A DNA stretch of 38,445 bases. It comes from a bacterium (GTDB lineage: Bacteria > Gemmatimonadota > Gemmatimonadetes > Gemmatimonadales > Gemmatimonadaceae). The position numbers were made by a program, and so were the translations under genes. Below are positions 1 through 38,445 of this stretch, piece after piece. How positions within the stretch are numbered: the stretch's first letter is position 1; each line of letters starts with the position of its first letter. The DNA lies in assembly GCA_021813725.1 (NCBI GenBank), contig JAKAJN010000017.1:1-38445 (forward strand), written 5' to 3'. The notes beneath the pieces were generated by a model that had not been told where the DNA came from, searched no databases, and saw nothing but the letters and a program-made list of their open reading frames with translations.

Positions 1-1112
1 TGTCGTTCAACGACGGCGGGCTCTGGCAGCCGTTCTCGCAGAACCTGCCGGTCACGCCGGTCACCGATCTCGCCGTGCGGCACGACAACCTCTACGCGAG
101 CACCGAGGGGCGCGCCTTCTGGGTGCTGGACGACCTGAGCGCGGTGCGACAGCTCGCCGACAGCATCGCGAAGGCGCCGGCGCACCTCTTCGCGCCGCGC
201 GCCGCGCTGGAGGTCCCCGGTGCGAACCCGCCAGTGCGTGACGCGGGGCGCAACGCGCCGCCGGGGGCGAACATCTACTACTCGCTCGCCAGCGCGCCCG
301 ACACCGCGACGGCGCTCACGCTCGAGTTCCTCGATGCGCGGGGTGCCGTCGTGCGCAGCTATTCGTCCAAGGCCCCCGCGGAGCCGGCGGGGAGCAGCGG
401 ACGCCGCGGTGGCGCGCCGTCGAACCGACTGACGCCCAAGGCGGGGCTGAACGCGATGCAGTGGGATCTGCGCGGCGAACCGCCCACCCAGCTCACCGGG
501 ATCTCCATCTTCGGTGGCCCCACCGGCGGTGCCCTGGTCACCCCCGGGCGCTACAGCGTGCGCCTGCGCTACGGCAGTGCCACGCAGACCCAGCCGCTCG
601 ACGTGCTGCCGGACCCCCGCCTGCGGCTCGACGCCGCGGACATCGCCGCCCGCGACTCGCTCTCGCGTGCCATCGTCGCGCGGGTCAAGGAAATCCACGA
701 CGATGTCCTCCGCCTGCGCGACATCAAGGATCAGGTACAGAAACTCGTCGAGCGCACCAAGGACGCCGACCAGGGCGAGGTGATTGCCGGCAAGGGGAAG
801 GGGATCGTGGGCAAGGTGGACGTGGTGGATCCCAAGCTGACGACCAAGTCGCGCAATGGGCAGGACATCATCAACTATCGCAACGGCATCAACGCGCAGT
901 ACCTGTTCCTCCTCGGCAATCTCGAGGGGAACGACGTGGTGACCCAGCCGATGCGCGACCGCTTCGCCGATCTCGAGAAGCTGTGGCAGGCGCTGAAGGG
1001 CGACGTGGACGCCATCGAGCTGCAGGATGTGCCGGCGTTCAACAAGCTGCTGCAGGACGCCAAGATCCCGGGGGTGATCATCCCGGTGCCGAAGCCGAAG
1101 GTGGCGATGTGA
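1..1112 (+). CDS. Secreted BNR/sortilin-like repeat protein, C-terminal part (5' end outside window)
   Basis: The reading frame is open from the first complete codon (base 3) to TGA at 1110-1112, so only the last ~370 residues are present. The start, with residues such as FNDGG..W and the VLDDLSAVRQL stretch, looks like the last blade of a BNR/VPS10-type beta-propeller. It is followed by a beta-rich FlgD/Ig-like segment (LTLEFLDARGAVVRSY, GLNAMQWDLRG, TPGRYSVRL) and a helical, charged tail. Proteins of this build are large exported 'glycosyl hydrolase/sortilin-like' proteins common in Gemmatimonadota and Acidobacteria; their substrates are generally unknown. No catalytic motif can be seen in the part present, so no enzymatic role is assigned. 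The GH97 gene follows after about 65 bp on the same strand and may be co-transcribed. Confidence 0.75.
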   Translation, partial: SFNDGGLWQPFSQNLPVTPVTDLAVRHDNLYASTEGRAFWVLDDLSAVRQLADSIAKAPAHLFAPRAALEVPGANPPVRDAGRNAPPGANIYYSLASAPDTATALTLEFLDARGAVVRSYSSKAPAEPAGSSGRRGGAPSNRLTPKAGLNAMQWDLRGEPPTQLTGISIFGGPTGGALVTPGRYSVRLRYGSATQTQPLDVLPDPRLRLDAADIAARDSLSRAIVARVKEIHDDVLRLRDIKDQVQKLVERTKDADQGEVIAGKGKGIVGKVDVVDPKLTTKSRNGQDIINYRNGINAQYLFLLGNLEGNDVVTQPMRDRFADLEKLWQALKGDVDAIELQDVPAFNKLLQDAKIPGVIIPVPKPKVAM

Positions 1113-1177
1113 GCTGAGGGCCGGTGCGGGGAACAACGTGTGGGCGGGAAATGCGAGGGTTCCACGGAGGAAGGATG

Positions 1178-3163
1178 ATGCGCCGCAAGCTGCTGTCTTC
1201 CATCGCTGCGTTCGGGCTTGTGCTCGGCGCAGCGGCCCATGCGCAACGACCGTCGACGGCGCGGCCGGGCGCGGCGCCGCTCACCGTGGCCTCCCCGGAT
1301 GGCGCACTCGTGGTGAGTGTCAGTGTCAGTGGCCAGGTGACGTGGGCGGTGGCGTTGCGCGGCGCGCCGGTGCTGCTGCCGTCACGCCTTTCCCTGTCGC
1401 TCTCGGACGGCCGCACCCTCGGCGCATCGCCGGTTGTGCGCGCGACCCGCACGCGCGCCGTGAACGACGTCCTGCACCCGGTCGTGCGCGTGAAGCGCGC
1501 CGAGGTGCGCGACCAATTCAATGAACGCCGCATCGAGTTCGTCGGCGGCTATGCGCTGATCGTGCGCGCCTACGACGACGCGGTTGCCTATCGCTGGACG
1601 ACGGCCCTGCCGGGCGAGATCACCGTGCGCGGCGAGGACGCCACCTTTTCTTTTGCGGCAGATCACGGAACGTACTTCCCCGAGGAGACGAGCTTCCAGT
1701 CGCATCAGGAGCGACAGTACAAGCGCGTGAAGATCAGCGAGATCGGCGCGCGTTTCTCCTCGCTCCCGGCCATGGTGGTGCTCGAGGGTGGCGTGAAGGC
1801 CGTGATCACCGAGGCCGACCTGTTCGACTACCCCGGCATGGATCTCACCGGCGACTCCGCGTCGCACTCCCTGCGCGGACTCTTCCCGGCCTACCCGAAG
1901 ACCGTCGAGCTGCGCCGTGACCGCGACGAGGTCGTGACGGCGCGCGAACCGTACCTCGCCCGCACGCGCGGCACGCGCGACTTCCCGTGGCGCGTGCTCG
2001 TGGTGGCGTCGCACGACGAGACGTTGCTCTCCACCGACATCGTCTATCGCCTCGCCTCAGAGTCGAAGCTGACGGAGACCGCGTGGATCAGGCCCGGCCT
2101 CGTGGCGTGGGACTGGTGGAACGCGAACAACATCTATGGCGTCCCCTTCCGCGCCGGCGTGAACACCGAGACATACAAGCACTACATCGACTTCGCGGCG
2201 GAGCACGGCATTCCCTACATCATCCTCGACGAGGGGTGGTATCCGCTCGGCAACCTGCTGGCCACCGTGCCGGCAATCGACATGGACGCGATCTCGTCGC
2301 ATGCGCGGCAGCAGCATGTCGGGCTGATCATGTGGGTGATCTGGAAGACGCTCGATGGGCAGATGCAGCCCGCGCTCGACCAGTTCCAGCGCTGGGGCGT
2401 GAAGGGGATCAAGGTGGACTTCATGCAGCGCGAGGACCAGTGGATGGTCAACTTCTACGAGCGCGTGGCGCAGGAGGCCGCCAAGCGGCAGCTGCTCGTG
2501 GATTTCCACGGCGCGTACAAACCCACGGGGTTGTATCGCACGTATCCGAACGTGGTGACGAGCGAAGGCGTGCTCGGCCTCGAGCAGAGCAAGTGGAGCG
2601 ACCTGGCGTCACCCGACAACGCGGTGACGTTCCCGTTCCTGCGCATGCTGGCCGGGCCGGTGGACTACACGCCGGGGGCGATGCAAAACGCCATCAAGAC
2701 CGACTTCAAGCCCATCTGGAGCCGGCCGATGAGCCAGGGCACGCGCGGTCAGCAACTGGCGATGTACATCGTCTTTGAGAGTCCCCTGCAGATGCTCGCC
2801 GACTCGCCGTCGAACTACCGCAAGGAGCCGGAGAGTCTCGCGTTTCTGTCGCGCGTACCAACCGTCTGGGATGAGACGCGCGTGCTCTCGGCGAAGGTCG
2901 GGGAGTACATCGTGGTCGCGCGTCGGTCGGGGAGTGCGTGGTACCTCGGCGCGCTCACCAACTGGACGGCGCGCGACCTCGACGTGGATCTCTCGTGGCT
3001 CGGCGCCGGCTCGTATGCGGCCGACATCTTCCGTGACGGGGCGAATGCCGACCGGGCAGGCGTGGATTACGCCCGCGAGGCGCGGACGGTCACGGCGACC
3101 GACCGGCTGACGTTGCACCTCGCTCCCGGGGGCGGATTCGCGGCGCGCATCGCCCCGCGGTAG
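1178..3163 (+). CDS. GH97 family alpha-glycosidase (retaining, alpha-galactosidase-like), secreted
   Basis: The protein is about 661 residues. The ATG at 1178 (or the adjacent one at 1175) is preferred over upstream GTG codons because GGAGGAAGG lies just before it and the protein then begins with a normal signal peptide (MRRKLLSSIAAFGLVLGAAAHAQ). An N-terminal beta-sandwich (about residues 35-270) precedes a TIM barrel with WDWWN, YIILDEGWY and GIKVDFMQ, then a C-terminal all-beta domain; this is the GH97 order. Within GH97, retaining alpha-galactosidase-type members use an Asp nucleophile at the position of Asp414 here (IKVDFM). Inverting SusB-type enzymes lack that Asp and use Glu residues instead. 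Asp414 therefore argues for the retaining branch; the sugar specificity is inferred. Glu in TSEGVLGLEQ is the candidate acid/base. It probably acts in the periplasm on alpha-linked oligosaccharides. Confidence 0.88.
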   Translation: MRRKLLSSIAAFGLVLGAAAHAQRPSTARPGAAPLTVASPDGALVVSVSVSGQVTWAVALRGAPVLLPSRLSLSLSDGRTLGASPVVRATRTRAVNDVLHPVVRVKRAEVRDQFNERRIEFVGGYALIVRAYDDAVAYRWTTALPGEITVRGEDATFSFAADHGTYFPEETSFQSHQERQYKRVKISEIGARFSSLPAMVVLEGGVKAVITEADLFDYPGMDLTGDSASHSLRGLFPAYPKTVELRRDRDEVVTAREPYLARTRGTRDFPWRVLVVASHDETLLSTDIVYRLASESKLTETAWIRPGLVAWDWWNANNIYGVPFRAGVNTETYKHYIDFAAEHGIPYIILDEGWYPLGNLLATVPAIDMDAISSHARQQHVGLIMWVIWKTLDGQMQPALDQFQRWGVKGIKVDFMQREDQWMVNFYERVAQEAAKRQLLVDFHGAYKPTGLYRTYPNVVTSEGVLGLEQSKWSDLASPDNAVTFPFLRMLAGPVDYTPGAMQNAIKTDFKPIWSRPMSQGTRGQQLAMYIVFESPLQMLADSPSNYRKEPESLAFLSRVPTVWDETRVLSAKVGEYIVVARRSGSAWYLGALTNWTARDLDVDLSWLGAGSYAADIFRDGANADRAGVDYAREARTVTATDRLTLHLAPGGGFAARIAPR

Positions 3164-3167
3164 TCGG

Positions 3168-4022
3168 TTACCCCGCGAAGGCCGGATCGCCCGCCGGCGC
3201 ACCCAGGTGCACCTGCGGGTGCTCGAAGATCTCCGTCACGAGGCCGAGCGATCGCGCGCCATAGAACGCGTCGTGAATGCGTTCGTCGAAACTCCAGCGC
3301 ACCCGTAGCCCCGGCTGCACGTTCAGTGCGCCGCCGTCCATGAACGAATGGTACGCCGGCGCCGACACCGCGCCGAAGATCGAGACCGTGCCGTACTCGT
3401 ACAGGTGATGATAGGCGTCGCTGATGCCGACCGACCCGAGATTCGCGAGAAACATGGACGCGAACATCGGGTCCGACGCCGTCATGAAGCGCGGAAAGAG
3501 GTTCCACTGGTCGAGCCGGCGCGCCACTGCGACCAGCGCACGCACGAGCGGGCCGGGGAGTCGCATGATGAGCGCGGTCTCGCGATCGACGGTGCGATCG
3601 GTGGTCTGGGCGTCGCGAATCGCCGAGGCGAGGCGGGCGGCGAATCGGGCGAAGGGTTCTCCGCGCGCCACCTCGAACTTCACCGTGGTGGACTCGCCGT
3701 CGTCGGAGAGTTCCTTCTTCACGACGAACGAGAGCTGCACGCCGCGTCGCTGATAGAGCCGCCCGCCCGACACGAACCGATTGAGCTCCGGGCGCGCGTG
3801 CAAGGCCTGCCCGACGGCGTACGCGAGCAGATGGAAGAGCGTGGCGCGTTCGGCGTGGGTGCGGTTGTAGGCCTTCAGCCAGTCGCGCGTCTCTTGAATC
3901 CGGAACATCGTATCGGTGAGGACAATGCTCTCGTTCCGCCGCGGCATCAGATACGGCATGATGCCGCGCATCGGCCGCGTGCCGCGGATCAGGTCGCCAT
4001 CGTGCCGGCGGAAGAGGGGCAT
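3168..4022 (-). CDS. Stand-alone 2-oxoacid dehydrogenase E2-like (CAT-fold) protein with altered catalytic motif
   Basis: This 284-residue protein consists only of the catalytic, CAT-like fold of dihydrolipoyl acyltransferases. It has no lipoyl domain and no E1-binding domain. Family features include the N-terminal MRGIMPYLMPRRNESIV strand region, the central FFxR/ASDPMFASMFLANLGSVGI segment and the C-terminal active-site loop. In true E2 enzymes that loop reads D-H-R-x-x-D-G. Here it reads D-E-R-I-H-D-A, so the catalytic His is Glu and the Gly is Ala. CAT-fold chemistry needs that His, so a classical CoA-dependent acyl transfer is doubtful; this may be a subfamily with another role. The gene lies 34 bp downstream of the D-threonine-aldolase-type gene on the same strand and is probably the last gene of that operon. 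No E1 or E3 gene is nearby. Confidence 0.75.
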   Translation of the reverse strand: MPLFRRHDGDLIRGTRPMRGIMPYLMPRRNESIVLTDTMFRIQETRDWLKAYNRTHAERATLFHLLAYAVGQALHARPELNRFVSGGRLYQRRGVQLSFVVKKELSDDGESTTVKFEVARGEPFARFAARLASAIRDAQTTDRTVDRETALIMRLPGPLVRALVAVARRLDQWNLFPRFMTASDPMFASMFLANLGSVGISDAYHHLYEYGTVSIFGAVSAPAYHSFMDGGALNVQPGLRVRWSFDERIHDAFYGARSLGLVTEIFEHPQVHLGAPAGDPAFAG

Positions 4023-4056
4023 GGGGAGGTCGCCTGCGACGGAGTGTTGGTGCCGC

Positions 4057-5172
4057 CTAGCGGATGGCGCCGCGCGCGCTCACGGGCCAGAGCGCTTCGA
4101 CCACGCCGTGGCGTACGCCGACGAACCAGTCGTGCAGGTTGACGGTTGGATCACAATGCCCGGGGACGAGCAGCAGCTTCTCTCCGAGCGCGGGCGTGCG
4201 CGCGCCGGGTGCGACGCGCAGCACCCCGTGCTCGTCGGACACGTTGACATACTCGAGACCGTGCTGCTGCCAGACGAGCGGCATTCCCGAATCGAACGCC
4301 GAGGCCTTGAGCCCGGCGTCGACGACGGCGCGCGCGCCCTCCACGCGGCTCATCACGGTGGTCCAGACGAACAAGCTGTGCTCGAACGGCGGCCAATGGT
4401 CGTCGAACTCGTCGCGCCCGTAGTCGGCGTCCATGAAGATGTACGAACCGGGCTGCACCTCGTCCCAGGCACCGCTCGCCAGCTCCAGAGGAAAGGTGCC
4501 CGTGCCGGCGCCGGTCACGAGATCGCAGGGAATGCCATCGGCCACGATGCCGGCTCGCGTCGCACGGATCCACTCCGCGGCACGCGCGATCTTCTCGCGG
4601 CGCTCCGCCACCGCGCGTGTGTGCTGCGCGCTGCCGTGGTAGGCCTGCAGGCCGACGAAGCGCAGCTGCGGGCTGTCGGCGACGCGGCGCGCCAGCGCTT
4701 GGGTCGCCGCGCCGGGCTCGGCGCCACAACGATTGCCGCCGACGTTCACTTCGACAAGCGTGTCGAGTCGAACGCCGGCCCGCGTCGCTGCCTGTTCCAA
4801 CGCCTCCACCTGGGGCAGCGCATCCACACAGGTGCTGATGCGCGCCTCGTGCGCGAGGCGAGCGAGCCGATCCAGCTTGCCCGCGCCGACGATTTCGTTG
4901 GAGATGAGCACGTCGCGGACGCCACCCGCCACCAGCGCCTCGGCCTCGCTGACCTTTTGGCAACAGACGCCCACCGCGCCGGCCATGACCTGCCGCAGCG
5001 CGATGTCGGCGCTCTTGTGGCTCTTGGCGTGCGGGCGAAGCCGCGCGCCAGCCCGGCGCACCGCCTCGGCCGCGCGCGCGACATTCCGCTCGAAGGCGTC
5101 GAGATCGAGCAGCAGTGCCGGCGTGTCAACGTCGACCACCGGCATGCCGATGGTGGCGGGGGGTTCCCGCAT
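4057..5172 (-). CDS. DSD1-family PLP enzyme: D-threonine aldolase / 3-hydroxy-D-aspartate aldolase type
   Basis: The protein is about 371 residues from the ATG at 5172; an upstream in-frame GTG at 5196 adds eight residues that do not look conserved. It has the alanine-racemase-like barrel of fold-type III PLP enzymes. PHAKSHK carries the PLP lysine (Lys50 from ATG 5172). EVNVGGNRCG and TGAGTGTFPLE are cofactor-phosphate regions. A C-terminal metal site reads PGHCDPTVNLHDW. In this family a His-x-Asp pair is typical of D-threonine and 3-hydroxy-aspartate aldolases, while D-serine dehydratases have His-x-Cys. H-C-D here favours aldolase chemistry: a beta-hydroxy-D-amino acid is cleaved to glycine and an aldehyde with a divalent metal. 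The M19 dipeptidase gene ends 70 bp upstream on the same strand, suggesting joint use of D-residue-containing peptides. Substrate choice is inferred. Confidence 0.85.
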   Translation of the reverse strand: MREPPATIGMPVVDVDTPALLLDLDAFERNVARAAEAVRRAGARLRPHAKSHKSADIALRQVMAGAVGVCCQKVSEAEALVAGGVRDVLISNEIVGAGKLDRLARLAHEARISTCVDALPQVEALEQAATRAGVRLDTLVEVNVGGNRCGAEPGAATQALARRVADSPQLRFVGLQAYHGSAQHTRAVAERREKIARAAEWIRATRAGIVADGIPCDLVTGAGTGTFPLELASGAWDEVQPGSYIFMDADYGRDEFDDHWPPFEHSLFVWTTVMSRVEGARAVVDAGLKASAFDSGMPLVWQQHGLEYVNVSDEHGVLRVAPGARTPALGEKLLLVPGHCDPTVNLHDWFVGVRHGVVEALWPVSARGAIR

Positions 5173-5242
5173 GCAGGTGGAGAGTAGACCGGTCACGTCG
5201 GAGGTCGGGGCGAATGGTGGGATTGGTGCACGAAGTGTGGCG

Positions 5243-6535
5243 CTACCGCAGCTCCCGTGCGACGCGCTCCACCTCGGCCATCACGCGCAGCAGATTGCCG
5301 CCCCACAGCTTGATGATGTCCGGCTCGCTGTAGCCGCGGCGCACAAGCTCCGTGGTCACGTTGATGGCCTCGCTGGCATTGTCATAGCCTTCCACGCCGC
5401 CTCCGCCGTCGAAGTCGGACGAGATGCCAACGTGGTCAATGCCGATCAGCGTGACGGCGTAGTCAATGTGATTGACGAAGTCCTTGACCGTCGCCCGCGG
5501 CGGGGGCGGATACTTGACGTCGAGGTCCGCCATCCGCTGCCGATAGAGCGCCATCACCGAGTCGCCCGGCGCGGCTCCCGGACGCCGCGCGCCCTGTCCG
5601 CCGGCGCCACCACCGCGCGGCGGGAAGCCGAGCGATTGGCGGAGCTCCGCGATGGCCTGCGCGCGCTCCGGCGAGTCGGGCGGCGTCTTCTTCACGTAGC
5701 CCGCGAAGGCCACCATCTGCGCCACGCCGCCATTCTTCTTGAGCGCGAGCAGCTGTTCGTCGTCCAGATTGCGGCTGTGATCACAGAGGGCGCGGACGCT
5801 CGAGTGACTCGCAATCACCGGCGCCTTCGACAGCGCCATCACCTGCAGGTTGCTCTCCTTCGAGGGATGCGAGATGTCCATCATCATCCCCAGCCGGTTG
5901 GCCTCGGCGACGACCTGTCGCCCCAATGGGCTGAGCCCGTTCCATTTCCAGACGTTGTCGCTCTCGCCGGTGTTCGAGTCGGAGAGCTGGTTGTGTCCAT
6001 TGTGCGCCAGCGAGATGTAGCGACCGCCGCGGCGGTAGAAGAGCGCCACGTTCGAGATGTCGTTGCCGATGCCGTACGCGTTTTCCACCCCCATCAGCGC
6101 CACTTTCTTGCCGCTCGCGTGGATGCGGCGCACGTCGTCCGCGGTGTACGCGATGGCGATGCGATCGGGCGCAACCGTCTCAGCGAGCGCGTGCACGGCA
6201 TCGAACGAGCGGAGGTTGGCCGCCCGCAGGGCGGCATACGTCGAGTCGCTGAAGTCCTGGCGCTGGCCCACATAGATGCTGAAGAAGACCGCATCGAGCC
6301 CATCCTTCTCCATCTTCGGCAGGTCCACCTGCGTGCGTGGAAGCCCGGTGGCGTAGTTGGGTGGCGGCCCGGCCATCGTGGCGGCGTTGAAATCCACGTG
6401 GGTGTCAATCTTGATGGCCTTCGCGTGAATTGCGCGCGCCTTGGCCAGCAGGGCGGGGTCGTCCTGTGCGCCGGCGACGGCCACGACGGTCACGGCCAGT
6501 GCGAAGGCGCGGGTCAGGCGCAGGAGTGGCATCAT
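5243..6535 (-). CDS. Membrane dipeptidase-type metallopeptidase (M19, renal dipeptidase family), secreted
   Basis: The gene starts at ATG 6535 (or 6532) because the protein then opens with a signal peptide (MMPLLRLTRAFALAVTVVAVAGAQ) and GGAG sits 7-11 bases upstream; the frame is open further but without protein-like sequence. Length is about 430 residues, normal for exported bacterial M19 enzymes. Zinc-site motifs of the family are in order: IDTHVDF near the N-terminus (HxD), the ISLAHNGHNQ region, DISHPS, VIASHSSVRALCDHSRN, and GIDHVGISSDFDGGG near the C-terminus. M19 enzymes cleave dipeptides and tolerate a D-residue at the C-terminal position. A Gly/Ala/Arg-rich loop at 5560-5630 looks like a low-complexity linker. 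It is the first gene of a minus-strand set with the D-threonine-aldolase-type and E2-like genes. Confidence 0.92.
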   Translation of the reverse strand: MMPLLRLTRAFALAVTVVAVAGAQDDPALLAKARAIHAKAIKIDTHVDFNAATMAGPPPNYATGLPRTQVDLPKMEKDGLDAVFFSIYVGQRQDFSDSTYAALRAANLRSFDAVHALAETVAPDRIAIAYTADDVRRIHASGKKVALMGVENAYGIGNDISNVALFYRRGGRYISLAHNGHNQLSDSNTGESDNVWKWNGLSPLGRQVVAEANRLGMMMDISHPSKESNLQVMALSKAPVIASHSSVRALCDHSRNLDDEQLLALKKNGGVAQMVAFAGYVKKTPPDSPERAQAIAELRQSLGFPPRGGGAGGQGARRPGAAPGDSVMALYRQRMADLDVKYPPPPRATVKDFVNHIDYAVTLIGIDHVGISSDFDGGGGVEGYDNASEAINVTTELVRRGYSEPDIIKLWGGNLLRVMAEVERVARELR

Positions 6536-6976
6536 CCGGGATCTCCAAGTGAAGTGGGACGCCGCCGGGCGGCGACCGTCGAATTTGCGACACCGAGCGC
6601 GATGCCGCACCCCCGTGTACGCGCCACGCACTCCACGCGATGATGGTGCACCGGGGGGCTTGTGGTTCTTCTCCCTGACAAAGCGCTGACAGGCGCCATT
6701 CCGCCTGCGCGTCTTTGCCCGGCAAGGCTCGAGGAATCGCCCTACTCGGCGAGCGGCGACGTAGGTCACGCGGCAAGAAAGCGCCGCGGCGTCGGGCGCG
6801 GAAATCGGGATGAGGAACGCCGGAAATCGCGCTGCGCGTCTGGTCCGTGCATCGTGCGAGCTTCAGCGCGGACGTGATAATGCCCTACACCACGTCATCT
6901 CTGGTACGATAGGCGCTCTTCGCGCTGTATCGTATGGTGTCATCGCCCCCCTCTGCCAAGGTTGCGAGGGCACGCG
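6536..6976. other. Divergent intergenic region between dipeptidase and redox operon
   Basis: About 440 bp separate the start of the minus-strand dipeptidase from the plus-strand FeS gene, so both promoters should lie here. No convincing gene was seen: the short open frames have Arg/Pro/Ala-rich compositions typical of frame shadows in GC-rich DNA. Two structures stand out. One is a palindrome at 6905-6934. The other is a pair of direct CTGACA hexamers 11 bp apart at about 6676-6692 (CTGACA-N5-CTGACA), which could be a regulator site for the dipeptidase. A clear -35/-10 pair could not be assigned on either strand. Confidence 0.5.
6905..6934. promoter_or_regulatory. Palindromic operator or leader hairpin upstream of the redox operon
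   Basis: TACGATA at 6905-6911 is perfectly inverted as TATCGTA at 6928-6934, with GCGC/GCGC arms inside (6913-6916 and 6922-6925) and a TCTTC centre. Outside it ACACCA (about 6885-6891) is matched by TGGTGT (6935-6940). It ends 43 bp before the FeS gene start codon. It could be a dimeric regulator site or a leader hairpin; sequence alone cannot separate the two. Confidence 0.4.
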
Positions 6977-7882
6977 ATGAAATCGACAAGCCGCCGGTCC
7001 TTTCTGAAGGCCGGCACCGCCATAACCGCTGTCGCGGCCGGACTCACCCCTGCCACGGCGCACGCCGGCCCCACGAATGTGCTGTCGCCCAACCGGTTGG
7101 GCGTGCTGGTGGACACCACCGTGTGCATCGGCTGTCGCAACTGCGAATGGGCGTGCAAGCGCGCGCACGAGCTGGAGACGGCGCCGCTCGAGGCGTATGA
7201 GGATCGAACGCCACTGCGGGAGATGCGGCGTCCCGACGAGACGGCGCTCACGGTCGTCAATCAGTTTGCGAATCCAAAGGCCCCGGACCAACCGACCACG
7301 GTGAAGGTGCAGTGCATGCACTGCGATCATCCCGCCTGCGTGTCGGCGTGCATCGTCGGCGCGATCTCCAAGCAGGACGATGGTGCGGTCCTGTGGGACA
7401 CCGACAAGTGCATCGGCTGTCGGTATTGCATGGTGGCCTGCCCGTTCCAGATCCCGGCATTCGAGTATCGCAAGGCCATCCAGCCGCGGATCATGAAGTG
7501 CGATTTCTGCACTGATCGGCGTGCGGCGGGCATGCTGCCGGCGTGCGTGGAGTCGTGCCCCGTGGAGGCGCTCACCTTTGGGCCGCGCGAGGAGCTGGTG
7601 CGCGTGGCGCACGACAAGGTGCGCCGCGCCCCGGACCGGTATGTCGAGCACGTGTACGGCGAACGCGAGGTCGGCGGCACGAGCTGGATGTATCTCGCCG
7701 ACCGAAAGTTTGAGCAGCTCGCCTTCCCGACGCTTGGCGAAAGTCCGGCGCCTGGCGTCTCGGAGAGCATCCAGCACGGCATCTTCGCCTACTTCGTGCC
7801 TCCGGTCTCGCTGTACGCGTTGCTTGGCGCGGTGATGTGGACAGCGCGGCAGCGCCACGACGATGAGGAGGACCAGTCGTGA
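6977..7882 (+). CDS. TAT-exported, membrane-anchored ferredoxin-like subunit with four [4Fe-4S] sites (HybA/DmsB family)
   Basis: The 301-residue protein starts at ATG 6977, giving a textbook twin-arginine signal (STSRRSFLKAG) about residues 3-13. Four cysteine sets follow: CIGCRNCEWAC, CMHCDHPACVSAC, CIGCRYCMVAC, and a wider CDFC-X11-CVESC set. These would bind four cubane clusters as in HybA/DmsB-type electron-transfer subunits. A C-terminal hydrophobic segment (FAYFVPPVSLYALLGAVMW) anchors it to the membrane, as in HybA, leaving a short charged tail. It should sit on the periplasmic side and pass electrons between the NrfD-type subunit and the multihaem cytochrome. The next gene starts within its stop codon (GTGA overlap), implying translational coupling. 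No hydrogenase or molybdopterin catalytic subunit is adjacent, so the electron donor or acceptor is not defined by the sequence. Confidence 0.93.
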   Translation: MKSTSRRSFLKAGTAITAVAAGLTPATAHAGPTNVLSPNRLGVLVDTTVCIGCRNCEWACKRAHELETAPLEAYEDRTPLREMRRPDETALTVVNQFANPKAPDQPTTVKVQCMHCDHPACVSACIVGAISKQDDGAVLWDTDKCIGCRYCMVACPFQIPAFEYRKAIQPRIMKCDFCTDRRAAGMLPACVESCPVEALTFGPREELVRVAHDKVRRAPDRYVEHVYGEREVGGTSWMYLADRKFEQLAFPTLGESPAPGVSESIQHGIFAYFVPPVSLYALLGAVMWTARQRHDDEEDQS

Positions 7883-9114
7883 TCCATTACCATCGTCCGC
7901 AGCCGTTGGACCGCACGTTCCTGACGCGCGGTGTCGTTGTCCTGCTGCTGCTGGCCGCCAACGGGTTGCTGTGGCTCGCCGGCCGCTTCGTGTTCGGCAT
8001 CGGCGCGGTCACCAACCTCAACAACCAGTATCCGTGGGGCATCTGGATTGGCATCGATGTCGCGGCGGGCGTGGCGCTGGCCGCGGGCGGGTTCACCACC
8101 GCCGCGCTCGGCCACGTGATGCACCGCGAGCAGTACCACGCCGTGGTGCGCCCGGCGCTGCTCACCGCGCTGCTCGGCTATACCATGGTCGCGGTGGGCG
8201 TCTCGATCGACATCGGCCGCTACTACTACATCTGGCATCCGCTGATCATGTGGAACGGGAGCTCGGCGCTCTTCGAGGTCGGCATGTGCGTCATGATCTA
8301 CATGACCGTGCTGTACATCGAGTTCCTTCCCGTCGTGACGGAGCGCTTCATCGGTCGGGTGAACCTGCCGGGGCCGCTGTCGCCGCTCAACGGTCCGGTG
8401 GACCGGCTGCTCCGCTTTCTCGACCGCACGCTGTCGCGCACGATGTTCGTGTTCATCATCATGGGCGTGGTGCTCTCGACGCTGCACCAGTCGTCGCTGG
8501 GCACGCTCATGGTGATTGCCGGGGCCAAGATGCACCCGCTCTGGCAGACCCCCATCCTGCCGCTGCTCTTCCTGCTGTCGGCCATCGCCGTCGGGTTCCC
8601 GATGGTGATCTTCGAATCGCTCATCGCCGCGCGGTCGTTTGGCCTCAAGCCGGAGATGCACATCCTCGGGCGGCTCGGGCGGATGGTGGCGACGCTGCTC
8701 GGCATCTACCTGGCGTTCAAGCTGGGCGACCTGTTCATTCGCGAGACGTTCGTCTACCTGACGCGGGTGAGCGTCGAAAGCGTGATGTACGTCGTCGAGG
8801 TGCTGTTCGGCATCGTGGTGCCGATGCGGATGTTCCTGGCGCCCAAGGTGCAGAAGTCGCCGCTGCTGCTGTTCATCGCGGCGACGCTGGTGGTCGGCGG
8901 CGTGCTGCTGAACCGCATCAACAACTTCATCATCGCGTACACGCCGCCGTACGCCACGCACCCGTACTTCCCGTCCATCGGGGAGATCTCGGTCACGGTC
9001 GGGTTCATCGCGATCCTCGTCCTGCTCTACCGCGTGATCGTGCTCAACTTCCCAGTCATCAGCCTGCCCGATCGGCGGATGATGCCCGCCTCCAAGTACT
9101 CCGTCCGGGGATGA
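7879..9114 (+). CDS. NrfD/HybB-family integral membrane quinone-interacting subunit
   Basis: This 411-residue, strongly hydrophobic protein has about ten predicted membrane helices (for example FLTRGVVVLLLLAANGLLW, LIMWNGSSALFEVGMCVMIY, FVFIIMGVVLSTLHQSS, LFLLSAIAVGFPMVIFES). The length and features such as NNQYPWGIWIG, RYYYIWHP and TLHQSSLG are those of HybB-type members of the NrfD family. These proteins exchange electrons with the quinone pool and carry no haem. The start is GTG 7879, overlapping the FeS gene stop. The multihaem cytochrome gene begins four bases after the stop. FeS + NrfD + multihaem cytochrome c is the core of several menaquinone/periplasm redox complexes (Hmc-, Qrc- and Cbc-like); which one it corresponds to cannot be told from the window. 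Confidence 0.93.
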   Translation: MIHYHRPQPLDRTFLTRGVVVLLLLAANGLLWLAGRFVFGIGAVTNLNNQYPWGIWIGIDVAAGVALAAGGFTTAALGHVMHREQYHAVVRPALLTALLGYTMVAVGVSIDIGRYYYIWHPLIMWNGSSALFEVGMCVMIYMTVLYIEFLPVVTERFIGRVNLPGPLSPLNGPVDRLLRFLDRTLSRTMFVFIIMGVVLSTLHQSSLGTLMVIAGAKMHPLWQTPILPLLFLLSAIAVGFPMVIFESLIAARSFGLKPEMHILGRLGRMVATLLGIYLAFKLGDLFIRETFVYLTRVSVESVMYVVEVLFGIVVPMRMFLAPKVQKSPLLLFIAATLVVGGVLLNRINNFIIAYTPPYATHPYFPSIGEISVTVGFIAILVLLYRVIVLNFPVISLPDRRMMPASKYSVRG

Positions 9115-9118
9115 GGCC

Positions 9119-10243
9119 ATGAGACGCATTTCCGCGATCGGACTGCTTTTCGTGACCGCCGCGGCCACCGCCGAGGCGCAACGCGCGAGTGCCACGCGCG
9201 TCGGCACCCCACTCGATTGTCGCGCCTGCCACACGTCGCCGACGCCGACCCGCAACACCCCGGCGCTCTCCGCCTGTCCGCGCCTCAAGATCACGGGCTA
9301 TCACGCCGTGAACGAGGCGCCGGCACTGATCACGCTTGGCACGCCCGGCGCGACGTACGGACCGGTGAAATTCGCGCACCGCGATCACGCCCACATGGCC
9401 GAGACGGGAAAGGGCTGTGCGGGTTGCCATCATTACGACCAGGCACGCCCCATCCAGAAGTGCAAGAACTGCCATGCCGTGTCGCGCAAGCGCGAGGATC
9501 TTGGCAAGCCCGACCTCAAGGCGGCGATGCACCGGCAGTGCATCGAATGCCATCGTGAGTGGAACCCGACCGCGCCGTGCAGCACGTGCCACGAGCGGCC
9601 GGGCGCGGCGACTGCCTCGGCGCCCAAGGTCACCGCCCCGGAGCGCATCGTCTACGACACGCGCGCGGCGCAGGGCAAGGTGGTCACCTTCTTCCACCAG
9701 GACCACACGGACCGCTTCGCCCTCGCCTGCGCCGACTGCCACCAGCAGGAGTCGTGCGGTGCCTGCCACGACCGCAAGCGCGTGGCGCTCGCCCAGCGGG
9801 TGCTGGCGCGCCAGACCGCGGCCGGATTGACGGAGGAGCAGGCGCACGAGCGGTGCGCCAACTGCCACACCACCGACGCGTGTGCCACGTGCCACAAGGG
9901 AATGCCGTCGCGCGCGCTCGCGTTCGACCACGGCCGGCGCACCGGCTTCACGCTCAACCGCTTTCACGCGCGCCTCGACTGCAAGCAGTGCCACAAGGCA
10001 CCGGGTGGCTACGCGCGCCTCTCCACCGACTGCGAAAGCTGCCACAAGGGGTGGCAGGCCACCTTCACTCACGCGCACACCGGCCTGGCGCTCGATGAAC
10101 AGCACAAGGACGTCGAGTGCGCGGGCTGTCATGAAGACAAGTCATTCCGCGCCAAGCCCACCTGCGCGAGCTGCCACGACGACAAGACCTGGCCGGCGCA
10201 GAAGCCTGGCACGGTCGTCACTCCCGCGGCGGCCAGGAAGTAG
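9119..10243 (+). CDS. Periplasmic 13-haem c-type cytochrome
   Basis: The 374-residue protein begins with a signal peptide (MRRISAIGLLFVTAAATAEA). Thirteen CXXCH motifs are visible, in order CRACH, CAGCH, CKNCH, CIECH, CSTCH, CADCH, CGACH, CANCH, CATCH, CKQCH, CESCH, CAGCH and CASCH. Extra histidines (FAHRDHAH, FFHQDHTD, FDHGRRTG, FTHAHTG) are spaced like the distal ligands of class III/cytochrome c3-like modules, so most haems are probably bis-His. A lone Cys (LSACPRL) follows the first motif. It lies 4 bp after the NrfD gene and 3 bp before the sensor kinase. It should be the periplasmic electron carrier of the complex, either donating to a soluble acceptor or receiving electrons for the quinone pool. 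The direction of flow is not visible. Confidence 0.95.
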   Translation: MRRISAIGLLFVTAAATAEAQRASATRVGTPLDCRACHTSPTPTRNTPALSACPRLKITGYHAVNEAPALITLGTPGATYGPVKFAHRDHAHMAETGKGCAGCHHYDQARPIQKCKNCHAVSRKREDLGKPDLKAAMHRQCIECHREWNPTAPCSTCHERPGAATASAPKVTAPERIVYDTRAAQGKVVTFFHQDHTDRFALACADCHQQESCGACHDRKRVALAQRVLARQTAAGLTEEQAHERCANCHTTDACATCHKGMPSRALAFDHGRRTGFTLNRFHARLDCKQCHKAPGGYARLSTDCESCHKGWQATFTHAHTGLALDEQHKDVECAGCHEDKSFRAKPTCASCHDDKTWPAQKPGTVVTPAAARK

Positions 10244-10246
10244 CGA

Positions 10247-12121
10247 ATGCCCTTCCTCCGCACGCTCGGCTCGAAGCTGACGATCGCCGTCGGGCTCATC
10301 GCCCTGGTGACGATCTCGGCCTTCGCCGTCTTCAACAGCCGGTCCGACGAACGGGCCCTGCTGGCGGAGGTCGAGCGGCATGCCAACCAGCTGAGCGAGG
10401 CAGTGAAGTCGAGCACCGAGTTCGACATGCTGCTGAACCAGCGGGAGCGCATCCACGAAACGGTGCGGCGCATCGGCCAGGATCCGAGCATCCAGCGCAT
10501 TCGGATCATGAACAAGGCGGGCGAGGTGATCTACTCGTCCGACTCCGCGGAGATCGGCAAGTCGCTCGACAAGAATGCCGAAGCCTGCACGCTCTGCCAC
10601 AAAGCGGGGCAGCCGCTCGAAAAGGTGGACATCGCCGAGCGCACCCGCGTCTACCGCGCGCATCCGGATTCCGGGCGCACGCTCGGCATCATCAACCCCA
10701 TCTACAACACGCGGACCTGCTCGTCGGCCGCGTGCCACGCCCACCCGCGGTCGCAGACCGTGCTCGGCGTGCTCGACGTGACCTTGCCACTGGCGGAGAT
10801 CGACAAGTCCATCCGCCGGGGGCAGACCGAAGTGATCCTGCTCGCGGTCGGCGCCTTCGTCACGCTCATCCTGATCATTGGCCTGCTGGTCCGCCGGTGG
10901 GTGGCGCTGCCGGTGCGACATCTCGTGGAGGCCACGCGGCACGTCGCCGGCGGCGACCTGAATTACGTGATCGCCGAGGAGCGCTCCGATGAACTCGGGA
11001 TGCTGGCCCGCTCATTCAACAACATGACACAGCGGTTGTCGGAGGCGCGGCTGCAACTCGTCCAGTCGGACAAGCTGGCGTCGCTGGGGCGGCTCGCGGC
11101 CGGTGTCGCGCACGAGATCAACAACCCGCTGACCGGCGTGCTGACGTACAGCAGCTTCCTCCAGAAGCGCACCAAGGACCAGCCGGAGGTGCAGGAGGAC
11201 CTCAAGGTCATCGTGCGCGAAACCATCCGCTGCCGCGAAATCGTGAAGAGCCTGCTGGACTTCGCGCGACAGTCGGTCCCCAAGAAGGGGCAGGCGGCGA
11301 TCAACGAGATCATCGCGCGCGCCGCATCGGTGGTGGAGAATCAGCTGACGCTGAACCAGGTGAAGCTGGCGCAGCAGCTCGGCGCCGACGTGCCGCTGGT
11401 GACCGTGGATGCCAACCAGATGCAGCAGGTGTTCATCAACCTGTTCGTGAACGCCTCCGACGCCATTGGTCCCGATACCGGCGGCGGCACCATCACGGTC
11501 ACGACCTCGCGGCTCAAGCTGTCGCCCATCGGCATTACGCAGATCAAGAAGGCCCAGTGCCCCAAGCGGCACAGCTTGATCAACGCCGAGGTGCGGATTG
11601 ACAACAAGCCGTCCATCCGCGTGCGGGCGCGCACCGAGGGGAGCGAGGGTTTCATCTACCGCGACCCGATGTACGGCCTGGCGCGGCACCAGTTCGGCAT
11701 CGCCCCCGAGCCGGGGATGCACGTCGAGGTGATGTGTCCCGAGTGCTCCGCCGCGCTCAACGTGCACGGTTCGCCGTGCCCCGACTGCGGCGCGGCGACG
11801 TTCCAGTTCGAGGTGCCGGGCAAGGGCTTCGTGGAAGGCTGCACGAATCGCGCGTGCACCTGGCAGCGCTGGACCGAGCTGGAGAAGGGGGGCGACAAGG
11901 ACTTCGTCGAGATCCGGGTGCGAGACAGCGGGTCGGGCATTCCGCGTGACGAACTGCCGCGCATCTTCGAGCCCTTCTACTCCACCAAGGGGCAGAAGGG
12001 CAACGGCCTCGGCCTCGCGGTGATCTGGGGGATCATTGACAACCACAACGGCTCGATCACGGTCGAGAGCGAGGTGGGGGAAGGCACGACGTTCACCATT
12101 CGCATACCAGTGGAACCATGA
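10247..12121 (+). CDS. Haem-binding sensor histidine kinase with a zinc-ribbon-like insert in the ATPase domain
   Basis: The 624-residue protein has a first membrane helix (about residues 10-28), an extracytoplasmic region (about 29-190), a second helix (about 193-214), HAMP, a HisKA domain with His289 in AAGVAHEINNPL, and an HATPase domain (N402 in the N-box, DSGSGIP at 560-566, GNGLGLAV). The extracytoplasmic region holds a normal haem motif CTLCH (C114, C117, H118) and an atypical CSSAACH, i.e. CX4CH (C158, C163, H164). CX4CH is known from cytochromes c3. The sensor is therefore likely a haem-c redox or gas sensor. Between the N-box and G1 motifs, where a few residues are normal, there are about 130 extra residues (about 424-552). 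They contain C438, CPEC (497-500), CPDC (511-514) and C532/C537, resembling a zinc ribbon. It sits 3 bp after the cytochrome gene; the regulator gene overlaps its stop. Confidence 0.93.
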   Translation: MPFLRTLGSKLTIAVGLIALVTISAFAVFNSRSDERALLAEVERHANQLSEAVKSSTEFDMLLNQRERIHETVRRIGQDPSIQRIRIMNKAGEVIYSSDSAEIGKSLDKNAEACTLCHKAGQPLEKVDIAERTRVYRAHPDSGRTLGIINPIYNTRTCSSAACHAHPRSQTVLGVLDVTLPLAEIDKSIRRGQTEVILLAVGAFVTLILIIGLLVRRWVALPVRHLVEATRHVAGGDLNYVIAEERSDELGMLARSFNNMTQRLSEARLQLVQSDKLASLGRLAAGVAHEINNPLTGVLTYSSFLQKRTKDQPEVQEDLKVIVRETIRCREIVKSLLDFARQSVPKKGQAAINEIIARAASVVENQLTLNQVKLAQQLGADVPLVTVDANQMQQVFINLFVNASDAIGPDTGGGTITVTTSRLKLSPIGITQIKKAQCPKRHSLINAEVRIDNKPSIRVRARTEGSEGFIYRDPMYGLARHQFGIAPEPGMHVEVMCPECSAALNVHGSPCPDCGAATFQFEVPGKGFVEGCTNRACTWQRWTELEKGGDKDFVEIRVRDSGSGIPRDELPRIFEPFYSTKGQKGNGLGLAVIWGIIDNHNGSITVESEVGEGTTFTIRIPVEP

Positions 12122-12924
12122 AGCCAGCACGCGACATTCTCGTTGTTGACGACGAGGACGTGATCACCCACGCGGTGCAGCGGGTCTGCACGGCCGATGG
12201 GCTGACCGTGGATGTGGCGAGCGACGCCGCGGAGGGGATGGGGCGCGTCCTCCGCGCCGGCTACCGCCTCATCATCAGCGACGTCATGATGGCTGACGTG
12301 GACGGGTTCATGTTTCTCGTGGACCTGCGCAAGCGGCGCATCAGCACGCCGGTGATCCTGACGACCGGCATGTCCACGATGCAGAACGCGGTCCGGGCGC
12401 TCGGGGCGGGCGCGATCGACTTCATCCCGAAGCCGTTCACCTCCGACGAACTGCTCGCGTCGGTGCGCCGCGGCCTCGTGTACGCACGCCTGCAGGCCGA
12501 GGCCGAGGCCACCGCCCACGACGCGCGCCCGGACACGATCGCCTGGGTGCCGCCGCCGCCGTCGTACTACCGGCTCGGCTACGCCTCGTGGCTGCTGGCG
12601 GAGCGCGACGGCACGGCAAAGGTGGGCGTGACCGACCTCTTCCTCCGCACCGTGGACGCGCCGACGGCGTTCACACTCGCGGCGGAGGGTGATGAACTGG
12701 TGCAGGGGAGCAGCTGTGCAACGATCACGGCGGCCGACGGACTCGAGCACGGCGTGCTCGGTCCCGTGACGGGGCGCGTGGTCGAGGTGAATGCGGCGGT
12801 GGCGGAGTCGCCTGCCGGAGTGGAACGGGACCCGTATTTCGAAGGGTGGCTGTACCGGGTGCTTCCCTCCGAGTTGCAGTACGACCTGCACCATCTGACC
12901 GCTTGCAGTTCGGACCGGATGTGA
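12118..12924 (+). CDS. Response regulator with C-terminal GcvH-like (lipoyl-fold) domain lacking the lipoyl lysine
   Basis: The 268-residue protein overlaps the kinase stop (ATGA). Its first 120 residues are a receiver domain with acidic pair D11/D12 (ILVVDDED), phospho-acceptor Asp55 (IISDVMM), the TTG switch and Lys105 (IPKPF). Instead of a DNA-binding domain, residues about 150-262 resemble glycine cleavage H protein. WLLAERDGTAKVGVTDLFL corresponds to the H-protein W..ED....IGIT segment, and VLGPVTGRVVEVNAAV and GWLYRVLPSE to its SPVSG.V.EVN and W.. parts. The H-protein ESVKA motif with the lipoylated Lys is replaced (ITAADGLEHG), so it cannot carry lipoate at the usual place. The output is probably protein-protein contact. 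What it contacts is unknown; the electron-transfer complex encoded upstream is the obvious candidate. Confidence 0.88.
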   Translation: MKPARDILVVDDEDVITHAVQRVCTADGLTVDVASDAAEGMGRVLRAGYRLIISDVMMADVDGFMFLVDLRKRRISTPVILTTGMSTMQNAVRALGAGAIDFIPKPFTSDELLASVRRGLVYARLQAEAEATAHDARPDTIAWVPPPPSYYRLGYASWLLAERDGTAKVGVTDLFLRTVDAPTAFTLAAEGDELVQGSSCATITAADGLEHGVLGPVTGRVVEVNAAVAESPAGVERDPYFEGWLYRVLPSELQYDLHHLTACSSDRM

Positions 12925-12957
12925 AGGCAACGTCAACTCTGTAAAGGACTCACCCAT

Positions 12958-14121
12958 ATGGTACTCCTACTTCTGCTCGTTTCTGTCGTGCTGTTCGTGC
13001 TCGCCGATCTCGGCGTGCGCGAACTCACGAAGTCCCTGAGCGAAAAAGCCAAGCGGCGCGAGCGTGCGGAGGCGCTGGCGGTGAGCCTCAAGCTCGACGT
13101 GTCGCGCGAGGCCAAGTCGCTCCGGCGCGCCGAGGTCAAGGACCCCGTGGCGCGCATCCTCTGCGTGGACGACGAGGACGTCATCCTCGACTCATTCCGC
13201 AAGATCCTCGTCCTCGACGGCTACGCCGTGGACACGGTGCAGACAGGGCAGGAGGCGCTCGGCCTCGTGCAGACGCACCATTACGATTTCGTCTTCACCG
13301 ACCTCAAGATGCCGGCGATGGACGGCGTGGACGTGGTGAAGGCGGTCAAGCACATGCGTCCGGACATCGACGTCATCGTCATCACCGGCTTCGCGACGGT
13401 GGAGACGGCGGTGGAGTGCATGAAGTACGGCGCCACCGACTACGTGCAGAAGCCATTCACCGAGGACGAACTGCTGGCGTTCGTGAAGAAGACGCTCATC
13501 CGTCGCCAGGACCGGATCGCGAAGCTGCTCAAGCCGTCGGTGCACGTATCGCACCTGCCCGAGGTGGACCGCGTGCGGCGCAGCGAATTCTCGATCCCAG
13601 GTGGCGCGTTCATCTCGGCGGGCCATACCTGGGCGACGATGGCGCAAGACGGGTCGGTGAAGGTCGGGATGGACGACTTCGCCAAGAAGCTGCTCGGTCC
13701 CGTGGACGCCATTGAGTTCCCGCCCGTGGGGATGACCGTTCGGGCCGGGCAGCCGCTGTTTGTCGTGCGGCAGAAGAAGCGCCGGGTCCAGTTCGTGTCG
13801 CCGATCAGCGGCCGCGTCACGAAGACCAACGCCTTGCTCGCGGAGGATACGGAGGCGCTGGAATTGTCGCCCTACGCGAAGAACTGGGTGTGCGTCATTG
13901 ACGCCGACAAGCTCGACGTCGAGGTGCCGCAGCTGAAGATCGGCAAGGCGGCGGTGGCGATGTTCGAGGAGGACATCGACAAGTTCCGCGGCCTGATGAA
14001 GGGGCTGCTGGGCGATGCTGCCACCGGCACGGAAGCAGACGACGCGATCTATCGCGGCGAGCTGAGCCAGCTCACGGACGACCAGTCGGAGCGCGTGGCG
14101 AAGGAGTTCTTCGCGCGGTAA
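12958..14121 (+). CDS. Membrane-anchored response regulator with GcvH-like domain
   Basis: The 387-residue protein starts at ATG 12958 with AAGGA eight bases upstream. Residues 1-17 form a hydrophobic helix (LLLLLVSVVLFVLADLG), followed by a charged linker that may be coiled coil (about 20-60). A receiver domain spans 65-185 (DDED at 71-74, phospho-acceptor Asp115 in VFTDLKMPAMDG, Lys166 in QKPF). Residues about 215-325 resemble glycine cleavage H protein: HTWATMAQDGSVKVGMDDF, FVSPISGRVTKTN, and YAKNWVCVID. Counting back from SPISG, Lys274 falls on the lipoyl-lysine position, but its surroundings (RQKKRRVQF) lack the usual ESVKA context. There is no HTH or enzymatic output. A membrane-tied receiver next to a haem kinase suggests local control of a membrane complex rather than transcription. 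It is a paralogue of the preceding gene, 33 bp away. Confidence 0.88.
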   Translation: MVLLLLLVSVVLFVLADLGVRELTKSLSEKAKRRERAEALAVSLKLDVSREAKSLRRAEVKDPVARILCVDDEDVILDSFRKILVLDGYAVDTVQTGQEALGLVQTHHYDFVFTDLKMPAMDGVDVVKAVKHMRPDIDVIVITGFATVETAVECMKYGATDYVQKPFTEDELLAFVKKTLIRRQDRIAKLLKPSVHVSHLPEVDRVRRSEFSIPGGAFISAGHTWATMAQDGSVKVGMDDFAKKLLGPVDAIEFPPVGMTVRAGQPLFVVRQKKRRVQFVSPISGRVTKTNALLAEDTEALELSPYAKNWVCVIDADKLDVEVPQLKIGKAAVAMFEEDIDKFRGLMKGLLGDAATGTEADDAIYRGELSQLTDDQSERVAKEFFAR

Positions 14122-14143
14122 GAAACGGGGGATGGCGCGAGGT

Positions 14144-14328
14144 ACTGCAACTGCTCACCACGGAGGCCCGGAGGACACGGAGATACACGGAGAAAGACAA
14201 CTGCAACTTCTCGGAGGAACTGCGCTCGCCACTCTCAGTCCTGCCTGGCGCACGGTTGTTCCAATAGGAGGTAGCAGTTCTCCGTGTAGCTCCGTGTCCT
14301 CCGTGCCTCCGTGGTGAGCAGTTGCAGT
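14144..14328. repeat. Large inverted-repeat element, 50-bp arms, between convergent genes
   Basis: Arms at 14144-14193 and 14279-14328 are inverted copies matching at 48 of 50 positions, with an 85-bp spacer. Each arm has ACTGCAACTGCTCACCA at its outer end, then short CACGGAG-type units (CGGAGG, CGGAGG, ACACGGAG, ACACGGAG). A further CTGCAACT copy lies in the spacer (about 14200). No protein is encoded. Its outer base is the last base of the cyclophilin TAA stop. CACGGAGG-rich inverted repeats of this look are dispersed in several high-GC environmental genomes. It may be a REPIN/MITE-like element that also acts as a bidirectional terminator. Confidence 0.85.
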
Positions 14329-14972
14329 TACTTCCATCTCCGCACCACGCGCGCCGTGACGATCTTGTCCAGCTGTGGAAATTCGCGCGCGAGATACGCC
14401 TCGCCCTGGCGGGCGATGGTCTCCTGGCTTGGCCCCTTGCCTCGTGGCGGGCCGTCGCCGTACCCGCGGTGGAGCGAATCCACCACCCCCATTCCGGCGA
14501 CAACCTGCCCGACGACGCTGAAGCCGAGCGGGTCGAGCCGCTGGTTGTCCTTGAGGTTGATGAAGAGCTGCGTGGTACGCGTGTTGGCGCCGCCGGTGGC
14601 GAAGGACAGCGTGCCCCGCACATTGCCGCGCTTCACGGTGTCGTCCGGGAAGCGGCGGTCCTTCCACGCCCGGTTGACGGCGGTGTCACCGTGCATTCCG
14701 AACTGGACGACGAAGTTCGGGACGACGCGGAAGAAGCGCACGCCGTCGTAGAACCGGTGGTTGACGAGCCAGTAGATGCGGTCGGCGCCGCGCGGCGACC
14801 AGTCGCGGTGCACTTTGACGTCAAAGGCACCGCGGGTGGTCGTGAGGCGCACCGTGAAGGAATCGGGTCCGGCGACGTCGAGACCGGCGGGCGCCGGGGC
14901 GCTGAGCGGAGCGGGGCGGCGGCAGGCGCCGGCGAAGGCAGCGAGGAGGATCAGCGGAAGGAATCGGCGCAT
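14328..14972 (-). CDS. Cyclophilin-type peptidyl-prolyl cis-trans isomerase, probable lipoprotein
   Basis: The 214-residue protein starts MRRFLPLILLAAFAGACRR; the cysteine at residue 17 in FAGAC fits a loose lipobox, so export and lipid anchoring are likely. The body matches small bacterial cyclophilins: TTTRGAFDVKVHRDWSP, the FYDGVRFFRVVPNFVVQFG core with the catalytic-site Arg-Phe-Phe region, GTLSFATGGANTRTTQLFI, and LGFSVVGQVVAGMGVVDSL. Cyclophilins catalyse Xaa-Pro isomerisation; this one would act in the periplasm or outer membrane on folding proteins. It converges on the response regulator gene across the inverted-repeat element, whose right arm ends in its stop codon. Confidence 0.92.
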   Translation of the reverse strand: MRRFLPLILLAAFAGACRRPAPLSAPAPAGLDVAGPDSFTVRLTTTRGAFDVKVHRDWSPRGADRIYWLVNHRFYDGVRFFRVVPNFVVQFGMHGDTAVNRAWKDRRFPDDTVKRGNVRGTLSFATGGANTRTTQLFINLKDNQRLDPLGFSVVGQVVAGMGVVDSLHRGYGDGPPRGKGPSQETIARQGEAYLAREFPQLDKIVTARVVRRWK

Positions 14973-15193
14973 GGCGGTCTGGCCTGCCTCGGGTGAGTCG
15001 GCGTGCGATGGTGACGGGCAACCTAGCCGCGCGCGGGCGGGGCCGACAGGCGCCGTCCGGGCGACGACACGCCATCATGCGGTCAACGCTGGAAAATTCC
15101 CGACGCGCCGATTCAATTAATTCAGCGCGGGATTCGCACGCCTTCGCGCGCCCTCGCTCGCCCCACCCGTCGCCGTTCCTCCCCAGGCAAACC

Positions 15194-16651
15194 ATGACCC
15201 GCTTCGACCAGAAGATTCTCTTTGTTGGATACGGCGCCGTCGCCGAGTGCACGCTGCCGATCCTCTTCAAGTACCTCGACGTCGCGCCCGGCAACGTCAC
15301 CGTGATGGATTTCGAGGACCGCTCGGAGAAGCTGCAGCCGTGGATCGCCAAGGGCGTCCACTGGGTGCGCGATCGCGTCACCAAGCGGAACATGGGCGAA
15401 CTGCTCGGCCGCTACGTCGGCGCCGGCGACGTCATCATTGACCTGGCGTGGAACATCGACGCCTGCGCCATCCTCGATTGGTGCCATCGCCGCGGGGTGC
15501 TGTACGTCAACACCTCCACCGAGCTGTGGGATCCCTACGCGTCGGGGCCGAAGCAGCATCCGACCGAAAAGACGCTCTACTGGCGGCACATGAACGTCCG
15601 CCGCCTGATGGCCAAGTGGAAGACGAAGGGCCCCACGGCAGTCCTTGAGCACGGCGCAAACCCCGGGCTCATTTCGCACTTCACCAAGCAGGGTCTCCTC
15701 GACATCGCCGCCGCATCCCTGGCGGACAAGAAGTTCAAGCCAAAGAAGGCCGAGCGCATTGCGGAGCTTGCGCAGACGCAGGCCTGGAACCACCTCGCGC
15801 ATCAGCTGGGCGTCAAGGTGATTCACTGCTCCGAGCGCGACACGCAGATCAGCGACAAGCCGAAGCAGGTGGACGAGTTCGTGAACACGTGGAGCATCGA
15901 GGGGTTCCGCGAGGAAGGGCAGACCACCGCCGAGATGGGGTGGGGGACGCACGAGAAGGAACTCCCCCGGTTCGCGTTCAAGCACAAGGAAGGTCCGAAG
16001 AACCAGATCTGCCTGGCCCGGATGGGCATGGACACTTGGGTGCGCACGTGGGTTCCGAACTACACCGTGCTTGGCATGGTCGTGCGCCACGGCGAGGCAT
16101 TCACCATCTCGGATCACCTGACGGTGTGGGAAAAGGGGAAGGCCATCTACCGGCCCACGGTGCACTACGCCTACTGCCCGAGCGACGCGGCCATTGCGTC
16201 ACTCAATGAGATGCGCGGCTACAACTACCGGCTGAATGACAACCAGCGCATCATGAACGACGAGATCACCAGTGGCGCAGACGTCCTGGGCGCCCTGTTG
16301 ATGGGGCATCCGTACCAGGCCTGGTGGACCGGCAGCGACCTGAGCATCGAAGAGTCGCGCCGCCTCGTGCCGCACCAGAACGCCACCACGATGCAGGTGG
16401 CCATCTCGGTCGTTGCCGCGACGGTCTGGATGATCCAGAACCCCGAGATGGGCGTGGTCGTGCCGGACGACCTGCCGCACGATTTCATCCTCGGACTCGC
16501 CAAGCCATACTTGGGCAACTTCATCTCGACGCCGTCGGACTGGACGCCGACCAAACATTACCGGAATCCGTTCCCCGGCTACGCGAAGCCCGACTTTGAT
16601 CGGCGCGACCCGTGGCAGTTCAAGAACTTCCTCGTCAAGGACGGCGAATGA
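15194..16651 (+). CDS. Homospermidine synthase (bacterial, saccharopine-dehydrogenase-like)
   Basis: The 485-residue protein from ATG 15194 begins with a Rossmann-type NAD-binding strand (ILFVGYGAVAECTLPIL); the frame is open upstream but the extra residues are Arg/Pro/Ser-rich and not protein-like. Family stretches include VHWVRDRVT, IIDLAWNIDACAILDW, YVNTSTELWDPY, VLEHGANPGLISHFTKQGL and TAEMGWGTHEKELP. The enzyme uses NAD to join two putrescine molecules (or putrescine and spermidine) into sym-homospermidine. It overlaps by four bases (ATGA) the downstream ornithine-type decarboxylase, which would supply putrescine, so the two genes form a polyamine operon. The leader upstream (about 15090-15120) is locally AT-rich (GGAAAATTCCC, CAATTAATT) and probably holds the promoter, but no clear hexamer pair was found. 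Confidence 0.93.
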   Translation: MTRFDQKILFVGYGAVAECTLPILFKYLDVAPGNVTVMDFEDRSEKLQPWIAKGVHWVRDRVTKRNMGELLGRYVGAGDVIIDLAWNIDACAILDWCHRRGVLYVNTSTELWDPYASGPKQHPTEKTLYWRHMNVRRLMAKWKTKGPTAVLEHGANPGLISHFTKQGLLDIAAASLADKKFKPKKAERIAELAQTQAWNHLAHQLGVKVIHCSERDTQISDKPKQVDEFVNTWSIEGFREEGQTTAEMGWGTHEKELPRFAFKHKEGPKNQICLARMGMDTWVRTWVPNYTVLGMVVRHGEAFTISDHLTVWEKGKAIYRPTVHYAYCPSDAAIASLNEMRGYNYRLNDNQRIMNDEITSGADVLGALLMGHPYQAWWTGSDLSIEESRRLVPHQNATTMQVAISVVAATVWMIQNPEMGVVVPDDLPHDFILGLAKPYLGNFISTPSDWTPTKHYRNPFPGYAKPDFDRRDPWQFKNFLVKDGE

Positions 16652-17787
16652 TCTCGAAAGCCCGGCTGAAGAAGCTGGCCGAGGAGCACGGCACGCCGCT
16701 GCTCGTCGTGGACCACGACGAGTTGCGCAAGAACATTCGCGCCTTCCGCCGCTACCTGCCGCGCGTGCAACCGTACTTCGCGGTGAAGGCCGGCGCCGAC
16801 CCGGCGATCGTGCGCACGCTGTTCGAGGCCGGGTCAAGCTTTGACGTGGCGTCCATGCCGGAGTTTGAACTGGTCTACGACAACATCCGCGATATGCCGG
16901 CGCGCGAGCGACAGCAGTGGATCTGGGACAAGATCATCTACGCCAACCCGATCAAGCCCGTCGAGACCCTTGCCGAGCTCGACCAGTACAAGCCGCTCGT
17001 CACCTTCGACAATCTCGACGAGATCGAGAAGATCCGGCGGCATGCGCCGCGGGCCGGACTGGTGCTGCGCCTCAAGGTCTCCAATACGGGGGCGATGGTG
17101 GAACTGTCGTCCAAGTTCGGCGCGCCGCCGGCCGAGGCCGTGGACCTGATCCTCGAGGCCGATCGGCAGGGGCTCGTCGTCGAGGGCGTGAGTTTCCACG
17201 TCGGGAGTCAGACCACCAACTTCGAGAACTACGTCGAGGCGCTGAATCTCACCGCCGACATCTACGCCGAGGCGCAGTCGCGCGGCTACACCAAGATGAA
17301 CCTCGTGGACATCGGCGGCGGCTTTCCTGCACCGTACGATTCCACCGTGCGGCCCTTCCGCGAGCTGGCGCGCATCATCAACTCGGAGATCAACCGGCTC
17401 TTCCCGAAGCACATCGAGATCCTCGCCGAGCCGGGACGCTTCTTCGTGGCGACGGCGGGTTATTCGGTCTCGAAGATCATCGGCAAGTCGGTGCGCGACG
17501 GGAAGCCGTCATACTACCTCGACGACGGCGTCTACCACACGTATTCGGGGCAGATCTTCGATCATTGCAAGTACCCGGTGAAGGCATTCAAGCGCGGCCG
17601 CACGCGCCTCTCGGCCGTCTTCGGGCCGACGTGCGATGCGCTCGACGTCATATCGATGGCCGATCCGCTCCCCGACTTGGCGCGCGACGACCTGGTCTAC
17701 AGTGAGATGATCGGCGCCTACACCTGGGCGTCGGCGACGACCTTCAACGGCTTTTCGCCGGCGAAGGTCGTGCACGTCAACCAGTAG
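16648..17787 (+). CDS. Ornithine/lysine decarboxylase, alanine-racemase-fold (type III PLP) family
   Basis: The 379-residue protein from ATG 16648 matches eukaryote-like ODC/DABA-type decarboxylases. Lys47 in YFAVKAG is the PLP lysine. HVGSQ, DIGGGFPAPY and ILAEPGRFF are cofactor-phosphate and substrate regions, and Cys329 in GPTCDALDVI corresponds to the conserved catalytic cysteine of ornithine decarboxylase contributed across the dimer. DDGVYHTYSG also fits. Carboxynorspermidine and diaminopimelate decarboxylases have the same fold. The GPTCD motif and coupling to homospermidine synthase favour ornithine (possibly also lysine) as substrate. The product putrescine would feed the upstream enzyme. 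The 3' end overlaps the convergent GNAT gene by 11 bp. Confidence 0.9.
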   Translation: MISKARLKKLAEEHGTPLLVVDHDELRKNIRAFRRYLPRVQPYFAVKAGADPAIVRTLFEAGSSFDVASMPEFELVYDNIRDMPARERQQWIWDKIIYANPIKPVETLAELDQYKPLVTFDNLDEIEKIRRHAPRAGLVLRLKVSNTGAMVELSSKFGAPPAEAVDLILEADRQGLVVEGVSFHVGSQTTNFENYVEALNLTADIYAEAQSRGYTKMNLVDIGGGFPAPYDSTVRPFRELARIINSEINRLFPKHIEILAEPGRFFVATAGYSVSKIIGKSVRDGKPSYYLDDGVYHTYSGQIFDHCKYPVKAFKRGRTRLSAVFGPTCDALDVISMADPLPDLARDDLVYSEMIGAYTWASATTFNGFSPAKVVHVNQ

Positions 17788-18268
17788 GCGTCGCCTCTGG
17801 CGTCCACTCCCAGAGGTAATAGTCCTGGCCGAACCAGTGGTTGGTGAGCGTCGCGATGCGGCGGTAGCCGGCGCGCTCGAGCGCCGCACACGATTCGACG
17901 TTGTCGACGCGTGAATCGCACCAGATCTTGTGCGCATCGCGCGCCGGCAGCGTCGCGGCGAGCGCCGTCAGCAATGCGCCGCCGATGCCTCGCCGGCGGG
18001 CACGGGGGGCCGTGCCGAACCACGAGAGCCAGATCGTGCCATCGTCGAAGCGGCTGACGCAGAAGCCGAGCAATCCGCTGTCGTCGCGCGCGACGAGCGC
18101 CGCGTCGGGGTCGTCCGCGACGAGCGCCCGCAGGCGCGCCGCCGTGTACTTGTCCAGCTCGGCGCGCCGGGCGCGCGCATTGTAGTACCCGAGCGGCTCG
18201 ATCGTATCGCGCATCAGCGCCGCCAGCGCGTCAATCTCGTCGGCGGCGACGGGACCCAGTTCGCTCAT
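17777..18268 (-). CDS. GNAT family N-acetyltransferase
   Basis: The 163-residue protein starts at ATG 18268 (MSELGPVAADEIDAL); the frame runs open far upstream through the molybdenum-hydroxylase genes, but that is a GC-rich shadow. GNAT features are the LVARDDSGLLGFCVSRF strand, WFGTAPRARRRGIGGALLTAL with the acetyl-CoA pyrophosphate loop (R-x-x-G-I/G-G), and the C-terminal DNVESCAALERAGYRRIA segment. It transfers an acetyl group from acetyl-CoA to an amine or protein; the substrate is not deducible. Its coding end overlaps the decarboxylase by 11 bp, so mRNAs from the two strands converge. The proximity to a polyamine operon allows a polyamine acetyltransferase role, but that is only a guess. 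Confidence 0.85.
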   Translation of the reverse strand: MSELGPVAADEIDALAALMRDTIEPLGYYNARARRAELDKYTAARLRALVADDPDAALVARDDSGLLGFCVSRFDDGTIWLSWFGTAPRARRRGIGGALLTALAATLPARDAHKIWCDSRVDNVESCAALERAGYRRIATLTNHWFGQDYYLWEWTPEATPTG

Positions 18269-18287
18269 GGTGATCGTGCCCGGGAGA

Positions 18288-18320
18288 GGAAGCCAGGAAG
18301 ATACGCTCGCCCTGGCTTCC
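18288..18320 (-). terminator. Hairpin terminator after the molybdenum-hydroxylase operon
   Basis: GGAAGCCAGG (18288-18297) and CCTGGCTTCC (18311-18320) form a perfect 10-bp stem with a 13-base loop, 14 bp beyond the stop of the FAD subunit gene. There is no T-run. The loop contains AAGATA, i.e. TATCTT on the minus strand, which could double as a -10 box for the GNAT gene. Confidence 0.6.
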
Positions 18321-18333
18321 CCGCGCCGCTCGG

Positions 18334-19314
18334 CTACGGCGCGTCCCGCAGACCGCTGAGCGCCTCGGCGACCGCTCCCCGCACCAGCGCAACCTTGTAG
18401 CCGTTGCCAGAGAGTGGCGTCGCCCCGGTGCTCGCCGCGGCCGCGGCCCGCTCGATCACCGCATCGCTCAGCTCGTGGCCCAGCAGTTCCTTCTCCGCAG
18501 CGCTCGAGCGCCACGGCATCGGCGCCACTCCCGACAGTACGATGCGTGCGTGCTCCACCGTCTTCCCGCGTCGGGCAAGCGAGACGGCCGCTCCCGTGAG
18601 CGCGAAGTCCCATGCGCCACGCGCGCGCAGCTTGCGGTACGTACTCACGCCACCGCTCGGCGCGGGGGGAAGCGCGACCTCCACGACGAGTTCGTCGGCG
18701 TCCACCACTGTCTCGCGCGTGTAGTCCTTGCTGGGCGGAACGAAGAACGCGTTGAGCGGCACGGTGCGTGACCCGCGTGCGCCAACCAGCCGCACGGTTG
18801 CGTCGAGTGCGGTCAGGGCCGGCGCCGTGTCCGACGGATGCACCATCACGCAGACGTCGCCGCCAAAGATGGCGTGAAGCTGGTTCTCGCCCTCCTTGGC
18901 GAAGCACGTGTCGCCGCCCTTGCGCGCGCACGGGAAGTCGCCGCGATAGTACCAGCAGCGCGGACGTTGGCAGAGATTGCCACCGATGGTGCCCTGGTTG
19001 CGAAGCTGCGGACTGGCCGCGGCGAGCGCCGCCTCGGCCAGCACCTGGTAACGGCGCAGTACCAGCGGATGTGTCGCCAGTTCGGAGAGCGTCGTGAGCG
19101 CGCCGATGCGCAGGCCGCCGTCCGGTGATTCGGTGACGCCGCGCAGTTCCGCAAGGCCGGCGATGCTCACCAGCCGCGTCGCGGAAAAGACGCGGTCGCG
19201 CAGGCAACCCAGCAGGTCGGTGCCGCCGGCGTGTACCCGGGCCCCGGGCGTTGCGAGTTCGCGAATGGCCTGGCCCAGATTCTCAGGCCTGACGTACGTG
19301 AAGGTCGGCAGCAT
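18334..19314 (-). CDS. Molybdenum hydroxylase FAD-binding subunit with an extra FeS loop (PaoB/YagS-like)
   Basis: The 326-residue protein starts at ATG 19314 with GGAGG seven bases upstream. FAD-binding parts of the xanthine-dehydrogenase medium subunit are present: RVHAGGTDLLGCLRD (first pyrophosphate loop) and RNQGTIGGNLCQ (second loop). Directly after it four cysteines (C115, C120, C129, C137) lie in CQRPRCWYYRGDFPC...C, as in PaoB and 4-hydroxybenzoyl-CoA reductase beta subunits, which bind an additional [4Fe-4S] cluster. The C-terminal half (TYRKLRARGAWDFALTGAAV) is the CO-dehydrogenase flavoprotein C domain. It passes electrons from the molybdenum subunit via FeS centres to the acceptor. 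It is the third gene of the operon, 3 bp after the large subunit gene. Confidence 0.93.
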   Translation of the reverse strand: MLPTFTYVRPENLGQAIRELATPGARVHAGGTDLLGCLRDRVFSATRLVSIAGLAELRGVTESPDGGLRIGALTTLSELATHPLVLRRYQVLAEAALAAASPQLRNQGTIGGNLCQRPRCWYYRGDFPCARKGGDTCFAKEGENQLHAIFGGDVCVMVHPSDTAPALTALDATVRLVGARGSRTVPLNAFFVPPSKDYTRETVVDADELVVEVALPPAPSGGVSTYRKLRARGAWDFALTGAAVSLARRGKTVEHARIVLSGVAPMPWRSSAAEKELLGHELSDAVIERAAAAASTGATPLSGNGYKVALVRGAVAEALSGLRDAP

Positions 19315-19317
19315 GGC

Positions 19318-21624
19318 TCACCTCCCTCCTGCGCGCGAGAGCGCATTCACAATGGATGCCGGCGTGATCGGTGCGTCGTAGATGCGCCGCCCGATCGCAT
19401 CGCACACGGCATTGGCAATCGCGGCCGCGGCCGGAATCGTTGCAGGTTCGCCAAGGCCCTTGGCGCCCACGGAGTTGCATTCCTGGTCCTGCAGATCCAC
19501 GGCGACACACTGGAAGTCGGTCGGAAAGTCCATCGCCGTCGGAATCTTGTAGTCGTGCCACGACCCGTTGGCCAGCTTGCCCGTCTGCCGGTCGAGCACG
19601 CGCTGCTCGGTGAGCCCGAACCCGATGCCCATCGTCACGCCGCCGAGCACCTGGTTTTCGAACGTGAGCGCGTTCATCACGCGCCCGGAGTCCTGGGCCG
19701 CCACATAGCGGATCACCCGCACCGCGCCGGTCCGCGTGTTGACCTCGACCTCGGCGAAGTGTGCGGCGAAGGGCAGGGCCACCTTGCCCGGCGGATGCGG
19801 AGCGCGGCGGCCGACGCCGACCAACTGCTGCCGCTGGGCGAGACTGCGCAGCGAGGAGAAGGGAACCATCCGGTCCTCGCCGGCGATGACGATGCTGCCA
19901 TCCTTCACGCTCAGCGTCGCGACGTCCTTCTTCAGCTCGTCGGCGGCGAGCGCGAGGAGTTGCGCCTTCACGTCAGCGGCGGCCGCGCGCACGGCCGGCG
20001 TGTTCACCAGAATCGTCTGGCTTCCGCCGGAACTGGGCGCGTACTGCGTCGTCGCCGTGTCGGCATACTCCACGCGCACCCGTTCCACCTTGACGCTCAG
20101 CTCTTCAGCCGCCACCTGCGCGAAGACCGTCTTGGTGCCGGTGCCAATGTCTGCCGCGCCCGAGTTGATGTTGACGGAGCCGTCGGCGTAGAGCTTGATG
20201 ATCGCCGTCGCGCTGGGCGCGCCGGGTGAGCCCCACATTCCGGCGGCGAGCCCGACGCCGCGCTTGACGTGCCCCGCAGACGCCGCCGCCTTGGACGCCT
20301 CCGCCCAGCCGAACTTCTCCGCGCCGCGGCGCAGGCATTCGGCCAGTCCGGTGGACGTGTACGGCTGTCCGTTTCGCAGCTGGCTGACGACCGGGATGTT
20401 CTTGAGCCGCAGGGCGACCGGATCCAGGCGCAGCTTGGTCGCCAGCTCATCGAGCACCTGCTCGAGGGCCCACGCCGCCTGCGGGTACCCCGGCGCGCGG
20501 AAGGCGCGCGCCTGCCCGGCGTTGATCAGCACGGAGCGCTCCACCACGCGCACGTTGGGGCACGTGTAGAGGTCGAGCATCAGGTAGCTCGACGTGGCGC
20601 CGGTGGGGTACGCGCCCATTGCGCCGAGCAGCGTCGCATCGAGCGCGACGAGCGTGCCGTCCTTGCGGGCGCCGGCCTTGAGCGTGATGGTGTTCGCCGG
20701 CCGGTTGCCGACGCAACGCATCATCTCCTCGCGCGTCAGCACGCACTTCACCGCACGTCCGGTGCGCCGGGCAAGCACGGCGGCGATCACCGTGTACTTG
20801 CCGAGTTCGAGCTTGCTGCCGAAGCCGCCACCCATGTAGTGACTCGCCACGCGCACCGACGACAGTGGCAGCTTGAATGCCAGCGCGAGGGAGTCGCGCA
20901 CCGCGTAGACGCCCTGCGTGCTGTCCCACACCTCGAGCTGGCCGCTGTCCCACTGGGCCACCGACCCGTGCACTTCCAGCGGCACGTGCATCTCGCACGG
21001 CGTGTGGAAGGTGTGCTCGACCACCGCATCGGCGGTCGCGAACGCCGCCTGCACATCCCCCCGCTGGCTCGTGCGCGACGGCGACGGCTGATTGCCGGCC
21101 GGATGCAGCTTCGGCGCCTCGGGCAGCGTGGCCGCCTCGTAGTCCACCACCGTCGGGAGCGTCTCGTATTCCACGATCACCGCCCGTGCCGCGTCGGCCG
21201 CCTGCAGCGGCGTTTCAGCGGCGACGGCGGCCACCTCCTCGCCCTCATATCGGCAGTGCGGGTCGAGAAGCTGGCTGAGCGCGCCCTGGCTGGTCAGCAC
21301 CCACGGAATCTTCGCCTCCGGCGAATCCGTGGTGATGATCGCGTGCACGCCCGGCATCGCCGCAGCCGCCGTCGTGTCAATGCGCCTGACGGTCGCGTGG
21401 GCGTGCGGCGAGCGCACGATCGCGCAGTGCAGCATGCCGGGCAGTGCCAGGTCGCGCACGTACACCGCCGTGCCGCCGACGCGATCGTGGCCGTCAATGC
21501 GGGGCACCGGCGCGCCAACGACCGTCGTCTTGCCCCACGGGGGAAGGTCCAGCACCTCTGGTGCGACGCCGCTCTCGCGCTCCGCGTCGAGCGATTCCGA
21601 CGCGTAGATGTTGGGCTCCCTCAT
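19318..21624 (-). CDS. Molybdenum hydroxylase large subunit (molybdopterin-binding, PaoC/YagR/XDH-like)
   Basis: The 768-residue protein starts at ATG 21624, which overlaps the stop of the FeS subunit gene and has GGAGGTGCCCA before it; the open frame upstream to 22338 is an artefact. It has the a/b hammerhead domain (RIDGHDRVGGTAVYVRDLALPGMLH), the substrate-channel region (EVHGSVAQWDSGQLEVWDSTQG), the cofactor motif MGGGFGSKLE, RAFRAPGYPQA, and a C-terminal GAKGLGEPATIP. The Glu in the last motif fits the catalytic Glu of the family. Such enzymes hydroxylate aldehydes or N-heterocycles using water. The subunit composition is of the PaoABC periplasmic aldehyde oxidoreductase kind, but the actual substrate cannot be read from sequence. 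No XdhC/MocA-type maturation gene is in the window. Confidence 0.94.
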   Translation of the reverse strand: MREPNIYASESLDAERESGVAPEVLDLPPWGKTTVVGAPVPRIDGHDRVGGTAVYVRDLALPGMLHCAIVRSPHAHATVRRIDTTAAAAMPGVHAIITTDSPEAKIPWVLTSQGALSQLLDPHCRYEGEEVAAVAAETPLQAADAARAVIVEYETLPTVVDYEAATLPEAPKLHPAGNQPSPSRTSQRGDVQAAFATADAVVEHTFHTPCEMHVPLEVHGSVAQWDSGQLEVWDSTQGVYAVRDSLALAFKLPLSSVRVASHYMGGGFGSKLELGKYTVIAAVLARRTGRAVKCVLTREEMMRCVGNRPANTITLKAGARKDGTLVALDATLLGAMGAYPTGATSSYLMLDLYTCPNVRVVERSVLINAGQARAFRAPGYPQAAWALEQVLDELATKLRLDPVALRLKNIPVVSQLRNGQPYTSTGLAECLRRGAEKFGWAEASKAAASAGHVKRGVGLAAGMWGSPGAPSATAIIKLYADGSVNINSGAADIGTGTKTVFAQVAAEELSVKVERVRVEYADTATTQYAPSSGGSQTILVNTPAVRAAAADVKAQLLALAADELKKDVATLSVKDGSIVIAGEDRMVPFSSLRSLAQRQQLVGVGRRAPHPPGKVALPFAAHFAEVEVNTRTGAVRVIRYVAAQDSGRVMNALTFENQVLGGVTMGIGFGLTEQRVLDRQTGKLANGSWHDYKIPTAMDFPTDFQCVAVDLQDQECNSVGAKGLGEPATIPAAAAIANAVCDAIGRRIYDAPITPASIVNALSRAGGR

Positions 21625-22253
21625 TGGGCACCTCCACTCTTTCGGGCATCGGCGGCCCGCCGCACGGCCGCGAAGATGTGTCCGTACGCCCCACAGCGAC
21701 ACAGGTTGCCGCTCATCCCGAGCCGTATCTCGTCGGGCGTTGGGCTCGCGATGCGTCGTAGCAGCCCTTCGGCGGCCATCACCTGACCCGGCGTGCAGAA
21801 GCCGCACTGGTAGCCGTCCTCGTGGACGAAGGCCTGTTGCAGGAGTGAGAGTTCCTCGCCGTTCGCCAGCCCTTCGATGGTCGTGATGGCGTGACCCTGC
21901 GCCTCTACCGCGAGCGTCATGCACGAGTAGCGCGTGGAGCCGTCCAGCAACACGGTGCACGCGCCACACTCGCCGCGTTCGCACCCCGGCTTGGCGCCAA
22001 TGAGGCCGAGGCGTTCGCGAAGCACCGAGATCAGCGTCTCGCGCGGCTCCACGCCCAGCCGGTACGTGCGGCCGTTGACGGTGAGCACGATGCGCGTGGG
22101 CTCCGAGTCGTCGCGCCGCGCCGGTTCGGCCGCGGCGGGAATGGCTGCGCCGGCCACTGCCACCGCCGCCGCGCTTGAAGAGACCGTGGTCAGGAACCCA
22201 CGACGGCTGACGCGCTGGACGTCGCCCGGCTCCGGCTTGCCTCGATCGCTCAT
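21621..22253 (-). CDS. Molybdenum hydroxylase [2Fe-2S] subunit with TAT signal (PaoA/YagT-like)
   Basis: The 210-residue protein starts at ATG 22253, preceded by GGAGGTGTG. A twin-arginine signal (VSRRGFLTTVSSSAAAVAVAG) indicates folded export to the periplasm and should carry the partner subunits with it, as in E. coli PaoABC. A plant-type ferredoxin domain follows (KPGCERGECGACTVLLDG...C). A helical second-cluster domain (YQCGFCTPGQVM...GNLCRCGAYGHI) gives two [2Fe-2S] centres. It is the first gene of a three-gene operon (FeS, Mo, FAD). A promoter is visible 57-85 bp upstream. Confidence 0.94.
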   Translation of the reverse strand: MSDRGKPEPGDVQRVSRRGFLTTVSSSAAAVAVAGAAIPAAAEPARRDDSEPTRIVLTVNGRTYRLGVEPRETLISVLRERLGLIGAKPGCERGECGACTVLLDGSTRYSCMTLAVEAQGHAITTIEGLANGEELSLLQQAFVHEDGYQCGFCTPGQVMAAEGLLRRIASPTPDEIRLGMSGNLCRCGAYGHIFAAVRRAADARKSGGAQ

Positions 22254-22309
22254 CACACCTCCACGCGCGCGTGCGCGGGACGAGAGTCGCATCGGGGAGC
22301 CGTCTCCCT

Positions 22310-22338
22310 AAGATACCGCGCGGTGCGGTGGGACTCAA
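22310..22338 (-). promoter_or_regulatory. Sigma70-type promoter of the molybdenum-hydroxylase operon
   Basis: On the minus strand TTGAGT (22338-22333) and TATCTT (22315-22310) are separated by exactly 17 bp, 4/6 matches each to the -35 and -10 consensus. Transcription would start near 22303, giving a leader of about 50 bases before ATG 22253. Nothing else was seen in the 145-bp gap up to the methyltransferase stop at 22399, apart from a tandem GGCCAGTC repeat near 22360. Confidence 0.55.
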
Positions 22339-22398
22339 CGACGAGCGCGTCGCCCCGCTGGCCAGTCGGCCAGTCGGAGGCGAGTCGCGGTGGAGGTC

Positions 22399-23190
22399 CT
22401 AGCTCGCGGTCGGCCGCACCGCCGTGAACAGCACCGCCTTCACGCCGTAGGCCTCGGCCGAGTTCTGGGTCGATGCCTTGCGAAAGCGAAAATGCGGGAC
22501 GACGACGGAGCGCACGCGGACAAAGCCGGATTCCTCCAGCAACCGGAACAGCTCTCCCTCCAGGAGAGCGCCTCCAATTCAACTGGCCCAGAGCTTCGGG
22601 TCATTGACGATGGACTGCGAGAGCTGCTTGGCACTGACGATGTCGGTGAAGGCGAACCGTCCGCCCGGCTTCAGGATGCGAAAGACCTCCTGCACCACCT
22701 TCCGCTTCCGGAACGACAGATTGACTACGCCGTTCGAGATGACGGCGTCAGCCGTGCCGTCGGCGATCGGAATCTCTTCCATCCGCCCTTCGCGGCACTC
22801 CATGTGCGTCCCGGCAATTGCTGCGTGCGCCTGCGCTTTGCGGCACATCGTCGGATTCAGGTCCACGCCGATCACCCGCCCGGTGGGTCCAACGCTCCAC
22901 GAGGCGATGATGGAATCCAGCCCGGCGCCGCTCCCGAGGTCGACCACTGTCTCGCCAGGCTGAAGCTGGCTGCGGAGGTGCGGGTTGCCCACGCCGGCGA
23001 ACGAGGCCACCGCGCCGGCGGGCGCCCGATCGAGCAAGTTCTTTTCGTAGCCGAACAGTTCGGCCGCTTCGCGCCCGTGGTAGAAGTGATATTCGCCCTG
23101 CGGCTTCTCGGCGACGTCCTCATACATCCGGATGATCTCATCCTTCAGGACGGCCTCCAGCGTCTCCTGCGCGTCGACCGCGTCCGTCAC
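22399..23190 (-). CDS. Probable selenoprotein: ArsM-like SAM methyltransferase with in-frame UGA (Sec204)
   Basis: The reading frame starts at GTG 23190 with GGAGG five bases upstream and runs 203 residues to TGA at 22581-22579. The same frame then continues for 59 more codons to TAG at 22401-22399. SAM motif I is VVDLGSGAG (82-90); GVIGVD-like motif II and RILKPGGRFAFTDIV follow. The residues after the UGA (IGGALLEGELFRLLEESGF) are the direct continuation of the arsenite-methyltransferase family. There the sequence normally reads (A/S/G)-C-(I/V)-x-G-A-L, and the Cys is an arsenic-binding, catalytic residue. UGA thus replaces exactly that Cys. A 7-bp hairpin follows the UGA at SECIS distance. 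ArsM's other catalytic Cys (in GCGNP) is Val here (GVGNP); C116 and C132 remain. The role is probably methylation of a metalloid or thiol/selenol substrate. A simple nonsense mutation is the alternative. Confidence 0.82.
22551..22569 (-). promoter_or_regulatory. Candidate bacterial SECIS element after UGA204
   Basis: On the transcript GCUCUCC-UGGAG-GGAGAGC forms a perfect 7-bp stem with a 5-base loop. The loop starts 16 bases after the UGA and has G as its second base. These values satisfy the general bacterial SECIS rules (UGA-to-loop distance roughly 16-37 bases, G among the first two loop bases). The element is itself coding (ALLEGEL), as usual for bacterial SECIS. Confidence 0.72.
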
Positions 23191-23318
23191 GGGTCCTCCG
23201 AGTCTTGGGGGGGAGCGTCTGATTCTCGTCGACCGGACGCACGGCGTCGTGCGACACGCTTCCAAGAAGAGGAGACGGACGGCGTTGCGCCAGCCAATCG
23301 GTGCGATGACCGTCGCCG

Positions 23319-23861
23319 CTACGCGCCCTCGGCGGCGACGGGGCGTACCAGGATGCGATCGGTCTGCGCGTCGGTGCCGAGCAGGAAAACATGCTGACCC
23401 ACGTCCGCAAATCCGCTCTTGCGGTAGTATGCCTTGGCGCGCTCGTTGCGCTCCCACACGCCGAGCCAGAGCGTGCCCGCGCCCAGGCGGTGCGCTTCTG
23501 CGGTCACCCGCGCCATCAGCGCCGGGGCGACGCCCCGGCCGTGCCACTCCTTGGCGACGTAGAACCGCCAGAGTTCGATGGGTGCACGGCCCCGTACGCA
23601 CGGCGGCGCCGGCCCCCGACGGAGCTGCGCGTATCCGACGGCCTGCGCGCCGATTTCCACCAGCAGCGTGGTGAGGTCCGGATCGGCCAGCTCCCGCGCC
23701 TGCTGAGTCGGCCCGAAGGACGCCGCGAGAAATGCCGCCATGTCCTCCGGGCGGTTGTCGGCGGCGAAGGTGTCGACGAACGTGCGGGCGGCGAGTTCGG
23801 CGAGCGCCTTGGCATCCATCGGCTTGGCGGGTCGAATCGTGATGTGCACGGTGGCCCTCAT
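23319..23861 (-). CDS. GNAT family N-acetyltransferase
   Basis: The 180-residue protein starts at ATG 23861 (MRATVHITIRPAKPMDAKAL). Features are an N-terminal IRPAKPMDAKALAEL strand-helix, a central VGYAQLR strand, LWRFYVAKEWHGRGVAPALMARV holding the acetyl-CoA loop (W-H-G-R-G-V-A), and a C-terminal WERNERAKAYYRKSGFADVGQH segment. It resembles ribosomal-protein or polyamine-type GNATs with a FAADN.PEDM motif, but the substrate is not deducible. The selenomethyltransferase gene lies 128 bp downstream on the same strand, so they might share a transcript. Confidence 0.87.
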   Translation of the reverse strand: MRATVHITIRPAKPMDAKALAELAARTFVDTFAADNRPEDMAAFLAASFGPTQQARELADPDLTTLLVEIGAQAVGYAQLRRGPAPPCVRGRAPIELWRFYVAKEWHGRGVAPALMARVTAEAHRLGAGTLWLGVWERNERAKAYYRKSGFADVGQHVFLLGTDAQTDRILVRPVAAEGA

Positions 23862-23967
23862 GCGCGATGGCGGCGCGTCTCGTGTAAAATCGCGCGTCGC
23901 GGCTGTCCGACGATCACCGCAGCCCGCGCGCGCGGAGTATCTTACTCCACTCCTCGTCCCGCCGCCC
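23862..23967. promoter_or_regulatory. Divergent promoter region between GNAT and PPOx genes
   Basis: The 106-bp gap holds starts for two divergent genes. GGAGTATCTTACTCC (23934-23948) is a small perfect palindrome containing TATCTT, 20 bp before the PPOx start. TGTAAAAT (23883-23890) resembles an extended -10 box. No good -35 box was found for either. The palindrome may be an operator over a -10 box. Confidence 0.35.
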
Positions 23968-24567
23968 ATGACCGACCCGACACCGCTCTCCGCCGATCGC
24001 GCCACGCTTCGCATGCACCGCGAGCGCGCCGTCCCCGACCAGGCGATCGCGTTTCTGCAGGACGGTCTCGTGGCTCACGTCGGGATCGCCGACGACGAAG
24101 GACCGATCGTGATTCCGATGACGTACCACTTCGACCCGGCGACGCCGCAACGGCTCTACCTGCACGGTGCACACCACAGCCGCCTGATGCAGGCCGTGGC
24201 CAACGGCGCTCGCGTCTGCGTGACGGTCACGATCACCGACGCGCTCGTCTACTCGAAGACGGCGCTCAACCATTCCGTCAACTATCGCTCCGTGGTCGCC
24301 TTCTGCCGCGCGTCGATGTCACAGCCCACGCTCGAGGAATCGCGCGCGACGTTGCAGGACCTGATCGCGCGCTACTGGCCCGGACGCGCCGTCGGCGTCG
24401 ACTACGACGTCATTCCCCAGAAGCACCTGGAGACCACCGCGCTGGTCGCGCTCGACATCGAGGCCATAAGCGCCAAGCAGCGCACGGGCGGCGCCAAGGG
24501 TCCGGGCGATGACGATCCACTCGTGTCTGGCACGGCGGGGATCACCGAGCTGCGGCCGGGGTTCTGA
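23968..24567 (+). CDS. Pyridoxamine 5'-phosphate oxidase family (split-barrel flavin-binding) protein
   Basis: The 199-residue protein starts at ATG 23968 (MTDPTPLSADRATLRMHRERA); the frame is open further upstream but is shadow sequence. It has the split-barrel features of the NimA/PPOx-like family: HRERAVPDQAIAFLQDGLVAHVGI, PIVIPMTYHF, LYLHGAHHSRLMQAV, VCVTVTITDALVYSKTALNHSVNYRSVV. Family members bind FMN or F420 and reduce or oxidise small aromatic or unknown compounds; many are uncharacterised. The C-terminal segment (DYDVIPQKHLETTALVALDIE) is typical. The protein does not show the residues that define true PdxH, so a role in vitamin B6 synthesis is unlikely. Confidence 0.85.
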   Translation: MTDPTPLSADRATLRMHRERAVPDQAIAFLQDGLVAHVGIADDEGPIVIPMTYHFDPATPQRLYLHGAHHSRLMQAVANGARVCVTVTITDALVYSKTALNHSVNYRSVVAFCRASMSQPTLEESRATLQDLIARYWPGRAVGVDYDVIPQKHLETTALVALDIEAISAKQRTGGAKGPGDDDPLVSGTAGITELRPGF

Positions 24568-24596
24568 CCCCCGGCTCGCTCAGGCGCTACTTTTCT

Positions 24597-26315
24597 ATGT
24601 TTACTGGCAAGACCCCACTCCCAGGCGTTCGCGTGAGCACGGAAACCCCGAAACGGGACTTCATCAGAGACATGGTCGCGGCGGACGTCGCGTCCAACAA
24701 GTTTGGCCGGCCCATCTGCACGCGCTTCCCGCCCGAGCCGAACGGCTTCCCGCATATCGGGCACGCCAAGTCCATCTGCCTGAACTTCGGGCTGGCCAAG
24801 GAGTTCGGCGGTCGCGTGCACCTGCGGTTCGATGACACGAACCCGTTCACCGAAGACATCAAGTACGTCGAGGCGATCAAACGCGACATCCGCTGGCTGG
24901 GATTCGAGTGGGACGCCGAGTACTACGCGAGCGACTACTTCGAGCAGCTGTATGCGATTGCGCTGAAGCTGGTCGAGCGCGGCAAGGCGTACGTGGACAG
25001 CGAGAACGAGGACGAGGTGCGCGAGCACCGCGGCACCGTGACCACGCCGGGGACGCCGAGCGCGTATCGCGACCGCAGCGTGGCGGAGAACCTCGACCTG
25101 CTCTCGCGGATGAAGGCGGGGGAGTTCGCGGACGGTACCCACGTGCTGCGGGCCAAGATCGACCTCGCGCACCCGAACATGATCATGCGCGATCCCATCC
25201 TGCTGCGGATCGCGCACGCCCCGCACTATCGGCGGGGTGACGCCTGGTGCATCTACCCGCTCTACGACTTCGCGCACGGCCTGAGCGACGCGATCGAGGG
25301 GATCACGCACTCGCTCTGCACGCTCGAGTTCAAGGACAATCGCGAGATCTACGACTGGCTCGTCCGCGAGGCCGGTTTCGAGCGGCCGCCGGAGCAGACG
25401 GAGTTTGCGCGCCTGGTGCTGGACTACACCGTCGTCAGCAAGCGCAAGCTATTACGTCTTGTAACTGATGGACACGTCGCCGGATGGGACGATCCGCGCC
25501 TGCACACGATCGCGGGGATTCGCCGCCGCGGCGTGACGCCGGAGGCGATTCGGGCCTTCGCCGAAAACGTCGGGGTGGCGCGCAAGCCGGCGCGCACCGA
25601 GCTGGCGGCCTACGAGCACGCGGTGCGCAACGACCTGAACATGCGCGTGCCGCGCGTGCTCTGCGTCGTGAACCCCCTGAAGGTCGTGCTCACCAACTAC
25701 CCGGAAGGAAGCGTCGAGCCGCTCGACGCCTCGTACTATCCGCACGACGTACCGCTCACCGGCTCGCGCCCCGTGCCGTTCTCGCGTGAGCTCTGGATCG
25801 AACGCGACGACTTCATGGAGGATCCGCCGAAGAAGTTCTTCCGGTTGGCGCCGGGGCGCGAGGTCCGCCTGCGCTACGGTTACTTGATCACCTGCCAGGA
25901 GGTGGTGAAGAACTCGGCTGGCGACGTCATCGAGTTGCGCTGCACCTACGATCCGGCCACGCGCGGCGGCAACGCCCCCGACGGCCGCAAGGTGCAGGGC
26001 ACCATTCACTGGGTCTCGGCGGCGCATGCGGCGGACTGTGAGCTGCGCCTGTACGACACGCTGTTCACCGTTCCCGATCCGGACGGTTTGCCCGAAGGAC
26101 AGGATTTCACCTCCGTGCTCAACCCCGACTCCCTCGTCGTCGTGCACGGGGCGAAAGTGGAGCCAAGCGTGGCCGCCGACCCGATCGGCACGCGCTACCA
26201 GTTCGAGCGCACCGGCTATTTCATCTCCGACGAGGACTCGCGCCCCGGGGCGCTCGTCTTCAACCGAACCGTGACGCTGCGCGACTCGTGGGTGAAGGAG
26301 AAGGCCAAGGGATGA
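24597..26315 (+). CDS. glnS: Glutaminyl-tRNA synthetase
   Basis: The 572-residue protein has the class I motifs of GlnRS. RFPPEPNGFPHIGHAKS contains the HIGH-type motif (His53-His56), and VVSKRKLLRL holds the KMSKS equivalent (Ser281-Lys284). RFDDTNP, YPLYDFAHGLSDAIEGITHSLCTLEF and the C-terminal anticodon-binding beta-barrels (from about residue 350: LTGSRPVPFSRELWIERDDF, FRLAPGREVRLRYGY) complete it. It charges tRNA-Gln directly with glutamine. ATG 24597 has no ribosome-binding site; GTG 24633, giving an N-terminus STETPKRDFIRDM that matches homologues better, is an equally likely start. The next gene overlaps its stop (ATGA). Confidence 0.97.
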   Translation: MFTGKTPLPGVRVSTETPKRDFIRDMVAADVASNKFGRPICTRFPPEPNGFPHIGHAKSICLNFGLAKEFGGRVHLRFDDTNPFTEDIKYVEAIKRDIRWLGFEWDAEYYASDYFEQLYAIALKLVERGKAYVDSENEDEVREHRGTVTTPGTPSAYRDRSVAENLDLLSRMKAGEFADGTHVLRAKIDLAHPNMIMRDPILLRIAHAPHYRRGDAWCIYPLYDFAHGLSDAIEGITHSLCTLEFKDNREIYDWLVREAGFERPPEQTEFARLVLDYTVVSKRKLLRLVTDGHVAGWDDPRLHTIAGIRRRGVTPEAIRAFAENVGVARKPARTELAAYEHAVRNDLNMRVPRVLCVVNPLKVVLTNYPEGSVEPLDASYYPHDVPLTGSRPVPFSRELWIERDDFMEDPPKKFFRLAPGREVRLRYGYLITCQEVVKNSAGDVIELRCTYDPATRGGNAPDGRKVQGTIHWVSAAHAADCELRLYDTLFTVPDPDGLPEGQDFTSVLNPDSLVVVHGAKVEPSVAADPIGTRYQFERTGYFISDEDSRPGALVFNRTVTLRDSWVKEKAKG

Positions 26316-27079
26316 ACTTCCACATCGGCATCATGGGCAACCTCTTCTCCGGGAAGACGACGCTCATGAACGCGCTCGCGGCGCCGCCGTACCGGCGCGA
26401 TCTGCAGCAGCTGATCGGGCACAGCGACACCTATGCGTTCTCCGAGCGCGTGGACAAGGGGTCGCTGGTGGACGAATGCCTGGCCCTGTTCTACCAGGAC
26501 CGCGTGGCGAACATCTTCCCGACGGAGACGGCCTTTCTCCACATGCGCACGCTGCAGCAGCGCGAGATTCGCCACCTGATGACGCGCGAGCAGAAGGGCG
26601 GGGGCGTGCTGATCCTCGAGGACCGTCCCTTCCTCGACGGCCCGGAGGTCTTCGTCAAGCGCATGATCGACGCCGGCGAGATGCCCGCCGCGCACGCGAA
26701 GCTCTACTACACGCAGCTGCACCAGACGATGCAGCATGACCGCATCCGCCTCCCCGATCTCACCGTCTACCTCCGCACCGAGCCGGAACTCCTCGACAAG
26801 CGGCGCCTCGCGCGCGCCGCGGCGGGCGATGACTATGCGGCGGGCATCAGCCGCCAGTACCTTGAGGAGATTCACGCGGGGTACGAGCGTCTGTCGGCGA
26901 CGTGGCGGCGCACCCTGCGCAAATACCAGGAGATCGCCATCGTCCCGCCCGACGCCGACATTGTGATCCTCCCGGCGGAGATCGACATGTACGAGCACCC
27001 CGACTACGTGCACGTGGCGGCCGGCACCATTCGCGAGAAGGTGCGTCGGATGATCGCCGCCCGGGAGCTCGAGCCGTGA
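26312..27079 (+). CDS. Deoxynucleoside kinase family protein 1
   Basis: The 255-residue protein starts at ATG 26312, overlapping the glnS stop. MGNLFSGKTTLMNAL near residue 8 is the P-loop. ILEDRPFLDGPEVF corresponds to the family's E-R-S...D-R-Y motif (here D-R-P), with the arginine kept. LTVYLRTEPELLDKRRLARAAAGDD contains the arginine-rich lid. Length fits monomers of the dNK/dGK/dAK family, which phosphorylate deoxynucleosides using ATP for dNTP salvage. It overlaps the next kinase-like gene by four bases. Substrate preference cannot be read. Confidence 0.83.
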   Translation: MNFHIGIMGNLFSGKTTLMNALAAPPYRRDLQQLIGHSDTYAFSERVDKGSLVDECLALFYQDRVANIFPTETAFLHMRTLQQREIRHLMTREQKGGGVLILEDRPFLDGPEVFVKRMIDAGEMPAAHAKLYYTQLHQTMQHDRIRLPDLTVYLRTEPELLDKRRLARAAAGDDYAAGISRQYLEEIHAGYERLSATWRRTLRKYQEIAIVPPDADIVILPAEIDMYEHPDYVHVAAGTIREKVRRMIAARELEP

Positions 27080-28005
27080 GTGAAGAGACCGGCCGCCTCC
27101 TCTCGGTCGAGGAAGATCCGGCCATCCGCCGGCACGAGATCGCCAGCCGGCTCACCAACGTCGAGCGCCGCCTGCTCACGTACCTGTCGCGGCACCAGAC
27201 GCTCATCTGCTGCGTCGGCAACATCGGGGCGGGCAAGAGCTCGCTCGTCAAGCTGCTGGCGTACAGCACGGGGATGAATGCGCTGTTCGAGCTCCCCGAC
27301 GAGGGGTTCGAGGACCACGTCCACAACAACAACAGTCTCTACCCCCTGCTCGCCACCGCCAAGCACTCTGCCAAGCGCACGCTCGGCCGCTACTACGGCG
27401 CCATCAACGACTTCATCGTCGCGCAGAAGGAGGCGTGGCCCAACAGCGCGGAGTTGGTCTCGGCACAGCGGCACCTGCATCAGGCGGCGCTCGACATCCA
27501 GCACGCCTATCTCGACCTGCGCAAGATGCAGCTGCAGGCGATGCCGCATCTGCAGGCGAGCACCTGCATTGACGGCTCGCCGCTTGCCGATCGGTATGCG
27601 TTCTGCGAGGTGCTGCACCGCGACATGGACGAGCCGTATCTCACCGCCGAGGCGCTGCAGGTGATCGACCGCCGCCTCGAGGACGAGTTCCGTCCGCTGG
27701 TGCGCCCGGGATTGCTGGTGATCCTCAAGAGTCCCGTCGACAACCTGCTGCGCAACATCCGCGACCGGCAGCGCGACGAGGAGGGGGCTGGGTCCGACTT
27801 GCCGGAGGGGCTCGTGCGGCTGGTGCGCGCGCTCAATCCGCGCTACGACGCGTTTGTGGGCCACCTGCGCTCGAGCGGCTGGTACGACGGTCCGGTGCTC
27901 GAGATTGACGTGAGTCGCATTGACTTCGTGTCGAACGTGCGACACCTGATCGCGGTGTACGAGGGGATCGAGCGCCTCCTGGTGCCGCGCGACTTCAAGG
28001 CATAA
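27076..28005 (+). CDS. Deoxynucleoside kinase family protein 2 (divergent paralogue)
   Basis: The 309-residue protein starts at GTG 27076 inside the stop region of the previous gene. An N-terminal extension of about 40 residues (VEEDPAIRRHEIASRLTNVERRLLTYL) precedes the P-loop CVGNIGAGKSSLVKLLA. The position of the E-R-S motif reads IDGSPLADRYAFCEVL: the catalytic-site Arg is Gly while the D-R-Y part is kept. The lid region is ILKSPVDNLLRNIRDRQRDEE. Tandem dNK genes can encode heterodimers, as in Lactobacillus dAK/dGK. The missing Arg suggests either altered specificity or a regulatory partner of the first protein. Translation is probably coupled to it. The pair lies in one operon with glnS. 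Confidence 0.78.
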   Translation: MSEETGRLLSVEEDPAIRRHEIASRLTNVERRLLTYLSRHQTLICCVGNIGAGKSSLVKLLAYSTGMNALFELPDEGFEDHVHNNNSLYPLLATAKHSAKRTLGRYYGAINDFIVAQKEAWPNSAELVSAQRHLHQAALDIQHAYLDLRKMQLQAMPHLQASTCIDGSPLADRYAFCEVLHRDMDEPYLTAEALQVIDRRLEDEFRPLVRPGLLVILKSPVDNLLRNIRDRQRDEEGAGSDLPEGLVRLVRALNPRYDAFVGHLRSSGWYDGPVLEIDVSRIDFVSNVRHLIAVYEGIERLLVPRDFKA

Positions 28006-28011
28006 CGCCGC

Positions 28012-28049
28012 GGGCGGACGCGCGTCGACCGGCCGACGCGCGTCCGCCC
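28012..28049. terminator. Bidirectional hairpin terminator between convergent genes
   Basis: GGGCGGACGCGCGTCG (28012-28027) and its exact complement CGACGCGCGTCCGCCC (28034-28049) form a perfect 16-bp stem with a 6-base loop. They fill the 50 bp between the dNK 2 stop and the amidohydrolase stop. There is no U-tract, but the position and symmetry suit a two-way terminator. Confidence 0.75.
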
Positions 28050-28055
28050 CGCCGA

Positions 28056-31000
28056 CTACCGACCGATCCCCGCCGTCGGCGCCGGCACGCTGTACGCCCA
28101 CGGCTGCGCCGGCAACTTGCGCTGGCGCGGATACACCTCATCCAGCGTATTGGCGTCGTACAGTCGCCCATTCACCATCACCTGGCTGAGCGTGTTGGTG
28201 TTGCGGATGTTCGCCAGCGGGTCCTGGTCCAGCACGATCAGGTCGGCAAGTTTCCCCGCCTCGAGCGATCCGACATCCTGCGACAGCCCAATCGCCTCGG
28301 CGCCGACAATCGTCGCCGCGCGCAGCGCGTCGTGCGTGGACAGCCCGCCGCTCTGCAGCAGCCAGATTTCCCAGTGCATGCCGAGTCCCTGCAACTGGCC
28401 GTGACTGCCCACGCCAATGCGTCCGCCGGCGGCCACGGTCTTGGCAACGTCCTGCGCGTGCTGCCACATCGCATACTCCTCCTTCACGGCGAAGCCGGCC
28501 GGTCCAGGGGCGTTCCCCTGCCCGCGGCGGCGGATCTTGGCGTCGAAATCCACCGGATGCGTGAAGTGGCGCAGCTTGGCGTCGTTGAGCAGGTCCTCGC
28601 TCTGGTAGAACCAGCCCTCGCCGAACGGACCGCCGTACTCGACGATCAGCGTCGGCGAATTGGTCGTCTGCGTCGCCTTGTACCACTCGAAGACGTCGGC
28701 GTACTTGGGCGTGATCGGCAGCGTGTGCTCGATGCCGGGATAGCCGTCAATGCCGTGCGTCAGGTCGAGCTTCTGGTCGAGCCCGCCCTCCGTGGTCGGC
28801 ATGAGCCCCAGTTCCTTCGCCGCCATGATGATCCACTGCCGCTGCTGGCGGTTGCCGCTCATGTACATCTTGAGCGTCTTCGTGTCGTAGTACTTGGCGT
28901 ACCGCGACAGCACGCGTCGCGCGTGGTCGAGGTCCTTGATGTTCTCGCCGGCGAAGACGCCGGGCCCGGTGGTGTAGATGCGCGGGCCGACCATGTCGCC
29001 GGTGGACACCCGGTCGGCGTAGGTCATGAAATCGGTGACCGCCGTCTGCGGATCGCGCGTCGTGGTGGTGCCGTACGCGAGCTCGGCGAGGTACTGCCAC
29101 GTCTGCGTGTTGTGCACCTGCGGCGTCAGCCACTGCGGATGATAGTGCGTGTCCACGAAACCGGGCATGATCACCTTGCCCGCGACATCCACGATCTTCG
29201 CGCCGTCGGGCACGGGCACGCTCCCGCGCGCCCCCACGCCGACGATGCGATTGTCGCGCACCACCACATCGGCATTCTCGATGATCTCGTGCGCCTTCAT
29301 CGTGATTGCCTTGGCGCCACGGAAGACGATGGCGCCGTGCGGCAGGTCGCGCGGTGCGGTCACGACGATGCGGCGCTCGTCGGGCTTGTAGCCCGGCTTC
29401 TCCGCCTGCTTGCCACCGGCCGTGTCGGCCTTCGCGATCGAGTCGAGCTTGGCGAGCGAATCCTTCTTGGCGGGGTCCTTGCGCAGTTCGGCCTTGAACT
29501 TGGCGTCGGCCTTCAGCGAATCGTCCACGGCCTTGCCGCGCGCGAGGTCATACGTCCAGACGGCGTTGCCGAGCGACCACATCACGCGGGCACCGTCGGC
29601 CGTCCAGGTGGGGAACTCCCCGCCAATCTCGTTGAGCTTGCGCACGGGCACGGCCGCCGAGTTCGGGTCGGCCACCGAAACCGAGGGCGGAGCGGCGCCG
29701 ATCTCCGGCACCGTGATGGTGTAGAGGTCCATCCCGACCATGGCGAGCGCCTGATCGCCCTTGGGCGCCATCAGCACCAGTGAGGCCGGCGGCGGCTGCG
29801 GCGGCGTGGGCTCCGCGGGATCGAGGTGCGTGTCGCCGGCCGCGGCGCTGACCGGTCGACCTGCGCGCCCGCCGATCCACTGCGCAGCGACCTTCGCATC
29901 AAGCGCCGCGTCGAGCGTCATCGGTGCGCTTCCCGCGCCTGGAGGGAGTGGACCCGTCACCTTGAGGTGCGTCTTGAGGTCGGTGCCATCCCACCGGAAC
30001 GAGACGAGGCCGTCACGCCCATACGCGTAGATGCGGTCGGGGTTCGACGTGAAGTGCGGCGCGCCCATGCCGCTCGTGGGCATGATGACGGTCGTGGCGC
30101 CACCGCCGGCTGGAATCCAGACGAACTCCGAGGCGGCCGCCCCGAAGAAGGCGGCGCCCGCTTCCTTGAGCTCTCTCGATGCCGCACGGACGGCGACAAT
30201 CCGGTCACCGGCCGGCGACCAGGCGACGTCGGTGTAGAGTCCCATCGCTGACAACGCCGCGGTACTCCAGCCCCGCTTGGCGTCGAGCGAGGCGCGCATC
30301 ACCTGGCCGCCGGCTTCGTCGCTCCACGTCGTGTATGCCAGTGACTTGCCGTCGGGCGACCAGACCGGCCCGAACTCGCCAACGTTGGCCTTCGTCACGC
30401 GTTGCGGCGTGCCGTTCGGCAGGTCCATCACGTACAGGCGGTCGAGGGACGAAAAGGCCAGCTTGCTACCGTCGGGCGACGGGGCGATGTCGCGCACCTG
30501 TTTGGCCGTGAGCATCGCCGATGTGTCCACGCGATAGGCGAACTTCACCTCCGGTCCCATCTCCAGCTTCACCTCGGCCTCGAACGGAATCTTCGTCGGT
30601 GCCGACTTGTCCACCGGCACCCGCCAGATCTCGCCGCCGTAGCTGACAATCACCGCCTTCGAGTCGGGCGTGAAGGCGAACCCTGGATACGCGTCCATCG
30701 GCGCACGTGACTCGATTTCGTCGCGCTGCACCGGAAAGGCCAGCCAGTCCTCGTCCTGCGTCTGCAGATTGCGAATGCGCAGCCCCGTCTTCACCTCGAA
30801 GCGCGCGGCGTACACCAGATACTGGCCGTCGGGCGAGAGCGTGGGCCGGAACGCAGAGCCGCCGCGGCGCGACATCTGTGACACCCGCCCGCTCTCGCGG
30901 TCCCAGGCGTAGAGCTGGTACTGCGCGCCGATCGAGTTGTACTGCCAGTCGCCCGTGCGCGCCGCGTACCAGACGTAGCGCGGGTCCTTGCCGAAGGCGG

Positions 31001-31562
31001 CACCCAACTGCTTGAGTGTCGGCGCCGGGGCAGGCGTCATCGACAGCGGAACGCCGCGTCCGCCGTCCACGTGATACATCCAGAGCTTCGCCGTGCCAAA
31101 TGTGCCGCCGGAGCGCGAGACGACGACGTACTTGCCGTCCGGCGCGAACTCGGGCGAGACGTATTGATTCAGGTTGCCCGTGGTCAGTGCGGTGGTGTCC
31201 TTGCCGTCCGCGTTCATCAGCCAGACGTTCTCGCCGCCCGAGCGGTCGCTGACGAAGACAATGCGGGTGCCGTCTGGCGAATAGCGCGGCTGGGCATCAA
31301 ACGCCATGCCGTGCGTGATGGCCGTCGCCTTCCCGCCGCCGACGGGCATCGTGTAGATGTCGCCGAGCAGGTCGAAGACGAGGTGCTGGCCGTCCGGGGA
31401 GACGTCGAGCGAGATCCACGTGCCCTGCGTCGCGGTGAAGGCGTGGGTACGGGCGGTCTTCAGTGGCAGGCCAGCGGCTGGCGCGGCGGCGGGCGCCTGC
31501 GCGCGCGCGGGAAGCGCGGCGGCGGCAACGAGCACCGCCAGGACGAGAGGGCGAAGCGTCAT
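28056..31562 (-). CDS. Secreted TolB-type beta-propeller / amidohydrolase fusion protein
   Basis: The protein is about 1168 residues from ATG 31562, giving a signal peptide (LRPLVLAVLVAAAALPARAQ). Residues about 40-720 contain many TolB/WD40-like PD40 repeats (W.SLDVSPDGQHLVFDLLGDIY, PRYSPDGTRIVFVSDRSGG, PTLSPDGQYLVYAAR, WSPDGKSLAYTTWS). A Lys/Ala-rich linker (KAELRKDPAKKDSLAKLDS) follows. Residues about 800-1150 form a metal-dependent amidohydrolase of the imidazolonepropionase-like group: GKVIMPGFVDTHYHPQ (HxH metal site), GTTTTRDP, GVGSHGQLQGLGMHWE, and the C-terminal EAGKLADLIVLDQDPLANI. Such fusions are common in Gemmatimonadota and Bacteroidetes; their substrates (perhaps cyclic amides or peptides) are not known. 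It lies downstream of the LytS/LytTR pair on the same strand with a 127-bp gap. Confidence 0.92.
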   Translation of the reverse strand: MTLRPLVLAVLVAAAALPARAQAPAAAPAAGLPLKTARTHAFTATQGTWISLDVSPDGQHLVFDLLGDIYTMPVGGGKATAITHGMAFDAQPRYSPDGTRIVFVSDRSGGENVWLMNADGKDTTALTTGNLNQYVSPEFAPDGKYVVVSRSGGTFGTAKLWMYHVDGGRGVPLSMTPAPAPTLKQLGAAFGKDPRYVWYAARTGDWQYNSIGAQYQLYAWDRESGRVSQMSRRGGSAFRPTLSPDGQYLVYAARFEVKTGLRIRNLQTQDEDWLAFPVQRDEIESRAPMDAYPGFAFTPDSKAVIVSYGGEIWRVPVDKSAPTKIPFEAEVKLEMGPEVKFAYRVDTSAMLTAKQVRDIAPSPDGSKLAFSSLDRLYVMDLPNGTPQRVTKANVGEFGPVWSPDGKSLAYTTWSDEAGGQVMRASLDAKRGWSTAALSAMGLYTDVAWSPAGDRIVAVRAASRELKEAGAAFFGAAASEFVWIPAGGGATTVIMPTSGMGAPHFTSNPDRIYAYGRDGLVSFRWDGTDLKTHLKVTGPLPPGAGSAPMTLDAALDAKVAAQWIGGRAGRPVSAAAGDTHLDPAEPTPPQPPPASLVLMAPKGDQALAMVGMDLYTITVPEIGAAPPSVSVADPNSAAVPVRKLNEIGGEFPTWTADGARVMWSLGNAVWTYDLARGKAVDDSLKADAKFKAELRKDPAKKDSLAKLDSIAKADTAGGKQAEKPGYKPDERRIVVTAPRDLPHGAIVFRGAKAITMKAHEIIENADVVVRDNRIVGVGARGSVPVPDGAKIVDVAGKVIMPGFVDTHYHPQWLTPQVHNTQTWQYLAELAYGTTTTRDPQTAVTDFMTYADRVSTGDMVGPRIYTTGPGVFAGENIKDLDHARRVLSRYAKYYDTKTLKMYMSGNRQQRQWIIMAAKELGLMPTTEGGLDQKLDLTHGIDGYPGIEHTLPITPKYADVFEWYKATQTTNSPTLIVEYGGPFGEGWFYQSEDLLNDAKLRHFTHPVDFDAKIRRRGQGNAPGPAGFAVKEEYAMWQHAQDVAKTVAAGGRIGVGSHGQLQGLGMHWEIWLLQSGGLSTHDALRAATIVGAEAIGLSQDVGSLEAGKLADLIVLDQDPLANIRNTNTLSQVMVNGRLYDANTLDEVYPRQRKLPAQPWAYSVPAPTAGIGR

Positions 31563-31589
31563 GGCTCGAGGGGCGAGGAGGGGTGCACG

Positions 31590-31614
31590 AACGCCGCGCG
31601 ACCTGCGCGGCGTT
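31590..31614 (-). terminator. Hairpin between LytTR regulator and amidohydrolase genes
   Basis: AACGCCGCGC (31590-31599) and GCGCGGCGTT (31605-31614) are perfect inverted repeats with a 5-base loop, 28 bases before the amidohydrolase start on the transcript. It could terminate the LytTR transcript or sit in the leader of the amidohydrolase mRNA. A TATAAG hexamer at about 31645-31650 (minus strand) would be a possible -10 box, which would put the hairpin in the leader. No -35 partner was seen. Confidence 0.45.
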
Positions 31615-31689
31615 GCGGGACAATCAATTCTGGCGACCGGCGCTCTTATATGGAAGGCGGGCCCGGCGGCGATCCCGCAGGCGGAGCCG

Positions 31690-32478
31690 CTATCGGTACC
31701 GTCGGCGCAGCAATTGCGTGCCGGACCGGCTCGCAATGACGCGCGATGCGTCTTTCATCGTCACCGCGAGGCGCGATGCGTCGTGCGGTGCCACGGACGC
31801 GACGTGGTCGAGATTCACGAGGTGCGACCGATGCACGCGCACGAACTGCTCCGGATCGAGCTGCTGCGCGAGGTCCGCAAGGTTCAGGTAGACCGGAAAC
31901 TCGCGGCCCCGCGCGTGCACGATCACGTAGTCCCCATCGCTCGCGCAGCGGACGATCTCCTCGCAGCGCAGGGGGACCACCGCTCCCTCCTCCCGGACGA
32001 AGATGCGCCGTCGCGGGCGTTCCGGCTCACCGGCGTAGCGCAGCTGCTCGGCCAACGGGGTGCCCGGGGTCGCGGCCGCGCGCTTGGAAGGGAGTTCCGC
32101 TGACCGCGCGCGCGCGGCCAGGACCTGCGGCCGCGCGCGCGCCACGGCGCGCAACAGGCGCTCGCGGCCGAACGGTTTGCGCAGGTAATCGATGGCCCCG
32201 AGTTCGAAGGCGGCGATGGCGTAGTCATCGTGTGCGGTCGTGAAGATGACGCGCGCGTCGGTCTGCGAACGCTCCAGCACCTCCAGTCCCGACGCCCCCG
32301 GCAGGCGGATGTCCAGGAAGACGAGTTCCGGGTGGAGTCGGTGCAGTGCGGCGATGGCTTCGGGACCGTCGCTGGCCTCGCCGACCAGGTCAACTGACGG
32401 ATCGTCCGCCAGAAGCGATCGCAGCGCGCGGCGCGCCAGCGGTTCGTCGTCCACAATCAGTGCGCGGATCGGCGACAT
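31690..32478 (-). CDS. LytTR-family response regulator
   Basis: The 262-residue protein has a receiver domain at its N-terminus (acidic pair in IVDDEP, phospho-acceptor Asp56 in LVFLDIRLPG, TTAHDDYAIAAFELGAIDYLRKPF). A disordered Ala/Arg/Pro linker (about 115-155) is followed by a LytTR DNA-binding domain (about 158-258). The latter shows IFVREEGAVVPLRCEEIVRCASDGDYVIVH, FPVYLNLADLAQQL and FVRVHRSHLVNLDHV. LytTR proteins bind pairs of direct repeats about 21-22 bp apart. It overlaps the sensor kinase stop (ATGA) and is co-transcribed with it. Likely targets are its own promoter (see the direct repeats at 33679-33708) and perhaps adjacent genes. Confidence 0.95.
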   Translation of the reverse strand: MSPIRALIVDDEPLARRALRSLLADDPSVDLVGEASDGPEAIAALHRLHPELVFLDIRLPGASGLEVLERSQTDARVIFTTAHDDYAIAAFELGAIDYLRKPFGRERLLRAVARARPQVLAARARSAELPSKRAAATPGTPLAEQLRYAGEPERPRRRIFVREEGAVVPLRCEEIVRCASDGDYVIVHARGREFPVYLNLADLAQQLDPEQFVRVHRSHLVNLDHVASVAPHDASRLAVTMKDASRVIASRSGTQLLRRRYR

Positions 32479-33623
32479 CAGTCGGCCGCTCCCGGGATGG
32501 GGTTGATGGGATGCGCCGGAAGCGTCAGCGTCACGCGAAAGCCCGCGTCGGGTGCCGAGACGATCTCGGCCGACACCTGATCGGTGCCGAAGTGGCTGCG
32601 CACGCGGCGCAGCACCGCGGGGAGTCCAAGACCGGGGGTCGCGCTGGTCGGGACCTCGGCAGTGCCGACGCCGTCATCGGCGACTTCGAGAAGCAGGCGA
32701 TCGTCCTCGTGCCGCGCCACGATGCGCAACGTGCCCCCCTCGCGCTTCGGCGCGATGCCGTGGCGCAGGGCGTTCTCCACCAACGGTTGCAGCGTGAACG
32801 GTGGCACGGCGCATTCGCGGGCGTCGTCGTCGACCGCGGCGTCAATGCGCAGCCGGTCGCCAAGGCGCATCTGCTCGAGCCACAGATAGCTCTCCACGAA
32901 CTGCCATTCGTCGTCCAGCGAAACCAGTCGCACACGCGCGCGGTCCAGTCGGAGCACGTAGCGCAGCAACTCGGCCAGCCGCTCCAGCGCGCGCTCGGCC
33001 TGCGTGGGATCGTCGCGCAGCAGCTGCATCACGCCGTGGAGCGTGTTGAAGAGGAAGTGCGGGTTCAGGTGCGCGCGGAGCGCCGACAGCTCGGCCTCCG
33101 TGCGAAGCTGCTCCGCCTCGGCAGTCGCGACCGCCAGCGCATGCGTCACGAAGACGCCGCGCACGGCGTAGCTGGCGGCGGCGACGACGCCGTACAGCAG
33201 CACACCCAGCGCTCCCTGCCACGGGAGCACGTACCGCCACATCACCGGATCCGGCGGCGCGGCGGGGCCGAATGGACCGAGGATGAGCAGCTCCCAGGCC
33301 AGCCAGGCGATCACGAAGACGCTGGCGCCGGCGATGTGCACGCCGACGAAGCGCGCGGAGAGCGGGGCGGGAATCGGTGCGCGCGCCGAGAGCTTCCAGA
33401 TGCCGACGCCGAGCACGGCGGGGCCGAGCGCGTTGAGCACGGCGGCGAGTGTGATGGCCGTCACAGCCATCGTGCCGCCGGTCATCCACGTCAGGACACC
33501 GATGTAGATGACGACCAGCGGAAGCCAGCACGCTGCGTAGAGTGCCGCGGATTGCACGCGCGAAGCGCGACGTAGCGGAGCGAGTGGCGAGGACGACGCG
33601 GTCACCCGGGCAAGCTCGCGCAT
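32478..33623 (-). CDS. LytS/YehU-type sensor histidine kinase
   Basis: The 381-residue protein has four predicted membrane helices between about residues 27 and 158 (AALYAACWLPLVVIYIGVLTW, MAVTAITLAAVLNALGPAVLG, HIAGASVFVIAWLAWELLI, GALGVLLYGVVAAASYAV). A short coiled linker, a His_kinase (PF06580-type) domain with His189 in ALRAHLNPHFLFNTLH, and an HATPase domain (LVENALRHG, VADDGVG, GLGLPAVLRRV) complete it. No separate sensor domain is visible, so the signal is probably sensed in or at the membrane. It phosphorylates the LytTR regulator encoded by the overlapping downstream gene. The start is taken at ATG 33623 (MRELARVTASSS). Confidence 0.93.
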   Translation of the reverse strand: MRELARVTASSSPLAPLRRASRVQSAALYAACWLPLVVIYIGVLTWMTGGTMAVTAITLAAVLNALGPAVLGVGIWKLSARAPIPAPLSARFVGVHIAGASVFVIAWLAWELLILGPFGPAAPPDPVMWRYVLPWQGALGVLLYGVVAAASYAVRGVFVTHALAVATAEAEQLRTEAELSALRAHLNPHFLFNTLHGVMQLLRDDPTQAERALERLAELLRYVLRLDRARVRLVSLDDEWQFVESYLWLEQMRLGDRLRIDAAVDDDARECAVPPFTLQPLVENALRHGIAPKREGGTLRIVARHEDDRLLLEVADDGVGTAEVPTSATPGLGLPAVLRRVRSHFGTDQVSAEIVSAPDAGFRVTLTLPAHPINPIPGAAD

Positions 33624-33678
33624 TTCGGCGGAGGCTTCAAGTAGTCGGCCCGAGAGCGCACAAACCGTTGCCTGCTCG

Positions 33679-33708
33679 CCGAACCGACAGGTCCGCTCGC
33701 CGAACGGT
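33679..33708 (-). promoter_or_regulatory. LytTR-type operator: two direct repeats 21 bp apart
   Basis: On the minus strand ACCGTTCGG (33708-33700) matches all eight defined positions of the LytTR half-site pattern [TA][AC][CA]GTTN[AG][TG]. TCGGTTCGG (33687-33679) matches seven of the eight. Spacing is 21 bp start to start (12-bp gap), as in AlgR/AgrA-family sites. The match extends to a shared CGTTCGGCGAGC/GGTTCGGCGAGC core. A weaker third copy, ACGGTTTGT (33668-33660), follows. It lies 56-85 bp upstream of the kinase start, consistent with autoregulation. Confidence 0.6.
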
Positions 33709-33786
33709 CACAATGTTGCGACCGCTCATCACATAAGGTCACGCATCACACGGCATTGCGTGCCGCGACGGCAATTCGTCGGCGCG

Positions 33787-33801
33787 CGGCACAAACATTG
33801 C
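33787..33801 (+). promoter_or_regulatory. Sigma-54-like promoter of the minor-pilin operon
   Basis: CGGCAC-AAACA-TTGC fits the -24/-12 pattern TGGCAC-N5-TTGC with a single mismatch, keeping the essential GG and GC at correct spacing. It lies about 165 bp upstream of the FimT-type ATG. Type IV pilin genes are often under sigma-54 and PilR control in other bacteria, which makes this plausible. Random occurrence in GC-rich DNA is possible. Confidence 0.5.
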
Positions 33802-33965
33802 CCGTCTTGGGCAGTGTCCCGGCGGCGTCATGCGCGATGAAACGGCGTGTCGTCACAGCGGACGGCGAAAGCATCACGACGGCGCGATGCCGCGCACAAA
33901 CGGAACGCAACGGAGGCCCGGTGCGAGCAACGGCTGGCAGTGACCACTGCACGAACCCACGCAGA

Positions 33966-34589
33966 ATGCCGCGTGCGCCACAGCGAGACAGGGATGCGGC
34001 ACGTCGTGCGAGCGCGTGCGCCCGGAGCACGGCGACGCCGCGCGGCTTCACACTCATTGAATTGCTGATCGTGGTCGCGCTGCTCGCCATCCTCGGGGCG
34101 ATGGCGATCCCGCGGGCCCGCACGACGACGTACCGAGCCGATGCCGCAGCGCTGCTGGCGCGCACCCTGCTCCTGCAGTCGCAGCGCAACGCGATCACGC
34201 GCCAGAGCAACGTCATCGTGTCGTTCGACACGGTGAATGCGCGGCTGCGGCTTGTCGAAGACTACAACAACAACGACACCCTCAATACCACCGATCGCGT
34301 CACGTTTCGTCGGCTTGAGGAAGGGGCGCGCTTCGCCCGCCCGCCGATGGGGCGCGTCGGCGGCTCCACGGCGAGCAGCGCCGTCGAGGGAACGTCGTTG
34401 CGCATCGTCTCCGCGCTTCCTGGCGTGATCTTCCGGCGCGATGGCTCGGCGAGCACCGACCTCGAGCTGTACCTGACGATGCGACCCACGGTCGCCACCG
34501 ACTACCGGGCGCTTGTGGTCTCGCCGACCACGGGACGCGTGGACGTCTACAAGTGGGGCGGATCCTCGTGGATCCGGACGACACAATGA
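33966..34589 (+). CDS. GspH/FimT-type minor pseudopilin
   Basis: The 207-residue protein starts at ATG 33966 (MPRAPQRDRDAARRASACARS). The prepilin signal has a long positively charged leader, the cleavage site TPRG|FTLIELLIVVALLAILGAMAIPRA, Phe at +1 and Glu at +5, followed by the hydrophobic N-terminal helix. The C-terminal part (AAALLARTLLLQSQRNAITRQSNVIVSFDT, GVIFRRDGSAS, VSPTTGRVDVYKW) matches the GspH/FimT fold. It is processed by prepilin peptidase and should sit at the tip of a type IV pilus or pseudopilus. The leader of about 33 residues is longer than usual. It overlaps the next gene by four bases. Confidence 0.9.
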   Translation: MPRAPQRDRDAARRASACARSTATPRGFTLIELLIVVALLAILGAMAIPRARTTTYRADAAALLARTLLLQSQRNAITRQSNVIVSFDTVNARLRLVEDYNNNDTLNTTDRVTFRRLEEGARFARPPMGRVGGSTASSAVEGTSLRIVSALPGVIFRRDGSASTDLELYLTMRPTVATDYRALVVSPTTGRVDVYKWGGSSWIRTTQ

Positions 34590-34975
34590 CGCGCACCCGC
34601 CGTGGGTTCAGTCTCGCCGAGGTGATCGTCGCCCTGACGATCCTCACCGGGTCCCTGCTCGGGTTTGCCGTGATCGCGCAGAAGTTCACGCGTTCCAACA
34701 CCGATGTGCTGTCGCGCACGCTCGCCAGCGAGATCGCGACGTCGCGCATCGAGCAGATCAAGGGCGCGCGCAACTATACCGCGCTGGTCTCGACGTACAA
34801 CAACGTGAACGAATCGTGGGGCAGTCCCAACCCGTGGGCCGGCTTCACGCGGCAGACGCTTGTGACGCGCACGGGACCGACCGCCACGGCGGACTATGTC
34901 ACGGTAACCGTCGTGGTCTCGGGGCGGGGGCTCACGCCGGCCGTCCGTCGGACCACCTCCATCGCGGCCTTCTGA
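34586..34975 (+). CDS. PilV-type minor pilin
   Basis: The 129-residue protein starts at ATG 34586, overlapping the previous stop. The leader MTRTRRG is followed by FSLAEVIVALTILTGSLLGFAVIAQKF, a type III (class IVa) N-terminal helix with Phe +1 and Glu +5. The remaining part is short and ends GLTPAVRRTTSIAAF. Position between GspH/FimT- and PilW-type genes and small size fit PilV/GspI. It probably forms part of the tip complex that primes pilus assembly. The next gene starts on the last base of its TGA stop. Confidence 0.87.
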   Translation: MTRTRRGFSLAEVIVALTILTGSLLGFAVIAQKFTRSNTDVLSRTLASEIATSRIEQIKGARNYTALVSTYNNVNESWGSPNPWAGFTRQTLVTRTGPTATADYVTVTVVVSGRGLTPAVRRTTSIAAF

Positions 34976-36105
34976 TGCACGGCCTCGTCCTGCGTCGCCG
35001 GCGCGCCGGCTTCACGCTCATGGAACTGTTGCTCGCGATGGTCATCATGTCCGTCGTGATGGCGGCGGCCATCTCGTTCTTCCGCGTTCAGGCGCGTGCT
35101 GCGGAGACCGGCGCCGGCCGGCTGGAGTCGCTGCAGAACCTGCGCGCCGTGCAGAGCATGATTGATCGCGAACTGCGCCTGGCGGGCGGCATCACCGGCC
35201 AGCCGGTGATCGTGTACGCCGGCACGATGGCCATCGCCTTCAATGTAGATCTCGTGTCGCGCGTCACCGGCGACCGCGGCGCGGTCTATTACAACCCCGA
35301 CGCCGACTCGCTCGCCGTGGATGGCTGGAACCCGTCGCGGGCGCTCGTGCTGCCGGGTTCGGCGCGCGCCTATCCGACCGCCACGTACCTCGATGACGGC
35401 GGCAATCCGTCGGCGGCGGAGACCATTACCTACTTCCTGTTGCGCGACGCAACGGCGGTCCGCACCGACGCGTACACGCTGTTCCGGCGCGTCAACGACC
35501 GCGATAGCACCGTCGTGGCGCGCAACCTGATTGTCCCCGCCGACTCGGCGTTCTTCACGTACTGGCGCACCGACGCCGCTGGCGCGCTGTCCACGGTGGG
35601 CGCGACTGCCCTGCCGCTCTTTTGGGACGACAGCGCCGGGGTCACCGACTCGCTGCGCGTGGTGGACCTGCGCATCAGCACGTGGTACCGCGACCAGCGC
35701 GCGAATACCGATGTCATCCGCACGCTCACGTCGTCGGTGAAGCTGCTCAATGCCGGGCTGCTGCGGCAGGAGACGTGCGGGGCCGAGCCGCTCCCCGGAC
35801 GCAATGTCACGGCGACGCTGCTGACGGACAGTCTTGCCGCTCCCGTCGCGGTCCGCGTCAGCTGGGAGAACTCGCTCGAGGAGGGGGGCGGCGAGCGCGA
35901 CGTCACGCTCTACATCCTGCAACGTCGACCCAGCCTGGGTGGCGCGTGGACGGTGCTCGCCAACCAGCCCGCCACGGGCGCGACGTCATACCAGTACGAT
36001 GACCGGCCGCCGCTCACCGGCAGTTGGCAATACGCCGTGGTGGCACAAGACTGCTCGCCGGCCAACTCGACCCCGGCCATGTCGGCCACGGTGCTCGTCC
36101 CATGA
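34975..36105 (+). CDS. PilW-type minor pilin with C-terminal Ig/FnIII-like extension
   Basis: The 376-residue protein starts at ATG 34975. The leader MHGLVLRRRRAG is followed by FTLMELLLAMVIMSVVMAAAISFF, again with Phe +1 and Glu +5. RLESLQNLRAVQSMIDRELRLAGG is the usual PilW helix end. The middle is beta-rich (ETITYFLLRD, YTLFRRVNDRDSTVVARNLI, LRVVDLRISTWYRD). Residues about 275-376 (APVAVRVSWENSLEE, DVTLYILQRRP, SWQYAVVAQDCSP) look like a fibronectin-III-like domain, which is not part of a standard PilW and may serve adhesion. Confidence 0.85.
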   Translation: MHGLVLRRRRAGFTLMELLLAMVIMSVVMAAAISFFRVQARAAETGAGRLESLQNLRAVQSMIDRELRLAGGITGQPVIVYAGTMAIAFNVDLVSRVTGDRGAVYYNPDADSLAVDGWNPSRALVLPGSARAYPTATYLDDGGNPSAAETITYFLLRDATAVRTDAYTLFRRVNDRDSTVVARNLIVPADSAFFTYWRTDAAGALSTVGATALPLFWDDSAGVTDSLRVVDLRISTWYRDQRANTDVIRTLTSSVKLLNAGLLRQETCGAEPLPGRNVTATLLTDSLAAPVAVRVSWENSLEEGGGERDVTLYILQRRPSLGGAWTVLANQPATGATSYQYDDRPPLTGSWQYAVVAQDCSPANSTPAMSATVLVP

Positions 36106-38258
36106 CTAGGAACCGGACCATGACTCCCGCGACTCGTCGCTCGCACGGCCGGCGCGGATCGGCCATCCTGCTCGTGCTGGTGCTCACGCTCGGCTTTGCC
36201 GCGCTGGCCATGTCGGCCATCTATCTCACGTCGAGCGGCGGCATCCTCCTGCGCCTGCACGAGCGCGAGCGGGACTTCCGCTATGCCGCCGAACAGGCGC
36301 TGCAGCAGGCAAAGTCGCGCGTGAACCGCGACACCGTGTTTCAGCGGACGATTCCCGAGACGTCGTACGTGCAGCTCGACACCGGTCGTGCGCTCACCGA
36401 CGCCGCGGGACTGACGGTGCCGCGCTCGCGCGTCAACACGTACATCGGTCTGACCGGCGACACCGTCGGACGCTTCGGCCAGTTCGTGACGATCGTCTCG
36501 ACCGCGTACGATGCAGGCGGCACGCGACACGTGCGCCGGCTCGACCTCACGGCGGAGTCGTTCTCCCGCTTTGCGATGTTCACCAACACGTGGCCGGGCG
36601 GACTCGCGTATGGAACGGGCGAGTTCATCCGCGGCCGGGCGCATTCCAACGGCAACTGGGCGTCCACCGGATCGCCCGGGCCGACATACTTCGACACCGT
36701 CAGCGCGGTGGGCACCATCAGCGGCACCGCCAACTACAGTGGCATCCCGACGCGTCCCGGCGCCGCCGCCATTCCGTTTCCGACGGTGACCAAGCTCGCG
36801 GCGCTCCCCGGCTACGCGACGCAGGGCAACCTGAACTTCACGCCGGTCTCGGGCGCCAGCGCGCGCGCCACCGACGGTGCGGGCGCAAACGTTTCGGGCA
36901 CCAGTGCGGCCAATGCCACGCGCGGGACGCGCGTCGAGTTCGTGACCTTCGATGCCGGCGGCGATGGCGTCGTCGGCGAGGACGACGGCTTCGTGCGCGT
37001 CTTCGATCTCGCGGCCGGCATCGACACCGCGCGCCTGCGCGCCGACCTCTCCGGCTCGCCCGTCGCCCTCTCCGATCCCGTGCTGCAAAACCAATGCGGC
37101 GCGACGTTCACGATCGGTGGACGCCAGGAGTTCTTCCCCATCGCCTCAATGAAGCAGGCGTGGGTGAAGACGCGCATCCAGACGAGCACCTACCCGACGG
37201 TGACCGTGGCGCAGGCCAATACCTATGACGCAAACACGCGCGCCGGCGTGGTCGCGATTGCCAGTCTGCCCACGGCGCGGTGCCATCCCGCCGGCTCGCC
37301 GTTTCTTCTGCTGACCGAGCGGCTGGTGGATGCCACCAACTGCGGCCTGACCATGCCGAATCCCTCGAACGGCGCGCCGTACACCTGGGCGGCCGGGCCG
37401 CTTTGCGGCGTGGACACGCGGTACGGCGGGCAGGACTCCACGTTCACGCCGAACCCCCGCACCTGCATGGTCAACGTGACCAACGCCACGGGACGATGCG
37501 GCGGCACGGCGGTGGCGCTCGGCACGTGGCGACAGGCTCCCTCCGCCATTCAGCTCGCGTCCGTCAACGCGACCGTTCGCCAGGACGCCGAGCGGACGTA
37601 TCTCTTCCCGCTGGCGAAGCCCAACAATCTCGCGTCGAAGGGCGTGATTCACTTCACGGCTGGTCCGATCTTCACCAGCGGCGTGCTGCGCGGATACGTG
37701 ACGCTCTACGTGCTCGGGCGCGTTGGGTTGATTGACGACCTGACCTACGACCAGAATCCGGCGACGGCCATCTGCCGCAACTTCCTCGGGATCATCGGAC
37801 GCGACAACATCATGATCGCGGACAATGCGTTGAACCGGCCGAAGCCGATCAACACCTCCACCGGTGCGGCCTACCTGATGGGCACGCCGCACTACACCCT
37901 GCACGGCATCACGATGAGTTTGACCGGCACGGTCGGCGTGGAGAACTACGCGGGGAACAAGCAGACGAGTCCGTCCATTACCTGCGGCACCGGCAACACG
38001 ACCTCGGGGGGCTGCATCAACCAGACGGGCGGCGTCATCGAGCAGGTGATCTCGGCGACGTATGCCGGGAGCGGCACGGGGCTGCGCGAGAACCGCAGCG
38101 TGGACCCGTGCCAGAAGACGAATCGACGCCCGCCGTTCTTTCCGCAGACAGGGCGGTACCTCGACAACAAGTACTTCGAGATCGATCCGGTAAACATCGA
38201 GAGTGCGGCGCAGATTCGCGCGCTGTTCAACGGACTGCGCGGACGCATCGGGCCGTAG
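36102..38258 (+). CDS. Large PilX-N-type pilus assembly protein
   Basis: The 718-residue protein starts at ATG 36102, overlapping the previous stop. After a basic leader it has SAILLVLVLTLGFAALAMSAIYLTSS, then RLHERERDFRYAAEQALQQAKSRVNRD, the pattern of PilX N-terminal domains (no Glu +5 type III site). The remaining 600 residues are beta-rich and Thr/Gly/Asn-rich (for example GEFIRGRAHSNGNW, GVIHFTAGPIFTSGVLRGYVTLYV, RNFLGIIGRDNIMIADNA), much larger than a typical PilX (about 170-200 residues). It contains several paired cysteines, as expected for an exported protein. It is the last pilus gene seen; a large inverted repeat follows. Confidence 0.83.
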   Translation: MTRNRTMTPATRRSHGRRGSAILLVLVLTLGFAALAMSAIYLTSSGGILLRLHERERDFRYAAEQALQQAKSRVNRDTVFQRTIPETSYVQLDTGRALTDAAGLTVPRSRVNTYIGLTGDTVGRFGQFVTIVSTAYDAGGTRHVRRLDLTAESFSRFAMFTNTWPGGLAYGTGEFIRGRAHSNGNWASTGSPGPTYFDTVSAVGTISGTANYSGIPTRPGAAAIPFPTVTKLAALPGYATQGNLNFTPVSGASARATDGAGANVSGTSAANATRGTRVEFVTFDAGGDGVVGEDDGFVRVFDLAAGIDTARLRADLSGSPVALSDPVLQNQCGATFTIGGRQEFFPIASMKQAWVKTRIQTSTYPTVTVAQANTYDANTRAGVVAIASLPTARCHPAGSPFLLLTERLVDATNCGLTMPNPSNGAPYTWAAGPLCGVDTRYGGQDSTFTPNPRTCMVNVTNATGRCGGTAVALGTWRQAPSAIQLASVNATVRQDAERTYLFPLAKPNNLASKGVIHFTAGPIFTSGVLRGYVTLYVLGRVGLIDDLTYDQNPATAICRNFLGIIGRDNIMIADNALNRPKPINTSTGAAYLMGTPHYTLHGITMSLTGTVGVENYAGNKQTSPSITCGTGNTTSGGCINQTGGVIEQVISATYAGSGTGLRENRSVDPCQKTNRRPPFFPQTGRYLDNKYFEIDPVNIESAAQIRALFNGLRGRIGP

Positions 38259-38300
38259 CCGCGCCGAAGCCCAGGCGATGGGCGCGTGCGGGATATGGGC

Positions 38301-38418
38301 GGCAGCGCGGCGGGGCGGGGGAGGTGTTCGCGAATACTGGAGGGTCATAGACGGGGCGCGAAGCGCCCTCGAAGACCCGAGAATTTCGCAAACACCTCCC
38401 CCGCCCCGCCGCGCTGCC
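38301..38418. repeat. Large inverted repeat with 34-bp GC-rich arms, downstream of pilus operon
   Basis: Arms 38301-38334 and 38385-38418 are inverted copies matching at 33 of 34 positions; both contain GGCAGCGCGGCGGGGCGGG and GGAGGTGTT(C/T)GCGAA on the relevant strands. Inside are nested inverted repeats GGGTC/GACCC (38342-38346, 38374-38378) and GGGCGC/GCGCCC (38354-38359, 38363-38368). The whole could fold as one long stem. It begins 43 bp after the pilus stop and may act as a terminator or be a mobile palindromic element. Confidence 0.8.
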
Positions 38419-38445
38419 CGCGCCGAGCGCGCAGATGCCTACTGC

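Follow-up and report, generated by a model that had tools for sequence, protein, structure and literature searches.

The question raised by this locus is whether a UGA codon inside a methyltransferase gene of the window (the whole 38,445-nucleotide stretch that was analysed) is decoded as selenocysteine and, if so, what chemistry such a residue would serve. Translation of the minus strand bears out the frame proposed in the first-pass annotation, which runs from GTG at 23190 to TAG at 22401-22399 with the TGA at 22581-22579 as its sole internal stop, and the read-through protein contains the flanking sequence that had been noted there, KLWAS-UGA-IGGALLEGELF. The features on which the analysis relies are the following:

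22399..23190, minus strand: predicted selenoprotein methyltransferase gene, GTG start at 23190 and TAG stop at 22401-22399, 263 residues with Sec204
23195..23199, minus strand: Shine-Dalgarno sequence GGAGG ahead of the GTG start, from the sequence
22921..22941, minus strand: SAM-binding motif I DLGSGAG, residues 84-90, from the sequence and from Methyltransf_31, _11 and _25 domain matches
22729..22731, minus strand: Gly154 codon, at the site of the conserved ArsM As(III) ligand Cys174, from alignment
22579..22581, minus strand: predicted Sec-UGA codon 204, aligned with CmArsM Cys224, equivalent to human AS3MT Cys206, in the PDB ArsM chains
22551..22569, minus strand: predicted bSECIS hairpin GCUCUCC-UGGAG-GGAGAGC, from folding, synonymous constraint, compensatory change and fit to the bSECIS model

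Gene finders end this gene at residue 203, so that the predicted selenoprotein of dozens of Gemmatimonadota species will usually be annotated in a truncated or split form.

Decoding of the UGA codon

Forty-two relatives of the window gene were found by scanning GTDB genomes; nearly all come from Gemmatimonadota and most are 60-83% identical to it, with a similarity that spans the UGA, and every one of the 42 carries TGA at codon 204. Sister groups of this family (family A) emerged when 395 Gemmatimonadota genomes were searched with a profile, namely family A' (two loci, TGA), family B (ten loci, TGA) and family C (five loci, TGC), while haloarchaeal relatives have Cys at residue 204. The alternation of Cys and Sec at this residue across genomes, which the first-pass annotation had proposed as a check, is therefore seen (Sec in A, A' and B; Cys in C and haloarchaea). 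Some close relatives carry the labels of other phyla (L027, Bipolaricaulota bin446; L039, KSB1; L016 and L022, Eisenbacteria), which may reflect horizontal transfer or mis-binned contigs; relatives of the window protein were not found on viral contigs, and phages gave merely short partial methyltransferase matches to it.

The part of the frame that lies past the UGA behaves as coding sequence. The pN/pS ratio amounts to 0.11-0.32 past the UGA as compared with 0.15-0.27 before it and, as judged from these sequences, purifying selection past the codon, also beyond the hairpin, is much the same as before it. The AF2 model of the read-through protein is of high confidence (pLDDT 91.5, pTM 0.90), and in it the sheet is completed by strands from the residues past Sec204. 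These results bear on the reading in which the UGA acts as a genuine stop, or the gene is decayed or mis-sequenced, so that a 203-residue product or nothing would be made. UGA does end several genes neighbouring the methyltransferase in the window normally, and the absence of selD and selC from the genome (see below) could be taken in the same sense, but the identical TGA shared by dozens of independently assembled genomes, the selection past it and the loss of the last strands of the fold that truncation would entail make this reading highly improbable.

The hairpin that had been proposed at 22569-22551 was found as described, beginning 9 nt past the UGA with a 7-bp stem and a 5-nt loop, UGGAG, which starts 16 nt past the UGA and carries G as its second base. 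Folding of the sequence after the UGA gives a 21-nt stem-loop of -13.3 kcal/mol (z = -2.8), with energies ranging from -11.9 to -13.3 across folds. The published bSECIS model specifies a loop of 3-9 nt with G within the first two positions, a stem of 4-16 bp, a distance of 16-37 nt from the UGA and an MFE <= -7.5 (PMC13188914), and the window hairpin agrees with it in every respect. Equally strict hairpins follow 17 of the 906 TGA triplets in the window, so that a single sequence is not decisive and the case rests on comparison; it is the conservation of the hairpin across the related sequences that is decisive for reading it as a putative SECIS. Indeed, among 46 distinct sequences no six-codon window of the gene is under stronger synonymous constraint than codons +4 to +9 past the UGA, from which the hairpin is formed, with GCT, CTC, CTG, GGA and GAG nearly fixed there, whereas codons +1 to +3 vary freely. 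In family B the hairpin reads GCUCUGC-UGGAA-GCAGAGC, a compensatory change relative to family A in which the pair at columns 18/26 passes from C-G to G-C. Of the cells, 98.1% are paired, as compared with 45-65% after a shift of the partner by 1-3 columns. The hairpin is weaker in family A' and, among the sequences compared, absent from the Cys-form family C and from ArsM.

The search of the source genome for sel genes, which had also been proposed, gave a divided result. This genome is a MAG of 3.0 Mb in 237 contigs, 94% complete, and carries selA and selB; selD was not detected in it, nor was selC/tRNA-Sec with the Rfam model, with ARAGORN near the best matches and selB, or by BLAST with a same-genus tRNA-Sec, searches which returned tRNA-Ser and other tRNAs only. 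As a genome of the same genus (G071) holds the UGA-containing gene together with selB, selD and a tRNA-Sec with a UCA anticodon, the absence of selD and selC is most simply explained by sequence missing from the window's MAG. On a broader scale, selB and/or selD occur in 50/50 UGA-form genomes versus 1/5 Cys-form genomes (Fisher p = 1.5e-5, a value which overstates independence because the species are related). Among the 40 hand-read A/A' genomes with UGA, selD is present in 37, selB in 37 and at least one of them in all 40, and selD is present in the ten family B genomes (10/10); four of the five Cys-form genomes (G222, G227, G147 and G326) have neither gene. In the same way, tRNA-Sec is found in 30 of 34 Sec-form genomes versus one of five Cys-form genomes. 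The SelD gene of Gemmatimonadota is itself mostly UGA-containing and occurs without UGA in some genomes (loci L071-L076 and a selD survey).

Reading of the UGA as some other residue, be it Trp by a change of code or the product of near-cognate read-through, is less probable still: read-through alone would likewise keep the downstream frame open, but UGA terminates several neighbouring genes, the relatives substitute Cys and not Trp, the SECIS covaries, and the presence of the gene tracks the Sec machinery. Taken together, the TGA conserved in 42/42 relatives, the covarying hairpin, the selection past the UGA, the Cys/Sec alternation and the co-occurrence with the Sec machinery support Sec204, and the gene product is almost certainly a selenoprotein in which UGA codon 204 is read as Sec. 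The proposal of a Sec-containing metalloid or thiol methyltransferase in the first-pass annotation fits this evidence. Such Cys/Sec pairs, with and without a SECIS within one phylum, form a clean natural set in which to test what Sec contributes to methyl transfer.

Relation to ArsM and to catalogued selenoproteins

The window protein is a class I SAM methyltransferase with a Rossmann fold and motif I, as established from Pfam, the AF2 model and Foldseek. The top PDB matches of the model in Foldseek are all ArsM/AS3MT, and this group (NF008823/PRK11873; CmArsM 4FR0, CrArsM 5EVJ, human AS3MT 8XT7) gives the best PDB matches by both sequence and fold. The two share the class I SAM fold, and Sec204 occupies the place of CmArsM Cys224, so that the earlier placement of the UGA exactly at the arsenic-binding Cys of the ArsM family holds. 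The differences are nevertheless substantial. The window protein has Gly154 where ArsM has Cys174, lacks the N-terminal Cys of ArsM (CmArsM Cys44/Cys72) and has a shorter C-terminus than the solved ArsM chains. The other core Cys of ArsM had been reported as Val in this protein, which is incorrect: it is Gly154 that aligns with CmArsM Cys174, and the Val in question lies opposite CmArsM Cys176, a residue outside the conserved arsenic ligands. Wherever the site is covered, sequences of families A, A', B and C and of haloarchaea have Gly at residue 154; each of the five Gemmatimonadota ArsM compared has Cys there. Cysteines of the window protein are found at 116 and 132 only, with none in residues 1-115, from which it follows that the N-terminal Cys of ArsM is missing as well. 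Cys116 and Cys132 are nearly invariant within family A and are not retained throughout A', B and C.

Cys72, Cys174 and Cys224 are conserved among ArsM orthologues (PMC5552862), and the ligands of AS3MT are given as three Cys for arsenite, two for methylarsenite and one for dimethylarsenite (PMC3877260). Of these As(III) ligands the window protein keeps the Cys224 site alone, as Sec, and with one chalcogen ligand left three-thiol binding of arsenite is unlikely. The protein could alternatively be considered as an ordinary ArsM with Sec in place of one Cys, methylating As(III) to mono- and dimethylarsenicals. The structural and sequence matches just described would agree with this, and the ArsM superfamily is known to include proteins with Sec at this position (PMC13188914). 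However, the window protein scores 198.4 bits on the PRK11873 ArsM model, below the cut-off of 263, whereas Gemmatimonadota ArsM score 342-350 bits; its clade splits from ArsM with 100/100 support in the tree; and the same genome holds a separate canonical ArsM (contig C232, 349 bits). Together with the loss of the ligands, these results indicate that the protein should not be named ArsM. We consider an ordinary ArsM unlikely, and arsenite itself an equally doubtful substrate; the enzyme probably acts by selenium chemistry on a substrate other than plain arsenite. With two of three arsenic ligands lost, the annotation 'ArsM-like' is to be kept distinct from arsenite methylation, a distinction which matters where surveys of the arsenic cycle rely on counts of arsM genes.

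UxxG selenoproteins of the ArsM superfamily have been catalogued (Fomenko et al. 2007; Haft & Tolstoy 2025; as listed in PMC13188914). That list includes the selenoprotein arsenite methyltransferase WP_011987699.1 (Fomenko et al. 2007) and the families NF041537 ArsM_AhpD_UU, NF041536 ArsM_DUF2284_UU and NF047649 MTase_UXPK_star (Haft & Tolstoy 2025). The window protein shares with them a Sec followed by xxG in an ArsM-like domain, here UIGG. The three families are two-domain proteins with 2-3 Sec, the second Sec-bearing domain being AhpD, DUF2284 or UXPK-star, whereas the window protein is a single domain with a single Sec and ends at residue 263 with no such domain; WP_011987699.1, unlike it, is scored as ArsM. 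Its scores against the cut-offs of NF041537, NF041536 and NF047649 are 198 vs 510, 174 vs 575 and 176 vs 460 bits. The alignments of the three models extend over the N-terminal helix of the window clade too; with true ArsM, those of NF041536 and NF041537 leave this helix out, a difference which suggests that the catalogued fusions may be relatives of the clade. No NCBIfam model that matches the stand-alone, single-Sec, Gly154 clade reaches its cut-off, and we found no description of the clade in the searchable literature. What is new here is this stand-alone, single-Sec, one-ligand clade, set apart from the catalogued fusions by domains, Sec count and model scores. Cys-form haloarchaeal and Chelatococcus proteins, annotated as 'methyltransferase domain-containing protein', belong to this Gly clade as full-length homologues, with 289-321 bits against its profile, and differ in having Cys, not Sec, at residue 204.

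Gene neighbourhood and proposed mechanism

Neighbour clustering and Pfam tallies of 111 neighbour proteins show no universal neighbour in family A. No ars genes are prominent in the tallies, which is a further point against an ordinary ArsM. The neighbours that do recur act mostly on thiols or sulfur: a rhodanese/metallo-beta-lactamase-fold gene lies 20-45 nt from the gene in L019, L021, L042, L043 and L127, followed in the first four by an MFS transporter; DUF4395 is a neighbour in L003 and L039; DsrE lies downstream in L113 and L115; and OsmC comes after the gene in L037 and L123 and precedes the Cys-form gene in 6/7 haloarchaeal loci. CMD/AhpD genes adjoin L178 and are found adjacent to or close by L172 and L177. 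The OsmC, AhpD/CMD, rhodanese/metallo-hydrolase and DsrE neighbours of some relatives suggest methylation of a thiol, of sulfur or of a monovalent metalloid. The OsmC-like protein at L037:5878-6420 has a weak match to NCBIfam NF041052, 'OsmC-related (seleno)protein' (64 vs 95 bits), and appears to retain a single cysteine.

Directly downstream in the window (18334-22292, minus strand) lies an operon of three genes for a molybdenum hydroxylase of the xanthine-dehydrogenase/PaoABC type, with a 2Fe-2S subunit bearing a twin-arginine-like leader, a MoCoBD subunit and a FAD subunit. It might be supposed that the methyltransferase partners this xanthine-dehydrogenase/aldehyde-oxidase-type molybdoenzyme, for instance in handling the cofactor or selenium, in view of the common strand and the gap of about 110 nt, and of a similar 2Fe-2S/Mo-hydroxylase pair which follows the gene in L017 and, in Chelatococcus L175, adjoins the Cys form in convergent orientation. 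The operon is, however, not found around the gene in other Gemmatimonadota loci, including that of the same-genus genome G071 (L159); such a partnership is very unlikely, and the operon was set aside because it is not conserved.

The best overall explanation, to which we assign a probability of roughly 0.75, is an ArsM-superfamily SAM methyltransferase with Sec204 as lone ligand, a thiophilic single-ligand substrate and a thiol-redox reset. SelB and tRNA-Sec would decode UGA codon 204 as Sec under the direction of the downstream hairpin, and Sec204 would be the substrate-binding or nucleophilic residue at the ArsM Cys224 site. With Gly154 in place of Cys174 and no Cys in residues 1-115, the other As(III) ligands are missing, so that a single selenolate would hold the substrate and carry it beside SAM for methylation. 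Candidate substrates are a low-molecular thiol, hydrosulfide, selenide, a persulfide or a monovalent organometalloid (dimethylarsenite, for example), and the Sec would probably be reset by an OsmC-, AhpD- or rhodanese-type thiol-redox partner of the kind encoded next to the gene in several lineages. That the substrate belongs to the class of sulfur or selenium species, small thiols or monovalent metalloids is about an even bet; as no biochemistry of this clade was found in the searchable literature, substrate and partner are inferred. Against the lone-selenolate explanation count the window's MAG, with no detectable selD or selC, and the variation of the neighbours between genomes. More tentatively, we propose an undescribed one-ligand Cys/Sec methyltransferase clade across Gemmatimonadota and haloarchaea which would methylate sulfur or selenium species, not arsenite, with an OsmC/AhpD/rhodanese-type redox partner. 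If true, this would represent a selenium-dependent chalcogen methyltransferase using a lone selenolate (or thiolate).

At four loci the selenoprotein gene is followed after 11-34 nt by the gene of a second SAM methyltransferase, distinct from the first (L030:1980-2591, L033:707-1327, L038:561-1172 and L008:2354-2971), with which it is probably co-transcribed; the L030 copy of this second gene, which was scanned, has no NCBIfam match. The haloarchaeal and Chelatococcus relatives have a regular redox-protein or sigma-factor neighbour, unlike most Gemmatimonadota copies. An ECF sigma factor lies upstream of the Cys-form gene in most family C loci (L122-L125) and in Chelatococcus L175, and a zf-HC2 anti-sigma-like gene lies upstream in all six of the loci L121-L125 and L175, suggesting stress-regulated expression of these Cys-form relatives.
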